From IMG/VR virus record IMGVR_UViG_3300042381_000268, positions 1 through 62,871 of that record: a stretch of DNA of 62,871 bases, one strand, 5' to 3'. Source of the stretch: a virus. Every line of letters begins with the position of its first letter. The stretch's first letter is position 1. Both the position numbers and the translations under genes were made by a program. This document shows positions 1 to 62,871 of this stretch, piece after piece. Under the pieces are notes generated by a model that worked only from the letters and a program-made list of their open reading frames with translations, was not told where the DNA came from and made no database searches.

Positions 1-134
1 TAAGCCATCAACAACGTCAACCTGGCATTTACTTGTTGAAATAAATAAGAAAATAAGTATAAGCCCTGACACATATAAGAAAGTAGAAATCTGGAAACAA
101 TTATATAAATTTTACATATACTATTACGATAAAT

Positions 135-926
135 ATGCTATCACCAAATAAAAAATCAACAAGCAATTACGAAGAACAATATAAAGATATACTTGAACAA
201 TGCATTGCATTTGGGACTGAACGTCACGACAGAACAGGCGTTGGATGTTATTCCATATTCAATGCAAGTTTGAGTATTAATTTAGGCGACGGTTTCCCTT
301 TATTAACCGGTAGAAAAATGTTTGAGAAAACATTTAAAACTGAATTTGAATGGTTCATGAATGGTGAAACCAATATACAAAGATTCAGAGATGCTGGCGT
401 AAAGATATGGGATGCTTGGGCAGATGAGAATGGAGATCTTGGGCCTGTATATGGGCATCAAATGCGCAATTTTAATGATCAAAATATAGATCAGATGCAA
501 ATGCTTATAAAGAACTTAATAGCTGATCCAGACAGCCGTAGACACATTATAAGCTTATGGAATCCTGCTCAGCTTGATCAAATGCGATTGCCTCCCTGTT
601 ATTTGTATTTCCAATTCTTTGTGGATGGCAGCTGCTTGAACATGTTTGTTGTACAAAGATCCGGTGATTTATTCTTAGGTATACCTTACGACGTGGCTTT
701 GTTTTCCCAAATACTTTTGTATGTAGCTGAAAAAACCGGTTATAAAGCTCGTAAACTGGATATTCAGATTGTAGATGCTCATGTCTATAAAACAAGTTCA
801 AAAGCAGTTATACAATATTTAGCACAAGAAACGTTTGATTTACCAAGTTATGAGTATAATAACGAAATATTAACAATTAACAATTATAAGCACGGATTGG
901 TTATTTCTGCTCCGGTGGCTGTCTAA
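135..926 (+). CDS. Thymidylate synthase-fold enzyme, probably dCMP hydroxymethylase/methylase
   Basis: 263 residues, the full length of the ThyA family. Family landmarks are intact: RTG (33-35, phosphate-binding Arg33), the DLGPVYG block (101-107), paired Arg135/Arg136, catalytic Cys155 in LPPC, QRSGD (174-178), His216/Tyr218 in DAHVY and the C-terminal APVAV closure. The family transfers a one-carbon unit from methylene-tetrahydrofolate to carbon 5 of a pyrimidine nucleotide. The Asn that selects dUMP (E. coli Asn177, in GLPFN) is Asp186 here (GIPYD). Asp at this site is characteristic of dCMP hydroxymethylases such as T4 gp42 and switches TS to dCMP in mutants, so a dCMP-modifying role is inferred. 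MazG genes follow directly. A plain thymidylate synthase with relaxed specificity remains possible. The family is certain; the substrate is inferred. Confidence 0.9.
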   Translation: MLSPNKKSTSNYEEQYKDILEQCIAFGTERHDRTGVGCYSIFNASLSINLGDGFPLLTGRKMFEKTFKTEFEWFMNGETNIQRFRDAGVKIWDAWADENGDLGPVYGHQMRNFNDQNIDQMQMLIKNLIADPDSRRHIISLWNPAQLDQMRLPPCYLYFQFFVDGSCLNMFVVQRSGDLFLGIPYDVALFSQILLYVAEKTGYKARKLDIQIVDAHVYKTSSKAVIQYLAQETFDLPSYEYNNEILTINNYKHGLVISAPVAV

Positions 927-937
927 ATAAAAAAAAT

Positions 938-1810
938 ATGGAAAAAACTAAGAATTTATACTATTTATATCATATTCCAGGGAAAAAAGTTGGAATGACG
1001 CGTAATATTTATAGAAGGGTCATATTACAACAAGGTTACAAAGATGGTGAATTTCAGATATTAGAATCTTCATATGATAAAGATTTTATAGAGGGTAAAG
1101 AAAAACATTGGCAAGAATGGTTTGGATATAAAAAAGATCTTAACTCTTATGATGACGCAAAAAAAAGTCCTATTAATCAATTTAAATTAAATAAAACTAT
1201 GTACACTAACGTAACAGATCAAACTACAACATTTAATGTTCCAGTAAACAAATTAAAAGGTTTTTTAATGGATAACCTAGGACAAACATTTGAAACAAGT
1301 TATGGCAAATATACTGTAACACCAGAGTTAGTCAGAATATTAGTAGACAATGCTCGTGAATCAATGTACCGCAATACTGCTTGTTATGTATATAATAAAG
1401 TATTATTTGAAGCAACTCAAAAAACAACGCCTAATGATGTGTATTTTGAATTACCAGAAACAACAGATAGTGTATATGATTTAATTAGGCAATGGGCAGC
1501 TGGGCGTGGTATATATACAAGCGGTGATTCTAAAACACAATATACAAAACTATGTGAAGAGTCCGGAGAATTAGCAAGAGCAATACTTAAAAACGATAAG
1601 TCTGAATTAATTGATGCTATTGGAGATATGGTTGTCGTATTAACTAATTTAGCAGCGTTAGAAGGATTAAAAATTGAAGAGTGTGTTGTATCAGCTTATG
1701 ATGTTATTAAGTCGCGACAGGGCTCTATGATCAATGGCACATTTGTTAAACAAGATTATGCGGCTACCACAGCTCCATCATTAAACAATCACATTAAAAC
1801 AACACTATAA
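938..1810 (+). CDS. MazG-type nucleotide pyrophosphohydrolase with degenerate GIY-YIG-like N-terminus
   Basis: 290 residues. The C-terminal part (about 175-275) carries the all-alpha NTP pyrophosphohydrolase signature: EESGE (207-211) followed by ELIDAIGD (223-230), whose acidic residues bind Mg and pyrophosphate. Such enzymes hydrolyse (d)NTPs to monophosphates. The N-terminal 60 residues read YYLYHIPGKKVGMTRNIYRR, resembling the start of a GIY-YIG nuclease fold without a clear catalytic set; this assignment is weak. The gene starts 11 bases after the TS-family gene, suggesting co-transcription. A dCTP-removing role alongside a dCMP-modifying enzyme would fit, but the substrate cannot be read from sequence. 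Confidence 0.75.
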   Translation: MEKTKNLYYLYHIPGKKVGMTRNIYRRVILQQGYKDGEFQILESSYDKDFIEGKEKHWQEWFGYKKDLNSYDDAKKSPINQFKLNKTMYTNVTDQTTTFNVPVNKLKGFLMDNLGQTFETSYGKYTVTPELVRILVDNARESMYRNTACYVYNKVLFEATQKTTPNDVYFELPETTDSVYDLIRQWAAGRGIYTSGDSKTQYTKLCEESGELARAILKNDKSELIDAIGDMVVVLTNLAALEGLKIEECVVSAYDVIKSRQGSMINGTFVKQDYAATTAPSLNNHIKTTL

Positions 1811-1811
1811 T

Positions 1812-2252
1812 ATGACAAAGCAAGAAATTGAATTTAGAGACCCAGTTGTACAATCTGTAGTAAATAAGTTTGTAGATAGATCTGATGTTGGCTTTGCAAA
1901 GTATGGCAAAACATTACGTGATGATAGCTCTGATGTATTTGCTTGGCTTAATCATTTGCAAGAAGAATTAATGGATGCTACATTATATTTACAAAGATTA
2001 AAAGAAGAAATAACAACATTGCGAGAAGAAAAAGCATTGCTAAGAGAACTAAACGATATTGATGTTATAGATGCTTTTATTGTAGAAGAGAAAAAAAAAC
2101 TGCCGAAAGATTTAAAAAAATTCAAGAAGAACTTGAAGGAGAAGCTTGGTCGTGGGGATAATACAGGTATAAAAAAGTTTCCAAGTGTAAATGATCCTAC
2201 TCGCTATTGTCTTGGGCGTGATTATTGGTATACAGTTGAAATAGATGATTAA
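1812..2252 (+). CDS. MazG-like phage pyrophosphohydrolase
   Basis: 146 residues. The stretch VGFAKYGKTL (27-36) followed by WLNHLQEELMDATLYLQRL (45-63) matches a common small phage protein family related to MazG, with the EELMD acidic motif. These are thought to be dNTP pyrophosphohydrolases. The middle (65-120) is a charged coiled coil, and a short C-terminal domain ends in GRDYWYTVEIDD. It starts one base after the preceding MazG gene and overlaps the next gene by 8 bases. Two MazG-type genes in tandem suggest deliberate reshaping of the nucleotide pool. Function is inferred from one motif. Confidence 0.6.
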   Translation: MTKQEIEFRDPVVQSVVNKFVDRSDVGFAKYGKTLRDDSSDVFAWLNHLQEELMDATLYLQRLKEEITTLREEKALLRELNDIDVIDAFIVEEKKKLPKDLKKFKKNLKEKLGRGDNTGIKKFPSVNDPTRYCLGRDYWYTVEIDD

Positions 2253-2691
2253 GCGATCAAAAAAGAAAGGCCCAGTAGTTGCAAAGAAGGTAATATATAA
2301 TGGTATTACCTTCGCCTCTGGTCTTGAAAAGTTTATGTATAAGTCTTTAAAGGACGCTAAAATAGAATTTAGATATGAAGGTGAATCATTTGAATTACTA
2401 CCTAGTTTTAATTTTAAAAATGAATGTTATGAACGACAATCAAATGGTAAAGGAGATTTTATAAATAGAGGAGACAAGAAAGTTCTTAATATAAAATATA
2501 CGCCAGATTTTATAGGAGAAGACTTTATAATAGAAACAAAAGGCAGAGCTAATGATTCTTTTCCTTTACGTTGGAAAATGTTTAAATACTTAATGCACTT
2601 AATGAATGACAAAAGAACATTATATAAACCGCAATCGCAATCAGAATGTTTAGAGACAGTGAAAATAATACTAGAGAAGAGAAAAGACTAG
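2245..2691 (+). CDS. PD-(D/E)XK nuclease, DUF1064-like
   Basis: 148 residues. TPDF (86-89) followed by IIETKG (95-100) is a PD-(D/E)XK metal-dependent nuclease core: Asp88, Glu97 and Lys99. The N-terminal FASGLEKFMYKSL helix with its Glu (23-35) precedes it as in DUF1064-type phage nucleases and Holliday-junction-resolvase relatives. The start overlaps the upstream stop by 8 bases. Likely acts on branched or broken DNA during replication or recombination; the substrate is unknown. Confidence 0.65.
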   Translation: MIKRSKKKGPVVAKKVIYNGITFASGLEKFMYKSLKDAKIEFRYEGESFELLPSFNFKNECYERQSNGKGDFINRGDKKVLNIKYTPDFIGEDFIIETKGRANDSFPLRWKMFKYLMHLMNDKRTLYKPQSQSECLETVKIILEKRKD

Positions 2692-2822
2692 CCCGTAAAA
2701 AATATGCTGAAAGACAATTTGATAAATGGATCAGATGGTCATTTGAAATTAAGGGCAGAATAAAATATAAGGATATATTAAATAAGCAAGAGGAATTAAA
2801 TTTAACCAATAACAATTATTAA
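2646..2822 (+). CDS. Small basic hypothetical protein
   Basis: 58 residues, overlapping the end of the nuclease gene by 46 bases in another frame. Highly charged: it begins MFRDSENNTREEKRLARKK and looks helical to the end. It fills what would otherwise be a 130-base gap and stops 2 bases before the next start, which supports it being real. No family recognised. Confidence 0.5.
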   Translation: MFRDSENNTREEKRLARKKYAERQFDKWIRWSFEIKGRIKYKDILNKQEELNLTNNNY

Positions 2823-2824
2823 TT

Positions 2825-3013
2825 ATGACAAAAAAACAAAAAGAAGTTGTGCCAACGCCATTACCGGAAGAACCACAAGGAAAAACATGGACATTCTCTA
2901 TAGGTATATATCCTGGAATACTGTTTGGTATTAGAACATACGAGGAAGTTGATTTTAAGACACATGTTTTATACCTGCCATTTATTGACTTTGCATTAGA
3001 AATAGATAATTAA
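2825..3013 (+). CDS. Hypothetical protein
   Basis: 62 residues. A charged, proline-containing N-terminus precedes a probable beta-rich domain (WTFSIGIYPGILFGIRTYEE). It sits 14 bases upstream of the ribonucleotide reductase gene in the same operon. No family recognised. Confidence 0.5.
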   Translation: MTKKQKEVVPTPLPEEPQGKTWTFSIGIYPGILFGIRTYEEVDFKTHVLYLPFIDFALEIDN

Positions 3014-3027
3014 AATAATATATAAAT

Positions 3028-4899
3028 ATGAGTTTAAGCTTAGATAAGCAAATATTAAGTGACATTACAGTATACACTAAGTATGCTAAATATTTACCGG
3101 AAAAAGAGAGAAGAGAAACCTGGGATGAATTGGTAACGCGCAACATGGAGATGCATACTGCTAAGTTCCCTAAAATGAAAGAATCAATTGAACAAGTTTA
3201 CAAGAATTTTGTATTTACTAAAAAAGTTTTACCTTCGATGCGAAGCTTACAGTTTGGTGGTAAAGCTATTGAGCTTAATAATGCTCGCGTTTATAACTGT
3301 GCTTTCCTACCTGTTGATAGTATTCATAGTTTTTCTGAGACTATGTTTCTATTGCTTGGAGGGACTGGAGTGGGTTATTCGGTCCAGAACCACCACATTG
3401 AGAAACTTCCTGAAATTAGAAAACCTAATTACAATCGTAAGAAAAAGTATGTTGTTCAGGATAGTATAATTGGTTGGGCAGACGCGGTTAAAGCTTTGTT
3501 TAAATCCTATACTGGAGGATTAACATCACATATAGAGTTTGACTTCTCCGACATAAGAGCTAAAGGAGCTTTACTATTGACCGCGGGAGGTAAAGCACCA
3601 GGCCCTGAGCCACTAAGAATTGCACTAGTAAAGATTGAAGCTGTACTACGTGAGAAAGATGATAGATCTAAACTAACAGATATTGAATGCCATGATATTC
3701 AGTGTCATATCGCTGACGCGGTTTTAGCTGGCGGTATTCGTAGAGCAGCAATGATTAGTTTGTTTGATCTTGATTCTGATGCAATGTTAAATTGTAAAGC
3801 TGGTAACTGGTGGGAAGACAATCCACAAAGAGGTAGATCTAATAACTCTGTAGTATTGTTAAGACATAAGATTGATAAGAGAACTTTCGATAAAGTATGG
3901 GAACGTATTGAAGCATCAGGATCTGGCGAGCCTGGTATTTACCTAACTAATGATAAAGACTGGGGTACAAATCCTTGTTGTGAGATTGCCTTAAGACCAT
4001 ATCAGTTTTGTAATCTTACGGAAATCAATATGGCTAATGTTGAAAATCAAGAAGACTTTAATGCTAGAGCATCCGCAGCGTCATTCATAGGCACATTGCA
4101 AGCATCGTATTCAGACTTTCATTACTTGCGTGATATATGGAAAAAAAACACAGAAAAAGATGCATTATTAGGCGTATCAATGACGGGCATTGCATCAAAA
4201 CATAACATACAATCTTTAAACTATGAAGAAGCAGCACAAACTGTTAAGGAAACAAATAATATTATTGCAGCGGCTCTTAATATCAACAAAGCGGCCAGAA
4301 CCACCGCTGTTAAGCCGGCAGGAACTACTAGCCTTGTACTTGGCACTTCTAGCGGTATTCACGCTTGGCATAACGACTATTATATTCGCCGTATGCGTTT
4401 AGGTAAGAATGAAGCAATCTATTCTTATCTCGCAATAAATCATCCAGAACTGATCGAAGATGAATATTTTAATCCAACATTACAAGCAGTTGTTTCTGTG
4501 CCTCAGAAGGCTCCGGATGGCGCCATAACGCGACATGAATCAACATTAGATTTGTTAGAGAGAGTTAAATTAATTTCTAAAGATTGGGTTAAACAAGGTC
4601 ATGATAAAGGTAATAATACTCATAATGTTTCTTGCACTGTTTCTGTGCGTGATGATGAATGGAAAATTGTTGGTGAATGGATGTGGGCAAATAAAGAGTA
4701 CTATAATGGTTTATCTGTATTGCCTTATCACGGAGGTACATATAAGCAAACGCCGTTTGAAGACTGTACTAAAGAAGTATACGAGCAGATGATGTCTACA
4801 TTACATAATGTTGATCTGTCTAAAGTAATTGAAGTACAAGACAATACTAACTTTTCAGATTCGCAAGCATGCGGAGGAGGTAATTGTGAGATTGTATAG
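3028..4899 (+). CDS. nrdJ: Adenosylcobalamin-dependent (class II) ribonucleotide reductase, monomeric type
   Basis: 623 residues. It converts ribonucleotides to deoxyribonucleotides using a B12-derived radical. NPCCEI (315-320) is the class II active-site loop: by analogy with the Lactobacillus leichmannii enzyme, Asn315, thiyl-radical Cys317 and Glu319. Cys91 (YNCAF) and Cys328 (QFCNL) would form the active-site disulfide. The tail CGGGNC (Cys615, Cys620) is the shuttle pair used for re-reduction. AGTTSLVLGTSSGIHAWH is a typical phage NrdJ segment. It is shorter than the approximately 740-residue bacterial enzyme, mostly in the N-terminal allosteric part. No small subunit or thioredoxin gene is visible, so the host must supply reductant and cobalamin. 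Confidence 0.93.
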   Translation: MSLSLDKQILSDITVYTKYAKYLPEKERRETWDELVTRNMEMHTAKFPKMKESIEQVYKNFVFTKKVLPSMRSLQFGGKAIELNNARVYNCAFLPVDSIHSFSETMFLLLGGTGVGYSVQNHHIEKLPEIRKPNYNRKKKYVVQDSIIGWADAVKALFKSYTGGLTSHIEFDFSDIRAKGALLLTAGGKAPGPEPLRIALVKIEAVLREKDDRSKLTDIECHDIQCHIADAVLAGGIRRAAMISLFDLDSDAMLNCKAGNWWEDNPQRGRSNNSVVLLRHKIDKRTFDKVWERIEASGSGEPGIYLTNDKDWGTNPCCEIALRPYQFCNLTEINMANVENQEDFNARASAASFIGTLQASYSDFHYLRDIWKKNTEKDALLGVSMTGIASKHNIQSLNYEEAAQTVKETNNIIAAALNINKAARTTAVKPAGTTSLVLGTSSGIHAWHNDYYIRRMRLGKNEAIYSYLAINHPELIEDEYFNPTLQAVVSVPQKAPDGAITRHESTLDLLERVKLISKDWVKQGHDKGNNTHNVSCTVSVRDDEWKIVGEWMWANKEYYNGLSVLPYHGGTYKQTPFEDCTKEVYEQMMSTLHNVDLSKVIEVQDNTNFSDSQACGGGNCEIV

Positions 4900-4965
4900 T
4901 TACTTAGGAACAGAATGTTGGATCTATTCATTAGCCATTAATACAAATAACTTAAATTAAATAAT

Positions 4966-5184
4966 ATGAAAGAAAGTGCATTAGTAGATATGCAAAAAAA
5001 GCAGGAGGCCATAATAAGGGTACTGCAAGAAATAATGAATGAGCAACAGCATTTGACAACATTAGCAATGGGGGTTTTAGAAACAATCAAACTAATGCCA
5101 GGATATGAAGACGCAATAAAAGTCTTAATGGAAAAAAGCAAGGCCACAAATGAAGAGCCTGAAAAACCAACACTAGAATTATAA
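4966..5184 (+). CDS. Hypothetical coiled-coil protein
   Basis: 72 residues, largely helical (MQKKQEAIIRVLQEIMNEQQ), with an acidic/proline tail. Last gene of the left plus-strand block, ending just before a bidirectional terminator. No family recognised. Confidence 0.5.
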   Translation: MKESALVDMQKKQEAIIRVLQEIMNEQQHLTTLAMGVLETIKLMPGYEDAIKVLMEKSKATNEEPEKPTLEL

Positions 5185-5190
5185 TTTAAT

Positions 5191-5226
5191 AAAAAAAGGG
5201 GACCACAAACGTGTATCCCCTTTTTA
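5191..5226. terminator. Bidirectional rho-independent terminator
   Basis: A-tract plus GGGGA (to 5202) pairs with TCCCC plus T-tract (5216-5225), giving a 10 bp stem with a 13-base loop. A run of A before and T after makes it work in both directions. It separates the convergent nucleotide-metabolism block (plus) and virion block (minus). Confidence 0.85.
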
Positions 5227-5271
5227 ATTATAGGAACTATTAGGTATGATGCCTATTATCTTTTGCTCCTA

Positions 5272-8200
5272 TTATTCGCCCATTCTTCTTTTTCTTCTTT
5301 TACGCATTTCTTCGCGTTTTTCTTTAGCTCTTTGTATTCTTCTTTCTTTTTTTTCTAAAGCTATTTTACGTCGATACACTCTTATTTCTGTTGGAGATAA
5401 GCCTTCAATACTATCTTTTAATCTTTCAGCATTTTCTCTTCTAGTCTCTTTAGCTTTTAGCAACCCTTCTTCTTTACGCGTTGCTTTAGCGGTTTCTTTT
5501 ATAAGTATATCTCCTTTTGTTCCTTCAATACCAACTGTCCAAGGAGAATAACCTAATCCCACACCAAGTCTTTGTATCGCAGTATTATCTGCATTAAACG
5601 CTTGTGATACATTCTCAACCTTATTAACTAATCGATCCATAGGGAAGTTAGTTCCAACCTCAACAAGTTTCCCTGTTACAGAATACATAGGACCTAAGTG
5701 AACTCTACCATCTTGCATAACGCCCCAACCTCTTTCAGCTATTAAGTCCTTATCGTACTTAGTTTGTTGTAATGCACTATATGTTTTTCTCAACTTAGAC
5801 CCAATTGGTGGCGACATATTTGCTGCTTCAAGAACAACCTTAGCATATTCTGCTTTTTGTTTTTTTGCTCTTTCCTCAAGGTATTTAACAACAGTATTCT
5901 TTAACGTTGCCGTAACGCCTCCAACAAAACCAGTACCTCTAAGTATACTATCTAATACTCCATTTGCAATATCAATAGCAGCATCTTCTTTTGTTTTTTT
6001 CTTTTTGTCTTTTTCTTTATCTTCCTCATCGTCATCAGCAAACAAAACCGCGAACAACCCTTGTTGTAATGTAGAGAACATAATATTCTGTACAGCTAAG
6101 TAATAAGCTATTTTAGATATATTAGTTTTAGCATCACCTCTACCATTTTTAAGATCTAGCGCAGCTTTCTTAACGATACGGGATTGCTGCATTGTAAAGT
6201 TTTGGAATACTAATAATAATCTACCTGCAGCACTCGACTGTTGTTTTGATATATCTTTTGGGTCACCAGATTGCTGTGTTTCGTCTGAAACTTTAGAAAA
6301 ATCCTGCCACGCTTTTGATTCAGCTTCTTGTTCTGTTAGCCCTTCTTTCATGTAAGAATTAATTCTATTTCTATAAAACGGAGCGCCTCCAGAAGCAATA
6401 GCGAAACTATCCGCTAATTGTGTTGGTGTATATCCAATCTTTAATAGATACGATGTTACCGCAACTACTTTATTTTTACTTCCTGCAGCAGCATTAGCAA
6501 TCTCAGCAGAAGCAACATCTTCCCTTAATCCACCACGTCTTTCTTTTAGCTTATCTGAATTCCATATACGAGCAAAGTCTTTCCAGTATTGCGGTTGATT
6601 TAAAAATGCTTTACCCGCATTAAACGGATTGTTGTCTCTCCAGTTTAAGAAGTTAACTGCTCCTAACATCTGTAAAGCAGCGGAACGAGTATTCAAGAAC
6701 ATAATCGCTCCAGTTGAACCATTTACCCAACTACTCCAAGCGGTTGTTTCTTTATCCTGCCCAAAACTTCTATTCTTACCGTTTATCATTCTGTATATAG
6801 AATCTTCTAACGCTTCTCTAACGTTTGTTCCGTAAACAGCTTCTACTTTATTCATATTAGGACCAACTAATCTGCCGTCTTCCCATTTGCCAAAAATATT
6901 TTCTGTGTTTTCAATAAACTCTGCTAAGAATTTCTTTCTACCAGAACCTTCTGTTATATTATATAGATCAGAAACAATAGTATCAGAATCCCAAAAAGTA
7001 CCTGGTGGTAACCAACCATCTTTTTGCCTACCCATTACTATTAACCCATCTTTAAATGCCGCAAGTTCTGGATCATTATTAATAAGATCAGTTAAATAAG
7101 TCACGTCTCTTTGAGATAACCCTGGAATTTCTGTGCCATATTGACTCCATATTGCAACTCGCATTGCTTGATCGTATGTAAAATCTTTATTTGGCGTTAA
7201 CTTTTCAAGGTCTTTTCTAACCTCAGGGAATGATTTTAACAATGCTTTATATTCCTTCTTAATAGATTGTCTTACCGCGTCCATCATGTTTACCCCGTTT
7301 ATATATGGAGTCATTAAAGCATTTTGGAAGAATTTCTTTTGTTCTTCACCTAACTCTCCTTTACCCATAAAATTGTAAAGTAATAATTCAAAATCCGCTG
7401 CAGATGGTGGAACATATAAGTCGAATCTGTTTTTCTTTAAACCTCTTCTCCTTGCGGTAATATCCGAGAATACTTTGTAACTTTCTACGCCCTTATTTTC
7501 TTCAATGATTCTATTGAAATCATCGGACATGGTTAAACTAAATTTAAGTTTAGCTTGCTGTATTTTTGATTTAACATCTAATACTTTTAGAGCATTTTCA
7601 ACCGCTTTAACATTTTGTATTGCATCATCAGAAAAGTAAAAGTCATTATATCCTTCCGCTGCTTTTGCAACCATCCAATCCGCTTTTGCTTGAGCCGTAC
7701 TATTGCCTAATCCGGTTATGTTTTCTAATGGTATGTTAATACCTATTGATGATAGGAATTCATGTATAGGGCCTGCCGCATCAGCAGGACGAGCTGTAAG
7801 AATAAAGAAATTTTCTGGCCCAAATTTACCAATCATCTTCTTCATCTTTTCAACCATTGGACCTGGCTTACCATCTACTACTTTACTAAATTCAGAGAAA
7901 TCAAACACTGCTCCGTCTTCCAAAAACTTAGCCCCTTCTTTAGCAAACTCTTCTGCATTTAATTTACCTTTAGAGCCATCAGGCATTGTGTATAGCACAC
8001 TACCTTTCGTTAATCCAACAGTGTCATCAAAATCAAAAACAGATATGCCCTTAGGTGATTTTGAATATTTTGTTGTTAATGAGTTTGTAACTGCGTCAAT
8101 ATTAATTCCATTTTGCGGATCATATGTTTTTGAAAATCGTACAAACCCGTCACCTAATGTTTTTACTTCCGCATTAGGGTCTAAATTTATTAAGGAGTAT

Positions 8201-11200
8201 AATTTTTCATTTCCTGCGGTTGCTATATTATAATATCTAGAGCCTTCAGAAACATCTCCAGCAATTCCTTTTATTTGAAAGCCAAGTTTTGCAATTTCTT
8301 TATCCATAGAGATAGGAATTACTGCAACATTAAAGTCTTCCATTATATCAGCAAATTGGTTTTTTCTTTCTTGTTTAGACAAATTGCCACTAAATAGTTT
8401 GTATAATTGAGCCCTAGTTTTATCAACACTCTTCAAATGTTCGTAACGCAAATCTCCAAAATCTTTTGGCCCTGAATTTTCATTAAATATCCATTTTGCA
8501 ATAGCCGCTTTTCTTAAAGGACTTTCTTGACTAGAATTTAAACTTTTCCAAAGCATTGCTTTAGCAATATCAGGAACTTTATTTATTGGGTCATAATACC
8601 AATCTAATATTTCATATAAAAATTCTTGGTTTTCTATAGCGGTTTTTTTCTTATTTTCTAAATATTCCGCATTATTTCTATTAGCATATAATTTTTTAGA
8701 GTCATCTTCAATATACCCTTTTCTATTTCTACTAAATCCAGGCTCTAAAACAACTCCAGCAGCTTCTAAAGCATATTTTGCCGCTGCCCAAAATGAAGGT
8801 TTACTAGAATATATTTGATCCGACGCTCTTTTCTTTTTTTCTTTTTTTGTTTTTCTGTCTGTAGCTACTCTTGGCACTTGAGGCACTAATTGATTATCTA
8901 TTATTGTAAGACTATCGTCTCCAATTTGAGCTTGCGACGCTAAAAATGAACCAATTTTTCTTAATCTAGCGCTTAATTCCTCATTATTATATTTTTTCCC
9001 TAAATGAGTTATAAACTTAGAAGTAAATGATTGAGCTTGTCTAATATATTGTTGTTGATTAAATAGTGACCCAATGCTATCTACAATTTTACCCTCTGCG
9101 TCTTTTAATTGATTATTTTTTTGATAATCTAATTTGTTGCTATTTTCTTCAAGGGAAGCATTAATAAAGTTTTTTACATAATCAGCACTTTGTTTTTTTA
9201 ACAAAGGAGCCAATATAGGAGTATAATAACCTTTTATATCTTTTGATAATTCTTTTAAATTTTCATTAGATATGGTTCCGTTATTATAAACTTTTTGTAA
9301 TGCTTTAAAAATATCATCTTCATCAGGAATAAGATTATAATTAATATTAGCCAATTCAGACGCTAATTTAATAGAATTATCTATTATATATTGTTTTTGG
9401 GATAAATCAAAATTATTAAATGTTTTAGAGAATTTAATATTACCTCTATCTGAATCTTTTTGAAATACTGCTGGGAAATTTTCCATAACCTCAACACCTA
9501 GCCTAGTTTGATTAGCTGATAACGCTTCATAAATAGGGCCTTGACTCTCAAGATCCGCATTAATAATATCAAATGCTCCTTCTTCAGCCATTGCCTTTGA
9601 CACAGACTCTTTTCTGCCTCTAATTGGATTACCATCAGGCCCTATTATTTGGGCTAAGAAATCTTCATTAGAAACATTATTATTAACATTAGGTAAACGT
9701 CTAACTAGTTCTGCTCCAGAAGTTCTCCCCGCTTGATCTGTAGTTGTTTTTTCCCTATCAATCTTTTGACCAACCCAGTCCGGGAAACTAACCCACTTAC
9801 CATCAATTTGTTTTTGAATAGCTTGTGGTATACCTCCTTGTCCATCTTTACCCATTAACCAAGTAGTGGTCATGTTCTCGAGGATATACTTTTTGATTCT
9901 TAGTAATTCTTTTCTAAGCACACCGTCTTTTTTGCCCCCTAGCATTGTTTTTATATCAATGTCTAACTGTTTACCAACTTCGTCTCTAATTTCAGAAATT
10001 AATGGCGTTACCGTTCTATTTAATGTGATAGGGGCATCAATCCTAGACTTTAATGTTCTAACTATTGTTACTATCTTGTTTGTGGCTGTTTTTAAGATAT
10101 CTGGGCTAAAAACATTTGATTCTAATGCATTCTTATATTTTGGTTTTTCTTTTACCTCAGAAACAGTTTCTTCAGCTATTAAACCTTTTTCTTCTGTAAC
10201 ATCTTTGCTAAAGTCTTTATCTAATATCCTTCTTGAAGCGGCAATTGCTCTTAATGGTAATTGTTTATTTATATAAGCCGCTAATGGAACTCCTTTTTCA
10301 GACTTATAACTTCTAATAAGATAAAGAAGACCACCGTCTCCGGTTTCTATTTCACTTGTTAATAATTCTCTATCAAAACCAGGGGCATCCATTCTTTTGT
10401 TTACTAATTTTTTAGTAATAGGTTTGAATAGATCTATAATTTCTTGAGCACCATTTACTCCTTTCTCTTCGTATATTCTTTGAACTTTATCAGATGATAT
10501 AGATCCTTTTTCGTTTTTTATTATTTCTTTGTCAGTCTCTTCTTCTGTTACTTCTTTTTTAACTACAGGAGCAATACCAGCTTTTTCTTTTTCAATAGCT
10601 TTTTTAATTTTATCTTCTAAGTTCCTTACTTGTTGATCAAAATCATCTGGATCATAATCGCCTTCATTTTCTTCTAGGTCCTCAAGTTCAGCCTTAAGTT
10701 CTTTTGAAGTTTTAGAAAATTTTAAATCTGTGCTTTTTTCTTCCTCTTCCTCTTGTATTGGATTAGAATAAAGAAATCTAGACTTTATATTACTATCTTT
10801 TCCACCTAATATACTATGATAATCTTTTATTAAATTATAAATATTGGATCCATCCATAGAATCTAAAGACGCTACATCTAATGAGCTTGGATTAGATCCT
10901 ATTATCCCTTTTGTTAACGTATTTAAAAAATTAGATATTCTTGTAAGAGCACTTTCGTTTGGTTTTTTACCGTCTTTAAACGTATCACTTAAAGCGTTTA
11001 ATACTTCTTCCCCATAATTAGTAGCAATAGGTTTGCCATCTTTATCTTCATATGCTTTCATTCTTTCAGAAACTATAGCATGTAAGTCGGGTTGTGATTC
11101 TTTTAAATATTCTAGAAGTTTTTCGCCCGCTTTATTAGCTGTACCTTCGTTTGCTTTAAAGCTAGACTCGGTGATTGCATGCAATAATTCGTGTGAACCA

Positions 11201-14200
11201 ACGCTTGTGTGCCCATTTTCTATAGCTCTAGATCTATTTATAAGAATTGTATTGCCTAATTGTGCTCCATTTGCGCCACCTAAAATATTTTCAATTTCTT
11301 TTTTTGTTAGGTTTTTCTTTATTTTTTTTGCCGCCTTTAGCATTTCTTCAGCGGTATCAACTATTTCAAAATTAATGGTTACACCTAATTCTTTGCCAAG
11401 ATTTTTAGCAAATTCTATATCAGTATCTAAGTCTTCACCTAGTTTTTCTTTTACATAAACGTCTCTAGCAGCTATTTCTAATTCATCTCCTGCTAGTTTA
11501 CTTTTGCCTTCTTCTTCCAATGCAATATTTATCTTACTATAGTAATCTTGTTTGCGCGTGGTTGACATAGAACCAAATGCTTGGGCTTTTTCTAGAACCC
11601 TATTTTGCGTAGTACGAAGGTTATATATACCCCATCCTTCTTGAGCGTTTAACTGTAATTTTTTAGTATTATAATCTTCATTATTTTTTTTACGAACATC
11701 TTCATTACCAAGGATACCTTCTCTAGCATCAACTGTTTCTTTCCAGGCTTGCTCGTAGCTTTCTTTTGCGGCTTTTAATTGAGATTCAGACATGGAACCA
11801 TCCGCCATTGTTTCCTTAAAGTTTTTAGCTAAACTTCTTAGCTTTTGGTTTAAGTCACCAACCTCTTTTACTTGGTCAATACTTAAATCTTTGCCTAATC
11901 TATTTATTATTTCCTCTTTTTCTCCTTCAAATTCATTTATTATTTCTTCAGCCAATCTTCTGGCTTCCGGGGACATAGGTAATTTATTTAAATCATCAAT
12001 CGATGTATCATGATTAATATCCTCGTAATTTGTTATATCTCTTAATTTTTTAACTTTTTTAGCACGATCTGTCATCTCCTTGCGGGTACTAATCTCACTA
12101 ACTATAGCGTTAGTCATAGGTTTAGCCGATGCCATAGCTGCAAAACCCGGCCCCATAAAAGCCCCAGCTGCAGTAGCGTCCGGTACTCCTTCCCATATAC
12201 TTTTTTTAGTATCTCCAAGGATATAAATGTCCCCTAAATTATTTGATAGTTGAGTTAATCCTTCTGTAATACCCTCTCTAGGTATTGACTTAGCGGCCTC
12301 TTTTACAAATACACCTGTATTGTGTCTAATACCTCTATATAAAGCGTCTTTAGATACAGCTTTCAGTGATTTAGTGGTATTCTTTAAAATTTGCATGGAT
12401 CCAAACTTTTCAAAAACAACTTCGGCTATTCCACCTACTGCTGAAGAAGTTAATCTTTGCCCCTCTGATATATTTAATATACGTTTATCCTCTTTTATTT
12501 GAGCGTTTACTGCAGCAGTTTGCTCTTCAGAAAGAGTGCCACTTTCTAAAGCATCTACATTTTCTTGAAGTCTACTAACCGCGTCTACTTGTTGTGATTG
12601 GATTTCAGATGATTTTGAACCAAAACCACTTAAAAAGAATAATGGAAGAGCAATTTCGCCGGTAAGAGCCATTCCGATAGAAGAGGGCATGCTAGTTGTT
12701 GTTGCCGCTGCCCATCTACCTAAATCATCAAGGTCTTTTATTCCATCAACACTAACTCCTTTTTGATATGAACTTTGTTCTTTCTCTAAATCTCTACTAA
12801 CACTATATATAGGGTCTAATACTAATCTTTTTGTTATAGAGCGTTTAGCTTCCCATAAGTCCGCAAAAGAGCGACCTGTTCCAGATTGTGCACCTACTAT
12901 AGCCAAATCAGTTAAGCCTGTAGCTATCTCCGTTACGCCACCAGCAATATCTACCGCTGTCTTTTTTAAAGCAGTTGCGGTTTGCTCAAGTCTATTATAA
13001 TTTGCTTTTGAGGCTTCTAAGCCTGCGACTATAAGTTTTTCACTATTAGGAGCTTTATCTACAAGATTATTAAAGTTCTCTAACTTTTTATTATAAGCTA
13101 ATATTTGCTTTTGCGCATTTGATTTTTCTAGGGGGGTAGCATTTTTATTGCTAATAATTGATTTTATGGTATTATCTAATGCAATACCTTCTGCTTTTAA
13201 AGCCTCCCCTGTTTTTGGCAAGTTCTTTATCTCTATAAGTTCTTTATTCTTTATAGCAGTTAAAGCCACTCTAGCTTCAGGGTCTAAATCATTTAACGCT
13301 TTTTCAAATCCATATTGCCTTGCTTTGTCATTTTCTGATCCTATAAATTTTTCTAATTTTTCTGTGCTAGGAAAAGGCATTTGGCCAGTTTCTTTATATA
13401 TTTTATATTGATTATATTCATCTGGATTATTAAAATCTTCTTTATTTAGCTTTATTGCATCAATATATTCCTTTTGTGACTTAGTTGAATATGGCGTATT
13501 ATCTCTTAAACGATTTCTTTTAAGCTCTTCTTTTTCTTTAAATTGATTTATTGAAGTTTCGTTCCATAGTTTTATTTTTTGCTCAAAAGTCCTAGATGGA
13601 GGAGCGGCTTTTTTAGTAATAGCGTCGTTTATTTTACCATATTTAGCCTTTGCTTCTTCTGAAAAATTAGTATTACCATATTTTTCTATAAGATCATTTA
13701 ACGCATCGGCAGAAGCTTGGCGTTCTTCCTTGCTTAGAAACGAGCCAACTCGCTGCCCTAAAATCTGCTCAACTTGGTCTCCATTCTTATTACCAATTGT
13801 AATAGCATTCATACGGTCAATGCCATATTTATCCACCGCTCTAGTCTCAATAGGGGTTAACCCATACATTGCAACTATGCCCTTAAGGTTTTTAGAGACC
13901 TCCTCTTCGCTTTCAAAATTAAGCATGGACGCTGTAATAGGCCTCGCCGGAGTATTCTCTATAACCTCATTTGTGTCTCTATCTACTAATTCTTTTGAAA
14001 CATTAGCGTCTATTATGGCTCTTCTTGCGGCTCTTTCTTTAGCTTTAGCTTCCTCTTCAATTTCTTTCTTTTTAGTAAATTCAGTTTTTATTTTTTGTTG
14101 CTTTTTACTTTTAGTAAGCTCGTCCTTAAAACTCCAAGCCTTTGTAGGCTGTCCAATGTCCGTACCCGCAAATGGATCTGATCCAGATGTAAATACCGGC

Positions 14201-14424
14201 TTGTCTTCTATTACGGTTTTTTTAACCGGCTCCTTTTTATTTTTTTTAGTTGCAGTGTCTATTCCTAAAAGTTCAGCCCCCGACTTTACTTTAGTTGCAT
14301 TCGGCTTTGGTTTATACCCGTTTTTTTTAACTATAGCATCAAAGGAGGTTTTACCCTCCTTCGCCATTTTAGTAATTTGATCGTATGTAATTATATTACC
14401 TGAACTGTCTATGTATTCAAACAT
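5272..14424 (-). CDS. Giant polyvalent virion/ejection protein with zincin and HAD domains
   Basis: 3050 residues, the last gene of the late operon. Visible parts: charged helical N-terminus (1-470); a Gly/Ala-rich, partly hydrophobic segment (about 475-800) that could contact membrane; HELLHA (1078-1083), the HExxH zinc-metallopeptidase motif; a long acidic linker; a HAD phosphatase-like domain from DFDDT (2131-2135) through ILTARP to YFSDDA; a helical C-terminal region with a hydrophobic patch (YYLAVQNIMFSTLQQGLFAVL) followed by a highly acidic/basic stretch; and a very basic tail. The motif [KR]FS[KL]T recurs at 1235, 1664, 2096 and 2294, near apparent domain borders. This matches the large polyvalent proteins of phages, thought to be packaged and injected with the DNA. 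Individual activities are inferred from motifs only. Confidence 0.75.
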   Translation of the reverse strand: MFEYIDSSGNIITYDQITKMAKEGKTSFDAIVKKNGYKPKPNATKVKSGAELLGIDTATKKNKKEPVKKTVIEDKPVFTSGSDPFAGTDIGQPTKAWSFKDELTKSKKQQKIKTEFTKKKEIEEEAKAKERAARRAIIDANVSKELVDRDTNEVIENTPARPITASMLNFESEEEVSKNLKGIVAMYGLTPIETRAVDKYGIDRMNAITIGNKNGDQVEQILGQRVGSFLSKEERQASADALNDLIEKYGNTNFSEEAKAKYGKINDAITKKAAPPSRTFEQKIKLWNETSINQFKEKEELKRNRLRDNTPYSTKSQKEYIDAIKLNKEDFNNPDEYNQYKIYKETGQMPFPSTEKLEKFIGSENDKARQYGFEKALNDLDPEARVALTAIKNKELIEIKNLPKTGEALKAEGIALDNTIKSIISNKNATPLEKSNAQKQILAYNKKLENFNNLVDKAPNSEKLIVAGLEASKANYNRLEQTATALKKTAVDIAGGVTEIATGLTDLAIVGAQSGTGRSFADLWEAKRSITKRLVLDPIYSVSRDLEKEQSSYQKGVSVDGIKDLDDLGRWAAATTTSMPSSIGMALTGEIALPLFFLSGFGSKSSEIQSQQVDAVSRLQENVDALESGTLSEEQTAAVNAQIKEDKRILNISEGQRLTSSAVGGIAEVVFEKFGSMQILKNTTKSLKAVSKDALYRGIRHNTGVFVKEAAKSIPREGITEGLTQLSNNLGDIYILGDTKKSIWEGVPDATAAGAFMGPGFAAMASAKPMTNAIVSEISTRKEMTDRAKKVKKLRDITNYEDINHDTSIDDLNKLPMSPEARRLAEEIINEFEGEKEEIINRLGKDLSIDQVKEVGDLNQKLRSLAKNFKETMADGSMSESQLKAAKESYEQAWKETVDAREGILGNEDVRKKNNEDYNTKKLQLNAQEGWGIYNLRTTQNRVLEKAQAFGSMSTTRKQDYYSKINIALEEEGKSKLAGDELEIAARDVYVKEKLGEDLDTDIEFAKNLGKELGVTINFEIVDTAEEMLKAAKKIKKNLTKKEIENILGGANGAQLGNTILINRSRAIENGHTSVGSHELLHAITESSFKANEGTANKAGEKLLEYLKESQPDLHAIVSERMKAYEDKDGKPIATNYGEEVLNALSDTFKDGKKPNESALTRISNFLNTLTKGIIGSNPSSLDVASLDSMDGSNIYNLIKDYHSILGGKDSNIKSRFLYSNPIQEEEEEKSTDLKFSKTSKELKAELEDLEENEGDYDPDDFDQQVRNLEDKIKKAIEKEKAGIAPVVKKEVTEEETDKEIIKNEKGSISSDKVQRIYEEKGVNGAQEIIDLFKPITKKLVNKRMDAPGFDRELLTSEIETGDGGLLYLIRSYKSEKGVPLAAYINKQLPLRAIAASRRILDKDFSKDVTEEKGLIAEETVSEVKEKPKYKNALESNVFSPDILKTATNKIVTIVRTLKSRIDAPITLNRTVTPLISEIRDEVGKQLDIDIKTMLGGKKDGVLRKELLRIKKYILENMTTTWLMGKDGQGGIPQAIQKQIDGKWVSFPDWVGQKIDREKTTTDQAGRTSGAELVRRLPNVNNNVSNEDFLAQIIGPDGNPIRGRKESVSKAMAEEGAFDIINADLESQGPIYEALSANQTRLGVEVMENFPAVFQKDSDRGNIKFSKTFNNFDLSQKQYIIDNSIKLASELANINYNLIPDEDDIFKALQKVYNNGTISNENLKELSKDIKGYYTPILAPLLKKQSADYVKNFINASLEENSNKLDYQKNNQLKDAEGKIVDSIGSLFNQQQYIRQAQSFTSKFITHLGKKYNNEELSARLRKIGSFLASQAQIGDDSLTIIDNQLVPQVPRVATDRKTKKEKKKRASDQIYSSKPSFWAAAKYALEAAGVVLEPGFSRNRKGYIEDDSKKLYANRNNAEYLENKKKTAIENQEFLYEILDWYYDPINKVPDIAKAMLWKSLNSSQESPLRKAAIAKWIFNENSGPKDFGDLRYEHLKSVDKTRAQLYKLFSGNLSKQERKNQFADIMEDFNVAVIPISMDKEIAKLGFQIKGIAGDVSEGSRYYNIATAGNEKLYSLINLDPNAEVKTLGDGFVRFSKTYDPQNGINIDAVTNSLTTKYSKSPKGISVFDFDDTVGLTKGSVLYTMPDGSKGKLNAEEFAKEGAKFLEDGAVFDFSEFSKVVDGKPGPMVEKMKKMIGKFGPENFFILTARPADAAGPIHEFLSSIGINIPLENITGLGNSTAQAKADWMVAKAAEGYNDFYFSDDAIQNVKAVENALKVLDVKSKIQQAKLKFSLTMSDDFNRIIEENKGVESYKVFSDITARRRGLKKNRFDLYVPPSAADFELLLYNFMGKGELGEEQKKFFQNALMTPYINGVNMMDAVRQSIKKEYKALLKSFPEVRKDLEKLTPNKDFTYDQAMRVAIWSQYGTEIPGLSQRDVTYLTDLINNDPELAAFKDGLIVMGRQKDGWLPPGTFWDSDTIVSDLYNITEGSGRKKFLAEFIENTENIFGKWEDGRLVGPNMNKVEAVYGTNVREALEDSIYRMINGKNRSFGQDKETTAWSSWVNGSTGAIMFLNTRSAALQMLGAVNFLNWRDNNPFNAGKAFLNQPQYWKDFARIWNSDKLKERRGGLREDVASAEIANAAAGSKNKVVAVTSYLLKIGYTPTQLADSFAIASGGAPFYRNRINSYMKEGLTEQEAESKAWQDFSKVSDETQQSGDPKDISKQQSSAAGRLLLVFQNFTMQQSRIVKKAALDLKNGRGDAKTNISKIAYYLAVQNIMFSTLQQGLFAVLFADDDEEDKEKDKKKKTKEDAAIDIANGVLDSILRGTGFVGGVTATLKNTVVKYLEERAKKQKAEYAKVVLEAANMSPPIGSKLRKTYSALQQTKYDKDLIAERGWGVMQDGRVHLGPMYSVTGKLVEVGTNFPMDRLVNKVENVSQAFNADNTAIQRLGVGLGYSPWTVGIEGTKGDILIKETAKATRKEEGLLKAKETRRENAERLKDSIEGLSPTEIRVYRRKIALEKKERRIQRAKEKREEMRKRRKRRMGE

Positions 14425-14440
14425 ATATCCTACTATTTAA

Positions 14441-16036
14441 TTATTTTTTTACTTTTTTTGCTGCTTTAGTTGAAGCACTTTCTAGTGCATCTTTCATTTC
14501 TGCATATGTTTTATTTTTAGCTATAAGAGTGCCTCCCACGCTTGTGGAAACATTATATGTTCCGTCATCATTTATTTCAACAACCCCCGACTGTTTAGTT
14601 CCATTAAAATAAACCGGTACTTTGTCAATAGATCCATTACCTAATACATCTTGTACAGTTGTTCCTGTATTTGCCGCTACATACTGCGCTCCACCTTTTC
14701 CGCTCTTACCGGACTTTTTTGCTACTTTCTTTTCTATAGAAGTTTTAACGGAGCCATCATCATTTAATATAGGGGTGAATTCATATTGTTTAGTTAATAT
14801 ATCTTTTTGCACCATGGTATGGGCTAGTTCGGCCATTTCCTTTTGCGGTTGCGTTACCGGGTCTCTATTCGGTTTGCCATCTTTGCTAATTAAACCAAAT
14901 GCCTTTTGTATATCTTCTATTTTTTTCTTGTCCTCAGGTTTAGTATCTTTATCATTAGCCATAGCCTCAAGTTTAGGCTCAAGTACATTAAAGTATAAAC
15001 TCTTTACGGATAATTCATGGTCAGCTGTTGATTCCGCAAATATAAGTTTTTGTTTGTCTACCCAGTCTTGAGTAAAAAGCTTAGACATATCATTTTGTTG
15101 AAAATATGTTCTAGTAGAATTTGTAACAACACCATTTGTAATTGTAAGATCAGTATCTTGGTAAGCAACTCCGTTAACTATTGTTCTCCCCTTATACTCT
15201 GTCTCTTTACCATCTTGAGTTGCCGCAATTTTAAATGATTCGTTTAAAACACCTGTAGGTTCAGGTTTTCCATCTTTACCTGTTTTTGTTTTTTCCCATA
15301 TTGTAGCTTGACTTGCGTTATAAGCTATTCCAGCGTCTTCGGTATCGGGCACTCTTAAAATAACGTTTTCCCCCCTTGTTTGTATTTGTTTCATAATATT
15401 GTCCCCAATGGTCAAAGGTGCATCTTTACCTCCAATTTCAAAAGACATGGAGTTTTCCATTTGTTTAGTTTCGCTATTATATTTGCTTGAGAATCCGGTA
15501 CCTTTAACATTTGGGTTTAATCCCGTCCCGGCTTTAAGGCCTTCCATAAGCTCTTCTGCGTTGAAAAATCTATCTATAGATCCTGATGTTCCAAATCCTT
15601 TTTTATAATCTTCTGCAAACCCGGTTCCTATATCAGCAAATGTTCCAATAAAAGCAGATACTCCCCCGGGAGATAAACGTAAAGCATTTAATTCTATTTT
15701 TTCTTCCGGTGTTATACTACCTTGTATATTTTTAAGCGATAAATCTCTTACCTTATTAGTATTTTCATCAAATGTTTTTGAAAAGTCTATCTTTGTATTC
15801 TTATTTGATACAGCAGCAGCATCTGCCTGATATGATAAAGCGGTTTCGTCTGCTTCTCTATTTTCTTTGGCGTCTTTCTCTTCTTTTCTTTTCCGTTCCT
15901 CAGCATTTGCTTTCATTTGAGCTATATAGTCTGTGCTTGTTTTACTTACAAGATTAGCTATATTAGTTGTAAGATCCCTAAAGTGTTGCCCCGTTTGTGT
16001 GTCTACGTATCCAGTTGGATTTGCATATTCTCCCAT
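14441..16036 (-). CDS. Putative internal virion (ejection) protein
   Basis: 531 residues. Charged, coiled-coil-rich N-terminal 80 residues, then DFSKTF (84-89), the same short motif that recurs in the adjacent 3050-residue protein. The remainder is soluble, Gly/Lys/Thr-rich, with a Lys-rich tail. Located between the giant protein and a short Ala/Gln-rich protein, the usual place for podovirus internal virion proteins. No enzymatic motif seen. Role inferred from context. Confidence 0.5.
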   Translation of the reverse strand: MGEYANPTGYVDTQTGQHFRDLTTNIANLVSKTSTDYIAQMKANAEERKRKEEKDAKENREADETALSYQADAAAVSNKNTKIDFSKTFDENTNKVRDLSLKNIQGSITPEEKIELNALRLSPGGVSAFIGTFADIGTGFAEDYKKGFGTSGSIDRFFNAEELMEGLKAGTGLNPNVKGTGFSSKYNSETKQMENSMSFEIGGKDAPLTIGDNIMKQIQTRGENVILRVPDTEDAGIAYNASQATIWEKTKTGKDGKPEPTGVLNESFKIAATQDGKETEYKGRTIVNGVAYQDTDLTITNGVVTNSTRTYFQQNDMSKLFTQDWVDKQKLIFAESTADHELSVKSLYFNVLEPKLEAMANDKDTKPEDKKKIEDIQKAFGLISKDGKPNRDPVTQPQKEMAELAHTMVQKDILTKQYEFTPILNDDGSVKTSIEKKVAKKSGKSGKGGAQYVAANTGTTVQDVLGNGSIDKVPVYFNGTKQSGVVEINDDGTYNVSTSVGGTLIAKNKTYAEMKDALESASTKAAKKVKK

Positions 16037-16063
16037 GTTATATTAAAGTATTTGCTATTATTC

Positions 16064-16804
16064 TTACCCTTTTTTAGAAGCCGCATAGCCTTGGCCCGTT
16101 GCCTGCGCAATACTGCCTAATGCGCTAAGCCCTGAAGTTATCGCTCCTGTTTGATCAGCTCTCGCTTGTGCGGCTTGTTGACCAGCAATACCAGCTAATC
16201 CAGCTGTCCTATCAATTTCTTGTTGCTGTCTGTTTTCAGTAGCATTAAACACAAATTGTTTGCCAGCTACCTCTGCGTTTTGTATTCTTTCTGCTTCTGA
16301 TAATTGAATACCTTGTTGTCTTTGAGCCTCTGCAATTTTTGCTTGCTGCATTTCCTGCTGTCCTTGGGCTTTTAATTTTTCATTCTGTGCTTCTTGCTGT
16401 TCAATAGAAGCAGATATACCTTGTTTACTCTTTAATGCTGCTTGAGCTAAAGCAGTTGCCCCACCCGCGCTAGCACCTGTATCTCTAAGCGTATCCAATG
16501 TGTTTGCTAATGACAAGTCAATCTGCTCAGCCTCAAATTTAGCTGCCTGAGTAGCTACCCCTAAGTTAGCATATGGATTACTTATCATACCAGACAAATC
16601 TTTAGCCATACTACTAAGGTTTTTTACATTAGCATACGGATTAATTATTGCTTGCCTGTTCTTTTCTAATTGAGCTAATTTAGCTAATTGTTTTCTTTTT
16701 TCTCTTTCAGCTCTTCTCCTTGCTTTTGAAGCAGACATAGAGCCAAATACTGAACTACCTATAGTTAGGGCTGCTCCTACACACCCGGTGACTACCATTG
16801 ACAT
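16064..16804 (-). CDS. Putative internal virion protein, Ala/Gln-rich
   Basis: 246 residues. A small hydrophobic N-terminus (VVTGCVGAALTIGSSVFGS) is followed by a basic helix and long Ala/Gln/Glu-rich coiled coil (about 130-230). NPYAN occurs twice (residues about 56 and 77), suggesting a short internal duplication. The composition resembles small internal core proteins of short-tailed phages that help open a path through the envelope. Role inferred from composition and position next to two other candidate ejection proteins. Confidence 0.5.
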   Translation of the reverse strand: MSMVVTGCVGAALTIGSSVFGSMSASKARRRAEREKRKQLAKLAQLEKNRQAIINPYANVKNLSSMAKDLSGMISNPYANLGVATQAAKFEAEQIDLSLANTLDTLRDTGASAGGATALAQAALKSKQGISASIEQQEAQNEKLKAQGQQEMQQAKIAEAQRQQGIQLSEAERIQNAEVAGKQFVFNATENRQQQEIDRTAGLAGIAGQQAAQARADQTGAITSGLSALGSIAQATGQGYAASKKG

Positions 16805-16807
16805 AAT

Positions 16808-17281
16808 CTATTCGTTTAAAAGTTTATATTCTTTAAATTCATCATACGATTTCCACGTAAGTAAATTTTCTAAAGTTTCTATATCTGTTATATTATCTGG
16901 GTTAGGATATACATTGACAAAAACGCTATCCTCAAGCGCGTGTAAAACTCTTTTTGCTCCCATTGGCGCAGTAACATAACAAGGGGCAATATAATGGTTA
17001 ACACCCTCGCTGGTGGCTATTTCGAGCTCCCCACTGAGCAAAAACCAAGTATGTGATATCTTATACATTTTACCAATTACAAAGCCTCCTTTGCGCATAA
17101 ACATCTCCCTAACATATATACCTTCAGAGAATGAATGTTTCAACGGAAAAGTGCCGTCATCGCCTTTAGCAATACCAGGTAGATCACTACTTAATAAAGC
17201 TTTTTCAAGGTGATCAACTATATTCATAAAGTCACCATTTATTAATCCTTGTTCTGGTTTTAGTGTTATATCTTTATCCAT
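16808..17281 (-). CDS. Cupin-like protein within the tail/ejection gene block
   Basis: 157 residues. The central part (about 55-125) looks like a single cupin barrel: REMFMRKGGFVIGKMYKISH, then WFLLSGELEIATSEG, then APMGAKRVLHALEDSVFVNV, giving the Gly/His pattern of cupin motifs 1 and 2. His77 (KISH) and His113 (VLHA) could be metal ligands. Its stop overlaps nothing and its start shares a base with the upstream stop, so it is transcribed with virion genes. Whether it is a structural part or an enzyme is unknown. Confidence 0.55.
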   Translation of the reverse strand: MDKDITLKPEQGLINGDFMNIVDHLEKALLSSDLPGIAKGDDGTFPLKHSFSEGIYVREMFMRKGGFVIGKMYKISHTWFLLSGELEIATSEGVNHYIAPCYVTAPMGAKRVLHALEDSVFVNVYPNPDNITDIETLENLLTWKSYDEFKEYKLLNE

Positions 17282-18840
17282 TAATATGAAGATTCTACAT
17301 ATCCTAATGACACGGCAAATAGTTCATTTCTACTACTTGGAGCACCAAAAATGCTATTATTAATTAACATAGAAACATTTGCATAATATCCTTTAATACC
17401 ACTAATTGATTGCCCAAATACAACATCTCCTGCTCCGGCGGTGGTATTATTTACAATGTTTGCAAAGTATTTATTTTCTTTTTTCTTGAAGTTATTAATG
17501 GCTATTTGAGTTTCTAAGTTAGCCAATGTATTTACTTGAGCACTATAAGCAATATTCACTGCTCTATCCGTATCGGTTATTAAGTTTAGCGATTGCCAGC
17601 CATTTGTTCCCTCGTAGTTTATAGTATTAAACGTTTTGCATCCTGATACCTCTGGATTAAATACAAACGCAATATTAGAATTGTAGGTTGATCCATAGAA
17701 ACTTCCTCTATATACACTGTTTGTATAATGTCTCCATATATTACCTTCCTTAAAAGTAAATGTTTCGTTTCTTAAACTTTTAATAACTTCAGGTTTGTAT
17801 GTGTATCTACTAACCCAACCTTTTGTATCCTCGTCAAATGCTAATGTTTCATATTTTCCTTTAGAAGGTAGATGCATAGATAAGATATATTGCTTATTGT
17901 GCATGTCCCATCCGCCTACTACAAATCCACTATTGCCAACACTAGATAAATTATCTCTAAAATAATCAAGCATACCATATGCTGATATTTCAGTTATGCC
18001 ATCCTGTGACAATCTTAATACAGCATTCTTTGTTCTATCTGTAAAATATTTTCGATACCCATACATCGCAAAACTTTCCGGGTTAGTACTAATACCATAA
18101 TTTCCGCCATAAGCCTGTATTTGACCTATAACTTGTGCTGATGATGTAGTTACTGGACTACCTTCCGCGGAATATATTGCATTTTTATCAATTAATGCTT
18201 GACTAACTTTGCCTTCCTGGAATATAATAAGATTGGTATCTTCCGCATAAAGCTTTTGTATAGAGCCATTCGCAGGGTCTACAGCTTTTGTTATATCTAC
18301 ACCAACCGAAAATTCATTAGTTCTATTAACGCCTGTTCTTGAGTTAAATATACCTGAATATATCATAGAATTAGCTAAGTGTTGTTGCTTAACAACATCA
18401 TCTACTATATAAGCTTTTACGCCAAAATCAACAGTAGTATTATTATAGCCTCCTCTTATCCTAGCTTCCTCAATGTGCCAATCTTCGTTTTCTTCTCCTT
18501 CGCCTACTTCCGCATAGGCTGCTGGTATATATGTAAAATCAGATAATGGGCCAAACGTTAAGGTAGTACCCGCTGTTAATATGGCATCTAATGGAGTTGT
18601 TAAATAAATTTTAATACCCTCTACACTATACACAAAATTTGTTTTAGCGTTAACCCCTGAGGACCAAGATATTTTTTGGCCTACGGCTATTTTAGCATTG
18701 GCGTCCTCTAATATAATAGAATCATCGCCTATTGCTCCCGCTTCATCTACTTTACCGGTTGTATTAACAACTTCGGTAACTTTTTTCATCTTCTTTAGCC
18801 AGAAAGAGTTAAAATATTTTATTTCTAATGTTGCAGCCAT
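17281..18840 (-). CDS. Putative tail structural protein (crAss-like tail hub/tubular type)
   Basis: 519 residues, beta-rich throughout, without signal peptide or enzyme motif. Contains a stretch (about 250-320) typical of crAss-like tail tubular or stabilisation proteins: NAVLRLSQDGITEISAYGM and VVGGWDMHNKQYILSMH. It follows the 2183-residue tail protein with 33 bases between them. Virion role supported by position; exact part not determinable. Confidence 0.5.
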   Translation of the reverse strand: MAATLEIKYFNSFWLKKMKKVTEVVNTTGKVDEAGAIGDDSIILEDANAKIAVGQKISWSSGVNAKTNFVYSVEGIKIYLTTPLDAILTAGTTLTFGPLSDFTYIPAAYAEVGEGEENEDWHIEEARIRGGYNNTTVDFGVKAYIVDDVVKQQHLANSMIYSGIFNSRTGVNRTNEFSVGVDITKAVDPANGSIQKLYAEDTNLIIFQEGKVSQALIDKNAIYSAEGSPVTTSSAQVIGQIQAYGGNYGISTNPESFAMYGYRKYFTDRTKNAVLRLSQDGITEISAYGMLDYFRDNLSSVGNSGFVVGGWDMHNKQYILSMHLPSKGKYETLAFDEDTKGWVSRYTYKPEVIKSLRNETFTFKEGNIWRHYTNSVYRGSFYGSTYNSNIAFVFNPEVSGCKTFNTINYEGTNGWQSLNLITDTDRAVNIAYSAQVNTLANLETQIAINNFKKKENKYFANIVNNTTAGAGDVVFGQSISGIKGYYANVSMLINNSIFGAPSSRNELFAVSLGYVESSY

Positions 18841-18873
18841 ATTTTATAATCACTTGTTTTTTTATATTTTTAA

Positions 18874-21800
18874 TTATCCGTTGTCATAAACGGTATCATA
18901 ACTCCATACTCCTAGGTATTGTATTAATGGCCTACCATATACGCCTGGGGTGTTCATATTTTCTTTTATAAATCTAACTGAAAATCCATAAGTTTTTACG
19001 ATGTCATTTTCATTGTAAGCAAGAATTGGGGAGTCGGCTCTTCCTATTCTAAAAAAAAAGTAACGTAAATTACCCGCAAATGGATCGTTTGTGGTTGATG
19101 ATGTCCAATAATTTGCCTCAATACCCCTCCTTCCAAATCCAATATTATCTAGTGGATTTTGTATTCTAAGCCCATTAGATATTGCGGTAAACCTAAGATT
19201 GTCATTACTAGCAGGGGTAGTGTCAGTTGGCCAATGTGCCGTGCCTATCTCCCTCCAAAAGTTACCTTTGCGATTTATATCACCTGTTTGTCCATACCCA
19301 CGATATATGGCCCATTGTAAATCCGTAAAATGACTATTAGTCGGTATGATCCACCCATAAGGGGCAAGTCTATTACTAGGAGAAGCCCCACCAGGGGTCC
19401 TAGTGCTCCACCAATTGTATAATTTACCGTATGTTTCCGAATTGGTTGGATCATTATTGTAATTACAATATGCACCAACTGTAGCGCTATTCCATTCTGC
19501 ATGAGTTATTTTTTCAGGTATATTTGTACCGTCTCTATATGTTGTACCATTAAAATTCTTTGTTGTCCAAACATTACGGTATACTCTTGGTTGACCACCG
19601 TCTACATACGCAATATCTACATAAGTTGACTCTAAATCAGTAAATAAGCCAGCGTCCCAACAAGTTTGAACATTGAATTTAACATTTGCTCCTTGATTAG
19701 CGTTTACATATACTCTGCCTTTTTCGCCTAAATTCATGCAATACAATGGATTATCCGAAACTTTCCCAAGCAATAATGAGTCTGTTACGCCAACTCCTTT
19801 CATATTTTGAGAGGTTTGAGTTTGTACAACATAAAATTTATCCGCAACCGGAGGTTCCCATTTTATTGTACATAAGTCATTCCTGTATAACTGTCTTATA
19901 GAATTTCCAAACTTTGTTCTAGCATATAATGTTCCTGAATTATCTTGTGACTGCTTAATTATAATAATATCGCCTACAGCCAATGTATTTGGGGCAGTAG
20001 GGTTAAATCTAAATGTTGTACTATTTGTTACTGTTTCTACAAACCCTATTGGTTCAGCCGCAGATGGAGATTTTATACCAGCAGGCACTCTCCAAACAGT
20101 CATGCCAGGAGACATATTATTATTTTCATTATACACCTTCTGTACATTTGGGGCAGCTGGAGGGCTCAATAGTTGATCGTTATAAGGCGTTCCAAGAGCT
20201 CCAAAAGTTATTATTTGAGAACCAGAAGGCCCCGCAGTTACAACTGTTGTTTTATACATTACAGAACTAAATTTTAAACTTGTTCTATTATCTTGCAAAT
20301 GGAAAGGTATACTATCCAAATAAGGAGTAGCTCTTTGGTATAAACCGTTAATAATGGTATCCTGCATTCCTGTTTTATATTCATATACCTCATTTGTTAT
20401 AGGAGTGGTATTATTAAATATAAACTTTGGTGGCATTGTGGGAGTTATAGTTCCGCCCCAAGTACCATCATAATAAAAGTTAGCGTCGTGTACATAAACC
20501 ATTGCGTTAGCTCCTACAGAATTAAGAGGGGCGGTACAACCTGTGCTCGTATCAATCAAAACCAAAGTTAAAGCCCATTCATAATCTATGCCGTCTTGCG
20601 GGGCAGCTGTTGTAAACGAGGTCATTCTAAATCCTTTCTCGTTTTTTGCACAATCTAATTTTATTGCTAAAAAGTTTTCTCCATATTTACCAGGGTTGGC
20701 GGTGGGGGATGATACTGGATAATTATAAATAAACCCAGAATTAGCGGGGATAGTAGTTATTCCTGATTTATATCTATCCAGGAAATTTGAATTTATAGTG
20801 CCGGTATCAAAAACATTGTTATCGTCAGTTATTCTGCTCCATGTATTTATATTAGGTTGGTTATTAGTAGCTGCTGGACGCCTCCATAAACGGGCCAATA
20901 ATGAGGCTTCTTGTATAGTTCCGTTAGTATCAGATGTTGTGCCTCCTAAAACTACGGTCCATCGCAATGTTCCTTTTTTAAAACCTACAGTGGCAGGTAA
21001 TGGGGATGATGGCGTAGGTAAATTTTGTATATTTACAGCGGTTTCAATATTAACAAATCTTTGGTAATTTTGTGTAGTGTTTGTGCCAAATTCAAAAGAG
21101 CCAAGAACAGGGGTAGCAGGCAATTGACTTCTAGCTGTAGTATTCCCTAAAACAGCATCAGATGTGTTATTTAATAATGGTTCTTTCCCTACATATACAA
21201 CTCCATATTTAACATTTGTGGTACTTAAAGGAGCAGTTAACCCGGTAGGAGAAGTAATTGGAATGCAAACTCCACCGGTATTGCTTTGGTTATATAAGAA
21301 ATTATTTTCTGTAATATAAGGTTTTATTTCACTATTAACAGGTGGGGGCACAACATTAATGACTACTTTTGCAACAGTATATAAACTTGTATCTCCTCTT
21401 GAAAGATTACTTATTGGCCCATTGGTCTCCTCGTAATCTGGGCCAGGTAATGTAGCGTCAGTTAATTTTACTACTATTTCATATGAGTCGTAATCTTCTA
21501 ACTCCACTTCATCCGCAACTCTTAATGCTCCTGTTAAATTATTTATTGAAAACTTATTAGAGTCATCAGAAGTTTCTATTTCCCAGTACAGCTCTTCTTG
21601 ATTAACAGAAGTGGTATATGCACCATTAACACCTGTTAATGTATCTATGTTTATGTCACTTGAAGTGATATTATATGTTAGTATACCCGCGCCCCCCTCT
21701 ATAATTGGTTGTGCGTTACCCAATTGAACTTGATCAGTTATTGAAAAAGTATAATTATTAATAGACCCTGGTATTGGGTATGAGAATGTTATAGTAAATG

Positions 21801-24800
21801 TGTATACTTCATTTAATGGGTCTCCGTGATTAAATACAAATGCAGACGACGGGGCTCCCCCTGGGAGGGTCGCTATTCTTATTCTATATTCACCAGGGTT
21901 TAATGATGGATTTGTAATACTATCTTCGAGCACAAATCTATTTGTAACATCACCAGATGTAGAAGCAACTGCCATTGTAGCAGTTGTTGATAATACAGGG
22001 ATATCCTGGTTATTTAATGCTGTAAACACATCTGATATATATGGTGAATTTGTATCGCCTGTGCCTTCCTCGTTGCCATCATGTTGGTCCTCATAAAATG
22101 CTAACTCTAATGGTGTAACTGCAACAGGGCCTTCAAATCCAGTTAAAACGTCCCAGTTTAGATCAGATATATATCCAGTGGTGGAACTCTCCCAGAATAT
22201 ATCTAACAAAGACTCTTCTGCTTTTGTTTCGTATACCGCTAAAAACGGCAACATAACATTACCAGCCTCAACACCAATTCCTGATTTAGTAGATATTCTA
22301 CTCATTATAGGATTTGTTTGAAGTTGATAAAAATTAACACCTGCCGTGCCTGATATATTCTCTAATGAATTATCTAGGAAACTAAAGTCAAGAGCATTAG
22401 CTATAGACGTAGCTATATCTGCTTTTGTGGTTGGAAAATATTGTTCATTAGTAGAACTATATACAGGGAATGTAATATAAGACTCTGATGGAGTAGGCCC
22501 TAATAAAATAGTATTAGGCGGCGCAAAAGTTATTACGCCATCACCAGTAAGTGGATCGTACACATTAGATACCACAACTGTATTAGCATACCATTTATTA
22601 GGATTAGATAAAGGAGGAGTTCCTGGTATTGGAGTGTTCGCTTCTACACATTGGATTGAGTCCCCAGGTTTTATTGTTTGCCATGCGTCTGATGTTTGGC
22701 TTGCTGATTTGTATTTTATAGTAGTTGTTACAGAATCATACTCTGGTTGTTCTCCTATTATATCTCCTTTCTCTACGGATTTATTTTGTACTCTTCCAAA
22801 TAAATTTACACTACTTCTGTATTGCTTTTGATCCGGACCTACTTCTGATAAATCTCTAGGTATTTTATTAATGTTATCGTTTATTAAAACAACATGCGCT
22901 GTTCTATTTGTTTCCCCTACTGGAAAATTGGTTGTGTTTATACCATTTTGATTAGTTGCCAAAGAAGCGTTGGCTAGTTTTAATGATAATTGTATAGTCC
23001 CCGCAAAGTTAGTATCAGGAGTTATCGCTAAAGTATTTGATGTTATAGCTCTTATATAAGAAGAACCGGAACTAGTCAGATTATCCAACTCTGCATCTCC
23101 AAAAGAAATTTTTAAATCTGCTCCCGGAGCCGCACCGGATATGGTATATTGCACATTGTAATAACTGCCAGGTATTGCTGAAATTGTTGTAGTTAAGGGC
23201 AATGAACTGCCTATTATATGCGTATATCCACTTTCAAAGCTTGTTCCACTCCAATTTCCAAATGCATTACCTACGGTTGCTAATTCAACACCATCTGAGT
23301 TACTATAAGTTAACTGCGAGCCGTATGTTTGTAATTCCGGGTATCCGTTAAGAATACCAGGTAAATATACATTATAATAGTTTTGTTCTTGTTGTCTAAC
23401 AACAACCTTATATGAATACCACCCTATTTCGTTTATAGTATATGAATATTTAATATCTGGAACTATTGCAGAAAACTCAGGGTTGTAATTGTATAAATCA
23501 TTTATAGGTTCATTTGTTGTCACTATATAAGTGCCTCCAACATAATTAATTGTAATTATTTCTACATAATCTTTATACTTCCCGCGAAGATATTGCCCTG
23601 CAGAAGGAACAATAACATTATCTGGCCACGTAATAGAATCTAATTCAAATGCATATACATAATTACCAAAACCATCAATGTACATAGCGCTGTAATCTAT
23701 AGCGAACCCTAAAGGACTAACTTGATTAGCGTATAATCCAGATTGGCCAAGTAATGTACTCTTATTAGAATTTAAAGGGGTGTTTACCACCATAGATAAA
23801 GCATTTCCAAACCATTTTTTAGTGCCTGGAAATAATATATCCTCATTATCAATAAATGGTGCATAAACAGTAGACCCGCCAAAAACAGTTTCTCCACTTG
23901 TAACAGTAGATAAATCTGCCTCCGATAAAATCACAGATGATTGTCTACCAAATTTATCTGCTAATACAAATCCAACCTGGTATGTTCTATTCTGTTTTAG
24001 CGTATGATTAGGGTATTCTATAAAATTTGTAAATACATCAGACTTTGGTCTTGCTGCTGTATTATAATTTATAGTATTTTCAAAGAAATATTTATCTCTA
24101 TAATTACCATATACAACTCTATTGCTAACCGTTTCTTGAGCTCTAGCCCTTACCGGAACTCTATCATATACTCTAACTGTTTGTTCTTCAGCAAGTGTCT
24201 TATATGGTTTCTGTGATTGATATGGGAACGTATATATATTTGTTGTTAAAGTACTAATATCTTGTACCTTTACCGTCTCTACAACTTTAACTGCTAATGA
24301 GTCAGATTCTTTATATAATATATCTAATTCCGTTATTTTATATGAAGTAAAAACTGAATTTATTTGATCAGGGAATGGTATTAATAACTCGATGTTATTA
24401 GTATTATTTTCTACCCACTTTACAACCGTACTTCTATATGCTTCGTTTTCGTCTCCGTCTATAAAATATCCTTTCTGATTAGGTATATATGCTATTTGAG
24501 TAAACGGCGCCATTAGAGAATACTCACCATCATCAAATTTATATCTGTAACTGAATCTAACATACCTATCCTGCAAGAAATCTGGATCACCAGGCCAATC
24601 GGCTACATCTGAGCGATCACTCATTGTGGAAGCTAAAAAAGTAACCTTGTCGCCTGCTTCAATTAAGTCATCTGCAAATGGCCCATCTACTGTTTCGTAT
24701 AATGTTACATCATTACCAGTAACATCTACAACAATAGCAAAATCTCCTCCATTAACATTATTTGATACTAATTGCATTCCTTTAGTTACGCCGGTGGCAT

Positions 24801-25425
24801 CTTCTAAAGAGACTACGTTCCCCACATTTGGGGCTGATGCAATCTTATTTAACTTACGATACATCTCTATAGTTTCTATAGGTGCATACTTTGCTACAGA
24901 TATTTGTACCTCGTTTGTATAATATAACGGGTTACTTATAGCAGATTCAATATTTATTTTTCTTGGTTGGTTTCTATTATCAGTCCAAAACAATAAATTT
25001 TCTAATAAGTTTAACCCTGTTATACTAAACTCAGGATTAGTTGCTAAATTTAAAAATGTTCCAGAAACCAGCACTCTATAATCTGATGTAGTAAGATCGA
25101 ACATAACAATCTTATTAGTATACCCGTCTGGCTGTGGATCCATTATAACTGGTGATGGATCAAAATAGTTGGTTAAAAATTGGTATATGCGATTATTTCT
25201 TTCATCCATAAACGCTCCTATGCATCTCATAGTATCATCCGCTTCGATTGGATACCCGTCTGGAATTGCATTACCCCATATTGGTTGCACAGTACCAATA
25301 TCACTACTTTCAGATTTACCTACTTGTATATTTAAAGCATCTCTATATTCTCCGTTTGGAATAAGTCTATCATCAAGATCTTTATTCATCTTAGCTGATA
25401 GAAAACTATTTTTAACTTCTGCCAT
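18874..25425 (-). CDS. Large tail protein with tail-hub-like N-terminus, cadherin-like repeat and C-terminal FISUMP domain
   Basis: 2183 residues. The N-terminus (FLSAKMNKDLDDRLIPNGEY, then WTDNRNQPRKINIE near 147-160) matches the start of crAss-like and flavobacterial-phage tail stabilisation/tubular proteins. The middle is a chain of beta-rich, Thr/Asn-rich domains; about 1240-1335 reads like a cadherin repeat (SINNLTGALRVADEVELEDY). The last 240 residues form a FISUMP-like domain: VWTTKNFNGTTYRDG, GAYCNYNNDP, YGKLYNWW, LAPYGWIIPTNSHF, ANYWTSST, YGFSVRFIKE. FISUMP domains are common in secreted Bacteroidota proteins. The fusion suggests a hub that carries a host-binding domain. Confidence 0.65.
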   Translation of the reverse strand: MAEVKNSFLSAKMNKDLDDRLIPNGEYRDALNIQVGKSESSDIGTVQPIWGNAIPDGYPIEADDTMRCIGAFMDERNNRIYQFLTNYFDPSPVIMDPQPDGYTNKIVMFDLTTSDYRVLVSGTFLNLATNPEFSITGLNLLENLLFWTDNRNQPRKINIESAISNPLYYTNEVQISVAKYAPIETIEMYRKLNKIASAPNVGNVVSLEDATGVTKGMQLVSNNVNGGDFAIVVDVTGNDVTLYETVDGPFADDLIEAGDKVTFLASTMSDRSDVADWPGDPDFLQDRYVRFSYRYKFDDGEYSLMAPFTQIAYIPNQKGYFIDGDENEAYRSTVVKWVENNTNNIELLIPFPDQINSVFTSYKITELDILYKESDSLAVKVVETVKVQDISTLTTNIYTFPYQSQKPYKTLAEEQTVRVYDRVPVRARAQETVSNRVVYGNYRDKYFFENTINYNTAARPKSDVFTNFIEYPNHTLKQNRTYQVGFVLADKFGRQSSVILSEADLSTVTSGETVFGGSTVYAPFIDNEDILFPGTKKWFGNALSMVVNTPLNSNKSTLLGQSGLYANQVSPLGFAIDYSAMYIDGFGNYVYAFELDSITWPDNVIVPSAGQYLRGKYKDYVEIITINYVGGTYIVTTNEPINDLYNYNPEFSAIVPDIKYSYTINEIGWYSYKVVVRQQEQNYYNVYLPGILNGYPELQTYGSQLTYSNSDGVELATVGNAFGNWSGTSFESGYTHIIGSSLPLTTTISAIPGSYYNVQYTISGAAPGADLKISFGDAELDNLTSSGSSYIRAITSNTLAITPDTNFAGTIQLSLKLANASLATNQNGINTTNFPVGETNRTAHVVLINDNINKIPRDLSEVGPDQKQYRSSVNLFGRVQNKSVEKGDIIGEQPEYDSVTTTIKYKSASQTSDAWQTIKPGDSIQCVEANTPIPGTPPLSNPNKWYANTVVVSNVYDPLTGDGVITFAPPNTILLGPTPSESYITFPVYSSTNEQYFPTTKADIATSIANALDFSFLDNSLENISGTAGVNFYQLQTNPIMSRISTKSGIGVEAGNVMLPFLAVYETKAEESLLDIFWESSTTGYISDLNWDVLTGFEGPVAVTPLELAFYEDQHDGNEEGTGDTNSPYISDVFTALNNQDIPVLSTTATMAVASTSGDVTNRFVLEDSITNPSLNPGEYRIRIATLPGGAPSSAFVFNHGDPLNEVYTFTITFSYPIPGSINNYTFSITDQVQLGNAQPIIEGGAGILTYNITSSDINIDTLTGVNGAYTTSVNQEELYWEIETSDDSNKFSINNLTGALRVADEVELEDYDSYEIVVKLTDATLPGPDYEETNGPISNLSRGDTSLYTVAKVVINVVPPPVNSEIKPYITENNFLYNQSNTGGVCIPITSPTGLTAPLSTTNVKYGVVYVGKEPLLNNTSDAVLGNTTARSQLPATPVLGSFEFGTNTTQNYQRFVNIETAVNIQNLPTPSSPLPATVGFKKGTLRWTVVLGGTTSDTNGTIQEASLLARLWRRPAATNNQPNINTWSRITDDNNVFDTGTINSNFLDRYKSGITTIPANSGFIYNYPVSSPTANPGKYGENFLAIKLDCAKNEKGFRMTSFTTAAPQDGIDYEWALTLVLIDTSTGCTAPLNSVGANAMVYVHDANFYYDGTWGGTITPTMPPKFIFNNTTPITNEVYEYKTGMQDTIINGLYQRATPYLDSIPFHLQDNRTSLKFSSVMYKTTVVTAGPSGSQIITFGALGTPYNDQLLSPPAAPNVQKVYNENNNMSPGMTVWRVPAGIKSPSAAEPIGFVETVTNSTTFRFNPTAPNTLAVGDIIIIKQSQDNSGTLYARTKFGNSIRQLYRNDLCTIKWEPPVADKFYVVQTQTSQNMKGVGVTDSLLLGKVSDNPLYCMNLGEKGRVYVNANQGANVKFNVQTCWDAGLFTDLESTYVDIAYVDGGQPRVYRNVWTTKNFNGTTYRDGTNIPEKITHAEWNSATVGAYCNYNNDPTNSETYGKLYNWWSTRTPGGASPSNRLAPYGWIIPTNSHFTDLQWAIYRGYGQTGDINRKGNFWREIGTAHWPTDTTPASNDNLRFTAISNGLRIQNPLDNIGFGRRGIEANYWTSSTTNDPFAGNLRYFFFRIGRADSPILAYNENDIVKTYGFSVRFIKENMNTPGVYGRPLIQYLGVWSYDTVYDNG

Positions 25426-25429
25426 TTAA

Positions 25430-26644
25430 TTAGTGTTTAATCCATTTAGACTGACCTCTTAATACCTGTGTTATTTCTTCTAACTTGATATTAGATAATC
25501 TTATTTTTGTATTTCTTAATTTTGCTCTTCTTTCTTGTTTTAATCTATTAACTAGATATTCCGGTTGATTAGACCTAGTTGAAATAATAGCATGCAATAT
25601 GTGTGCATACATTGCTTCCTCTGCTAATTTAGGTACCTTTGTATCTAACTCATAAGCTAATCCGTCTGATATATATTCTAATACAATTACCATGCCGACT
25701 AGATCACTAGAAAAAGATATTTTGTTTTCTCTTTCATTTATTGTGAATGTACCATTGACATTAGCTAACTGCGGATCAATTCCATAACGACGACCATAAA
25801 AACCGCCATATCCCCAGTTATATCCATACCACCCATCATTATATCCTAGTGTGGAAGCTATATTATTAAGCCCTCCATTATTTCTAGCTCTTTCTTCTGT
25901 TATAGAGGTTCCTTCAATATTATCATCAAAGTTACTTTGCATTGGTATTCCGAAGCTATCTTGAACCGGTAACTCTGTTGGATTTATTGTAAGTCTTGTT
26001 GGATAAATAGGGTGTTTGTTTCCGCCTCTATCAATCCACGACATCTTAACATAGTTTACGTAGTCTTGTGGTAATGGTATACTTAAGTTATGAGGCACCC
26101 CTAATTCCTGCGATTTGATACTTTTTAATGTATCATAACTAAATTCTTGTAATGCTCGTTTAGCGTGGAATATAACGTCAGTTCTTTTAACATCACTTAT
26201 CAACTTGCCGTTACCAATATATGCAACCATAAAGTTATCTATAACGTCATTAAGCTTTATATAAGAGTAACTACCGTAATTCTCTTCCACAGTATTGCCG
26301 TATGCATCTTTGTCTCCATATTGGCCTCCATTTTGCATTTTAAGCTGGCAAACTAATATCTCATCAAATAATATAGGATCTACTAATGTTATAGTATTTC
26401 CTTCTAATGTATAAGGCAATGTGTACTCGTCATAGGTAAGCCCATCAACGCTGTGGTATAATTTAAAATTATTTAAAGCATAGTTTACATCTGATGGATT
26501 ATAACTACCTAAAATTAATTGTGTATCAAATGTAAATGTAAATACGGTATCGTCTACCCCAAGTTCTTTAACTTGAAAGCCTTGAGAACCAGCGTAATAC
26601 TGTCTATTAGTTTCGGTAATTAAACCTCCGTTTGGAAATGCCAT
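25430..26644 (-). CDS. Ring/connector protein (crAss-like tail tubular A type)
   Basis: 404 residues. The block FHAKRALQEFSYDTLKSIKS, followed by SIPLPQDYVNYVKMSWIDRG and KHPIYPTR (about 160-215), is strongly reminiscent of the crAss-like head-tail ring protein. A Gly/Tyr-rich loop near 270-285 (GWYGYNWGYGGFYGRRYG) is unusual. Located between the smaller connector and the large tail protein with 4-7 base gaps. Probable role: joining portal to tail. Confidence 0.6.
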   Translation of the reverse strand: MAFPNGGLITETNRQYYAGSQGFQVKELGVDDTVFTFTFDTQLILGSYNPSDVNYALNNFKLYHSVDGLTYDEYTLPYTLEGNTITLVDPILFDEILVCQLKMQNGGQYGDKDAYGNTVEENYGSYSYIKLNDVIDNFMVAYIGNGKLISDVKRTDVIFHAKRALQEFSYDTLKSIKSQELGVPHNLSIPLPQDYVNYVKMSWIDRGGNKHPIYPTRLTINPTELPVQDSFGIPMQSNFDDNIEGTSITEERARNNGGLNNIASTLGYNDGWYGYNWGYGGFYGRRYGIDPQLANVNGTFTINERENKISFSSDLVGMVIVLEYISDGLAYELDTKVPKLAEEAMYAHILHAIISTRSNQPEYLVNRLKQERRAKLRNTKIRLSNIKLEEITQVLRGQSKWIKH

Positions 26645-26651
26645 AGTTTAT

Positions 26652-27566
26652 TTAGCTTTTTTCGTTAATCTTTTCTGATTGAGCTTGCTGAGATGCTACT
26701 TGTATAATTTGTGGATCTTTAATAATTATTCCAGAATAAAGTAGTATCTGTGTTATAATATTAACTTGCTCAGTTGGGTGTAATTCAAAATCTACAGATG
26801 ATGCAGAATTATATATATATTGGCCCGTAGTAGTTGATGGTATAAAATTCCATCTTGGGTCTAGTGGTTTTCTTATATAGGATGCTGTTACTTTATCGGT
26901 TATAGTTTCTGGATACATATATATCTTAAAATCTTTATAACGATATATTGGAAACTCTTTTGTAGGCTCTGTAAGCTTAGATAATTTAATTTTCAATAGT
27001 TCATTAGCCTGAACATATTGAGCTTCTCTGTGGTTGTCGTATATGACCGTGCCAAGCTTATAGAAATTAAATGGGAATACCTGAACTATTATTGTTTGAC
27101 CCCCTGTTGGTAATGAAGATAAGGATAGAGTACTGCCTACAATGCTCCATGTTCCAGAACTTTGGGCTACTCCATTGATAAAAACTAATACTGATCCAGA
27201 ATCTAATAGATCCGGGTCTATTTGTGTTAAAGTATATTGTGTTACATTAGTTACAGCTGTTATAGATTCTACTATAGACGATGTATTGGTGTTTGGTGCA
27301 TTAAAATATGGCCCAATATATTCGCATTCGCTAAGTTCCTCAAATATAGCTATCTTTTCTTGTAAATTTTTTTGACGATCCGAATACTCATTGTCATTAT
27401 CAGGAACCCTTAGTTGCTGATTAAGATCTTCAAAGTACGCATTAAATATATCTAGTTGCACTTGCGTTGCGGTTCTATTAAACTCATCCGGAGTCATATA
27501 ACCACGATTCTCTTTATTAAGTATTAACAATACTGTTTTATATACTGTATCAATATTTACTGCCAT
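26652..27566 (-). CDS. Head-tail connector (ring) protein
   Basis: 304 residues. Starts with a helical domain (NKENRGYMTPDEFNRTATQV QLDIFNAYF), the pattern of crAss-like adaptor/ring proteins, then a beta insertion (about 90-165) and a return to the core (YIRKPLDPRW). Lies directly downstream of the capsid-associated gene and upstream of the second ring protein. A hairpin at 27587-27613 separates it from the preceding gene, so its level may be tuned separately. Confidence 0.6.
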   Translation of the reverse strand: MAVNIDTVYKTVLLILNKENRGYMTPDEFNRTATQVQLDIFNAYFEDLNQQLRVPDNDNEYSDRQKNLQEKIAIFEELSECEYIGPYFNAPNTNTSSIVESITAVTNVTQYTLTQIDPDLLDSGSVLVFINGVAQSSGTWSIVGSTLSLSSLPTGGQTIIVQVFPFNFYKLGTVIYDNHREAQYVQANELLKIKLSKLTEPTKEFPIYRYKDFKIYMYPETITDKVTASYIRKPLDPRWNFIPSTTTGQYIYNSASSVDFELHPTEQVNIITQILLYSGIIIKDPQIIQVASQQAQSEKINEKS

Positions 27567-27586
27567 ATCATATGCTATTATAATAT

Positions 27587-27613
27587 TAAGCGGTCACAAT
27601 ATGCAACCGCTTA
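27587..27613 (-). terminator. Intergenic hairpin, possible attenuator
   Basis: TAAGCGGT (27587-27594) pairs with ACCGCTTA (27606-27613), 8 bp with an 11-base loop, in the 67-base gap between two late genes. No U-tract follows on the minus strand, so it may be a partial terminator or an mRNA-stabilising hairpin. Confidence 0.5.
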
Positions 27614-27633
27614 GTATTAATTATTACGTGTTA

Positions 27634-28509
27634 TTATATTTTTTTCTCTATTGAGCGATAAATTTCTACACCTTCATCAGTCTTGAAGAATGCAGCCATA
27701 GCTGAATATGGATTTTCGTCAAAAGGAACTGTCATAAGCTTTCTATCATTACTTCCCCAATGGAATGTTCTTTGATCTTGTGACAATCGGATTATGCCTT
27801 CTTCTGTTGCTTTGATAGCAAAGTTTCTTAATCCAACGTTCTCATCGTTTGCAAGCTCAATAAACAATTGAGGGTTCTTTTTAGCAAATAACATCAAATC
27901 CCGTTTAAGTTCTTTAGAACTCATCTTACTAACTTTAGACCCTAACTCAACGCGTAGTATTGCCTCCGCTTGATCAATATCCATTTCTTTAGCTGCTATT
28001 AAAGCATCTAACTCCATTTCCATTTCTTCAAGATCATCAATAGCATCCGCTTGCTCATCTAGTTCTTTATATACTTTATTCAAACTTGGATGATACAAAG
28101 AAAGTAATTTTTGTAAGTTTTGTTTTTCTTTAGGAACAAATAAGGTTCCATCTTTAAACATTATGTGTCCTAACGTAGCTTGCCCTTTTTGTTCACTTAC
28201 AAGTGGGGAGTTTTGATTAGTGGCATAACGTAATTCTTTTTGTTCACCAGCCTCTTTGTCAAACCATAATAACGGACTATGAGCAGTATGCTTAGATTTC
28301 ATCATATATGTTAATGGAGCTGGTCCTACTAAATAATAATTTCTATCTTTTACTTCCCACTTAGGAGCCGTTTTTTCCTTTGCTTTTGGTTTTTCAATTA
28401 CTGGTTCATCAATTGTTTCTTCTACCTCTTTTTCAAAATCGTTTAGAGGTTCAATGTATTCTTTTTTAACAGCTACTGTTTTAGCTATTGGTTTTTTAGC
28501 GTCTGCCAT
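27634..28509 (-). CDS. Capsid-associated protein of unknown function
   Basis: 291 residues. Disordered Lys/Glu/Pro-rich N-terminus (1-50), then a small globular region (YYLVGPAPLTYMMKSK) and a helical acidic domain (about 145-230). Located immediately after the major capsid gene, separated by a terminator-like hairpin. Candidate head decoration or auxiliary protein by position; no motif decides this. Confidence 0.5.
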   Translation of the reverse strand: MADAKKPIAKTVAVKKEYIEPLNDFEKEVEETIDEPVIEKPKAKEKTAPKWEVKDRNYYLVGPAPLTYMMKSKHTAHSPLLWFDKEAGEQKELRYATNQNSPLVSEQKGQATLGHIMFKDGTLFVPKEKQNLQKLLSLYHPSLNKVYKELDEQADAIDDLEEMEMELDALIAAKEMDIDQAEAILRVELGSKVSKMSSKELKRDLMLFAKKNPQLFIELANDENVGLRNFAIKATEEGIIRLSQDQRTFHWGSNDRKLMTVPFDENPYSAMAAFFKTDEGVEIYRSIEKKI

Positions 28510-28547
28510 GATATAATATGATTTAATAGATTAATTAATTAAAGAGT

Positions 28548-28578
28548 AAAAACTGCCCTCGTAAATTCAACAAGGGCA
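28548..28578 (-). terminator. Rho-independent terminator after the major capsid gene
   Basis: On the minus strand TGCCCT (from 28578) pairs with AGGGCA (to 28554), a 6 bp stem with a 13-base loop, followed by GTTTTTAC (T-run opposite 28548-28552). It lies 17 bases beyond the capsid stop. A leaky terminator here would give more capsid than downstream products. Confidence 0.65.
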
Positions 28579-28594
28579 ATCTCTACACTTTTTG

Positions 28595-29983
28595 TTATGC
28601 TGGATTTGTTGTAGTAGTAAACAATACAAAATTATTTGCTCCTTGAACGCATAAACATCTTTCTGACAAGAAGTGAACTTCCATTGCGTCTAATGCAGAA
28701 GTTTGAGCTCCAACAGATCCTGTGATCCAGTGTTTCATTCTTCTATCATCATATTGAGAAGCTCTATATCTTACGTGTAAGAATGGTCTACGGATATTAG
28801 TTCCTAAGATTTCATCATATACTGTAGAAGTACCTGCTGGAACTAATAAACCAGAAATAGAACTATTAGCCAATGCTCCACGAGTAGATGCATCATTCAA
28901 ATATTTCCAGTCGGTTTTGTAGAAATCGTAAGATCCTCTTCTAAATCCAGAGAATCCAAGATTCAATGCCATTTTTTCTGAGTTTTCAAATAAACCATAA
29001 GATGTACCACCAGCTCCGTAAGAGTTCATAGATGCTAACATATCATCAATCAATAAAGACATTTGACGGTTATTAAAGACCATGTTTTCTTCAATAGCCC
29101 CTTGAGTATCTAAGTTTTTTAGAATAGTATCAAAGTCAGTTAAATCTCCAGAAAAATCAGCAACTTGGTTACCTCTTTCTTTAACAGCAGCAAATAAACC
29201 TTGGGTACCTTTTATATTTAAACTTGTTAATGCACTATTAGTAGCAAGTTCACCTTCTACAACAGCCATTTCTAAGTAATCTTCAAAACGTAAACGTGTT
29301 TCAGATTCTGCTTTAAGGAACCACAAGAAACCATCAGCTCCTTCTTCAGTTGTAATTTCCACCCATCCAATTTGAGCTGTATCTGAACCGTTAACAACGT
29401 ATTTAGACTTAATTATAATTGGTGAATTACTAAATTGAGTAAATGATGGTTGAACAGATGTTAATGTATCATCTGCTGTCCCTTTTTTGAACTCAGAACC
29501 ATATACAAATATTTTAAGATCTGTTGTATCAATACCAGTCCATGCGGTTGTAAGGTATGGAATAGCCGTTACATCTAATCCGCTTACCACGCTTACATAA
29601 GCTTTAGCTTCTTGTCCGTCGTTATCAATAACAACAATTGTTTGACCAACTGATATTACATTTTCAACGCCAGTAGCCGTAGGTATTGTTAAAACGTTGG
29701 TTGCTCTAGTAACACCTGTATAAGCAATGTGTAAACGGTTTTGTTCTGACCAAACAACTTGATCTGAAGTCATAGGCATCTCTGCTCCTACCATTCTTAA
29801 AAATCCAGATAACGTTCTGTTTCCATAACGCTCTACTTCTTGCTCGTAGATCTCTGGCAAATATTGTTGAGAGAAGTTTTTTCCACTGCCATCAGTGAAA
29901 TTTAAATAGTTTGTTTCTAATGTCTGTGGCTTCTGAGAAGGCACAATAGACCCAAAAAACGGATCTGGTGTAAATGTTGACAT
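28595..29983 (-). CDS. Major capsid protein (crAss-like HK97 fold)
   Basis: 462 residues. The N-terminal part FGSIV... QQYLPEIYEQEVERYGNRTL followed by LRMVGAEMPMTSDQVVWSEQ and NRLHIAY (about 40-92) is the pattern of crAss-like capsid proteins. Later parts (KAESETRLRFEDYLEMAVVE; FNNRQMSLLIDDMLASM) are helical. Gene order terminase-portal-scaffold-this-connector is the usual head module. It is followed by its own terminator hairpin, in keeping with a product needed in hundreds of copies. Fold is inferred, not shown. Confidence 0.75.
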   Translation of the reverse strand: MSTFTPDPFFGSIVPSQKPQTLETNYLNFTDGSGKNFSQQYLPEIYEQEVERYGNRTLSGFLRMVGAEMPMTSDQVVWSEQNRLHIAYTGVTRATNVLTIPTATGVENVISVGQTIVVIDNDGQEAKAYVSVVSGLDVTAIPYLTTAWTGIDTTDLKIFVYGSEFKKGTADDTLTSVQPSFTQFSNSPIIIKSKYVVNGSDTAQIGWVEITTEEGADGFLWFLKAESETRLRFEDYLEMAVVEGELATNSALTSLNIKGTQGLFAAVKERGNQVADFSGDLTDFDTILKNLDTQGAIEENMVFNNRQMSLLIDDMLASMNSYGAGGTSYGLFENSEKMALNLGFSGFRRGSYDFYKTDWKYLNDASTRGALANSSISGLLVPAGTSTVYDEILGTNIRRPFLHVRYRASQYDDRRMKHWITGSVGAQTSALDAMEVHFLSERCLCVQGANNFVLFTTTTNPA

Positions 29984-29994
29984 AATTTTTTAGT

Positions 29995-31131
29995 TTAAGT
30001 TATTTTTTTAATTCTTAATTTGTTAGAATCCATGCCGTTAATTGCTTTGATTTTTATGCCATTTACAAATAAGCTTTCAGGAGCGCTAGTTCGTGGGGTG
30101 GTGCTAACATTGTTAGACTTAGCCATTATTTCCTTAACTGCATCCGCTTTGCCTTGTTCGTAAATTTGTTTCATAATTGTCTCAGAATTATCGGCAACGT
30201 ACATAGCTTTATGATATCCTTGAACATCTACAACTTCACCCTTATCGTTTAAGAACTTCTTAACTAGGTTAGAAATATCTGATTGTTTATCAATAACTGC
30301 ATTGGTATTTGGTATATTATACCTTAATGTTTTTTCACCTAAATTAAAATCAAAACCTTTGAAATCATTAGTGAATAACTTTCTGGTATCTTCTTTGAAT
30401 TTACCATGCAATTGCTCTGAACGTTTTTCGTCCTGTTTGTATCGGTTAAAAAATTCATTAGCTTCTTGTTGTTCTCTGTTAACTGATGGCCTCAACTTGA
30501 TTTCATCATAATATTTTGTTTTAACGTCTTCCAAGAATCTTTTTGCTTTTTCAACCTCTTCTTTAAATTCGAGTCTTTTTTTCCTGATGTCTCGATCATC
30601 GTCTTCTTCTTCGTCGTAACTAAATTTTTCTTCCATGAGAAATTGTATCTCATCGTCATCTAAATGTGGTCTTGACTTTCTATAATATTCTTTTATTAGT
30701 GTTTCACTTTTTATATTCGAGTAATCTACGTTTAACCTCGAATAGTCATCTATCGTACCTCCAGTTTCTTTCATAAAAGCAATAAGCTTTTCTATATTTT
30801 CCGGCAGAGGTTCTCCTGATGTTTTTGCTTCCGCAACAATTTCATTTAATTCAGCAACCGTTTCAACCTCTGGTTGTGGTGCTGCAATCATTTCAATTAT
30901 TTCTTTTTCTTTGTTTTCGGTAGCGACTTCAACGACTTCGTTTCCTTGGACCACTTCTTGCAATCCCACTTCGGGCTGTTGATTGCCCAACACGCTTTCA
31001 ATTGTTCCTTGCTCTTGAATGGCATCTTGTTCTTTTTTAGTTTTTAAATTTACTTTTGTTACCTCGTTAGGTTTGCCTAGCTTCCTTGGGGTTTTAATTT
31101 TAAATTCCCCTTCTTGTTTAATTTCTGACAT
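29995..31131 (-). CDS. Putative scaffold protein
   Basis: 378 residues, strongly charged and helical: Glu/Gln-rich N-terminal 130 residues, a very acidic patch (EEKFSYDEEEDDDRD, about 166-180), then long Lys/Glu helices, and a basic C-terminus. Placed between portal and major capsid genes, the normal site of the scaffold. No protease motif seen. Assignment rests on position and composition. Confidence 0.55.
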   Translation of the reverse strand: MSEIKQEGEFKIKTPRKLGKPNEVTKVNLKTKKEQDAIQEQGTIESVLGNQQPEVGLQEVVQGNEVVEVATENKEKEIIEMIAAPQPEVETVAELNEIVAEAKTSGEPLPENIEKLIAFMKETGGTIDDYSRLNVDYSNIKSETLIKEYYRKSRPHLDDDEIQFLMEEKFSYDEEEDDDRDIRKKRLEFKEEVEKAKRFLEDVKTKYYDEIKLRPSVNREQQEANEFFNRYKQDEKRSEQLHGKFKEDTRKLFTNDFKGFDFNLGEKTLRYNIPNTNAVIDKQSDISNLVKKFLNDKGEVVDVQGYHKAMYVADNSETIMKQIYEQGKADAVKEIMAKSNNVSTTPRTSAPESLFVNGIKIKAINGMDSNKLRIKKIT

Positions 31132-31161
31132 GATATAATATTATAAAATTGTTAATGTAAT

Positions 31162-33579
31162 CTATTCACCAAATAAATCAAACCCTAATCCATTCATTAC
31201 ATCACCGCCTGATGATTCAAAATCTTTTGGCATTGATTGGTTTTGTCTTTGATCTATTAATTCACTTTGCTGAGTACCTTGCATTTTTATTCTTTTATCC
31301 TTCCGGTCCTCAATTTCTTTTATTTTGTTTTGTTCTTTTGCTAACCCCATTTGAGCAAGCTGAGAACTATAATTAAATTCTTCTGCCATTAGTATTCTTT
31401 TAAGTTCCATTTCTGATTGCATTCTTTGGATCTCAAATTGTGCTTTAGCTTGCTCTATTTGTATTTGTGTTTGAGCTAGAGCTTCTTGTTTTTGTACTTC
31501 AGCCATTGCTGATTTTTCAGCTAACTCAGCATTTGCTTGCGCTTGTGCTTGAATATTTTGTTGCTGTTGTTCTTGTTCCCTGGCTATTTTTTTCTTTCTT
31601 TTATATTTAAGAGATTGATTAGCAAGCTTTAAATTTTTTATTTGTCTAATGTCAATTACATCCTCTAAGTCTATACCTCCTGATTGCAATGCTACTTGTA
31701 TGTTTTGTTCAAGTTGTGCTTTCTCTTCTTCGTCTGGTTCTAATTCTAAATAGATACCAAAGTCATGAAGATTTAAATTAGATATTTCTCTTAGCGTTTG
31801 CACATTAAACGTAGATATACCTTCTGTTAAACTATTTGCTGTTAATGGATAATTCAATGACTCCGCTGCTTTTAAGCATATATTTTCACATAACCTTAAT
31901 GTTAAATACAAACTTGATTGTACGATGTGTCTTGTAGCCGTATTAGAATTTGCTGCGGCTAATTTTTGTAAACCAACTAAAGCATTAGGATCCGGAGTAC
32001 TTCCATCTCTCGCTTCATTCAAGCCCGTAACATCACGTATCATTTGTAAATAGTATTGATACGTAGCTATAAGAGATTGTATTTTTGCGTTGCCATTAGA
32101 TGACTGTAATTCTTGTATTGGCATTCTAGCCCCGTTCTGTCCGCCGTCTTGGTTCATTGATCTACCGACTATACTACCTGTTTGGAAATACATACTAAGT
32201 GCTTCGGCCGCATTATAGTTTGTGCCATTACCAAGATCTACTTCTGCTAAACTATCAACATCTACAAATACTCCATCAGGTACAATCTTAGATAATACTT
32301 GTTGTAATTTTAAGTGTGTTAATTGAATCATGTCAGCAAAACCTATAGTTCGGCTTACAAGTGATTCTATTCTTCCGCGATACATTCTTGGAGCACATAT
32401 GGTATAGTTCATTTCAACCTTTGTGGTATCTGCATATGGGCGTGTCATAAACTCACTCATTTCCCATTTTAACATCTTTTCTTTGCCTAATATTTTTACC
32501 CCAGAGTATAATACTTCTATTGATCTAGAAACTCTTTTAAATGTATCATTTTCAGGTGGATTAAATCCATCATCTTTTTCTATAGCTTTCTCTAATCCCG
32601 AATCAGTTTGTTTAATTTTAAACACCTGATCCATAAAGGTTTTATATTCAAAATATAATACCTGCACATTACTTGAGTCGTAACTTTGAGCGTAATAAGT
32701 GTTTCTATAATTAGTGTCTCCTGGGAATTTTTCAATCTCCAAAAGATCTTCTTCCGTTAAACTTGGAAATTGCTTTCTAAGTTCTTCAAAACTAATAGTT
32801 TTAACTTCTCCAACATAATATATGTCTTCAAAGTTAGGATCCTCTGTATATGAATATACTAGGTTAGCGGGATCAACATAGTCTAATTTAATACCTTCCG
32901 CTTTATTCCAACTTGTTTTGGCTGCTCCTATACCTAATACAGTTAAATCGTAATTTATCTTTCTATTAAGTAATTCGTATTTATTTCTAGCTAATGTATT
33001 GTTTATAACTTCTTCTGCTGCTTCTTCAACAGCTTCTTTATATGTTAGTTGTAAACGCAATGATAATTCATCAGTGTCTTCCGGCAAATCATCTGGATTT
33101 GGAGAATTAAATAGGTCTGCGCCTAAATTATTCTTTATATCCATAAGCATATCCTTTGCCATCATATCTCTTAATATGCCTGAAGCGTAATCTGTTTTTT
33201 TCTTTACAGAAACAGGGTCTTGAGCATATGCTTTTATTTCGTAACTTTTACTTGATATTCCATTTACAACAATATCAACAAATTTTGGTAATACAGGTAT
33301 TGGTTTCCAATCTAAATTTAAATAAGACAAATCGCCATTAACTGATAATTCATCTTTATATTTCTGTATAGGTTGTTCTCCTCTAGCATATAACCTTAGT
33401 AAGTGAAATTGATTCCAATTAGCGCTCCATCTATCGCCTCCTATTCCTCCATTGCGATTACCCCGGAACCATTCGTTCTCGATTGCTTTAGCGACAGCCG
33501 TTCCATACTCTAAGCCGTTTTTTACAGCTATAGGCACTACTTGACTAGGAAATGTGCTATTATTATTTGTATAAATCAT
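31162..33579 (-). CDS. Portal protein (crAss-like)
   Basis: 805 residues. The N-terminal third has the crAss-like portal pattern: SANWNQFHLLRLYARGEQ, then LSYLNLDWKPIPVLPKFVDI and VVNGISSKSYE. The last 170 residues are a long Gln/Glu/Ala coiled coil (EQEQQQQNIQAQAQANAELA), as expected for a portal barrel or core-binding tail. Abuts the terminase gene directly (stop at 33580). It forms the dodecameric DNA gate of the head. Confidence 0.8.
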   Translation of the reverse strand: MIYTNNNSTFPSQVVPIAVKNGLEYGTAVAKAIENEWFRGNRNGGIGGDRWSANWNQFHLLRLYARGEQPIQKYKDELSVNGDLSYLNLDWKPIPVLPKFVDIVVNGISSKSYEIKAYAQDPVSVKKKTDYASGILRDMMAKDMLMDIKNNLGADLFNSPNPDDLPEDTDELSLRLQLTYKEAVEEAAEEVINNTLARNKYELLNRKINYDLTVLGIGAAKTSWNKAEGIKLDYVDPANLVYSYTEDPNFEDIYYVGEVKTISFEELRKQFPSLTEEDLLEIEKFPGDTNYRNTYYAQSYDSSNVQVLYFEYKTFMDQVFKIKQTDSGLEKAIEKDDGFNPPENDTFKRVSRSIEVLYSGVKILGKEKMLKWEMSEFMTRPYADTTKVEMNYTICAPRMYRGRIESLVSRTIGFADMIQLTHLKLQQVLSKIVPDGVFVDVDSLAEVDLGNGTNYNAAEALSMYFQTGSIVGRSMNQDGGQNGARMPIQELQSSNGNAKIQSLIATYQYYLQMIRDVTGLNEARDGSTPDPNALVGLQKLAAANSNTATRHIVQSSLYLTLRLCENICLKAAESLNYPLTANSLTEGISTFNVQTLREISNLNLHDFGIYLELEPDEEEKAQLEQNIQVALQSGGIDLEDVIDIRQIKNLKLANQSLKYKRKKKIAREQEQQQQNIQAQAQANAELAEKSAMAEVQKQEALAQTQIQIEQAKAQFEIQRMQSEMELKRILMAEEFNYSSQLAQMGLAKEQNKIKEIEDRKDKRIKMQGTQQSELIDQRQNQSMPKDFESSGGDVMNGLGFDLFGE

Positions 33580-35802
33580 TTATCTTATTATTTGCGAGCT
33601 ATTACCTGTATTGTTAAATCTTTTAAAGTTTAATGGTACAACTTGTTTTTGTAATGGATTTGATGGATAGTATAAATGTCTGTTACATGCCATTATAGCT
33701 AATCCTGAACTTATCGAAGCATCATGCTTAGTTCTATTATTTATATTAAACCTAGCCCAATCCTCTAATGTTCTTTGAAAATACATATCACCATACCCTT
33801 CTTCCTTTAATCCAACGTAATTTTCTATATACGTTTCAATCGCAGCAGCATGGGCTTGCATTATATCTTGCGATGAGTTAGGTATTCCTCCAACTTCACG
33901 CTCAAATGGCGATAACTTATTATACACCTTATCTGGTCTGTTAATAGAGTAGCCTCTGTATCCTCTTCTTTTTATATGATATAATAATCTTGGCTTGTTA
34001 TTCTCTGCTAATATAGGCATTCCGTAAAATACTATTGCCATAAGAACTTCTTCAAAAAATATCTCAGATGTTTGTGGTCTAGCTATATACTCTAAGAAAA
34101 ACCTATTAGGGGGAACATCCTCCATTGAAAATTTAGTTAATCCTGACAAGGCTCCATTAGACGCTCTTGTATCCACTGTTCCCGATATATCATAGCTATC
34201 ACAACCAAATGCTCCGCAATGTTCATTACCTGGGTATTTAAGTCCATCCTTTATTATTACGTTATTTTGTAAATGTTTAGGCGGTATCCACGAAACTAAG
34301 AATCTACCGTCTTTATTAGGGTGGAATATAACTCTAGAATCTAGTATACCGTTCTCCCATTGAAAACTGCCTCTTGTTAATACATTTGTATTTCTTAGGT
34401 CATCATTGTAATCTATTTGTTCATATATCTTTGTAAGATTAAACAACGACTGTTTTGTTTCATCTCTGAACGCGTGTTGTTCCGTCTTAGGAAACTGTCT
34501 ATAGTATTCGTTTAATCCGTCGGGATCATTCTTTAAACCATCAACTTCATTCTGCCAGTGCTCTAATACACCGTAATCTATAATATTTCCATCAACGCCT
34601 TTTACCGGTTTTTCTGGAGTGTCGAAGACAGGTATGCCATAAGTATCAATGAATCCCTCGTACGACCATTCCATAGGTATGAACAAACTATATAATCCTG
34701 AACTAGTCTGTCCATTGCGGTTTCTTTTCTTAACATCTGAATCATAGTAGAGCCTTTTAAAATTTTCTCCTCCTTTATCAAGCGCATTTGATGTTGAACC
34801 CATCATACACTTGCCAATAATCTTACTACCTAATCTTAAACAGGTTTTTGTAACCCTCCAGTTATTTAATATATTGTCAGGCCTCAACCATTTACCACTC
34901 TCATCATGAACTAGTAGTTTAAGTTTTTCCCCGTCATAAGAGTTATCACCCGTGTTTTTCCAATCTATTGTTGTATCAAGACCTTCAAGTTCTTCAGGAT
35001 TTTCTTGACTATCTAGTTTTCTTCTTGTAAACTTTGAAGCAGGAATCCTATAAGCAAGTTCTGTTTTTGGTCTATCCATACCATCTTGTATGGGTTTAAA
35101 GAAGAAAGGATAGTTAATTGAAATTGGGACGACTTTGTCGGTAAACATCGTTTTAGCATCTGCTCCTGATTTTGACAGTATACCAAATCTAGAATCGCTT
35201 GATATAGTAGCTTGATTTACAATTTCAGAAGAAGACATAAAAGAAAACCCGGAACGTCTATTCTTTAAATAGCACATTCCATAACATCTTGAATCCGCTT
35301 TGCAAGCTTCCCAGAATATAAAAAATAATCTATTTGATTCTCTAAAGTCAGGTGCCCCAACGTCAATCTTGCTCCATTGCAAGTACATATAATGTGTACC
35401 AGTAATATACGCAGGAGTTCCGTTGTTGTAAAATGAGAAGCCTTCTTCTCTACGTTTAAATTCGTTGTCTACGTAGTCATACCATTTTTCCTTGAAATGA
35501 TCTGGATATTTATTCCAATCAAATACACTTTTTATTTTTTCAAGTTCTTTCGGTATTTTTAATTGTTCCCAGTATTGTTCTTCTTTCTTTGGGGCTCTTT
35601 TATAAGAATCCTCAATTAAAGGCAAAGCAATCCTTAAATTCTGTATCTCGTATATTTCACCAATCTTACCGGTTTTGCTTATAATAACTAGATCATACTC
35701 TTTATTATAACCATACTTCCATTTATTATATCGGTTTTGTTGTTTAATTACGGAAGGTTTTACGTAGTCAGGGAGTACCTTATAAAGCGTTTGTTCGTAC
35801 AT
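33580..35802 (-). CDS. terL: Terminase large subunit (crAss-like)
   Basis: 740 residues. KNRRSGFS (180-187) is a variant Walker A loop and LLVHDE (296-301) the Walker B with its catalytic Glu301. A nuclease domain follows, with Asp535 in FGCDSYDISG as the probable first metal ligand and a later acidic site in KHDASISSGLAIM. The enzyme cuts concatemers and pumps DNA into the prohead through the portal encoded next door. One base overlaps the preceding small gene. Family assignment is firm. Confidence 0.85.
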   Translation of the reverse strand: MYEQTLYKVLPDYVKPSVIKQQNRYNKWKYGYNKEYDLVIISKTGKIGEIYEIQNLRIALPLIEDSYKRAPKKEEQYWEQLKIPKELEKIKSVFDWNKYPDHFKEKWYDYVDNEFKRREEGFSFYNNGTPAYITGTHYMYLQWSKIDVGAPDFRESNRLFFIFWEACKADSRCYGMCYLKNRRSGFSFMSSSEIVNQATISSDSRFGILSKSGADAKTMFTDKVVPISINYPFFFKPIQDGMDRPKTELAYRIPASKFTRRKLDSQENPEELEGLDTTIDWKNTGDNSYDGEKLKLLVHDESGKWLRPDNILNNWRVTKTCLRLGSKIIGKCMMGSTSNALDKGGENFKRLYYDSDVKKRNRNGQTSSGLYSLFIPMEWSYEGFIDTYGIPVFDTPEKPVKGVDGNIIDYGVLEHWQNEVDGLKNDPDGLNEYYRQFPKTEQHAFRDETKQSLFNLTKIYEQIDYNDDLRNTNVLTRGSFQWENGILDSRVIFHPNKDGRFLVSWIPPKHLQNNVIIKDGLKYPGNEHCGAFGCDSYDISGTVDTRASNGALSGLTKFSMEDVPPNRFFLEYIARPQTSEIFFEEVLMAIVFYGMPILAENNKPRLLYHIKRRGYRGYSINRPDKVYNKLSPFEREVGGIPNSSQDIMQAHAAAIETYIENYVGLKEEGYGDMYFQRTLEDWARFNINNRTKHDASISSGLAIMACNRHLYYPSNPLQKQVVPLNFKRFNNTGNSSQIIR

Positions 35803-36080
35803 TATTTAGATCTCCCTTCTGCAAATCCTTTAAATTGTTTAGCTGGTGTATCGTCAGTATCTTTGTCTTCAAGCATTCTTTCTTCTTCGTCTATTCTACT
35901 TAGAATTTCAAATGCATCAAATATGGCTAACTTCTTTGTTGCTGCAGCGTTCTTTAATTTATCTGCGGATAAATCATCATCCCCATTATCTAAGATAGCT
36001 TCCTCTGCAACTTTAATTAATTCAAGAACTGCTTTGTGCCCAGCTTGGATTATACTCTGCTTCGTTTCCTTTGTATTCAT
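35802..36080 (-). CDS. Possible terminase small subunit
   Basis: 92 residues, helical and acidic: GHKAVLELIKVAEEAI and DKLKNAAATKKLAIFDAFEI. Its stop overlaps the terminase large subunit start by one base, the usual place for the small subunit. No helix-turn-helix can be read with confidence, so this rests on position. Confidence 0.45.
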   Translation of the reverse strand: MNTKETKQSIIQAGHKAVLELIKVAEEAILDNGDDDLSADKLKNAAATKKLAIFDAFEILSRIDEEERMLEDKDTDDTPAKQFKGFAEGRSK

Positions 36081-36633
36081 ATTTAATTACAATATCATTT
36101 GATTTCATACAATATAATCTTTCACCATCAACTATAAAGTCATATTCACCATAAGGCTTATATCCTATTAAGTCTCCACGATTGATTTTAAGCTCGTTTA
36201 ATGAGCTATTGTCATATTTTAGTATTCCAATAAGTCTTTGTTCTTTATCTAGCTTAAAATGGTCTATATTCTTTAACGGCTTTACAAAGCACCGGTCACC
36301 AACAGTATTCCATTTGCCATCTTGCTTATATAGATATATTTGATCCAGTTCACAAAAGTATAAATCTTCCATAAGATATGCGCGACTATTCTTTTGCTTT
36401 CCTCTAATATCATAAAATCTTCTAAATACATTATGATGTATAATTACTAGATCCCCAACTTTTATATCAGTATTTTCTATTGCTAATGGAATAGCTACAA
36501 CCTCTGCTAAATTATTTACAGATTTAAAGCTTTCAATCGATGTGTTGATAATTAATTCTTTATCCCCGACAGAAATCTTATTATCATACCGATCTCCCAC
36601 TGGTCTTACTAAATAGCTAAATACGCTTCTCAT
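36022..36633 (-). CDS. Tandem GroES-like (Cpn10-fold) protein
   Basis: 203 residues that look like two Cpn10 folds in series. Repeat 1 has IKVGDLVIIHHNVFRRFYD (57-75) and ends in a beta segment before residue 110. Repeat 2 has RCFVKPLKN (113-121), then INRGDLIGYKPYGEYDFIVD and GERLYCMKSNDIVIKYEYKG, which parallels the GroES sequence GDKVLYGKYAGTEVK...YLIMRESDILAI. It overlaps the next gene by 59 bases. A virion or assembly co-chaperone role is inferred; GroEL and a single-domain GroES are encoded 3.1 kb upstream in the operon. Confidence 0.55.
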   Translation of the reverse strand: MRSVFSYLVRPVGDRYDNKISVGDKELIINTSIESFKSVNNLAEVVAIPLAIENTDIKVGDLVIIHHNVFRRFYDIRGKQKNSRAYLMEDLYFCELDQIYLYKQDGKWNTVGDRCFVKPLKNIDHFKLDKEQRLIGILKYDNSSLNELKINRGDLIGYKPYGEYDFIVDGERLYCMKSNDIVIKYEYKGNEAEYNPSWAQSSS

Positions 36634-36860
36634 TAGTATTCTAAATCATATTCGATTGCAACAGCCATATTAACATTAAACTTTTTCCATGGCATTACCT
36701 CGTCATTCTTCTTTATATGTATACTATAAGAACTGTCTGCGGTATCAAACAGTATATGGGAAATCTCATGTCCCCCATATACCATTTGCCCTACCGAATA
36801 ATGCATTGCGTTATCTTTATAATCTGTTCCAATACTTATTTTTCTTATAACTTGGTCCAC
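36633..36860 (-). CDS. Conserved small phage protein, function unknown
   Basis: 75 residues, beta-rich: VIRKISIGTDYKDNAMHYSV, GGHEISHILF, SYSIHIKKND. Its last base is the first base of the next gene. I recognise the pattern as recurrent in Bacteroidota phages but know no function. Confidence 0.5.
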   Translation of the reverse strand: MDQVIRKISIGTDYKDNAMHYSVGQMVYGGHEISHILFDTADSSYSIHIKKNDEVMPWKKFNVNMAVAIEYDLEY

Positions 36861-36862
36861 GA

Positions 36863-37102
36863 TTATTCATCTTTTTTCTCGAGTTCAGTATATGAGCCGT
36901 CTTCGAGATTAATATTTATAGCACCATATTCTTTTTCAAGTTCAGCTTTAGTCTCTTCAATTTCTTTATTAACCTCAGCAATCTGATGTAATAATGCGTG
37001 TTTTTGTGATTCTAAAACTCCAATATTGGCCAGCATCATATTTAATGCTTTTTGCTGATCTGTAATTTTGTCTAATTGTTCTTTTGTGATTTTGTTTTCC
37101 AT
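36863..37102 (-). CDS. Small prefoldin-like coiled-coil protein
   Basis: 79 residues, a long helical hairpin (KEQLDKITDQQKALNMMLAN ... EIEETKAELEKEYG) followed by a short NINLEDGSY end. Similar hairpins occur beside chaperonin-like genes in related phages. The prefoldin resemblance is only structural impression. Confidence 0.5.
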   Translation of the reverse strand: MENKITKEQLDKITDQQKALNMMLANIGVLESQKHALLHQIAEVNKEIEETKAELEKEYGAININLEDGSYTELEKKDE

Positions 37103-37133
37103 TTTTATTTAATTTGATTATTTTTTAAACATT

Positions 37134-37679
37134 TTAACGTCTAGATCTTTTCATTGCATTTTCAAAATAAGCCACCTTTTTTTCTTTATCACCTCTGTCA
37201 GAAATACTGTCTGATACAAACTGATGACGAAGATCGGTATTAGTCATTCGCGATGTATTCTTTGGGTTTAGATAAGACCCAAAAGCCTGCTGAGTACTAG
37301 TGCCTGGGCCTTGAATTCCTGATTTTGCAACTATTTTACCTGTTTTTTTATCAGTAACCATACTGTTAGGGCCACCACTCTTAAATACTTTGTCAAAATC
37401 AGAAATAGCAGATTGTCCTGTAAGGAAGTTAAAAGCAACACCTTGTTGTTTTACTGAACCTTTGCTTACAAGTTTTGTAGCCGAATCTGCCGATTTTGCT
37501 GTTACCCCTTTCTTGAGTTCCGTGGTTAGTTGGTGTTTATAATTTTTAACGTCCGTATCTTTTTCCGTAGCTTTTTTTGCAATATATGCTTTTGTTTCTT
37601 TAGAATCGCCTTTTGGCTGAGTCGTTGTTGTAGTTGCACTTTTAGGTACTACTTTCTTTTTTGCTGGTGTTGTTGGCAT
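37134..37679 (-). CDS. Hypothetical basic protein
   Basis: 181 residues, Lys/Thr/Ser-rich and probably disordered in the first 70 residues (AKKKVVPKSATTTTTQPKGD), then a small domain containing FNFLTGQSAISDFDKVFKSG. No signal peptide. No family recognised. Confidence 0.45.
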   Translation of the reverse strand: MPTTPAKKKVVPKSATTTTTQPKGDSKETKAYIAKKATEKDTDVKNYKHQLTTELKKGVTAKSADSATKLVSKGSVKQQGVAFNFLTGQSAISDFDKVFKSGGPNSMVTDKKTGKIVAKSGIQGPGTSTQQAFGSYLNPKNTSRMTNTDLRHQFVSDSISDRGDKEKKVAYFENAMKRSRR

Positions 37680-37692
37680 TTTGTTTGTTTGT

Positions 37693-38058
37693 TTAGTTTT
37701 TATTATTTACTCTTGTGTATATTAGTACGCCAGGGTATCCGCTACGTATATCTAAAGCCATAGTATTTTCGTTTATAATGGTAAATGTTGAAGATGCTTC
37801 AAAATCCAATTCTTCAAATACAGTCTTTAAATAAAAAGTATTATCTACTATCTTGTGTTCTAAAATAGTTAAAGAATCACCTGTATAAGATGAAACTTCT
37901 ATTATTGTTAATTTGTTATTATCTGAAACATTAAACCATATTTCAGTACCCTGACCATTAGAAGTCCATTGCCCCTTTAAAAACTGATTACTCATTTTTT
38001 GAGCATTAGCAAAAGAGAACATAAAAAATAAACCTAGTAATAAAAATAATTTTTTCAT
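37693..38058 (-). CDS. Secreted or periplasmic small protein
   Basis: 121 residues. MKKLFLLLGLFFMFSFANAQ is a clear Sec signal peptide with a Bacteroidota-style ANAQ cleavage site. The mature part is beta-rich, lipocalin- or DUF-like (QFLKGQWTSNGQGTEIWFNV; TFTIINENTMALDI). Preceded by a candidate promoter (38075-38096). An exported protein inside a late operon could act in lysis, superinfection exclusion or envelope modification. Function unknown. Confidence 0.55.
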   Translation of the reverse strand: MKKLFLLLGLFFMFSFANAQKMSNQFLKGQWTSNGQGTEIWFNVSDNNKLTIIEVSSYTGDSLTILEHKIVDNTFYLKTVFEELDFEASSTFTIINENTMALDIRSGYPGVLIYTRVNNKN

Positions 38059-38074
38059 AATATATTTGATTAAA

Positions 38075-38096
38075 GTTATATATTATTATTATTACG
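38075..38096 (-). promoter_or_regulatory. Candidate late/middle promoter
   Basis: On the minus strand this reads CGTAATAATA followed by ATAATATATAAC. The same sequence with one mismatch in the first 21 bases lies on the plus strand before the ERF gene (61312-61334). It ends 16 bases before the start codon of the secreted protein. Confidence 0.5.
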
Positions 38097-38120
38097 CGTA
38101 TTTATTACATTTTATTACAA

Positions 38121-38246
38121 TTACTTTCTTTTAACTTTACCGTATTCTTTTTTTTGCTCGGCTTTTGATTCAGTTTTTTCGTGCTTTTTCATTGCAGCTT
38201 TAGAAGTATACTTTTCTTTGGTCTTTTTTTCTACTATTTTTTTCAT
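38121..38246 (-). CDS. Small Lys-rich protein
   Basis: 41 residues, too short for standard gene calls: MKKIVEKKTKEKYTSKAAMK then KHEKTESKAEQKKEYGKVKR. It resembles recurrent KYASKAAMKKHE-type small basic proteins of Bacteroidota phages. Ends 2 bases before the next gene begins on the same strand. Possibly packaged with DNA. Confidence 0.55.
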   Translation of the reverse strand: MKKIVEKKTKEKYTSKAAMKKHEKTESKAEQKKEYGKVKRK

Positions 38247-38248
38247 AA

Positions 38249-38395
38249 TTATTTCTTTTTAGTTTTAGCTTTTATTTTTTTTGCTTCTGAAAGCATTGCT
38301 TTGGTTGGTTTTTTACCACTACCTTTATTTTCTCTAATGTTATCCCAAAGTCCACGTCTTGACGTAGATCCATCTTTTCTTTTTAACAGTTCCAT
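38249..38395 (-). CDS. Small basic conserved phage protein
   Basis: 48 residues: MELLKRKDGSTSRRGLWDNI then RENKGSGKKPTKAMLSEAKK. The RRGLWDNIRxNKGSGKKPT motif is widespread in phage structural regions. Overlaps the upstream gene end by 13 bases. Function unknown; probably virion-associated. Confidence 0.6.
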   Translation of the reverse strand: MELLKRKDGSTSRRGLWDNIRENKGSGKKPTKAMLSEAKKIKAKTKKK

Positions 38396-38655
38396 TTGTC
38401 TAATGCTAATTTTTTTCTTGTAGGTTCTCCATTCGGTTTTTTCATAGGACCTGGCATACCAGACATTCTAGCACAAAAAGATTTACGTCTTTTAGCATCT
38501 TTACTGCCTGCCTTTAATTTAGAAGGTTTTGTAGTAACCGCTGTCTGTAATTTACTGCCTGGGTTTTCTTTTCTATATGAAGCTACTCCTTTAGCGTTTA
38601 GACCGCCTTTAGGATCCTTGCCCTCTTTACGAGTCCACGCTGCCGTCTTTGCCAT
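38383..38655 (-). CDS. Conserved small basic phage protein (DUF6321-like)
   Basis: 90 residues: WTRKEGKDPKGGLNAKGVAS, TTKPSKLKAGSKDAKRRKSF, CARMSGMPGPMKK, LALDKWNC. This block order is shared by a common phage family. Two Cys (CARM and terminal KWNC) are conserved family features. Strongly basic. Likely a minor head component; function not established. Confidence 0.65.
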   Translation of the reverse strand: MAKTAAWTRKEGKDPKGGLNAKGVASYRKENPGSKLQTAVTTKPSKLKAGSKDAKRRKSFCARMSGMPGPMKKPNGEPTRKKLALDKWNC

Positions 38656-38749
38656 CTTTATTATCTTTTAAATGAATCCATTTGTGTAATGTGTAACCTA
38701 TAGATACCAAAAGTAAAGTTATCTTTAAGTACGTTTCTATATTAGTCAT
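38627..38749 (-). CDS. Small single-pass membrane protein
   Basis: 40 residues from the chosen start: MTNIETYLKITLLLVSIGYT then a basic LHKWIHLK and an Asp/Lys tail. One transmembrane helix. An upstream in-frame ATG (38854) would extend it through the coding region of the next gene, so the internal start is preferred. Overlaps the DUF6321-like gene by 29 bases. Could be a holin accessory. Confidence 0.45.
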   Translation of the reverse strand: MTNIETYLKITLLLVSIGYTLHKWIHLKDNKDGKDGSVDS

Positions 38750-38807
38750 ACTAAGCATCAATGCTCCAGTATTCAATAGGTATATCCTTGCGTCTGTAAC
38801 GTTCACT

Positions 38808-39023
38808 TTATCGTATTTTAGCGCGTTGCGTAATAGGCATACTAAGAGGAGCATCGCAACTACAATCTTTTTTTAGTTTTATGCCATTCTTGCCATTGCT
38901 AGCTCCTGGTTTCATTGGATATCCTGCTGTATCTAATGGACCATCCCACAAGTGATTTAAACCTGATGTTTTAGGTTTTTCTAGTTTCATCAAATGAGGA
39001 TCTTTAATATCGGGAGTATACAT
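38808..39023 (-). CDS. Hypothetical protein
   Basis: 71 residues, probably extended: PDIKDPHLMKLEKPKTSGLN, then GPLDTAGYPMKPGASNGKNG and a CSC motif (KKDCSCDAPL). No family recognised. Confidence 0.45.
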   Translation of the reverse strand: MYTPDIKDPHLMKLEKPKTSGLNHLWDGPLDTAGYPMKPGASNGKNGIKLKKDCSCDAPLSMPITQRAKIR

Positions 39024-39034
39024 AATATAGTTAT

Positions 39035-39286
39035 TTATAAGGTTGATAAATTATAGTTTGGAACAACCGGAGTTTTAACGGCTGAGGGGGGCGGTGGGGG
39101 CATGGATCTATCAAATGACCCTTGCATTGGAGCACCATACATATTAATCATTGATTGTTGGTCTCCAGGCGAAAACGGAACCGGAGCCCCTGTTGCTTTA
39201 ACGCCAGGATTAAATAATCTAGGATCCGCCGTAGTAGACGCTGGCTGTGCTAGTGTTTGTTGGTTTGTAACTCCTATATTATTCAT
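39035..39286 (-). CDS. Proline-rich hypothetical protein
   Basis: 83 residues, rich in Pro/Gly/Ser with a PPPPP run and NMYGAPMQGSF; likely disordered. Overlaps the start of nothing but shares 8 bases with the end of the upstream gene. Late-operon member of unknown role. Confidence 0.45.
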   Translation of the reverse strand: MNNIGVTNQQTLAQPASTTADPRLFNPGVKATGAPVPFSPGDQQSMINMYGAPMQGSFDRSMPPPPPSAVKTPVVPNYNLSTL

Positions 39287-39728
39287 AATTCGTATTTTTA
39301 TTTGCGTTATTTATAGACTTAATTAATACCGTATCAGTATAAGTTTTGCCTCTCATTATTTTGTTGCTTCTTGGGCTTGTTGGTATTTCTTCTTCACCAA
39401 TCATTATTCGATACATGCGATTTATTAGCATTCTACACTTAAAAGAAACTTTATATATATTGTATTTTTGGGTTGTATGATTTCTATTTCTCCACACAAC
39501 TATCCATCCTTCTTTTAATAAATTATTCCAGCGTTTATTATCCCAGCTATAAGCGTATGTACCTATCTTGTAATCTTGCTTTGTGAAAAAATCCATACAA
39601 TCAAAATAGATCAGTAGCTCTAGATCGGCATCGGTTAAATCATTATTCCTGCATGCCCATCTGCGAATTATCCTGTAGTGTTTTAATATATTGTTATTTC
39701 TGAGATCGCTAAATTCTAAACGTTTCAT
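39279..39728 (-). CDS. Winged-helix-like DNA-binding protein (putative)
   Basis: 149 residues. The arrangement LTDADLELLIYFDCMDFFTK, then WNNLLKEGWIVVWRNR and YNIYKVSFKCRMLINRMYRI resembles a MarR-like winged helix (helices, recognition helix, beta wing). Arg/Lys-rich at both ends. Overlaps GroES by 4 bases. It could be a late regulator or a terminase small subunit; neither is decided by the sequence. Confidence 0.45.
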   Translation of the reverse strand: MKRLEFSDLRNNNILKHYRIIRRWACRNNDLTDADLELLIYFDCMDFFTKQDYKIGTYAYSWDNKRWNNLLKEGWIVVWRNRNHTTQKYNIYKVSFKCRMLINRMYRIMIGEEEIPTSPRSNKIMRGKTYTDTVLIKSINNANKNTNYE

Positions 39729-39988
39729 AATTTAACAACAATATCATCTATCTTTATTAACCTGTAATCTTTATCTACTCCCTCAAGCATATGACCGGCG
39801 ACCATATCATATAATATCTTAGTGCCCGGTTCTAAACCTAATATAGGCATTCCTGTTGAGATAATTTCTGCTTCTCTATATCTTATGTCTTCTCTGGTTT
39901 TATTGTCCATTAAAAGCCCTTTTTCACTTTTGCTTAAAATATCTTTTTTAGGCAAAACTATTACATACTTACCTATTGCTTCCATCAA
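39725..39988 (-). CDS. groES: Co-chaperonin GroES (Cpn10)
   Basis: 87 residues. IGKYVIVLPKK starts the Cpn10 barrel; EKGLLMDN is the mobile-loop region (bacterial GGIVLPD); LEPGTKILYDMVAGHMLEGV then YRLIKIDDIVVKL parallels GDKVLYGKYAGTEVK...YLIMRESDILAI. It would cap the GroEL encoded immediately upstream, whose end it overlaps by 20 bases. Shorter than the usual 95 residues but structurally complete. Confidence 0.75.
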   Translation of the reverse strand: MMEAIGKYVIVLPKKDILSKSEKGLLMDNKTREDIRYREAEIISTGMPILGLEPGTKILYDMVAGHMLEGVDKDYRLIKIDDIVVKL

Positions 39989-41528
39989 TTCTTAAATTAT
40001 TGATTACACAATCGGTTGACAATATAGTGATAGCTACAGACGCTGCATTTCTTAATGCGCTTTTAGTAACAAGTAGCGGATCAATTATGCCGGCTTCAAT
40101 CATATTAACAGTTTCCCCTGTTACTACATTAAGACCGTATCCAACACTCGATATAATTTTGATTGGCACTTCTTCAATGCCTGCATTATCTAATATAGTG
40201 TTAAATGGAGCTCTAATAGAATCTAGCAATATTTCTTCTCCAAGTGAGAATGTGTCTATGTTATGCGAAGCATTTAATAAAGCAACTCCCCCGCCTGGTA
40301 CAATACCTTCTTTAATAGCCGCTTTAGTAGCACATATTGCATCTTCAACTCTATCAGCTTTTTCTCTAAGCTCTATATCTGAATTAGCGCCTACTTTTAT
40401 TACAGCAATTTTAGCGGATAGCCTAGCCAACCTTTTTTCTAGTCGAATTACTTCGTTAGGTTTTTTAGCTTTTGATATATCCTTTTTAATATTTAGGATA
40501 ATATTATCCACCTCTTCTGTTTGTTTGTTAATCTTTAATATTGTTTCTTGATCGTATGTTATACTTTTTATACAATTGCCCAAATGTTCTGGTTGTATTA
40601 AATCCATATCATCGCCAAGATCTTCGTTTATAACTGTAGCTCCTGTTAATAAGGCTAAGTCATATATTGTATCTTTTTTATTAACGCCGTATGTTGGGGC
40701 GTTTATAACATTAACCTTTAGATTGCCTTTAACCTTATTCATGGCTAATGCGGCTATAACAGGTTGATCTAAATCTGCAATAATCAATAATGCTCTTTTT
40801 TGTTCAATCGCATATTCTAATACAGATCTTATTTGTCTTATATTGGTTATAGGTGATTCAATTATTAAAACCAATGGATTATCTAATTCAGCAGCTTTAA
40901 TTTCAGGGTTGGTAACAAAATGTGCATTAACCAATCCTTTATCATATTGAACGCCTTCTACTATTTCTACTTCTGTATCTGATAACGCCGAGTGTTCTAA
41001 CATAACAACTCCAGTATTACCAACAGCTCTAAAGGCGTCTCCTATTATTTTACCTAAGTATGGATCATTATTAGCAGATATTGTTGCAATCTGATCCAAC
41101 ATATTATCATCAACAGTTATACTTGTCTTTTCTAAATAATCTATTACTTTATTTACTGCTGAGGTTATGCCTTCTTTTATTTTTCTTTCATTTGGATTTT
41201 CAACCATATGAGCATTCTTTAAAATAGAATATGCTAATATTGTAGCGGTTGTTGTTCCGTCTCCAGCTTCTTTAACAGTCTTACGCGCGGCCTCTTTTAA
41301 AAGTCTAGCCCCCATATTTTCTATAGGATCTAATAGTATAATACTATCTGCTACTGTTACACCATCTTTTGTAATAACTGGATTACCAGAACTATCTTCA
41401 AGCATTACGCATTTACCACTGGCTCCTAATGTAGAACTAACGGCTTTAGTTAGTTTTGTTATTCCTTCGAATACTTTATCCCTAGCCTCTTTTCCAAAGC
41501 TAAGGTTCTTTACAATTGCATCTGTCAT
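39969..41528 (-). CDS. groEL: Chaperonin GroEL (Cpn60)
   Basis: 519 residues from the chosen start MTDAIVKNLSFGKEARDKVF, which aligns with the canonical GroEL N-terminus; an ATG 15 codons upstream is less likely. ATP-site motifs are present: GDGTTTAT (89-96, Asp90), VEDAI with Asp396 (E. coli Asp398) and VPGGG (410-414). The apical segment KGLVNAHFVTNPE is recognisable. The Gly-Gly-Met C-terminal tail is missing. Probably folds capsid or tail proteins. A candidate promoter lies at 41551-41570. Encoded with its own GroES, so it may work independently of the host pair. Confidence 0.92.
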   Translation of the reverse strand: MTDAIVKNLSFGKEARDKVFEGITKLTKAVSSTLGASGKCVMLEDSSGNPVITKDGVTVADSIILLDPIENMGARLLKEAARKTVKEAGDGTTTATILAYSILKNAHMVENPNERKIKEGITSAVNKVIDYLEKTSITVDDNMLDQIATISANNDPYLGKIIGDAFRAVGNTGVVMLEHSALSDTEVEIVEGVQYDKGLVNAHFVTNPEIKAAELDNPLVLIIESPITNIRQIRSVLEYAIEQKRALLIIADLDQPVIAALAMNKVKGNLKVNVINAPTYGVNKKDTIYDLALLTGATVINEDLGDDMDLIQPEHLGNCIKSITYDQETILKINKQTEEVDNIILNIKKDISKAKKPNEVIRLEKRLARLSAKIAVIKVGANSDIELREKADRVEDAICATKAAIKEGIVPGGGVALLNASHNIDTFSLGEEILLDSIRAPFNTILDNAGIEEVPIKIISSVGYGLNVVTGETVNMIEAGIIDPLLVTKSALRNAASVAITILSTDCVINNLRIDGSNR

Positions 41529-41550
41529 GTTATATTTAATTTGATTTAAT

Positions 41551-41570
41551 TTTATAACAGTATTATTACG
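41551..41570 (-). promoter_or_regulatory. Candidate promoter of groEL-groES
   Basis: Minus-strand sequence CGTAATAATACTGTTATAAA, ending 22 bases before the GroEL start. The first ten bases match the candidate promoter at 38075-38096; the second half differs but keeps a TATAA block. Confidence 0.4.
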
Positions 41571-41589
41571 CAATTTTTGCGGTTTTTAG

Positions 41590-41721
41590 TTACCCTTGTC
41601 CTCTAGATAGCTTTTTATAATTTTTAGATGTTTTTAAATTAGATGTTTTAGCTTTAGCATGAACACCTGGCCTTGCAATATTTTTTACAACACGTTGAAA
41701 AGTCGCGGTTTGTTTCGCCAT
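41590..41721 (-). CDS. Small basic conserved phage protein
   Basis: 43 residues: MAKQTATFQRVVKNIARPGV then HAKAKTSNLKTSKNYKKLSR, ending GQG. RPGVHAKxKTSxxKxSKNYKK is a recurrent tiny-protein pattern in Bacteroidota phages. Overlaps the spanin gene end by 37 bases. Function unknown. Confidence 0.6.
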   Translation of the reverse strand: MAKQTATFQRVVKNIARPGVHAKAKTSNLKTSKNYKKLSRGQG

Positions 41722-42173
41722 AATAAATATATAATTAATATTAATAATATCCACCAAAATAAAAACCAATAATTTTGTTCTTTATCAATTATTTTTGTTT
41801 TACCAACTTGGTGTTCTTTTGTTTTTACTGTAGACACTATCGTGGAGTCAATACGTTTAATACTAGACTCCTTTTTGTTATTTGTATATAATGTATTAGA
41901 TTTATTTTTTTTAATCTTTAAAACCACATTTTTATAACTCTTACCGTCAACTATAATTGTTTTACTTGAATCTATAGGTGTTATAACAATTTCGCTATTA
42001 TCAGTATCTATAATTACTTTTGTAGAGTCTGTTTTATTTACAGTATCTATTTTTGTAACTACTACTTTTGTTTCTGCAATACTATCCTTCTTTATATTAG
42101 TTTTATCAACTAATACTTTTCTTGAAGAACACGATGCTAAAAGCACCATTATTATAAATATAATTTTTTTCAT
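41685..42173 (-). CDS. Unimolecular spanin-like lipoprotein
   Basis: 162 residues. MKKIIFIIMVLLASCSS is a lipoprotein signal with lipobox LASC (Cys15). The middle (25-130) is a Lys/Asp/Thr/Val-rich extended or coiled region, and a C-terminal transmembrane helix (YWFLFWWILLILIIYLLW, about 135-152) ends in a short basic tail. Outer-membrane lipid anchor plus inner-membrane helix in one chain is the u-spanin architecture, which fuses the two membranes at the end of lysis. Located next to the endolysin and holin candidates. Confidence 0.65.
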   Translation of the reverse strand: MKKIIFIIMVLLASCSSRKVLVDKTNIKKDSIAETKVVVTKIDTVNKTDSTKVIIDTDNSEIVITPIDSSKTIIVDGKSYKNVVLKIKKNKSNTLYTNNKKESSIKRIDSTIVSTVKTKEHQVGKTKIIDKEQNYWFLFWWILLILIIYLLWRNKPRLFNVL

Positions 42174-42183
42174 TTTTTTAAAT

Positions 42184-42642
42184 TTAATCTTTAACTTGAA
42201 AATGCATCCAATCGTAATTCTTTTCTCGGCCTAAACTTTCAAACCCATGTTTGTAAAATATGTCAATCATTGGGTTATATTCCATACGCGCAAATCTTGC
42301 AGTCTTTGAGGTTTCTTTTAATAGATTCCTACTTGGGTTTAAATCAATGGCGCAACCCCAGCTGTGTACGCTTAGTTTAGTTCCGCCTCGCATTAAACGA
42401 TAATTAAAGCATCCACCATAATCATCGATCTTTAAATCACTAATTGCATCTTGACCGTAAAATTCTAATATATCATTAAATATTGCAAGCAGTTTGTCTG
42501 CAACTAATTTATGGCAACGGATTTTATTTACTTTTTTGCCATCGTAATACATAGGATAAGGCAAAGTTATTGGTACAATATATCCTTTCCCATCTTTGTT
42601 AGGTGTGCCGTATTTAGCTATAAGTTCCTCCTGAGTTATCAT
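42184..42642 (-). CDS. Endolysin, M15-family peptidase
   Basis: 152 residues. SVHSWGCAIDLNP (91-103) and DWMHFQV (144-150) form the M15 zinc site: His93, Asp100 and His147. Such enzymes (L-Ala-D-Glu or D-Ala-D-Ala peptidases) cut peptidoglycan stems. There is no signal peptide, so export needs a holin; two small membrane proteins lie directly upstream and the spanin downstream. Confidence 0.8.
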   Translation of the reverse strand: MITQEELIAKYGTPNKDGKGYIVPITLPYPMYYDGKKVNKIRCHKLVADKLLAIFNDILEFYGQDAISDLKIDDYGGCFNYRLMRGGTKLSVHSWGCAIDLNPSRNLLKETSKTARFARMEYNPMIDIFYKHGFESLGREKNYDWMHFQVKD

Positions 42643-42838
42643 TGTTGTTGTTTCTTATTTTAGAATATACCGTAACAGAATCTAATACTGTTTGGCTACT
42701 TAAATATGTTATTGCGATTAACGCCCAGTCTGATGACTCTAAGTCTGCAAACATTAATAAACCACTAGCTACTAAGAAAACAAATAATTTTCTACTTATC
42801 CATTTATTTATTAATGCGTCTAAATTTTTTCTACTCAT
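42614..42838 (-). CDS. Holin candidate 1
   Basis: 74 residues from the chosen start, which overlaps the upstream stop as ATGA (42835-42838). Two hydrophobic helices: KLFVFLVASGLLMFADLE and WALIAITYLSSQTV, with a basic N-terminus and an Asn-rich tail. Overlaps the endolysin gene by 29 bases. Size and place fit a class II holin. Confidence 0.55.
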   Translation of the reverse strand: MSRKNLDALINKWISRKLFVFLVASGLLMFADLESSDWALIAITYLSSQTVLDSVTVYSKIRNNNNDNSGGTYS

Positions 42839-43179
42839 TTTTTTAAAAAATATTTTAAATCGTTTAATACTAAAAGCATTGATATAACACAAGTGCTAAT
42901 CATTAGCCACTTTATATCTGGGAACCAAAGACTAAATAATCCACCTGCAAATGTGCCAACAGCGGTTCTTACTATATCCATAACATCAAAATAAGACTTT
43001 ATGATTACTGCCTGAGCCCATTCCCAAAAGAATCCTATTGCCCCACCTATAAACGCGGATGCTATAGGAACCCCTATAATTTTTCCGTCAAGTGTAAATT
43101 CCGCGAAATCTGTAACGCTGCCAATTAAATACATAATTGCAAACCCGATAAAAATGTGAAAGCTGTCTCTTAATTTCAT
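42835..43179 (-). CDS. Small membrane protein, holin candidate 2
   Basis: 114 residues with three to four hydrophobic helices (HIFIGFAIMYLIGSVTDF; VPIASAFIGGAIGFFWEW; MDIVRTAVGTFAGGLFSLWF; WLMISTCVISMLLVL). First gene of the lysis cassette. Holin, antiholin or unrelated membrane protein; cannot be decided. Confidence 0.5.
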   Translation of the reverse strand: MKLRDSFHIFIGFAIMYLIGSVTDFAEFTLDGKIIGVPIASAFIGGAIGFFWEWAQAVIIKSYFDVMDIVRTAVGTFAGGLFSLWFPDIKWLMISTCVISMLLVLNDLKYFLKK

Positions 43180-43181
43180 AG

Positions 43182-44384
43182 TTATATATTATATGACGCT
43201 ATTTGTCCACCTGTTGTTGCCACTGTACTTGCGTTTTGTAATCTATCCCCAATACTATCAGCAGTAAATCCACTTGCAATTAAATAGTTCCAAAAGTCTG
43301 CAGGTGTCATAAGTAATGTTCCAGTTGTATTATCTGTCCCAACACCTTGTAATACATTAGAAGGAGATGGTACAATCAATGTTCCTGTTAGAGCATTTGC
43401 AACCCCAAAAGCGGTTCCTAGTCTTACATTAGCTACAGAAGGAAACCCCGTAACTTGATCGTTTGTATATAGTATTCTATTAACTCCTACAGAAGACTGA
43501 TTAGTCCAAAATGTTGATGTACCTGTAATAAAAAATTTAGGAGCGTAAATAGCACTGACACCATTAACATTAACTAATGGTCCTGAAACTCGTATTGTTG
43601 CAACAAATGAATTTGATGATAAACCTACTTGTGCATTTGCTGTTATAGTTCCAGTTACTGTAACAGAACCTGTTGTTGTTGAACCAATGCCGAGCCCTAG
43701 TGGCCCACCTCCCCCTGTAACATTTCCTATAACTATTAAGTTTCCAGCTGATATACCAATACCGTGTGTTGCTCCTGTGCCTGAACCTCCTGTAACACTT
43801 CCTGTGACAGTTGTTGTACCCCCACTTATAGTTAATCCTGTTGATGCTTGACTACTTCCTGCTGCCCCATTTATATTACCTGTTATATTTACTGTTCCAG
43901 CAGTAATATTTATAACTCCACTGTTACCAGTTGCATTATTTAAATTACCAACAAAATTTAATGTACCTGCTCCATTTTTAAAAAATGAACTATTTGTAAT
44001 AGCAGCACCAGGGAAAATTAATGGTATATTAAAGTTTACAGTTCCACCACCAGCAAATTGTATTGCATTAACGCTAGGGAAAAAACTATTAGTTACATTA
44101 ACTGTATTAGTTCCTGTTGTGTGATTAAAAGTTATTAAACCATTTGCTCCTGCGCTCAAAGATGTAATATTAGCTGTGAATCCTCCTGTTGTAAAGTTAA
44201 AGCCACCTCCAATTGTTGCACCGCCTGCTCCTGAATTACTTAAATTTAAAACAGTAATGTTTGTGTCTACAACAACTATAAAGGTATTGCTTACAGCATT
44301 ATCAGCTGCACCTGGCACAACACCACCTACCCAAGTTGCTGGAGCACTAAAATTACCACTTGCAGCTGCTAGTATAATAGCCAT
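43182..44384 (-). CDS. Beta-rich tail fibre or adhesin-like protein
   Basis: 400 residues. N-terminus SGNFSAPATWVGGVVPGAAD then VVVDTNITVLNLS resembles the G8/beta-helix start of secreted Bacteroidota proteins. The body is a Gly/Thr/Asn-rich repeat (NITGNINGAA, TVTGSVTGGSG, VIGNVTGG, VTGTITAN) consistent with a beta-helix. The end (TPADFWNYLIASGFTADSIG DRLQNASTV) is a common phage fibre terminus. No Cys. Probably a receptor-binding fibre or its base. Confidence 0.6.
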   Translation of the reverse strand: MAIILAAASGNFSAPATWVGGVVPGAADNAVSNTFIVVVDTNITVLNLSNSGAGGATIGGGFNFTTGGFTANITSLSAGANGLITFNHTTGTNTVNVTNSFFPSVNAIQFAGGGTVNFNIPLIFPGAAITNSSFFKNGAGTLNFVGNLNNATGNSGVINITAGTVNITGNINGAAGSSQASTGLTISGGTTTVTGSVTGGSGTGATHGIGISAGNLIVIGNVTGGGGPLGLGIGSTTTGSVTVTGTITANAQVGLSSNSFVATIRVSGPLVNVNGVSAIYAPKFFITGTSTFWTNQSSVGVNRILYTNDQVTGFPSVANVRLGTAFGVANALTGTLIVPSPSNVLQGVGTDNTTGTLLMTPADFWNYLIASGFTADSIGDRLQNASTVATTGGQIASYNI

Positions 44385-44386
44385 AA

Positions 44387-44677
44387 TTAAATATTTTTAT
44401 CTGTTATGAATTTTTGTAAAGCACTCATAATTGTAAATGTAGCTTCTAAAGCTTCTGAATCTTGACTTTCAAAAATATCCATATAGGTAAATTGTAAAGC
44501 ATTATTAGGCAAACTTACTGAACTTCCATCTTCTAATGTTCTATAAGGTGTTAAAAGCATTGCTACAGTCCCACCTACATTAGTTGGTTTAACTAATGGT
44601 GATATTGCTAAATTTACCATAAAATATGGATACTCTACTCCGTCTACTTCTATTGGGTTTGTACTTGTAATTGGCAT
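44387..44677 (-). CDS. Hypothetical protein of the fibre module
   Basis: 96 residues, globular (VDGVEYPYFMVNLAISPLVK, LPNNALQFTYMDIFESQDSE, FTIMSALQKFITDK). Lies between two fibre genes with gaps of 2 and 12 bases; possibly a fibre adaptor or chaperone. No family recognised. Confidence 0.5.
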   Translation of the reverse strand: MPITSTNPIEVDGVEYPYFMVNLAISPLVKPTNVGGTVAMLLTPYRTLEDGSSVSLPNNALQFTYMDIFESQDSEALEATFTIMSALQKFITDKNI

Positions 44678-44689
44678 AATTTCTATTTT

Positions 44690-47605
44690 TTATATATATG
44701 TTGCTGATTCTCTATTTGTCCAAGCTACGTTTGTAGCAGTTGCTACTGTGATTGAGCCACTTGCAGCTATTGTTAATCTTGTTATTGTCCATACTGCTGA
44801 TGATTCTGCTGAACCCGTTACAGCATATCCATTATAATTTATATTATTATTAGAAGAATTATTTGCATTTCTTCTTATATTAAATAATAGATTAAATGTA
44901 TGTGTGTCACCACTTGATGATATATTAAAATTTGTGGCTCCTGTTCCAACATCAAAATATTGAGTACTTGCAGATAATCCATTTAATGAAGTTACGCCTC
45001 CCGAAAATGTTGTTATAATTTCGCAAAGTGTGTTGTCTTCAGTATGTAATGTTATTGTTCTACCTCCCGAATTATCTACAATATAGACTCTAATTGCTAA
45101 TCTATCTGTAACTAACAATGAAGTTGTTGGTACTGCTAAAGAAGTTAAATATAAATCTATTGTTGTTCCGCCTGTTATTTCTTCAGCTACTGAAACACTC
45201 GAAGCTATTGATGTAAAAGTAGTTCCATCATATTTTAATAATTCAACATAAAACTTTTGGCTTCCACCTGCGCTACTTGCTTGAAAAAACATTTCAAAGT
45301 TCCAAGCACCCCCAGGAATTTCTAATCTATTTGGATTGCCTATATCTGTTAAAAACTGTGCAATAAGCCCATTCCCAGCCAAAGTAAAATCAGTTCCTCC
45401 TCCAATCGTTGCTGTATTACTTAATTGTTTATATCCTGCAACCGAAGCATTAATACTTCCGTTTAAATAATATGCAACCGTTGAACCTCCTCCCGCTCCT
45501 GTTGGCAAAGTTGCTAATTGTCCATCTCCTCGAATATATTGGGAAGCAGTCCCTAATGCAGTTACAGCTATATCGCCACTTGATGTAATTGGACTATTTG
45601 TTACACTAAAAGCAGATGGCATTGTTAATCCTACTGAAGTAACTCCTCCTGTTGGAATATCTGAAAGTAAAGCTATTGTGCCTGAAGCGTCTTGAAAGGT
45701 TACAACACGATTCGCAGTAGGATCTGTAAATTCTAATTCTGTTATAAATGTTGTTGGACTGCTAGGATTAGTTTGATCTTCTTTTGTAAATGTAATTTTA
45801 TTATAAAACATTTGCATCCATGTAATGATAGATGGATTTGCTATTGAATTTCTTATTCGTACACTATCAGGATAAAGTATTAAAGCTTCTCTTAATGATG
45901 ATGCTTGTAAATTAAAGATTTTATCTGTTGCAGTATTACCTGCAGCTAATACATTATCAATATTTCCTAGTGGTATATCGCTTAATAATGCAATAATACC
46001 ATTTTCGTCAGGTAACGAGTAAATGCGACTATCACTTTGTAAACTTGTATCAAGATAAGTTTGAAATCCACTTGATGCATTATCAATTATTAATGATCCA
46101 TCACTAAATATTAAACTAGAATAGTTATCATTAGCTCCATCATATAATTCTAATCCTGCAATTTTAATATTATTTGTAGTTTCATTACCCTCATCCGTAA
46201 CCTCTTGAAGTGTTGGAGTGGTAATATCAGAAGTTAAAGCTATTGTGCCACTTGCATCGGGTAACTCCCATTTTCTATCTTCTGTTATATTATTAAAAGA
46301 TAAACGACCTAAATATTTAGTTAATCCACTTATCCATTTTGAGAATACTGTTTGATTTTCAGCATCAGCTGTTGCTTGAAAACCAAATAAATTAACATTT
46401 TTAAAAATATTTGTATTTCCTGCACCTGCCCCAAAAGCATTGGCGTGGTTAGCTTCATTATTTTGAAGAGCGGCAACCCCAAAAGCGTTTAAGTATGAAC
46501 CTGTGTTGCCACCTGCCGAGGCTTCTCCGAAAGCATTTATTTCAATTCCTGTATTATCCGATGCGGCTAAAGTTCCAATAGCATTTACTCCATCTCCTGT
46601 ATTATTTACTGCAGAATTAGTACCAAAAGCAACTACATTAACACCAGTATTATTTAGCCCAGCTTCTGTTCCTTGAAAGTTATTACCATCTACTAAATCG
46701 TGGTTATTATCTAAAACCTCTTGAAGTGTTGGGGTGGTAATATCAGAAGTTAAAGCTATTGTACCTGAAGCGTTAGGTAATTGTTGAATGTAAGTGCCAT
46801 CAACTAAATCAGTTTTAATTTCAACAGAACCAGTTAATGTGCCATCTGAACCATTTAATGAAATATAAGGCTTTAATGACGCATTTGCAATAGTTAAAAA
46901 TCCATCTCTTAAATTAATATTAGAATAACCAAATTCTTCAAAATTAAGTCCTGAACTGTTTATCAACCCATATCTATTAGCGCTATAGTCATTTAGTTCA
47001 ATTAAAGAGCCAAATGCACCTTCAACCTGTAATGTTAATGTATTATCGTTATTTGCAACTTGAATATAAGAAGTTCCTGTTTCTTTACTTACAATAATAT
47101 CATTAGATGTAGTATTTCCTTCATCAGTAACTTGCTGAAGCGTTGGGATTGTAACCACTGGCACATCTGACAATAAAGCAACTGTCCCAGATTTATCAGG
47201 AAAATCCCATACTCGGTTAGCTGTTATATTACTTACCTCAAATGAACCTCTGTAACCAGATGACGAGAAGGAACTGAACATATCCCTTTGCGTTCTGAAT
47301 ACTTCGCCATGCGTAACCGTACTAAAAGAAAATCTATTTTGGTTTAACGCGATATTACCATAGTCCGCTATAGGTGTATCATATAAATATAACCTCCCTA
47401 TTTTAGCGTCTAATAACGATGTGTTCCCAACTAGTAGCACATCATCCAAAGAAACGTTCTGTTTAATGAACCCAGTTAAATCCGCAATACTAAAATTCTT
47501 TGTTGCATTTTTAGGCTGCCCATTGACTATCTTAGTAGACGTACCAATGAGCATATCTTCCGCTAAGAGTATGGAATTTAAAGGATAATTATATATTATA
47601 GCCAT
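44690..47605 (-). CDS. Tail fibre protein with repeated SGTIALLSD modules
   Basis: 971 residues. The N-terminal about 65 residues (MAIIYNYPLNSILLAEDMLI ... LDDVLLVGN) are shared with the next fibre and probably anchor both to the virion. The phage-fibre motif PDxSGT(I/V)AL(L/T)SD occurs five times (near residues 138, 278, 455, 540, 642). Residues about 311-418 are six 16-residue repeats ending NAFG/NAIG/NLFG, like YadA-type trimeric adhesin heads. The C-terminal third is beta-rich. A trimeric receptor-binding fibre is inferred. Confidence 0.7.
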   Translation of the reverse strand: MAIIYNYPLNSILLAEDMLIGTSTKIVNGQPKNATKNFSIADLTGFIKQNVSLDDVLLVGNTSLLDAKIGRLYLYDTPIADYGNIALNQNRFSFSTVTHGEVFRTQRDMFSSFSSSGYRGSFEVSNITANRVWDFPDKSGTVALLSDVPVVTIPTLQQVTDEGNTTSNDIIVSKETGTSYIQVANNDNTLTLQVEGAFGSLIELNDYSANRYGLINSSGLNFEEFGYSNINLRDGFLTIANASLKPYISLNGSDGTLTGSVEIKTDLVDGTYIQQLPNASGTIALTSDITTPTLQEVLDNNHDLVDGNNFQGTEAGLNNTGVNVVAFGTNSAVNNTGDGVNAIGTLAASDNTGIEINAFGEASAGGNTGSYLNAFGVAALQNNEANHANAFGAGAGNTNIFKNVNLFGFQATADAENQTVFSKWISGLTKYLGRLSFNNITEDRKWELPDASGTIALTSDITTPTLQEVTDEGNETTNNIKIAGLELYDGANDNYSSLIFSDGSLIIDNASSGFQTYLDTSLQSDSRIYSLPDENGIIALLSDIPLGNIDNVLAAGNTATDKIFNLQASSLREALILYPDSVRIRNSIANPSIITWMQMFYNKITFTKEDQTNPSSPTTFITELEFTDPTANRVVTFQDASGTIALLSDIPTGGVTSVGLTMPSAFSVTNSPITSSGDIAVTALGTASQYIRGDGQLATLPTGAGGGSTVAYYLNGSINASVAGYKQLSNTATIGGGTDFTLAGNGLIAQFLTDIGNPNRLEIPGGAWNFEMFFQASSAGGSQKFYVELLKYDGTTFTSIASSVSVAEEITGGTTIDLYLTSLAVPTTSLLVTDRLAIRVYIVDNSGGRTITLHTEDNTLCEIITTFSGGVTSLNGLSASTQYFDVGTGATNFNISSSGDTHTFNLLFNIRRNANNSSNNNINYNGYAVTGSAESSAVWTITRLTIAASGSITVATATNVAWTNRESATYI

Positions 47606-47611
47606 TACTGA

Positions 47612-48739
47612 TTATACTAGTCTTATTTTTACGGTGCCAGCAGTGTGATATAGCCCACCAACAGCAATGCCACCAATAGCCGCCGCTGCATCATTTGCAA
47701 AATTATTTGCTACCTGAGGCAGGTATACCGTTAAAGCCACCGTACCATCAGCGTCAGGAAACTCAATAGTCCTATTTGCTGCCAGGTTGAACGGAGGGAT
47801 CAAATCCATTTGGTAGCCGATCTCATTTAAGATATCATTTCTATAAAACCTTAAAGAGTCTCTACGTAATGCAATACCTTCATTAGAAATTGGGTTTTTA
47901 ATAGATACTATGGATCCGGTTAAAGTAAGCGTGTTAAGAGCTCCTGCTGTAGCAGTATTTCCTACCGCTAAGACTTGTTCAAGGTCTCGAGGTATATCAG
48001 AAAGGTAGGCTACTATCCCGTCTGCATCTTGGAATGAGACAGACCTAGATGCAGTAATAGTTGATGGTTTTCTAATTTGAAAAATAAGACCTGGACTAGC
48101 GTCTCTTAAAACTAAGGCGTCTTTTATTAAATATCCAATATCAAACCCAGTTGGGGAATTGAAATTAAATCTATTTTTATCGGAACTAATATAACCATAA
48201 CCTCCATTAAGTGAATCCCATAAACCCAAAACTCCAATACTAGCGTCAAGCTGAGTTATGTTACCTGAAACTAAAACATCCTCTAACGGAGGTATATCGC
48301 TTGTTAGAGCAATAATCCCGTCTGCGTCTTGAAAAGTAACTGTTCTATTAGCAGTAACGGCGGCTGGCTTCATGATACTAAGCTGATATTCATCTCCGAC
48401 ATTTGTTAAACTCAAAGTGTCTTGACTTAAATTACCATAATACTCACCAACATTATTATAGAAATTAAATCTATTTTTATTTCCTGTAATGTATGGGTAA
48501 CCAAGGCCTGACGGACCATGGCTATTGTATAAAAATATACCTCCCACCTTAGCATCAATCTGGGATACATTGTCATTATCTAAAACATCGTTAAGCGTTA
48601 CAAATCCTCGTGTAAAAGAAGCAAGGTCGCCTACGCTATAGTTCTTAACTACGCGAGAACCATTGTCCATTTCACTGCCTAAAACCCAACTGTCATTTGT
48701 TACTTCATCCGCCAACGGATAACTGTATATTAGTGCCAT
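47612..48739 (-). CDS. Second tail fibre, paralogue of the 971-residue fibre
   Basis: 375 residues from start MALIYSYPLADEVTNDSWVL; an upstream in-frame ATG (48940) would add 67 residues read through the basic gene before it and is rejected. N-terminal domain matches the larger fibre (YSYPL, KNYSVGDLASF, LNDVLDNDN). Three ADG(T/I)(V/I)AL/SD-type motifs (FQDADGIIALTSDI, FQDADGIVAYLSDI, FPDADGTVALT). Duplicated spacer sequences inside suggest modular growth. Confidence 0.65.
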   Translation of the reverse strand: MALIYSYPLADEVTNDSWVLGSEMDNGSRVVKNYSVGDLASFTRGFVTLNDVLDNDNVSQIDAKVGGIFLYNSHGPSGLGYPYITGNKNRFNFYNNVGEYYGNLSQDTLSLTNVGDEYQLSIMKPAAVTANRTVTFQDADGIIALTSDIPPLEDVLVSGNITQLDASIGVLGLWDSLNGGYGYISSDKNRFNFNSPTGFDIGYLIKDALVLRDASPGLIFQIRKPSTITASRSVSFQDADGIVAYLSDIPRDLEQVLAVGNTATAGALNTLTLTGSIVSIKNPISNEGIALRRDSLRFYRNDILNEIGYQMDLIPPFNLAANRTIEFPDADGTVALTVYLPQVANNFANDAAAAIGGIAVGGLYHTAGTVKIRLV

Positions 48740-48743
48740 ACCT

Positions 48744-49010
48744 TTATTTTTTTTGTTTATTTTTATAAGAACCCACTTTCTCTTTAACTTTACCTTCTTT
48801 TTTTGTACCCTCACCATCATTACCCCTATTAGCTGCGACGGTTTTAAATTTCCTATCCTTGTGATCATAATCCTTACCGTTGTTTCCGGGGTGCTTACGA
48901 TGCATTCTTTGATTCTCTGCTTTTTTTGCTCTTCTATCATCGGTTTTAGCGTATCTTAAGTCTCTTTCCGCTTTTGCCTTAGCAGCTTTCGGAGATAATT
49001 TCTGTGCCAT
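48744..49010 (-). CDS. Small basic conserved phage protein
   Basis: 88 residues from start MAQKLSPKAAKAKAERDLRY; the in-frame ATG at 49043 is less likely because the family starts at this point. Contains KDYDHKDRKFKTVAANRGND, a block recurrent in crAss-like and flavobacterial phages. Very Lys/Arg-rich; may bind DNA or be packaged. First gene of the late operon, 4 bases before the second fibre gene. Confidence 0.6.
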   Translation of the reverse strand: MAQKLSPKAAKAKAERDLRYAKTDDRRAKKAENQRMHRKHPGNNGKDYDHKDRKFKTVAANRGNDGEGTKKEGKVKEKVGSYKNKQKK

Positions 49011-49023
49011 ATTACTAAATTTA

Positions 49024-49044
49024 GTTATAGTATATACTATCACG
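49024..49044 (-). promoter_or_regulatory. Candidate start of the late operon
   Basis: Minus strand CGTGATAGTATATACTATAAC, ending 13 bases before the first late gene. It resembles the CGTAATAATA...TATAA sequences at 38075-38096, 41551-41570 and (plus strand) 61312-61334, with more differences. Confidence 0.35.
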
Positions 49045-49076
49045 TATAAATACCAATTCTTAAAATAAAAAAAATA

Positions 49077-49122
49077 GCGACATTAGCCTATTACTATTAT
49101 ATTTAACTACCTAACGTCACAC
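49077..49122. repeat. Inverted-repeat element, copy 1
   Basis: GCGACATTAG (49077-49086) and CTAACGTCACAC (49111-49122) are near-complementary arms (8 of 10 pairs plus G-T wobbles on the minus strand) separated by 24 bases of AT-rich DNA. Same element as 50882-50927 and 59189-59235. This copy lies in the divergent intergenic region upstream of the late operon. Confidence 0.6.
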
Positions 49123-49244
49123 TACTAATGTATCATATTATACACATTATTAATTTTTTTGTATATAATAACGTACGTTTTAAAAAAATGTTATTACAAA
49201 TATAGAAGTAAGGGGTTATATACTATTTTCTAACAACAACTTTC

Positions 49245-49517
49245 AAAAGGAAAACGAATCTGTTTTGACCCACCCCCCGGCTTGAAATGGAAGAGTCGTA
49301 AAACGTTTCGGCTTTTCGTACGGCGCGGCATAATGGTTCTAGCTATTATGTTTGACGATTGCATACATATGTGTCGATCCGATTGCATGTGTGTGCACTG
49401 GATAGTATGTTATACGATACGATACGATACGTGTGCATGTGTATGGTATGTTGTACGATACGATAGCAAGCGAAGCGCGAAGCGCGAAGCGTAGCGTATA
49501 GCATACGCGTATAGCAC
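49245..49517. repeat. Repeat-rich control region, candidate replication origin
   Basis: Non-coding, more GC-rich than its surroundings. It holds a CCACCCCCCGG run, CGATACGATACGATACG tandem copies (about 49416-49432), a diverged direct repeat of a 30-40 base unit (TAGTATGTTATACGATACGA then TGGTATGTTGTACGATACGA), and tandem GCGAAGC copies (about 49468-49490). It lies exactly between the divergent late and early gene blocks. Origin, packaging site and recombination hot spot all fit. Confidence 0.5.
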
Positions 49518-49556
49518 TTACAGTACCGATACGACGTAGTTGTGATAATATATATG
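49518..49556 (+). promoter_or_regulatory. Three-box early promoter, copy 1
   Basis: TTACA-N6-ATACGA-N8-TGATAATATATATG. First of thirteen copies with identical spacing. It precedes the 52-residue gene at 49575 by 18 bases. Preceded by GCGTATAGCAC. Confidence 0.75.
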
Positions 49557-49574
49557 AATCTAAAATATATAACT

Positions 49575-49733
49575 ATGAACATTTCATTCGATCAAATCAT
49601 CATCAATGTAGTGAATAATAACTTCACACAAATTGTATTCATTAAAGACTGTATTATATTATTCGTTGAACCATTCGAATCAAAACACCACAACGAGTAT
49701 CTTAATCTAGATATCACTGAGTTCCAGTTCTAA
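49575..49733 (+). CDS. Small hypothetical early protein
   Basis: 52 residues: MNISFDQIIINVVNNNFTQI, then an aromatic/acidic C-terminus. Start chosen downstream of the promoter box; an in-frame ATG at 49542 lies inside the promoter and is rejected. No family recognised. Confidence 0.5.
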   Translation: MNISFDQIIINVVNNNFTQIVFIKDCIILFVEPFESKHHNEYLNLDITEFQF

Positions 49734-49838
49734 TACTCAGTTAACTATATAAGGTCCCTACGGGGATCTATTTGCTCCGTGCGACGGAATGGACAGGCGG
49801 AGCTGTGCGAGTTAGCGAGCACGCGAAGCGTATAGCAT

Positions 49839-49877
49839 TTACAGTCTGAATACGATGATAAAATGATAATATATATG
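49839..49877 (+). promoter_or_regulatory. Three-box early promoter, copy 2
   Basis: TTACA-N6-ATACGA-N8-TGATAATATATATG, 37 bases before the gene at 49915. Upstream sequence GCGAAGCGTATAGCAT repeats that of copy 1. The 100 bases before it (from 49734) are non-coding and contain GGTCCCTACGGGGATC. Confidence 0.75.
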
Positions 49878-49914
49878 AATAAAGAAATTAATATAAATAA
49901 ATAAAATAACAATT

Positions 49915-50106
49915 ATGAAATTAACAATTTTAAAAATCAATCAAAACTTTCGATCAATTATTTGTAGTCAATTAATTAATTCAAATAAATTAGAATTTGA
50001 ATTCAAAATGATAAATAATAAATTAATAATAAATCAAATTGACTTTGAAATTGTTGATAAATTATTAACTAGAAATTATCATAACTATAAAGTCTTACAG
50101 TCTTAA
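49915..50106 (+). CDS. Small hypothetical early protein
   Basis: 63 residues, Asn/Ile/Lys-rich (MKLTILKINQNFRSIICSQL), reflecting extreme AT content. Overlaps the next promoter. No family recognised; could be a spurious reading frame, but placement behind a promoter supports it. Confidence 0.4.
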   Translation: MKLTILKINQNFRSIICSQLINSNKLEFEFKMINNKLIINQIDFEIVDKLLTRNYHNYKVLQS

Positions 50107-50133
50107 TACGATCAGAAAATGATAATATATATG
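50095..50133 (+). promoter_or_regulatory. Three-box early promoter, copy 3
   Basis: TTACA-N6-ATACGA-N8-TGATAATATATATG, 32 bases before the gene at 50166. Confidence 0.75.
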
Positions 50134-50165
50134 AATCTAAATAATAACAATTAAATATAATAATT

Positions 50166-50504
50166 ATGAACAATCAAGAACAAACTTTGTCAAGTAAAGA
50201 ATTAATCGCTAATGCAATCGCTAAGCTAAGTCCAGAAGAATTAGCAGCAATCTATCCACCGATCGAACGAGCTAACTTTGTAGTCAGAAAATCTTGGCTA
50301 GGTCGTAATCAAGTTATAACATTCGTTAATAATAAAAATCAACGAATAACTTACAATCACGATGAAGTATTAAAAGTTATGCTACCGAAGCTATCTATAA
50401 TGCCATGTTGGATCAAGCGCGAATATTGGTCACAATCTACTGATATGCCAGCTAATGTTAGAAACTTAGCCAAAGTTGAAAATCTAGAGTCTACTGAAAA
50501 GTAG
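50166..50504 (+). CDS. Hypothetical early protein
   Basis: 112 residues. A helical start (SKELIANAIAKLSPEELAAI) leads to a basic middle (VVRKSWLGRNQVITFVNNKN) with several aromatic residues (MPCWIKREYW). Could bind nucleic acid or a host protein. No family recognised. Confidence 0.5.
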   Translation: MNNQEQTLSSKELIANAIAKLSPEELAAIYPPIERANFVVRKSWLGRNQVITFVNNKNQRITYNHDEVLKVMLPKLSIMPCWIKREYWSQSTDMPANVRNLAKVENLESTEK

Positions 50505-50555
50505 GCTTTGGATCAACCTCAACACGCTGTAATCGTTGGCCACGTTGCTATACAC

Positions 50556-50594
50556 TTACAAGACGAATACGACGATCAAATGATAATATATATG
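50556..50594 (+). promoter_or_regulatory. Three-box early promoter, copy 4
   Basis: TTACA-N6-ATACGA-N8-TGATAATATATATG, immediately preceded by GCTATACAC (50547-50555). It lies 18 bases before the gene at 50613. Confidence 0.75.
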
Positions 50595-50612
50595 AATATA
50601 AAAATTAATAAT

Positions 50613-50864
50613 ATGACTTTACTAAACAAACAAATCACTTCAAAACAAGACATTAAAAACTTCATTGACTACTTAGCAGCTAATAACATGCTCTATCACT
50701 TTGAAGATGATGCAAAAGACATATACAGCTGCAGTTCAGGCTTTGAAGAGCGAGCATTCACAGATGAGCAATGTGTATTACTAGATCAAAGAACTACTGA
50801 AATGCTCAGAGTTGATCATGAATACTCTTTTGATTATGCACTAGAAACTTATTTAAACGATTAA
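50613..50864 (+). CDS. Hypothetical early protein
   Basis: 83 residues, acidic (MTLLNKQITSKQDIKNFIDY; FEDDAKDIYSCSSGFEERAF). The longer frame from 50508 runs through the promoter and is rejected. An acidic small early protein could mimic DNA or bind a host factor, but nothing shows this. Confidence 0.5.
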   Translation: MTLLNKQITSKQDIKNFIDYLAANNMLYHFEDDAKDIYSCSSGFEERAFTDEQCVLLDQRTTEMLRVDHEYSFDYALETYLND

Positions 50865-50881
50865 ACAATATGAAAAACAGT

Positions 50882-50927
50882 GCGACGTTAGCCTACTATT
50901 TACTTAATTAAGTACCTAATGTCACAC
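50882..50927. repeat. Inverted-repeat element, copy 2
   Basis: GCGACGTTAG (50882-50891) and CTAATGTCACAC (50916-50927). The spacer holds the perfect palindrome TACTTAATTAAGTA. The right arm contains an ATG that opens only MSHF and stops, as if the start of a gene like 59227 had been lost. Followed by GGTCCCTTCGGTCCC direct repeats. Confidence 0.6.
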
Positions 50928-50968
50928 TTTTAACGGTCCCTTCGGTCCCTTAAGTAATTGCTATACAC

Positions 50969-51007
50969 TTACGGGACGAATACGACCATATTTTGATAAT
51001 ATTAATG
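50969..51007 (+). promoter_or_regulatory. Three-box early promoter, copy 5 (no gene directly downstream)
   Basis: TTACG-N6-ATACGA-N8-TGATAATATTAATG, preceded by GCTATACAC (50960-50968). Between it and the next promoter (51094) there is no start codon with a worthwhile frame. See the short ncRNA candidate at 51008-51093. Confidence 0.65.
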
Positions 51008-51093
51008 GGCCTGGTGTTGAAATATCATCGGAAGAGTAGACTCCGCCCTACTCCTGCTATACATGCTATGCACCGCATTCGCTTGATCAACTC
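51008..51093 (+). ncRNA. Possible small RNA between two promoters
   Basis: 86 bases without a reading frame, downstream of a complete promoter. Contains a hairpin GAGTAG...CTACTC (about 51034-51053) and the variant words GCTATACAT and GCTATGCAC. A transcript here is inferred from the promoter alone. Confidence 0.3.
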
Positions 51094-51132
51094 CTACAAG
51101 ACGAACACGAACTAAAATTGATAATATATATG
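51094..51132 (+). promoter_or_regulatory. Three-box early promoter, copy 6
   Basis: CTACA-N6-ACACGA-N8-TGATAATATATATG, 18 bases before the gene at 51151. Confidence 0.75.
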
Positions 51133-51150
51133 AATCTAAAAACAAGTAAT

Positions 51151-51450
51151 ATGAAGTATATAATAAAACAAAGTACAGAGATTGTGTGGTGTGACCAAGA
51201 TGATAGGTATATTATGGTTATGAAAGAAGAAAATGAGATAATTGGGTTAAATTTCATGCAAGGTGACGAATTCGAGTACTTCGTTGAACACTATATGGAC
51301 ATTGACCATGAATTAACCGACTTCTATAACTCCATTAAGTACTATTTAAGTGGCGATTCCGAGTTAGATCGAGTAAATCAAGCAATTTGGGCACATTTTG
51401 ACTATAAAAATCGTAAATTTGAGCGAAAAACAGGGTTTATGCGTTCATAA
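51151..51450 (+). CDS. Hypothetical early protein
   Basis: 99 residues, acidic in the middle (DEFEYFVEHYMDIDHELTDF) with a basic tail (YKNRKFERKTGF). The frame from 51118 begins inside the promoter box and is rejected. No family recognised. Confidence 0.5.
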   Translation: MKYIIKQSTEIVWCDQDDRYIMVMKEENEIIGLNFMQGDEFEYFVEHYMDIDHELTDFYNSIKYYLSGDSELDRVNQAIWAHFDYKNRKFERKTGFMRS

Positions 51451-51503
51451 CGAGGGGGTTATACCATTCTAACTATTTGATTGAGTAAACAAAGTTCAAC
51501 CTC

Positions 51504-51542
51504 TTACAATAACAATACGATTATAAATTGATAATATAAATG
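51504..51542 (+). promoter_or_regulatory. Three-box early promoter, copy 7
   Basis: TTACA-N6-ATACGA-N8-TGATAATATAAATG, 28 bases before the first of a run of very small genes starting at 51571. Confidence 0.75.
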
Positions 51543-51570
51543 TAAGTATAACAAACAAATATAACTAATT

Positions 51571-51669
51571 ATGAGAAGATTTAACAATGCATTTAGAGTG
51601 GTAGTATTAAAAGTGAAATTTGAGCTCTTAGAGGGCGCTAGAAACGCTGCATATGTGCTAAGTAAATAA
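51571..51669 (+). CDS. Tiny hypothetical protein
   Basis: 32 residues: MRRFNNAFRVVVLKVKFELL then EGARNAAYVLSK. A basic, amphipathic helix. Directly behind a promoter, so probably translated. Confidence 0.4.
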   Translation: MRRFNNAFRVVVLKVKFELLEGARNAAYVLSK

Positions 51670-51694
51670 TGTTTAACTAATAAAAAATAGAATT

Positions 51695-51805
51695 ATGAGT
51701 ATGGTAAGTGAATGTTGTGGCGCGGCCACTGATATGACCGAGTACGGTTTATGTCCTGATTGTTATGAGCATTGCGAATTTTATGATGATGAAGAAGATG
51801 AATAG
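51695..51805 (+). CDS. Tiny zinc-ribbon protein
   Basis: 36 residues: MSMVSECCGAATDM ... LCPDCYEHCEF with an acidic tail. Cys pairs CC and CPDC plus a later Cys fit a zinc knuckle of a kind common among small phage proteins (CCGAE...CxxCxEHCEF). Overlaps the next gene by 8 bases. Confidence 0.55.
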   Translation: MSMVSECCGAATDMTEYGLCPDCYEHCEFYDDEEDE

Positions 51806-51896
51806 CGATGATATAGTAATGTTGATATGTATCTTTTACGGTACATTCGCAGTGGGAGCAGTGTTTTTAAAATGGTTTAATGATAAATATAATTGA
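51798..51896 (+). CDS. Tiny single-pass membrane protein
   Basis: 32 residues with one transmembrane helix: DDIVMLICIFYGTFAVGAVF then LKWFNDKYN. Its start overlaps the zinc-ribbon stop. Possible membrane-directed host-takeover peptide; function unknown. Confidence 0.45.
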   Translation: MNSDDIVMLICIFYGTFAVGAVFLKWFNDKYN

Positions 51897-51903
51897 GTAA
51901 ATT

Positions 51904-52074
51904 ATGGCAAAGTATAAAGTAAGAATTACAGAGTATTTAAGTAGAATTGTAGAGGTAGAAGTTAGCGATGAAGAATACGCTATCAAAGTAGTTAAAGATC
52001 TGTATTTCGATGGAGAAATAGTATTAGACTATGGCGATTTTGATGAAGTAGAATTTAATAATGTAGAAGAATGA
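51904..52074 (+). CDS. DpnD/PcfM-like small protein
   Basis: 56 residues: KYKVRITEYLSRIVEVEVSD then EEYAIKVVKDLYFDGEIVLD. This is the pattern of the DpnD/PcfM C-terminal domain found in many small phage and plasmid proteins. Role unknown. It ends with ATGA, sharing bases with the next start. Confidence 0.6.
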   Translation: MAKYKVRITEYLSRIVEVEVSDEEYAIKVVKDLYFDGEIVLDYGDFDEVEFNNVEE

Positions 52075-52289
52075 GTTATCCAATAATAGAGTATTGTAAC
52101 CCGTGTTTTCCTGACGTACCACATTTTAAATGTTCTATAGACGGTACTACCCGACACACCACTGATCTTGATGAACTTAAAGAGTGGCGAAAAGAAATGG
52201 TTGACACCACTGATTACCGTGCTCAAGCTAAAATAATTACTAATATGGCAATGGAATCATTTGTCAAAGACCTAAAAAATAAAGATTAA
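52071..52289 (+). CDS. Hypothetical early protein
   Basis: 72 residues: MSYPIIEYCNPCFPDVPHFK then a helical C-terminal half. CNPCF and HFKC could bind a metal. Translationally coupled to the DpnD-like gene. A tRNA-like gene begins 4 bases after its stop. Confidence 0.5.
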   Translation: MSYPIIEYCNPCFPDVPHFKCSIDGTTRHTTDLDELKEWRKEMVDTTDYRAQAKIITNMAMESFVKDLKNKD

Positions 52290-52292
52290 CAA

Positions 52293-52364
52293 GGTTAATA
52301 TGCGAAATGGGATTACGCGCCATACTTTGATATGGAGATAGGGGTTCGACTCCCCTGTTAACCA
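52293..52364 (+). tRNA. tRNA-like gene, possibly tRNA-Gln(UUG), with an odd anticodon loop
   Basis: 72 bases. Acceptor GGTTAAT/GTTAACC (7 bp, one G-T), D-stem GCG/CGC with GGG in the loop, anticodon stem CCATA/TATGG, and a perfect T-arm AGGGG-TTCGACT-CCCCT. The anticodon loop is CTTTGA, only 6 bases, or 8 if the last A-T pair opens. The standard position gives anticodon TTG. CCA is not encoded. A real tRNA is likely; the identity is not secure. Confidence 0.6.
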
Positions 52365-52372
52365 CAAGATGT

Positions 52373-52411
52373 TTACAATATAAACACGACAGCGAAATGA
52401 TAATATAAATG
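52373..52411 (+). promoter_or_regulatory. Three-box early promoter, copy 8
   Basis: TTACA-N6-ACACGA-N8-TGATAATATAAATG, 18 bases before the gene at 52430 and 8 bases after the tRNA-like gene. Confidence 0.75.
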
Positions 52412-52429
52412 TAACAAATAATATATACT

Positions 52430-52612
52430 ATGAAAAATTCAATTAAGTTCTTAAAAAACAATTTTATTAAAGTTAATGGCGTGCTATACACACCATATTT
52501 CGTCGGCGATCTACCGCAAAGCTTCGGCTTCATCTTCGATGCTGAAAATGAAAAAGACGGTATATCCAAATTCTTTAACTTCAAAGGTCTAACCTATATA
52601 ATCAAACCGTAA
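52430..52612 (+). CDS. Hypothetical early protein
   Basis: 60 residues: MKNSIKFLKNNFIKVNGVLY then PYFVGDLPQSFGFIF. Head of a five-gene run (to 53624) with 1-13 base gaps. Contains one copy of GCTATACAC in its coding sequence (52483). No family recognised. Confidence 0.5.
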   Translation: MKNSIKFLKNNFIKVNGVLYTPYFVGDLPQSFGFIFDAENEKDGISKFFNFKGLTYIIKP

Positions 52613-52613
52613 T

Positions 52614-52862
52614 ATGATAGTAGTAGCGAGTAATATGAAAGAAGCGTTGCAATACTTAAAAGAAAAGAAAGCGCGCAATTTAGCAAACCACCGATCAATT
52701 GTAGCAGTCAGTGGTTACTGTAAGCCCTTAAACATTAAGGAATACAAACAAGTGAAAACTGGTATGAAAGGTGCTGCTAATAGAAAAGCCAAGACCTTTA
52801 GCGTAACTAGATTATGGAACCACAATAACCTAACATTAAAACAAATTAAAGAACAATACTAA
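52614..52862 (+). CDS. Hypothetical basic early protein
   Basis: 82 residues, basic: MKEALQYLKEKKARNLANHR, GMKGAANRKAKTFSVTRLWN. Nucleic-acid binding is plausible from charge only. One base separates it from its neighbours on each side. Confidence 0.5.
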   Translation: MIVVASNMKEALQYLKEKKARNLANHRSIVAVSGYCKPLNIKEYKQVKTGMKGAANRKAKTFSVTRLWNHNNLTLKQIKEQY

Positions 52863-52863
52863 T

Positions 52864-53151
52864 ATGAAAAGACTAATAACTAAAAGCGAAGATACAGTAG
52901 CGTTATGCGATATTGAAGATACTTCAATTGTTGGTATACAATGGGAACGTGGCGATAAAGCTATGATAATTAGCTCACCGGATGGATTTTGCGCACTAAG
53001 TAATAGGCATAAACCTAACCTATGGAATGTATGGTATGCTCCGTCTACAAGAGAATATCTAGAGAGAGCACTAAGACAAGGTAACAATACAAAATCAAAA
53101 GCCTTTGTTTTCGATACAACATACGAGTTATACGAATGGATGAGTAATTAA
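52864..53151 (+). CDS. Hypothetical early protein
   Basis: 95 residues, mixed alpha/beta: TVALCDIEDTSIVGIQWERG then FCALSNRHKPNLWNVWYAPS and YLERALRQGNNTKSKAFVFD. No family recognised. Confidence 0.5.
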   Translation: MKRLITKSEDTVALCDIEDTSIVGIQWERGDKAMIISSPDGFCALSNRHKPNLWNVWYAPSTREYLERALRQGNNTKSKAFVFDTTYELYEWMSN

Positions 53152-53164
53152 TAAATATATAGAT

Positions 53165-53356
53165 ATGAAAAAATTTAACGGATTTGAAGCGTGGTTAATT
53201 CTTGAAGGTTTAAAACTTGCAAGTGAAGATATGAAACAAGGTATTGAGCAAACTATTGCTAATGGTAAAATGCCTCTAATGACCACCGGCTATGTGGATA
53301 TGGTTATAAAAGATGCAGTTGAAAAAGTTAACAGTCTAACCATAAAACAAAAGTAA
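53165..53356 (+). CDS. Hypothetical early protein
   Basis: 63 residues, helical: FEAWLILEGLKLASEDMKQG then TTGYVDMVIKDAVEKVNSLT. No family recognised. Confidence 0.5.
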   Translation: MKKFNGFEAWLILEGLKLASEDMKQGIEQTIANGKMPLMTTGYVDMVIKDAVEKVNSLTIKQK

Positions 53357-53357
53357 T

Positions 53358-53624
53358 ATGAGTACAACCTTTGGCGTATTAAAAGAATATGTTGACCCTA
53401 TTAAAATAGTCGACGAAGATGGCGATCTATTATGGTACATAAGTGAAAATGCATTTGAACCTATATTCTTTAGAAGTATGAGACAAAGCAGATGGTTAAA
53501 TTGGGCAGGTGCATATATGAATGACGATACTATAGTATATGCATTAGACAATACCCGACAAGGTATCTATACCATAAAAGATTGTAAAGAATTATTAAAG
53601 AAAGAACAGGAAGCACAACTATAA
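53358..53624 (+). CDS. Hypothetical early protein
   Basis: 88 residues: MSTTFGVLKEYVDPIKIVDE, ISENAFEPIFFRSMRQSRWL, and a helical tail. Conspicuous Arg/Trp cluster (RSMRQSRWLNW). Last gene of the run behind promoter copy 8. Confidence 0.5.
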   Translation: MSTTFGVLKEYVDPIKIVDEDGDLLWYISENAFEPIFFRSMRQSRWLNWAGAYMNDDTIVYALDNTRQGIYTIKDCKELLKKEQEAQL

Positions 53625-53653
53625 AGTAATTGATCTTAGCGTGCTATACACTT

Positions 53654-53692
53654 TTACAGTCTAAATACGACAACAAATTGATAATATAATTG
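53654..53692 (+). promoter_or_regulatory. Three-box early promoter, copy 9
   Basis: TTACA-N6-ATACGA-N8-TGATAATATAATTG, 18 bases before the gene at 53711, with GCTATACAC at 53643-53651. Confidence 0.75.
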
Positions 53693-53710
53693 AATCTAAA
53701 AACAAATAAA

Positions 53711-53953
53711 ATGAGCGATACAACAACTTTCGACCTAGTTAAAGAATTAGCAATGCTATCTAAAACTGTAAATTTCAGCGATTTCTATAATATAGATATT
53801 CGCCCTAATAAACCTGAGATCAGATTACAAGGCACATTTACCTATGCTACAGCCAAAACGGCTAAATCCTTAGGTATAAAACTAGAATTTGATAATGAAA
53901 CAACTATGCTTCGTGGTAATGACGGCATTATTTATATAACTTTAACTGAATAA
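53711..53953 (+). CDS. Hypothetical early protein
   Basis: 80 residues: MSDTTTFDLVKELAMLSKTV then beta-rich RLQGTFTYATAKTAKSLGIK. Start 7 codons upstream (53690) is inside the promoter and rejected. No family recognised. Confidence 0.5.
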   Translation: MSDTTTFDLVKELAMLSKTVNFSDFYNIDIRPNKPEIRLQGTFTYATAKTAKSLGIKLEFDNETTMLRGNDGIIYITLTE

Positions 53954-53955
53954 CT

Positions 53956-54159
53956 ATGGATATAAAAATAAACTTAGTAGAGATCGCCTCTGAATTAGCG
54001 AATGATAGAGTATATGAGCAGATGACCTCTGAATATATGGGTGAAGCTGACATATATAAAACAAATAGTAAACTTATAGAATATACAGAATACGGACAAA
54101 AAGTATTTGATGGCTGGTATGATTACTATTATAACTTTATTAACAAATATAAAGATTAA
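53956..54159 (+). CDS. Hypothetical acidic early protein
   Basis: 67 residues, acidic and Tyr-rich (VFDGWYDYYYNFINKYKD at the end). Two bases after the preceding stop. No family recognised. Confidence 0.5.
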   Translation: MDIKINLVEIASELANDRVYEQMTSEYMGEADIYKTNSKLIEYTEYGQKVFDGWYDYYYNFINKYKD

Positions 54160-54160
54160 T

Positions 54161-54346
54161 ATGAAAGATGAACAATTAGCATTTCAAGAAGCAAAAGCAT
54201 TTGAAGTATGGATGCGTGATACTATAAAGTCTGTACATTATGCGGACAATAAGTCAATGACAGAAGCATACGATAGAGTATTTAATAACAGTTTAGAAAT
54301 TATAGTATATGAGAACATTAAGCGACAAAGAAGCGAACCTAGTTAG
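54161..54346 (+). CDS. Hypothetical early protein
   Basis: 61 residues: MKDEQLAFQEAKAFEVWMRD, helical. The longer frame from 54107 overlaps the preceding gene by 53 bases and is rejected. Ends inside the next gene. Confidence 0.45.
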   Translation: MKDEQLAFQEAKAFEVWMRDTIKSVHYADNKSMTEAYDRVFNNSLEIIVYENIKRQRSEPS

Positions 54347-54530
54347 ACTAGCAGTATATGAGGGAGTTGACACCATTGTTGACAGGTTATGGACAGATTT
54401 TAAAATTTGTCAAACACAATTAACACCATTACAATCAGATAGATTTTGCGAATTCGAAGATCTGCTATACACATTTCTTTGCGAGCTCGCCGAAGATCAC
54501 GGTGTCTTACAGACTGAATACGATTCATAA
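54309..54530 (+). CDS. Hypothetical early protein
   Basis: 73 residues, helical with Cys residues: MRTLSDKEANLVRLAVYEGV then ICQTQLTPLQSDRFCEFEDL. Overlaps the previous gene by 38 bases and runs through promoter copy 10's first boxes. Contains GCTATACAC (54464). Confidence 0.45.
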   Translation: MRTLSDKEANLVRLAVYEGVDTIVDRLWTDFKICQTQLTPLQSDRFCEFEDLLYTFLCELAEDHGVLQTEYDS

Positions 54531-54545
54531 TTGATAATATAAATG
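54507..54545 (+). promoter_or_regulatory. Three-box early promoter, copy 10
   Basis: TTACA-N6-ATACGA-N8-TGATAATATAAATG, 18 bases before the gene at 54564. It overlaps the 3' end of the preceding coding sequence. Confidence 0.75.
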
Positions 54546-54563
54546 TAACTAATAAAATATAAT

Positions 54564-54848
54564 ATGATAAATTTAAAGAAAGAATTTAGTACTGTGCAAT
54601 TCAGAAAATTCGTAGGCGATGAGGGTAAGTTATTTAGTGTAACTTTTAAGAAAAAAGACGGCACATTGCGTACTATGACTGCAAGATTAGGTGTCCGTAA
54701 GTATTTAACCGGCGGTGGTGCAAAATTTGATGCTGAACCAAGAGGTATGGTAAGAGTCTTTTCAATGAGAGATAAAGGTTATCGTACCGTAACCGCTGAA
54801 AAGATTACCAGAATAAAAGCTTATGGTAGAGTATTGGATCTACAATAA
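54564..54848 (+). CDS. Conserved SH3-like small phage protein
   Basis: 94 residues, beta-rich: GKLFSVTFKKKDGTLRTMTA, then RLGVRKYLTGGGAK, GMVRVFSMRDKGYRTVTAEK. I recognise FSVTFxKKDGTLRxMxxRLGV...KGYR as a common small protein of Bacteroidota phages, possibly an SH3-type barrel. Function unknown. Transcribed alone between two promoters. Confidence 0.6.
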   Translation: MINLKKEFSTVQFRKFVGDEGKLFSVTFKKKDGTLRTMTARLGVRKYLTGGGAKFDAEPRGMVRVFSMRDKGYRTVTAEKITRIKAYGRVLDLQ

Positions 54849-54879
54849 TAACACGATGCAAAAATGATAATATAAATGT
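54841..54879 (+). promoter_or_regulatory. Three-box early promoter, copy 11
   Basis: CTACA-N6-ACACGA-N8-TGATAATATAAATG. Its first box lies in the last codons of the preceding gene; it is 20 bases before the gene at 54900. Confidence 0.75.
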
Positions 54880-54899
54880 AACTAATAAAATTTAATCTA

Positions 54900-55298
54900 A
54901 TGGAAAAAATAAATGAATTATTCGAACTTCAAGTAGCTATTGTTATTGATGCGTTCCCAAGCGTTTATACTAAAGATGATGTAATATCATTGCTAACCAC
55001 ATTGCGAACCCAAGTATTAATTGAAGTATCAGAATTAAACCCTATTGAAAGTATAACTGAAGAGCAATTCCAAGAATTTGCAAGTGATGTTCAAAATAAT
55101 CTTGAGCGATCTTTATGCAATGGCCAAATTGAAGTATATGATACGGGCTCTGCAGAATTTAGCATTGGTTACGATAATAAAATTCAAATTGAAAACATTG
55201 ACGTACTTACAGACAATATAACCGACGAGTTACACGATATATTACTTGATCAATTCCAAGTACATTTTAAAAAATTATTAACCAATAACCCTGAATAA
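54900..55298 (+). CDS. Hypothetical acidic early protein
   Basis: 132 residues, acidic, helical at both ends (EKINELFELQVAIVIDAFPS; NITDELHDILLDQFQVHFKK) with a beta stretch between (AEFSIGYDNKIQIENIDVLT). No family recognised. Confidence 0.5.
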   Translation: MEKINELFELQVAIVIDAFPSVYTKDDVISLLTTLRTQVLIEVSELNPIESITEEQFQEFASDVQNNLERSLCNGQIEVYDTGSAEFSIGYDNKIQIENIDVLTDNITDELHDILLDQFQVHFKKLLTNNPE

Positions 55299-55300
55299 AT

Positions 55301-55774
55301 ATGGCTAAAGCAAAAAAATTAAATTTAAAGACCGTACTAGACGAAATATTCCTTGAGGGCGGCGTAAGTTATAATGTAACTACTGGCGAAGTTAATCCTA
55401 AGTCTGGCTATATGGTTAGTATATTAGGGTTCGAAAAACAATATGACCTAGATACCATAAAAGCTAATGATCTTCGCGAGTATGTATTAGACAATGCTTA
55501 TGATCTATGGGGTGAGAATAGATTTGTAGGCGGCTGGATAAATACAGATACCAGCAAAGTTGTATTAGATGTTTCAGTAAACATTACGGATGTGACAAAT
55601 GCCTGTTATACCGGTATTATTAACCAACAAAAGTGTATATATGATTGTAGTAATAAACGTAATATATCTTTACCTTCACCTCAAACTGCAGGAACTGAAG
55701 TACAAAAGAAAGCGTATGCGAAAATGAAAGCAGAACAGTTAGCGTATTTATTAGAAACTACTGGTGTTGAGTAG
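55301..55774 (+). CDS. Hypothetical early protein
   Basis: 157 residues. N-terminus KLNLKTVLDEIFLEGGVSYN then a globular part with several Trp and Cys residues (WGENRFVGGWIN, NACYTGIINQQKCIYDCSNK). Likely a family of conserved but unnamed phage proteins. It precedes the non-coding tract. Confidence 0.5.
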   Translation: MAKAKKLNLKTVLDEIFLEGGVSYNVTTGEVNPKSGYMVSILGFEKQYDLDTIKANDLREYVLDNAYDLWGENRFVGGWINTDTSKVVLDVSVNITDVTNACYTGIINQQKCIYDCSNKRNISLPSPQTAGTEVQKKAYAKMKAEQLAYLLETTGVE

Positions 55775-56129
55775 TTATAGTGCTATACACGGTTGTTCAC
55801 TAGAGTGCACGTATGTGGTGCCGTGTTATTTACCATTTGAGATGAACAACGCGCCTAAGTTAACGGGTAACAAAGCGGGCCGGCAACTCCGGGTAGCGAA
55901 TGGTTGAGCGTGGGAAACAGCACGTAATGCTGAATAAATTGTATGATCACTGGGAACTATAATCGCCACAAAACAGTTTAAATAGTCAATGTATGTGCTG
56001 CGTATCATTGAACTTACCTATATCATATTTTGTTGATTATTTCGGGGTTACGGAAACATTGTCCAATCAGTGCTGGTTGGTTGTAATCGAAACGCAAATA
56101 AAGTAGTAACCGGCTTGCGAGTCAACTAA
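55775..56129 (+). other. Non-coding tract with local hairpins
   Basis: About 355 bases without a credible gene and with higher GC than neighbouring genes. Small hairpins are visible: CCGG-CAACT-CCGG (about 55880) and CAGCA-CGTAA-TGCTG (about 55919). GCTATACAC occurs at its left edge (55782). GGAACTA (about 55955) could pair with TAGTTCC at 56194-56200. A structured RNA is suspected; no known class fits by eye. Confidence 0.4.
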
Positions 56130-56199
56130 GAACTAAGTATGGTTTGCCATTAGCAGAACACAACCGACGGGTTAAGGGGTTCGATTCCCCTTTTAGTTC
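56130..56199 (+). ncRNA. tRNA-like RNA element B
   Basis: Ends form an 8 bp acceptor-like stem (GAACTAAG with TTTAGTTC), and the 3' part is a canonical T-arm AGGGG-TTCGATT-CCCCT. Between them are two hairpins, ATGG-TTTG-CCAT and AACC-GACG-GGTT, joined by TAGCAGAACAC. No normal D-arm or 7-base anticodon loop fits: only 37 bases lie between acceptor and T-stem. The layout matches element C just downstream. Confidence 0.5.
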
Positions 56200-56205
56200 C
56201 AAATT

Positions 56206-56295
56206 GTCGAGATTGATGTAACTGGGAATGAATACCAGCTAGGGTAACACGGTGTAATACTACACTTCATAAGGGTTCGAATCCCTTATCTCGAC
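56206..56295 (+). ncRNA. tRNA-like RNA element C
   Basis: 8 bp acceptor-like stem (GTCGAGAT with ATCTCGAC), canonical T-arm AAGGG-TTCGAAT-CCCTT, and two internal hairpins, CTGG...CCAG and GTGTA-ATAC-TACAC, joined by CTAGGGTAACACG. The joining sequence TAGNNNAACAC is shared with element B. A class II tRNA with an unusual core is the conventional alternative. It ends 12 bases before promoter copy 12. Confidence 0.5.
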
Positions 56296-56307
56296 CTAAA
56301 TTAAGTC

Positions 56308-56346
56308 CTACAGTCTGGACACGATCAAATAATGATAATATAAATG
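56308..56346 (+). promoter_or_regulatory. Three-box early promoter, copy 12
   Basis: CTACA-N6-ACACGA-N8-TGATAATATAAATG, 19 bases before the gene at 56366. It appears to drive seven genes to 58817. Confidence 0.75.
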
Positions 56347-56365
56347 TAACAAAAACAAATTAACT

Positions 56366-56839
56366 ATGAATATATTTTATTTATCTGAAGACCCTAATGA
56401 AGCGGCTAAGTATATGTATAACAAGCATGTAGTAAAAATGATCCTTGAGTCTGCGCAATTATTATGTACCGCTCATATCATTTCTGACGGCGAAGCTGCT
56501 GATGTTCCTTACAAAGCAACGCATAAAAATCATCCGTCTGCAATATGGGCACGTGAGTCTGTATCTAACTATATATGGTTGTATGATCATATGATTGCAT
56601 TGGGTAATGAGTATACACGTCGTTATGGCAAAAAACATTTAACAATATTAAAGTGTAGCGGCGCATTATGTAAAGCTCCAAACAATGTTACTAAAGTCGA
56701 TCTAACGCCTATGCCACAATGTATGCCTGATCAATACAAAGTTCCCGGCAATAGTGTAGAAGCATACTGGAATTATTATGAAGCAGAAAAAGTAAGCGTA
56801 AAAAACTCAAACGAAAGTATAATAACTAGACCTAAATAA
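56366..56839 (+). CDS. Conserved phage protein, KHVVKM/KNHPSAIW family
   Basis: 157 residues. MNIFYLSEDPNEAAKYMYNK then HVVKMILESAQLLCTAH, THKNHPSAIWARES and EYTRRYGKKH are the conserved blocks of a widespread phage family. His, Lys and Trp conservation suggests an enzyme; members are sometimes labelled as pyrimidine-dimer glycosylases, which I cannot confirm. The next gene looks like a DNA glycosylase relative, so a DNA-repair or base-modification role is a reasonable guess. Confidence 0.55.
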   Translation: MNIFYLSEDPNEAAKYMYNKHVVKMILESAQLLCTAHIISDGEAADVPYKATHKNHPSAIWARESVSNYIWLYDHMIALGNEYTRRYGKKHLTILKCSGALCKAPNNVTKVDLTPMPQCMPDQYKVPGNSVEAYWNYYEAEKVSVKNSNESIITRPK

Positions 56840-56840
56840 C

Positions 56841-57422
56841 ATGAAACAATTAACTGATATTCAATTAGCGGAAATAAATAGTAATCTTGATAATTACTTT
56901 TCCTTAGCAACTGACGGCGATATTGATAACGGTATCGCATGGTATAAGCAAGCACATTATATCTGCAAAGATCTATCTAAACAGTATAATGTACCTATTG
57001 CTGTTGTTGCAAGTATTGTTAGCGCATTGTCGCCACGTAATAAATGGAATCAAAACATTAAAGATACCATAACCGTGCTAAATGCTATACACAATAATCT
57101 TTCGCCAGACGATATCAAAGTTTGCACATTCCACAAAAATAAGTACAAAGCATTTCTATTAGGTCAAAGAAAAGCTCAAATCACTGAACAAAGTTTGAAA
57201 ACATTTAACTTTGTGCGCAATATTGCTGATCTTGATGAAAATTCAATTACTATTGACGTGTGGCATTTGCGTGCTTGCTTTGGTAAAACAATAAAGAATG
57301 TGCCTACACCTACTGTTTATGCACAAATCAAAGAATTAACAATTAACAAAGCAAAGGCTAAAGGCTTAAAAGGTTTTGAGTATCAAGCAATTATATGGAA
57401 TTCGGTAAAAAACAATTTTTAA
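56841..57422 (+). CDS. Helical phage protein resembling DNA glycosylases
   Basis: 193 residues. WYKQAHYICKDLSKQYNVPI then VVASIVSALSPRNKWNQNIK and ITIDVWHLRACFGK match a recurrent phage family with a helix-hairpin-helix glycosylase-like look (ALSPxxxWxxN...VDVWxxR). Catalytic residues cannot be named. One base after its neighbour. Contains GCTATACAC (57084). Confidence 0.5.
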   Translation: MKQLTDIQLAEINSNLDNYFSLATDGDIDNGIAWYKQAHYICKDLSKQYNVPIAVVASIVSALSPRNKWNQNIKDTITVLNAIHNNLSPDDIKVCTFHKNKYKAFLLGQRKAQITEQSLKTFNFVRNIADLDENSITIDVWHLRACFGKTIKNVPTPTVYAQIKELTINKAKAKGLKGFEYQAIIWNSVKNNF

Positions 57423-57423
57423 T

Positions 57424-57621
57424 ATGGACAAAGAAATCAAAGAAGCAGCACAAGATAAAATCTACGCAATATACTTTAATCTAATGCGTGAAAGTTTACA
57501 ACTAGATAAGTACTGGAAAGTTGATCCAGATAGAGCAATTGAATTAGAAAAATCACACGATAAAGAAGTGGCAGTGTATTCTTATATATTAGGTTTAATA
57601 GAAAAAGATAATAAATTATGA
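57424..57621 (+). CDS. Hypothetical early protein
   Basis: 65 residues, helical and charged (KEIKEAAQDKIYAIYFNLMR). Overlaps the next start by 4 bases (ATGA-type coupling). No family recognised. Confidence 0.5.
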   Translation: MDKEIKEAAQDKIYAIYFNLMRESLQLDKYWKVDPDRAIELEKSHDKEVAVYSYILGLIEKDNKL

Positions 57622-57818
57622 CAGCAGTAGAATGGTTAGAAGAGTGTTTAACAGAGCAATATCCAAACGGTAAATTTGTTTGGAATACACGAGCAGATAT
57701 AGAAGTTTTATTTAAACAAGCTAAAATAATGGAAAAGCAACAGATTGAAACCGCATATAATAAAGGAGTGCCTTTTAAATATGGAAAAGAATATTATGAA
57801 GAAACATTTAAAAAATAA
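57618..57818 (+). CDS. Conserved small phage protein
   Basis: 66 residues: MTAVEWLEECLTEQYPNGKF then a helical domain with KIMEKQQIETAYNKG. The MTAVEWL...AKxMEKxQI pattern is common in Bacteroidota phages and prophages. Function unknown. Confidence 0.55.
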   Translation: MTAVEWLEECLTEQYPNGKFVWNTRADIEVLFKQAKIMEKQQIETAYNKGVPFKYGKEYYEETFKK

Positions 57819-57821
57819 ATT

Positions 57822-58025
57822 ATGGAAAGAACTAAAGACTTTGTAGATCAAATAATGCAATTTGAATCTGGTATGCTTAATGATAAAGAAATAATAGAAC
57901 TGTTTTCAGATATGGTAAAAACTGATGTAGCATGGTCATTACAAGGTCATTATGGTAGAGCAGCATCCGCTCTTATAGAAGGTGGTTGGTTAGATAAAGA
58001 AGGTAATATATTAAAAAACTTATAA
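57822..58025 (+). CDS. Conserved small phage protein
   Basis: 67 residues: FVDQIMQFESGMLNDKEIIE then LFSDMVKTDVAWSLQGHYGR and AASALIEGGWLD. The LQGHYGRxAxxLIExGWL block recurs in phages of many hosts. Function unknown. Confidence 0.6.
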   Translation: MERTKDFVDQIMQFESGMLNDKEIIELFSDMVKTDVAWSLQGHYGRAASALIEGGWLDKEGNILKNL

Positions 58026-58029
58026 TAAC

Positions 58030-58572
58030 ATGACAACATATAAAAATAGATACAATGATGTATTTACATTCACTAAAGATGACAACAATGATATTTTATG
58101 GGAGGGTAACTTTCAATATTCTAGATTTGGTATGCCTAATGATTATACTAAAGCCTTTAATGCATTTGTTGCTGATGGAGGTAAGTTTAGTTTTAATGAA
58201 TTTAAGAAAGCCGTGCATGAATGGGATGATGAAATTAATGATTATTCTTATCCTAAATATGTAAGAATGGTTGAATCATTATCTAATGAGATTGATATGG
58301 TAGACCCAAGTGGCGGCCCTTATATTACTAGTGGCATGTCATTAGACAGTTTCGGATTTAAAGGTTATGTAGTTAAAGACTTTAAAAAAATTGATACCGG
58401 TTATAAAATCGTTACAGAAAAATGCGGCGGTTGCAATAAACCTGGTGCTATACACAAAATGTCATGCCCTACCAAAAAATTTGCTGTTTTTATTGCTAAT
58501 GAAATAATAGAAGCATACTATGATCAAATGGATAAAGAGGTTCATCAAAATAGAGGTAATTTAAACAAATAA
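58030..58572 (+). CDS. Hypothetical protein with a possible zinc site
   Basis: 180 residues. Aromatic-rich N-terminal half, then EKCGGCNKPGAIHKMSCPTK (about 136-155), where three Cys and a His could bind zinc. Helical C-terminus. Contains GCTATACAC (58447) within the Cys/His segment. No family recognised. Confidence 0.5.
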   Translation: MTTYKNRYNDVFTFTKDDNNDILWEGNFQYSRFGMPNDYTKAFNAFVADGGKFSFNEFKKAVHEWDDEINDYSYPKYVRMVESLSNEIDMVDPSGGPYITSGMSLDSFGFKGYVVKDFKKIDTGYKIVTEKCGGCNKPGAIHKMSCPTKKFAVFIANEIIEAYYDQMDKEVHQNRGNLNK

Positions 58573-58574
58573 TT

Positions 58575-58817
58575 ATGAAACAAGAAACACTTGAAGAAGT
58601 TGCTGAAAGATTATACCCAAGACAAAAACCTAATTCTTATTATGGTAATATAGAATTATTAGAACAAGAAGCGTTTGAACAAGGTGCTAAATGGCAACAA
58701 GAAAGAAGTTATAGTGAGGAGGAAGTGATAGCATTTGGAGAGTTTATATTTAAACATACTTTATTAGCACATGCCAAAGGAGTTAAAAATTTATTTGAAC
58801 AATTTAAAAACAAATAA
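58575..58817 (+). CDS. Conserved small phage protein
   Basis: 80 residues: ETLEEVAERLYPRQKPNSYY then AFEQGAKWQQERSYSEEEVI. AFxxGAKWQQERxYSEEEV is a very common small-protein pattern in Bacteroidota phages. Function unknown. Confidence 0.65.
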   Translation: MKQETLEEVAERLYPRQKPNSYYGNIELLEQEAFEQGAKWQQERSYSEEEVIAFGEFIFKHTLLAHAKGVKNLFEQFKNK

Positions 58818-58820
58818 TAC

Positions 58821-58859
58821 TTACAATCAAAACACGAATAACAATTGATAATATTAATA
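58821..58859 (+). promoter_or_regulatory. Three-box early promoter, copy 13
   Basis: TTACA-N6-ACACGA-N8-TGATAATATTAATA, 15 bases before the gene at 58875. The most diverged third box of the set and the last copy on the plus strand. Confidence 0.7.
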
Positions 58860-58874
58860 TAAAAACAAATTAAT

Positions 58875-59177
58875 ATGAGTGATGAAGAAATCGAAAAACT
58901 TGCAGAATTAATATTCCAAAAGTTATTACAAAAAGAAAAAGAATATATTGACGGTATGGAATTACCTATTACCTGGGTGGCAGATAATACTACTGGCGAC
59001 TGGTATAAAGTTTCTTTCTCCGGTCCTGGATCTAGTAAAGATCTATTAATGCAGCGATTAGTAGCATTGAATATTGAAAAACAAGAGCTAATAGAAAAAG
59101 AAGATTATGAGGAGTTAATTAAATTACAAGAAAGAATAGATGGAATAAAAGAACAATTAAAAAAATATAAGGACTAG
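58875..59177 (+). CDS. Hypothetical coiled-coil protein
   Basis: 100 residues. Helical ends (EEIEKLAELIFQKLLQKEKE; LIKLQERIDGIKEQLKKYKD) around WVADNTTGDWYKVSFSGPGS. Monocistronic: the inverted-repeat element follows its stop. Confidence 0.5.
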   Translation: MSDEEIEKLAELIFQKLLQKEKEYIDGMELPITWVADNTTGDWYKVSFSGPGSSKDLLMQRLVALNIEKQELIEKEDYEELIKLQERIDGIKEQLKKYKD

Positions 59178-59188
59178 CGTACAATAAT

Positions 59189-59235
59189 GCGACGTTAGTT
59201 AATTAATATATAAAAGTAATAAGCTAATGTCACAC
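59189..59235. repeat. Inverted-repeat element, copy 3, overlapping a start codon
   Basis: GCGACGTTAG (59189-59198) and CTAATGTCACAC (59224-59235), spacer 25 bases. The ATG in the right arm (59227) is the start of the HTH gene. Folding of this leader would bury that start codon. Confidence 0.65.
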
Positions 59236-59847
59236 GATCGTAATCTAGAATTTCTAAATAAAAGAAAAGTGATATATAGAAGAGGACCAATTAATGATAA
59301 ACCTTCTGAAGAATTTGAATGGGGTTATTATTATGAACAAGGCACACACGAGTGTTATGAACTATTCAGAAGCAAAGCTAAAATACCAACATATAAGTCA
59401 TTAAAATGGCATTTGTATGTGTTATGGTATCTTAATCCTAATATGGACCAGAATGAGTTTGAAACAACTGTGAGGCATGTATGTGATAGAAAGAATGGGT
59501 TTGTAACTTTCAATGTTAGTGAACAATTACTACAGAATATGATGTATGAAGTTTCATTAAAAGATCTTGAAGAACCTCCTAATAACAAGCAACGTAAAAT
59601 TATATTCAAAGACAGTTGCCAATTAACATTAACCGAAAAGTTATCTATTGTAGGTAAGATAATTGGTAAAACTAAACGGATAAACGAATCTGACATTTAC
59701 GATGCAATGCTATACATTCACGATCTTAATCAAAAAATAACAATCAACAAATTAGCAGAACATTTTGGGTGCACAACAAGAACAATACATCGCAATATGA
59801 GTAATGAGTTAAAAAAAGAAAAAGAATTACTAAATCAAAGTATATGA
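59227..59847 (+). CDS. HTH DNA-binding protein, likely regulator or replication factor
   Basis: 206 residues. Residues 171-197 (ITINKLAEHFGCTTRTIHRN then MSNELKK) form a good helix-turn-helix, with IxxLAxxxGCTxRTIxRxM. The N-terminal 110 residues are aromatic and basic, including YRRGP and KWHLYVLWYLNPNM. Its start codon is within inverted-repeat copy 3, and no three-box promoter precedes it, so it may autoregulate. First gene of a tightly overlapping operon (4-base overlaps) ending with the sigma factor. Confidence 0.6.
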   Translation: MSHDRNLEFLNKRKVIYRRGPINDKPSEEFEWGYYYEQGTHECYELFRSKAKIPTYKSLKWHLYVLWYLNPNMDQNEFETTVRHVCDRKNGFVTFNVSEQLLQNMMYEVSLKDLEEPPNNKQRKIIFKDSCQLTLTEKLSIVGKIIGKTKRINESDIYDAMLYIHDLNQKITINKLAEHFGCTTRTIHRNMSNELKKEKELLNQSI

Positions 59848-60044
59848 CACTAAAAGAAAAGTTTAGACCACACGCAAAATATTGGGATTGTTATAATGAT
59901 GAACCATTGAAATATGACCACGAAAATAAATGTGTAAAAATAGCAGATGAATTTGCTATTGAATTTGCAGAGTGGTTATTTAATATTGATAAAGAATTAT
60001 TAAAAAAACAATTAAATCATTTTAAACAAGAAAAAAGATTATGA
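59844..60044 (+). CDS. Small protein, tandem paralogue 1
   Basis: 66 residues: MTLKEKFRPHAKYWDCYNDE then VKIADEFAIEFAEWLFNIDK. ADEFAIxFAxWL is shared with the next two genes. Translation is coupled by 4-base overlaps. Function unknown; such small proteins recur in Bacteroidota phages. Confidence 0.6.
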   Translation: MTLKEKFRPHAKYWDCYNDEPLKYDHENKCVKIADEFAIEFAEWLFNIDKELLKKQLNHFKQEKRL

Positions 60045-60226
60045 CACTAAAAGAACAATTTATAGATGCATTTAAGTCTGGTAAAAGATTTGACATTCAA
60101 AATGCAGAAGTAATAGCAGATGAATTTGCTATTGGATTTGCAGATTGGCTTATTAAAAGAGAAACAAAATATTTTGAATCACTTAAAGAACTATTAGAAA
60201 TCTATAAAAAAGAACAAGGATTATGA
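60041..60226 (+). CDS. Small protein, tandem paralogue 2
   Basis: 61 residues: MTLKEQFIDAFKSGKRFDIQ then AEVIADEFAIGFADWLIKRE and LLEIYKKEQGL at the end. Same start as paralogue 1 and the same ending as paralogue 3, so it looks like the intermediate of a tandem duplication. Confidence 0.6.
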   Translation: MTLKEQFIDAFKSGKRFDIQNAEVIADEFAIGFADWLIKRETKYFESLKELLEIYKKEQGL

Positions 60227-60501
60227 AACAAGAAGACAATAATATGATTACTACTTGGCTTAAAAATAATAGTGATCCACAAATTGAAATAAAAGTATTA
60301 AATGAAGCTATTGATAAATTAATAGAACAATTACAAATGGCTTATTTACAAGCAGACGAATCCGCTATTGGATTTTTACAATGGGCAAATGAAAATTATG
60401 ACTATTATCATGGCGATGGTGAATATCATAACAGTTCTAAAAATAAATGGTACAAAGTAGAAGAGTTATTAGAAATCTATAAAAAAGAACAAGGATTATG
60501 A
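60223..60501 (+). CDS. Small protein, tandem paralogue 3
   Basis: 92 residues. Diverged N-terminus (MKQEDNNMITTWLKNNSDPQ), then ADESAIGFLQWANENYDYYH and the shared LLEIYKKEQGL ending. The initial MKQEDNN differs from the MTLKE starts of its relatives. Overlaps the sigma factor start by 4 bases. Confidence 0.6.
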   Translation: MKQEDNNMITTWLKNNSDPQIEIKVLNEAIDKLIEQLQMAYLQADESAIGFLQWANENYDYYHGDGEYHNSSKNKWYKVEELLEIYKKEQGL

Positions 60502-61262
60502 AAAGTTATAACATACCAAATTACATAAGGTACAAGGAAGATATAAAACAAGTTAATAAGGATAATAACTCTGATAATTTTCATTTATATTCTAGAAATA
60601 ATCTTATTACACGTTTTCTTCCATTAGTAGAGAATATTGCTAAAAAGTTTTCAACTACTACAGAAGCGTGTGGCATATTAGATATTACAGATCTTATTCA
60701 ATGTGGATCAATTGGCCTTATACAAGCAGTTGATAAAATAGAATGGGATACTATTAAAGAAAGCGATCATAAAGAAAGTACATTAAAATCTTTTCTATCA
60801 AAAAGAATTAAAGGCTCTATTAGACGCGCTATTGATATTAATAGAGGTTCAATTAAAATTCCGGAGCATAAGTTAAATGAAATACGTAAGGACAATAGTA
60901 AAGATCATAGATTAGTTGCAATGTTTTTTAATTCCATATTTTTAAGCATTGATGAACAAATTAATGATGATGACGATGGTAATATGTTATATCAAATTCC
61001 GGATCAATCCGAAGTTTACAATATAAATTTAATGAATCTTTATTTAACTAGTTTACTTAAAAAGCATTTAGATAATCGTGAGTTTGAAGTATTAAGATTA
61101 AGTTATGGATTAGATTGTGATAAACATTCTGCTAATGAAATTGCAAGCAAATTAGGCATTGAAGGAGCAACAGCTTATGTTAAAATTTCAGAGATAAAAA
61201 AGCAAGCAATTCAAAAGTTAATTGACAATGTAGATTCCTCACAAGTCATTGATTACCTATAA
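60498..61262 (+). CDS. RNA polymerase sigma-70-family factor
   Basis: 254 residues. Region 2 (about 35-115): NLITRFLPLVENIAKKF, DLIQCGSIGLIQAVDKIEW, then FLSKRIKGSIRRAID. Region 3 begins with GSIKIPEHKL (117-126). Residues 148-170 (FLSIDEQINDDDDGNMLYQI) parallel the linker before region 4 of Bacteroidota RpoD. Region 4 (about 184-245): REFEVLRLSYGLD then SANEIASKLGIEG with a weak HTH. Region 1 is absent. It would redirect host RNA polymerase to phage promoters; the three-box promoter family or the ERF-type promoter are the obvious targets. A terminator-like hairpin follows at 61279-61305. Confidence 0.85.
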   Translation: MKSYNIPNYIRYKEDIKQVNKDNNSDNFHLYSRNNLITRFLPLVENIAKKFSTTTEACGILDITDLIQCGSIGLIQAVDKIEWDTIKESDHKESTLKSFLSKRIKGSIRRAIDINRGSIKIPEHKLNEIRKDNSKDHRLVAMFFNSIFLSIDEQINDDDDGNMLYQIPDQSEVYNINLMNLYLTSLLKKHLDNREFEVLRLSYGLDCDKHSANEIASKLGIEGATAYVKISEIKKQAIQKLIDNVDSSQVIDYL

Positions 61263-61278
61263 GTTAAACTTAAAATTA

Positions 61279-61305
61279 GTCCCAAAAATATACTAAATAT
61301 GGGAC
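61279..61305 (+). terminator. Hairpin after the sigma factor gene
   Basis: GTCCCA (61279-61284) pairs with TGGGAC (61300-61305), 6 bp with a 15-base loop, followed by AAAA rather than a T-tract. It separates the sigma operon from the ERF operon; it may be a weak terminator or an operator. Confidence 0.5.
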
Positions 61306-61311
61306 AAAACA

Positions 61312-61334
61312 CGTAATTATAATAATATATAAAC
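61312..61334 (+). promoter_or_regulatory. Candidate promoter of the recombination operon
   Basis: CGTAATTATA followed by ATAATATATAAAC, 21 bases before the ERF start. Matches the minus-strand sequence 38075-38096 at 20 of the first 21 bases. It differs from the three-box early promoter in spacing and lacks the YTACA box. Confidence 0.5.
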
Positions 61335-61355
61335 TAAACCAATTAAATCAAATAT

Positions 61356-61916
61356 ATGGCAAAAACAGAAGAAAAAGAATTAACGTTAAATGAGAAACTT
61401 GCAGTCATACAGACTAAGTTTAAATCTAAGAAATCTAGGTTTAATTCATTTGGCAAGTACAATTTTAGGTCAGCAGAAGATATCTTAGAAGCTACTAAAC
61501 CGTACTTGTTAGAATTAAATGTATCAGTAACAATTAACGAAAGGCTATTGGAAAGTAACTTCTTGCAATTCCCTATGCTGGAATCAACAGCGACTATTTC
61601 AGACAATTTATCTTCAATCAATGCAACAGCAATTGTTGGTATAGATTTAGATCAAAAAGGTATGCAGATGCCACAAAAGTTTGGTTCAGCATCTAGTTAT
61701 GGTAAGAAGTATGCATTAGGTAATCTATTCTTAATTGATGATACACAAGATCCAGATCATGGAAAAGCAGAACCTGTTGATAAAGCTAAACTTGATGTTA
61801 AAGATGCAGCGTTTGAAAAAGCAAAAGCATTTATAACAAATGGTGGATCTATTGATACTATTAAAAATAAATATGCTTTATCAAAGGAAGCAGATGAAAT
61901 TTTATCCACCTTATAG
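61356..61916 (+). CDS. ERF-family single-strand annealing protein
   Basis: 186 residues. GKYNFRSAEDILEATKPYLL (33-52) and FGSASSYGKKYALGNLFLID (109-128) are the hallmark ERF segments. The protein anneals complementary single strands in phage recombination and works with the exonuclease encoded next. The stop abuts the next start with no gap. C-terminal 45 residues are a charged helical tail. Confidence 0.85.
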   Translation: MAKTEEKELTLNEKLAVIQTKFKSKKSRFNSFGKYNFRSAEDILEATKPYLLELNVSVTINERLLESNFLQFPMLESTATISDNLSSINATAIVGIDLDQKGMQMPQKFGSASSYGKKYALGNLFLIDDTQDPDHGKAEPVDKAKLDVKDAAFEKAKAFITNGGSIDTIKNKYALSKEADEILSTL

Positions 61917-62654
61917 ATGACTAATAAACAAAAAATAATAGAAAGGTTAAGGAATGATGAAGACTACTATGGAGAATTTGGTAAACAATACTTAAGTAAC
62001 TCTAATATAGAAACATTATTAACTAATCCTTTGCTATTGAGACAACCTCAACCTCCAAATATTAATTTTGCTATTGGCGGTTACTTTCATACTTTAATAT
62101 TAGAACCTGATAAGCTAGAGAAATATAAAGTTGTAGAGGCAACCACTAGAAATACTAATAAATATAAAGAATTATCAGGTGATGAAATATGTTTGTTACA
62201 ACATGAGGTTGATAAAATAGAACGTATGCGGGATGTAGTATTAGATAATGATATCTGCAGAGACCTTATAAGAGGTTTGAATATAGAATATGAAACACCA
62301 GGTATTGCTGAAATATTTGGGGCAATGTGGAAGGGTAAGGCGGATATAATTAATCACGACCATAAGTTGGTAATAGATTTAAAAACAACGTCTGATATAT
62401 CAGCATTCCCTTATTCAGCAAAGAAATATAATTATGACAGTCAAGCATATATATATAGATTATTATTTGGCTATGACTTAGTATTTATAGCAATAGACAA
62501 AACCACAAACCAGGTAGGTATATTTGATTGTTCAGATAAATTCCTATTAAATGGTGAAGACAAAGTCAGACGAGCAGTAGATGCTTATCAATTATTTTAT
62601 GAAACCGAGGGATTTGATCCCAAACAATTTTTATTAACTAAAACCCTTAATTAA
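61917..62654 (+). CDS. RecE-like PD-(D/E)XK exonuclease
   Basis: 245 residues. GKADIIN (140-146), VIDLKTTSD (152-160; Asp143, Asp154, Lys156) and YNYDSQAYIYR (171-181) are the motifs of RecE/YqaJ-type exonucleases of the PDDEXK superfamily. N-terminal part has GGYFHTLILEPD, also typical. It degrades one strand of duplex DNA ends for the ERF annealase. Its stop and the next start share one base (TAATG). Confidence 0.8.
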   Translation: MTNKQKIIERLRNDEDYYGEFGKQYLSNSNIETLLTNPLLLRQPQPPNINFAIGGYFHTLILEPDKLEKYKVVEATTRNTNKYKELSGDEICLLQHEVDKIERMRDVVLDNDICRDLIRGLNIEYETPGIAEIFGAMWKGKADIINHDHKLVIDLKTTSDISAFPYSAKKYNYDSQAYIYRLLFGYDLVFIAIDKTTNQVGIFDCSDKFLLNGEDKVRRAVDAYQLFYETEGFDPKQFLLTKTLN

Positions 62655-62871
62655 TGGCAAGTATTATTAAAGCAAGTATCAATTTAAATGAAATTCCTAA
62701 AAACAAGATTATAGATGGCAAGAAAGGAAAATACCTTCCCATAACTATAACAATTAACGATGAAGTAGACCAGTTTGGTAACCAAGGACCAATACAAGTT
62801 GAACAATCAAAAGAAGAAAGAGAATCAAAAGCAGCAAAAGTATATCTTGGTAACGTAAAAGTTGTATGGAC
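62654..62871 (+). CDS. Probable phage ssDNA-binding protein (partial, cut by window end)
   Basis: First 72 residues only. MASIIKASINLNEIPKNKII then DGKKGKYLPITITINDEVDQ and KVYLGNVKVVW. The pattern SIIKASINLxxIxKxKIxxGKKGxYLPITIxINDExDQFGNQG is common in Bacteroidota phages beside recombinases and likely has an OB-type fold. Continues beyond the window. Confidence 0.6.
   Translation, partial: MASIIKASINLNEIPKNKIIDGKKGKYLPITITINDEVDQFGNQGPIQVEQSKEERESKAAKVYLGNVKVVW

Follow-up and report, generated by a model that had tools for sequence, protein, structure and literature searches.

Two tRNA-like RNAs without an anticodon arm in a phage genome, one of them a member of a previously undescribed RNA family

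Two adjoining tRNA-like genes, RNA1 (56130-56199, + strand) and RNA2 (56206-56295, + strand), lie at the 3' end of a noncoding gap in a phage genome, and neither of them has an anticodon arm. The window, i.e., the whole stretch of DNA analyzed here, is an IMG/VR virus record of 62,871 nt, and the gap spans 590 bases between a gene ending at 55774 and a gene starting at 56366. RNA1, recognized by its sequence, an alignment of 15 sequences, covariation, a covariance model, and purifying selection, is by these comparisons a member of a previously undescribed RNA family that occurs in about 50 IMG/VR phage contigs and is missing from Rfam. RNA2 is recognized by its sequence and by a T-arm and acceptor that stand above chance. 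We consider it fairly probable that both phage RNAs are small and stable, imitate a tRNA in its upper half only, are excised by tRNA enzymes, and perhaps carry histidine.

The terminase of the phage matches that of a circular Manatee Spring genome at 65%, and the capsid resembles that of the same genome. Since terminase and capsid also resemble those of flavobacterial phages (Flavobacterium phage elemo, Cellulophaga phage phi38:1/Calle, and Maribacter phage Panino), a flavobacterium is the probable host. The gene adjoining RNA1 has relatives in 68 contigs, and the 3' half of RNA1 has matches in 16 contigs. In GTDB bacterial genomes, the 3' half had no exact match and there was no sign of prophages. 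When the region, RNA1, and the sister type of RNA1 were compared by BLAST with named phages, only chance matches of T-arm size were obtained. None of the isolates examined carries RNA1; the clade of the window is freshwater.

In RNA1, the strands GAACTAAG and TTTAGTTC form a terminal stem of 8 pairs, the last of which is G.U. The two hairpins are ATGG-TTTG-CCAT (hp1) and AACC-GACG-GGTT (hp2; 56162-56173, + strand), the linker is TAGCAGAACAC, and the T-arm is AGGGG-TTCGATT-CCCCT (56175-56191). In tRNA numbering, G-1 is at 56130, followed by the 5' acceptor strand (56131-56137) and by hp1, which begins at 56138; the 3' acceptor strand (56192-56198) is followed by C73 at 56199 and C74 at 56200. 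The terminal stem of RNA2, formed by GTCGAGAT and ATCTCGAC, likewise has 8 pairs; its hairpins are CTGG..CCAG and GGTGTA-ATAC-TACACT, its linker is TAGGGTAACAC, and its T-arm is AAGGG-TTCGAAT-CCCTT (56271-56287). Here G-1 is at 56206, the acceptor strands are at 56207-56213 and 56288-56294, and C73 is at 56295. This layout of 8 bp terminal stems, two hairpins, a linker, and a TTCGA T-arm had been described in an earlier sequence-only reading of the DNA, and we recovered it in place in both RNAs. Thermodynamic folds are unremarkable by themselves (z of -1.5 for RNA1 and -1.2 for RNA2), so the case for structure is made by conservation and covariation.

As read from the aligned sequences, the acceptor, a variable hairpin, a near-invariant GACG-loop hairpin, and the T-arm meet in a four-way junction in the RNA1 family. 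Membership was tested by a covarying four-way junction with the GACG-loop hairpin, which RNA1 has, and the covariance model found matches in about 50 contigs. An alignment of 15 RNA1 sequences shows almost no variation in the acceptor, in the hairpin RRCC-GACG-GGTT, and in the T-arm, and a variable length where hp1 lies, the whole interior measuring 28-62 bases. Shorter relatives whose acceptors differ (AACCGC/GCGGTT, AACCAG/CTGGTT, and AGCTAG/CTAGCT) were also found with the model. A pattern built from these relatives led to 30 contigs, nearly all of which were confirmed by the covariance model, mostly at 29-45 bits. They have a six-pair acceptor, an hp1 that opens with GTATGG and closes with TAC, the hairpin TACT-GACG-AGTA, and the T-arm TGAGG-TTCGATT-CCTCA. 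The 4-bp hairpin hp2 with its GACG tetraloop is the signature of the family and occurs in compensatory variants (RRCC-GACG-GGTT, TACT-GACG-AGTA, AACT-GACG-AGTT, and CACT-GACG-GGTG); the GACG loop is present in 19 of 21 hand-aligned family members, and in the 30 extra contigs it is present by construction, being part of the search pattern.

With alignment blocks anchored on the GACG and TTCG loops, 10 of the 17 pairs show two-sided compensatory changes among 24 distinct sequences, and 98.5% of cells are paired; in the 30 extra contigs the 5' acceptor strand was placed partly by pairing, so their acceptor counts lean towards the structure. Compensatory cells number 66, compared with 24 in shuffles, none of 500 shuffles was as good, and slid structures came nowhere near. 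Because the family is conserved with a fold of its own, we conclude that the RNA1 molecule itself is under selection.

RNA1 and RNA2 have in common the half made of acceptor plus T-arm and a G-1:C73 pair. The sequence-only reading had taken them for one family with a shared core, a claim that did not hold. The linker TAGNNNAACAC was rejected as a family signature: its match of 8 out of 11 bases is at chance level (in 63% of shuffles, 1267 of 2000, the best 11-base match reaches at least 8), and the corresponding stretch is unrelated in 14 RNA1 orthologs. The covariance search proposed in the same reading found relatives of RNA1 across the phage clade and had no match at RNA2 at E up to 5, which places RNA2 outside the family. 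Since the RNA1 model misses RNA2, the two are, by this comparison, not one family. No relatives of RNA2 were found in IMG/VR with two exact patterns. A 7-bp acceptor with a 5-bp TTCGA T-arm occurs three times in the window, compared with 0.1 per shuffled window, and two such units were held by none of 3000 shuffles of the intergenic gap. The case for RNA2 consists of this structure above chance and the same G-1:C73 signature.

To place the register, C74 was used as a ruler: it comes directly after N73 in all 47 distinct canonical tRNAs of these phages, in 14 of 14 RNA1 sequences, and in RNA2. In register, RNA1 reads G-1, AACTAAG...TTTAGTT, C73, C74, and RNA2 reads G-1, TCGAGAT...ATCTCGA, C73, C74, and the 7 + 5 geometry of both is canonical. 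The eighth acceptor pair had been regarded as a plain stem extension, and this was replaced by the G-1:C73 reading once C74 fixed the register. The tRNA-His type of acceptor, with G-1 paired to C73, was found in all 14 RNA1 sequences, which count as one evolutionary event, and in the single RNA2. C73 occurs in 0 of 47 canonical phage tRNAs as against 15 of 15 sequences (14 RNA1 sequences and RNA2), and G-1 in 2 of 47 as against 15 of 15; cellular tRNA-His of Bacteroidota has both in 28 of 28 cases. The G-1:C73 pair is the main histidine identity element. As HisRS charges 13-bp minihelices bearing this pair (PMC9976931), histidylation of RNA2 and of the RNAs of the RNA1 clade is possible. A larger sister group of RNA1 has A73, any base at -1, and 11 rather than 12 bases from the T-loop to N73, which excludes histidylation as a function common to the whole family. 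The histidine reading would at most apply to the clade of the window and to RNA2.

A separate structured RNA, module C (56032-56126, + strand), ends 3 bases upstream of RNA1. It is closed by GTTGAT/GTCAAC, has the inner helix GGTTAC/GTAATC, and is supported by covariation, with two-sided changes in 9 of 13 pairs among 13 sequences and none of 500 shuffles reaching that number. Further upstream (55780-56031, + strand) is a mosaic of other stem-closed noncoding RNA modules, recognized by their recurrence in related phages; its parts include the hairpin TGCTATACACGG..CCGTGT, CGTGGGAAACAGCACGTAATGCTGAA, and CCATTTGAG..GCGAATGG. The order and number of the modules vary among related phages (window 55780-56126; contigs L207-L233). 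No Rfam family matched in the noncoding array, and none matched the mosaic modules. On the other side, 3' of RNA2, lies the promoter-like motif ACACGA-N8-TGATAATAT (56319-56341, + strand), which was recognized by its repeat count: AYACGA-N8-TGATAATAT has 13 copies between 49529 and 58854 of the window, all on the + strand, where 0.27 are expected. In 16 of 16 records examined, the motif lies 20-510 bases 3' of RNA1. Since it comes right after RNA2 and follows RNA1 in all of these records, the two RNAs appear to close an operon.

Other unusual T-arm RNAs were observed in the window and in related phages. A third T-arm RNA of the window (52293-52365, + strand) is a cloverleaf with a 6-base anticodon loop and A73 (ARAGORN tRNA-???; Rfam tRNA 41 bits), located directly 3' of a gene and upstream of the copy of the promoter-like motif at 52384-52406. 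It belongs to a set of tRNA genes whose anticodon loops have 6 or 8 bases and which have A73 and are otherwise cloverleaves, the others being L229 4156-4228, L232 4108-4180, and L221 1592-1664. In tRNA-Leu-like RNAs of L247-L256, L203, L221, L232, L275, L277, and L279, a conserved domain of about 72 nt (CTGYACTGAGGTTAAGCGATCCTCAC..GATCAACGCAGRAGTGCGG) stands in place of the anticodon and variable arms, and some of these RNAs have an extra hairpin in the D-loop. RNAs of a GGGCRTG type (L225 from 2020; L226 1673-1775, - strand; L236 from 680, - strand; L242 from 1090) have G3:U70 and A73, which are alanine identity elements, and no visible tag ORF; one of them scored 34.8 bits with the tmRNA model, below the cut-off, and they are possibly minimal tmRNA derivatives. 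Full phage-encoded tmRNAs are present at L221 530-846 (- strand), L222 541-858 (- strand), and L218 165-520, and the tags of the first two have 33 residues according to ARAGORN, which is unusually long. A tRNA-like RNA at L271 438-498 (MW202828 record 637-697) has acceptor, D-arm, and T-arm, with an 11-base single strand replacing the anticodon arm. The cultured Cellulophaga phages phi38:1 and Calle carry a 140-nt RNA with a tRNA acceptor, a T-arm, a partial D-arm, and a 108-nt interior (L265, - strand, 518; L281, + strand, 297). The non-canonical T-arm RNAs of phi38:1 include one at record 20678-20817.

For RNA1 and RNA2, we propose transcription as part of an early operon whose end is a series of structured noncoding modules. 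Given known enzyme specificity, host RNase P would cut the 5' ends of the two RNAs, and the tRNA 3' machinery would mature and CCA-tail their 3' ends, because these enzymes require nothing beyond the stack of acceptor and T-arm. Model substrates reduced to acceptor, T-stem, and T-loop are cleaved by RNase P, and so are phage RNAs such as M3 (PMC11143913); tRNA processing of RNA1 and RNA2 is a sensible expectation. Excision would free the small RNAs and at the same time set the 3' end of the upstream RNA. In RNA1, the variable hairpin and the near-invariant GACG-loop hairpin take the place of the D and anticodon arms. Less certainly, the G-1:C73 pair may make these RNAs of this clade substrates or competitors of the host histidyl-tRNA synthetase; once histidylated, they would carry histidine and yet not decode. 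Candidate binding partners are HisRS, EF-Tu, or another tRNA-handling protein.

A canonical T-arm and acceptor, with 12 bases from the T-loop to N73, are found in RNA1 as well as RNA2 and would suit ordinary tRNAs, either class II ones or ones whose anticodon arm is unusual, that had been overlooked by programs. An ordinary class II tRNA was also the fit that the sequence-only reading had itself named as decisive against mimicry. We regard it as hardly credible: neither RNA was called as a tRNA by ARAGORN or Rfam, and the tRNA model (RF00005) gave no match at the gathering cut-off, nor at E up to 5. An arm with a 5-bp stem, a 7-base loop, and U33 was found neither in RNA2 nor in the 15 aligned RNA1 sequences, whereas the tRNAs of phi38:1, used as a positive control for the search, gave one clean match each. 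The earlier description of the two as tRNA mimics without an anticodon loop, rather than ordinary class I or class II tRNAs, is thus borne out. Both are also without a classical D-loop, and for this reason a tRNA elbow is uncertain. It is very unlikely, in our judgment, that they are decayed tRNA genes, even though related phages have tRNAs with odd anticodon loops and intermediate forms. In comparisons between phages, divergence is 0.043 at the acceptor and T positions of RNA1 and 0.50 at four-fold degenerate sites of the adjacent gene, which rules out decay for RNA1 and shows strong purifying selection on its acceptor and T-arm. The distinct covarying fold in about 50 phage contigs also speaks against pseudogenes; RNA2, which has no relatives, is outside this argument.

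In mitochondria, tRNAs act as processing cut sites, and RNA1 and RNA2 might serve as punctuation only, releasing the neighboring mRNA and noncoding modules while the excised RNA itself is useless. Their position between operons and just before promoter-like motifs would fit such a role, as would the conservation of acceptor and T-arm, which suffice for RNase P, next to an hp1 that is free to vary in length. However, the GACG hairpin and the base of hp1 are kept with compensatory changes, which would be needless in a bare cut site, and because the GACG hairpin is conserved, RNA1 seems to be more than that; we think it unlikely that punctuation is the whole explanation. We are equally doubtful that the RNAs act as decoys or inhibitors of a host tRNA-handling protein, be it a defense nuclease or modifying toxin acting on the acceptor or elbow, HisRS, EF-Tu, or SmpB. 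In favor of this role, the tRNA-like upper half is conserved without a decoding function, both RNAs have the histidine signature, and the fast variation of hp1 would suit an arms race. Yet any target would be hypothetical, and the decoy for anticodon nucleases suggested in the sequence-only reading is unlikely as stated, since neither RNA offers an anticodon loop.

Beyond the favored reading of RNA1 and RNA2 as excised tRNA-half mimics, it is conceivable, as a tentative idea that we rate on the low side, that phages of this clade make aminoacylated, non-decoding RNAs with the identity elements of anticodon-independent synthetases, and that during infection these occupy or redirect a synthetase, EF-Tu, or an aminoacyl-tRNA-dependent enzyme. 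Histidine would be specified by G-1:C73 (RNA1 and RNA2) and alanine by G3:U70 together with A73 (the GGGCRTG type), and a further type would combine A73 with a leucine-type D-arm. Charged RNAs would mean that phages use aminoacyl-RNAs beyond translation; if they are uncharged, the family would still be a new structured RNA, and the way in which noncoding RNA modules are arranged at operon ends would be new too. Phages related to those with the RNA1 family include cultured ones (Cellulophaga, Maribacter, and Flavobacterium phages), and the processing, charging, and target of RNA1 and RNA2 become directly testable.

Several known systems can be compared with RNA1 and RNA2. The tRNA-like domain of tmRNA is also an upper half of a tRNA without an anticodon arm, with GG a few bases after the acceptor. 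RNA1 and RNA2 differ in having no tag reading frame and no pseudoknots, and in their length (60-110 nt as compared with >300). The alanine identity pair G3:U70 is absent as well, 3:70 being C:G in RNA1 and G:C in RNA2. The tmRNA model (RF00023) matched only the T-arm of RNA1, at 14 bits against a cut-off of 47, and the same Rfam search recovered the full tmRNAs of related phages; without a tag ORF or G3:U70, RNA1 was rejected as a tmRNA. Plant-virus tRNA-like structures resemble RNA1 and RNA2 as viral RNA mimics of the acceptor half of a tRNA. They are the 3' ends of RNA genomes and have a pseudoknotted acceptor, whereas RNA1 and RNA2 would lie inside DNA-phage transcripts and have a regular acceptor stem. 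In those that are histidylated, the N-1:N73 pair is recognized by HisRS (PMC9976931). Bacterial tRNA-His shares the geometry of a 7-bp acceptor and 5-bp T-stem as well as G-1 and C73, but RNA1 and RNA2 have none of its GG-loop D-arm, anticodon arm, and GUG anticodon. The tRNAOther of Bacillus cereus is a tRNA-like RNA outside translation (PMC3399842); it is cellular, and it is likened here by description and not by sequence.

The closest precedent is RNAC of phage T4 (species 1 RNA), together with RNAD. T4 has provided examples of non-decoding tRNA-like phage RNAs since the 1970s. RNAC is a stable RNA that the phage encodes at the end of a cluster of RNA genes, as RNA1 would be; it has a long non-tRNA interior, and its canonical T-arm (CCGGG-TTCGAAT-CCCGG) stands beside an acceptor-like strand, as in the plan of RNA1; it also has no Rfam family. 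It is visible on northern blots, and its role is unknown (PMC9697503). Unlike RNA1, it has no GACG hairpin and has U rather than C at 73, no sequence relation between the two was seen, and its acceptor, if read as CGATTCG/CGTTTCG, has 2 of 7 pairs mismatched. Non-decoding tRNA-like phage RNAs are therefore a known kind, and what is new here, as far as sequence comparison goes, is a defined fold with covariation.
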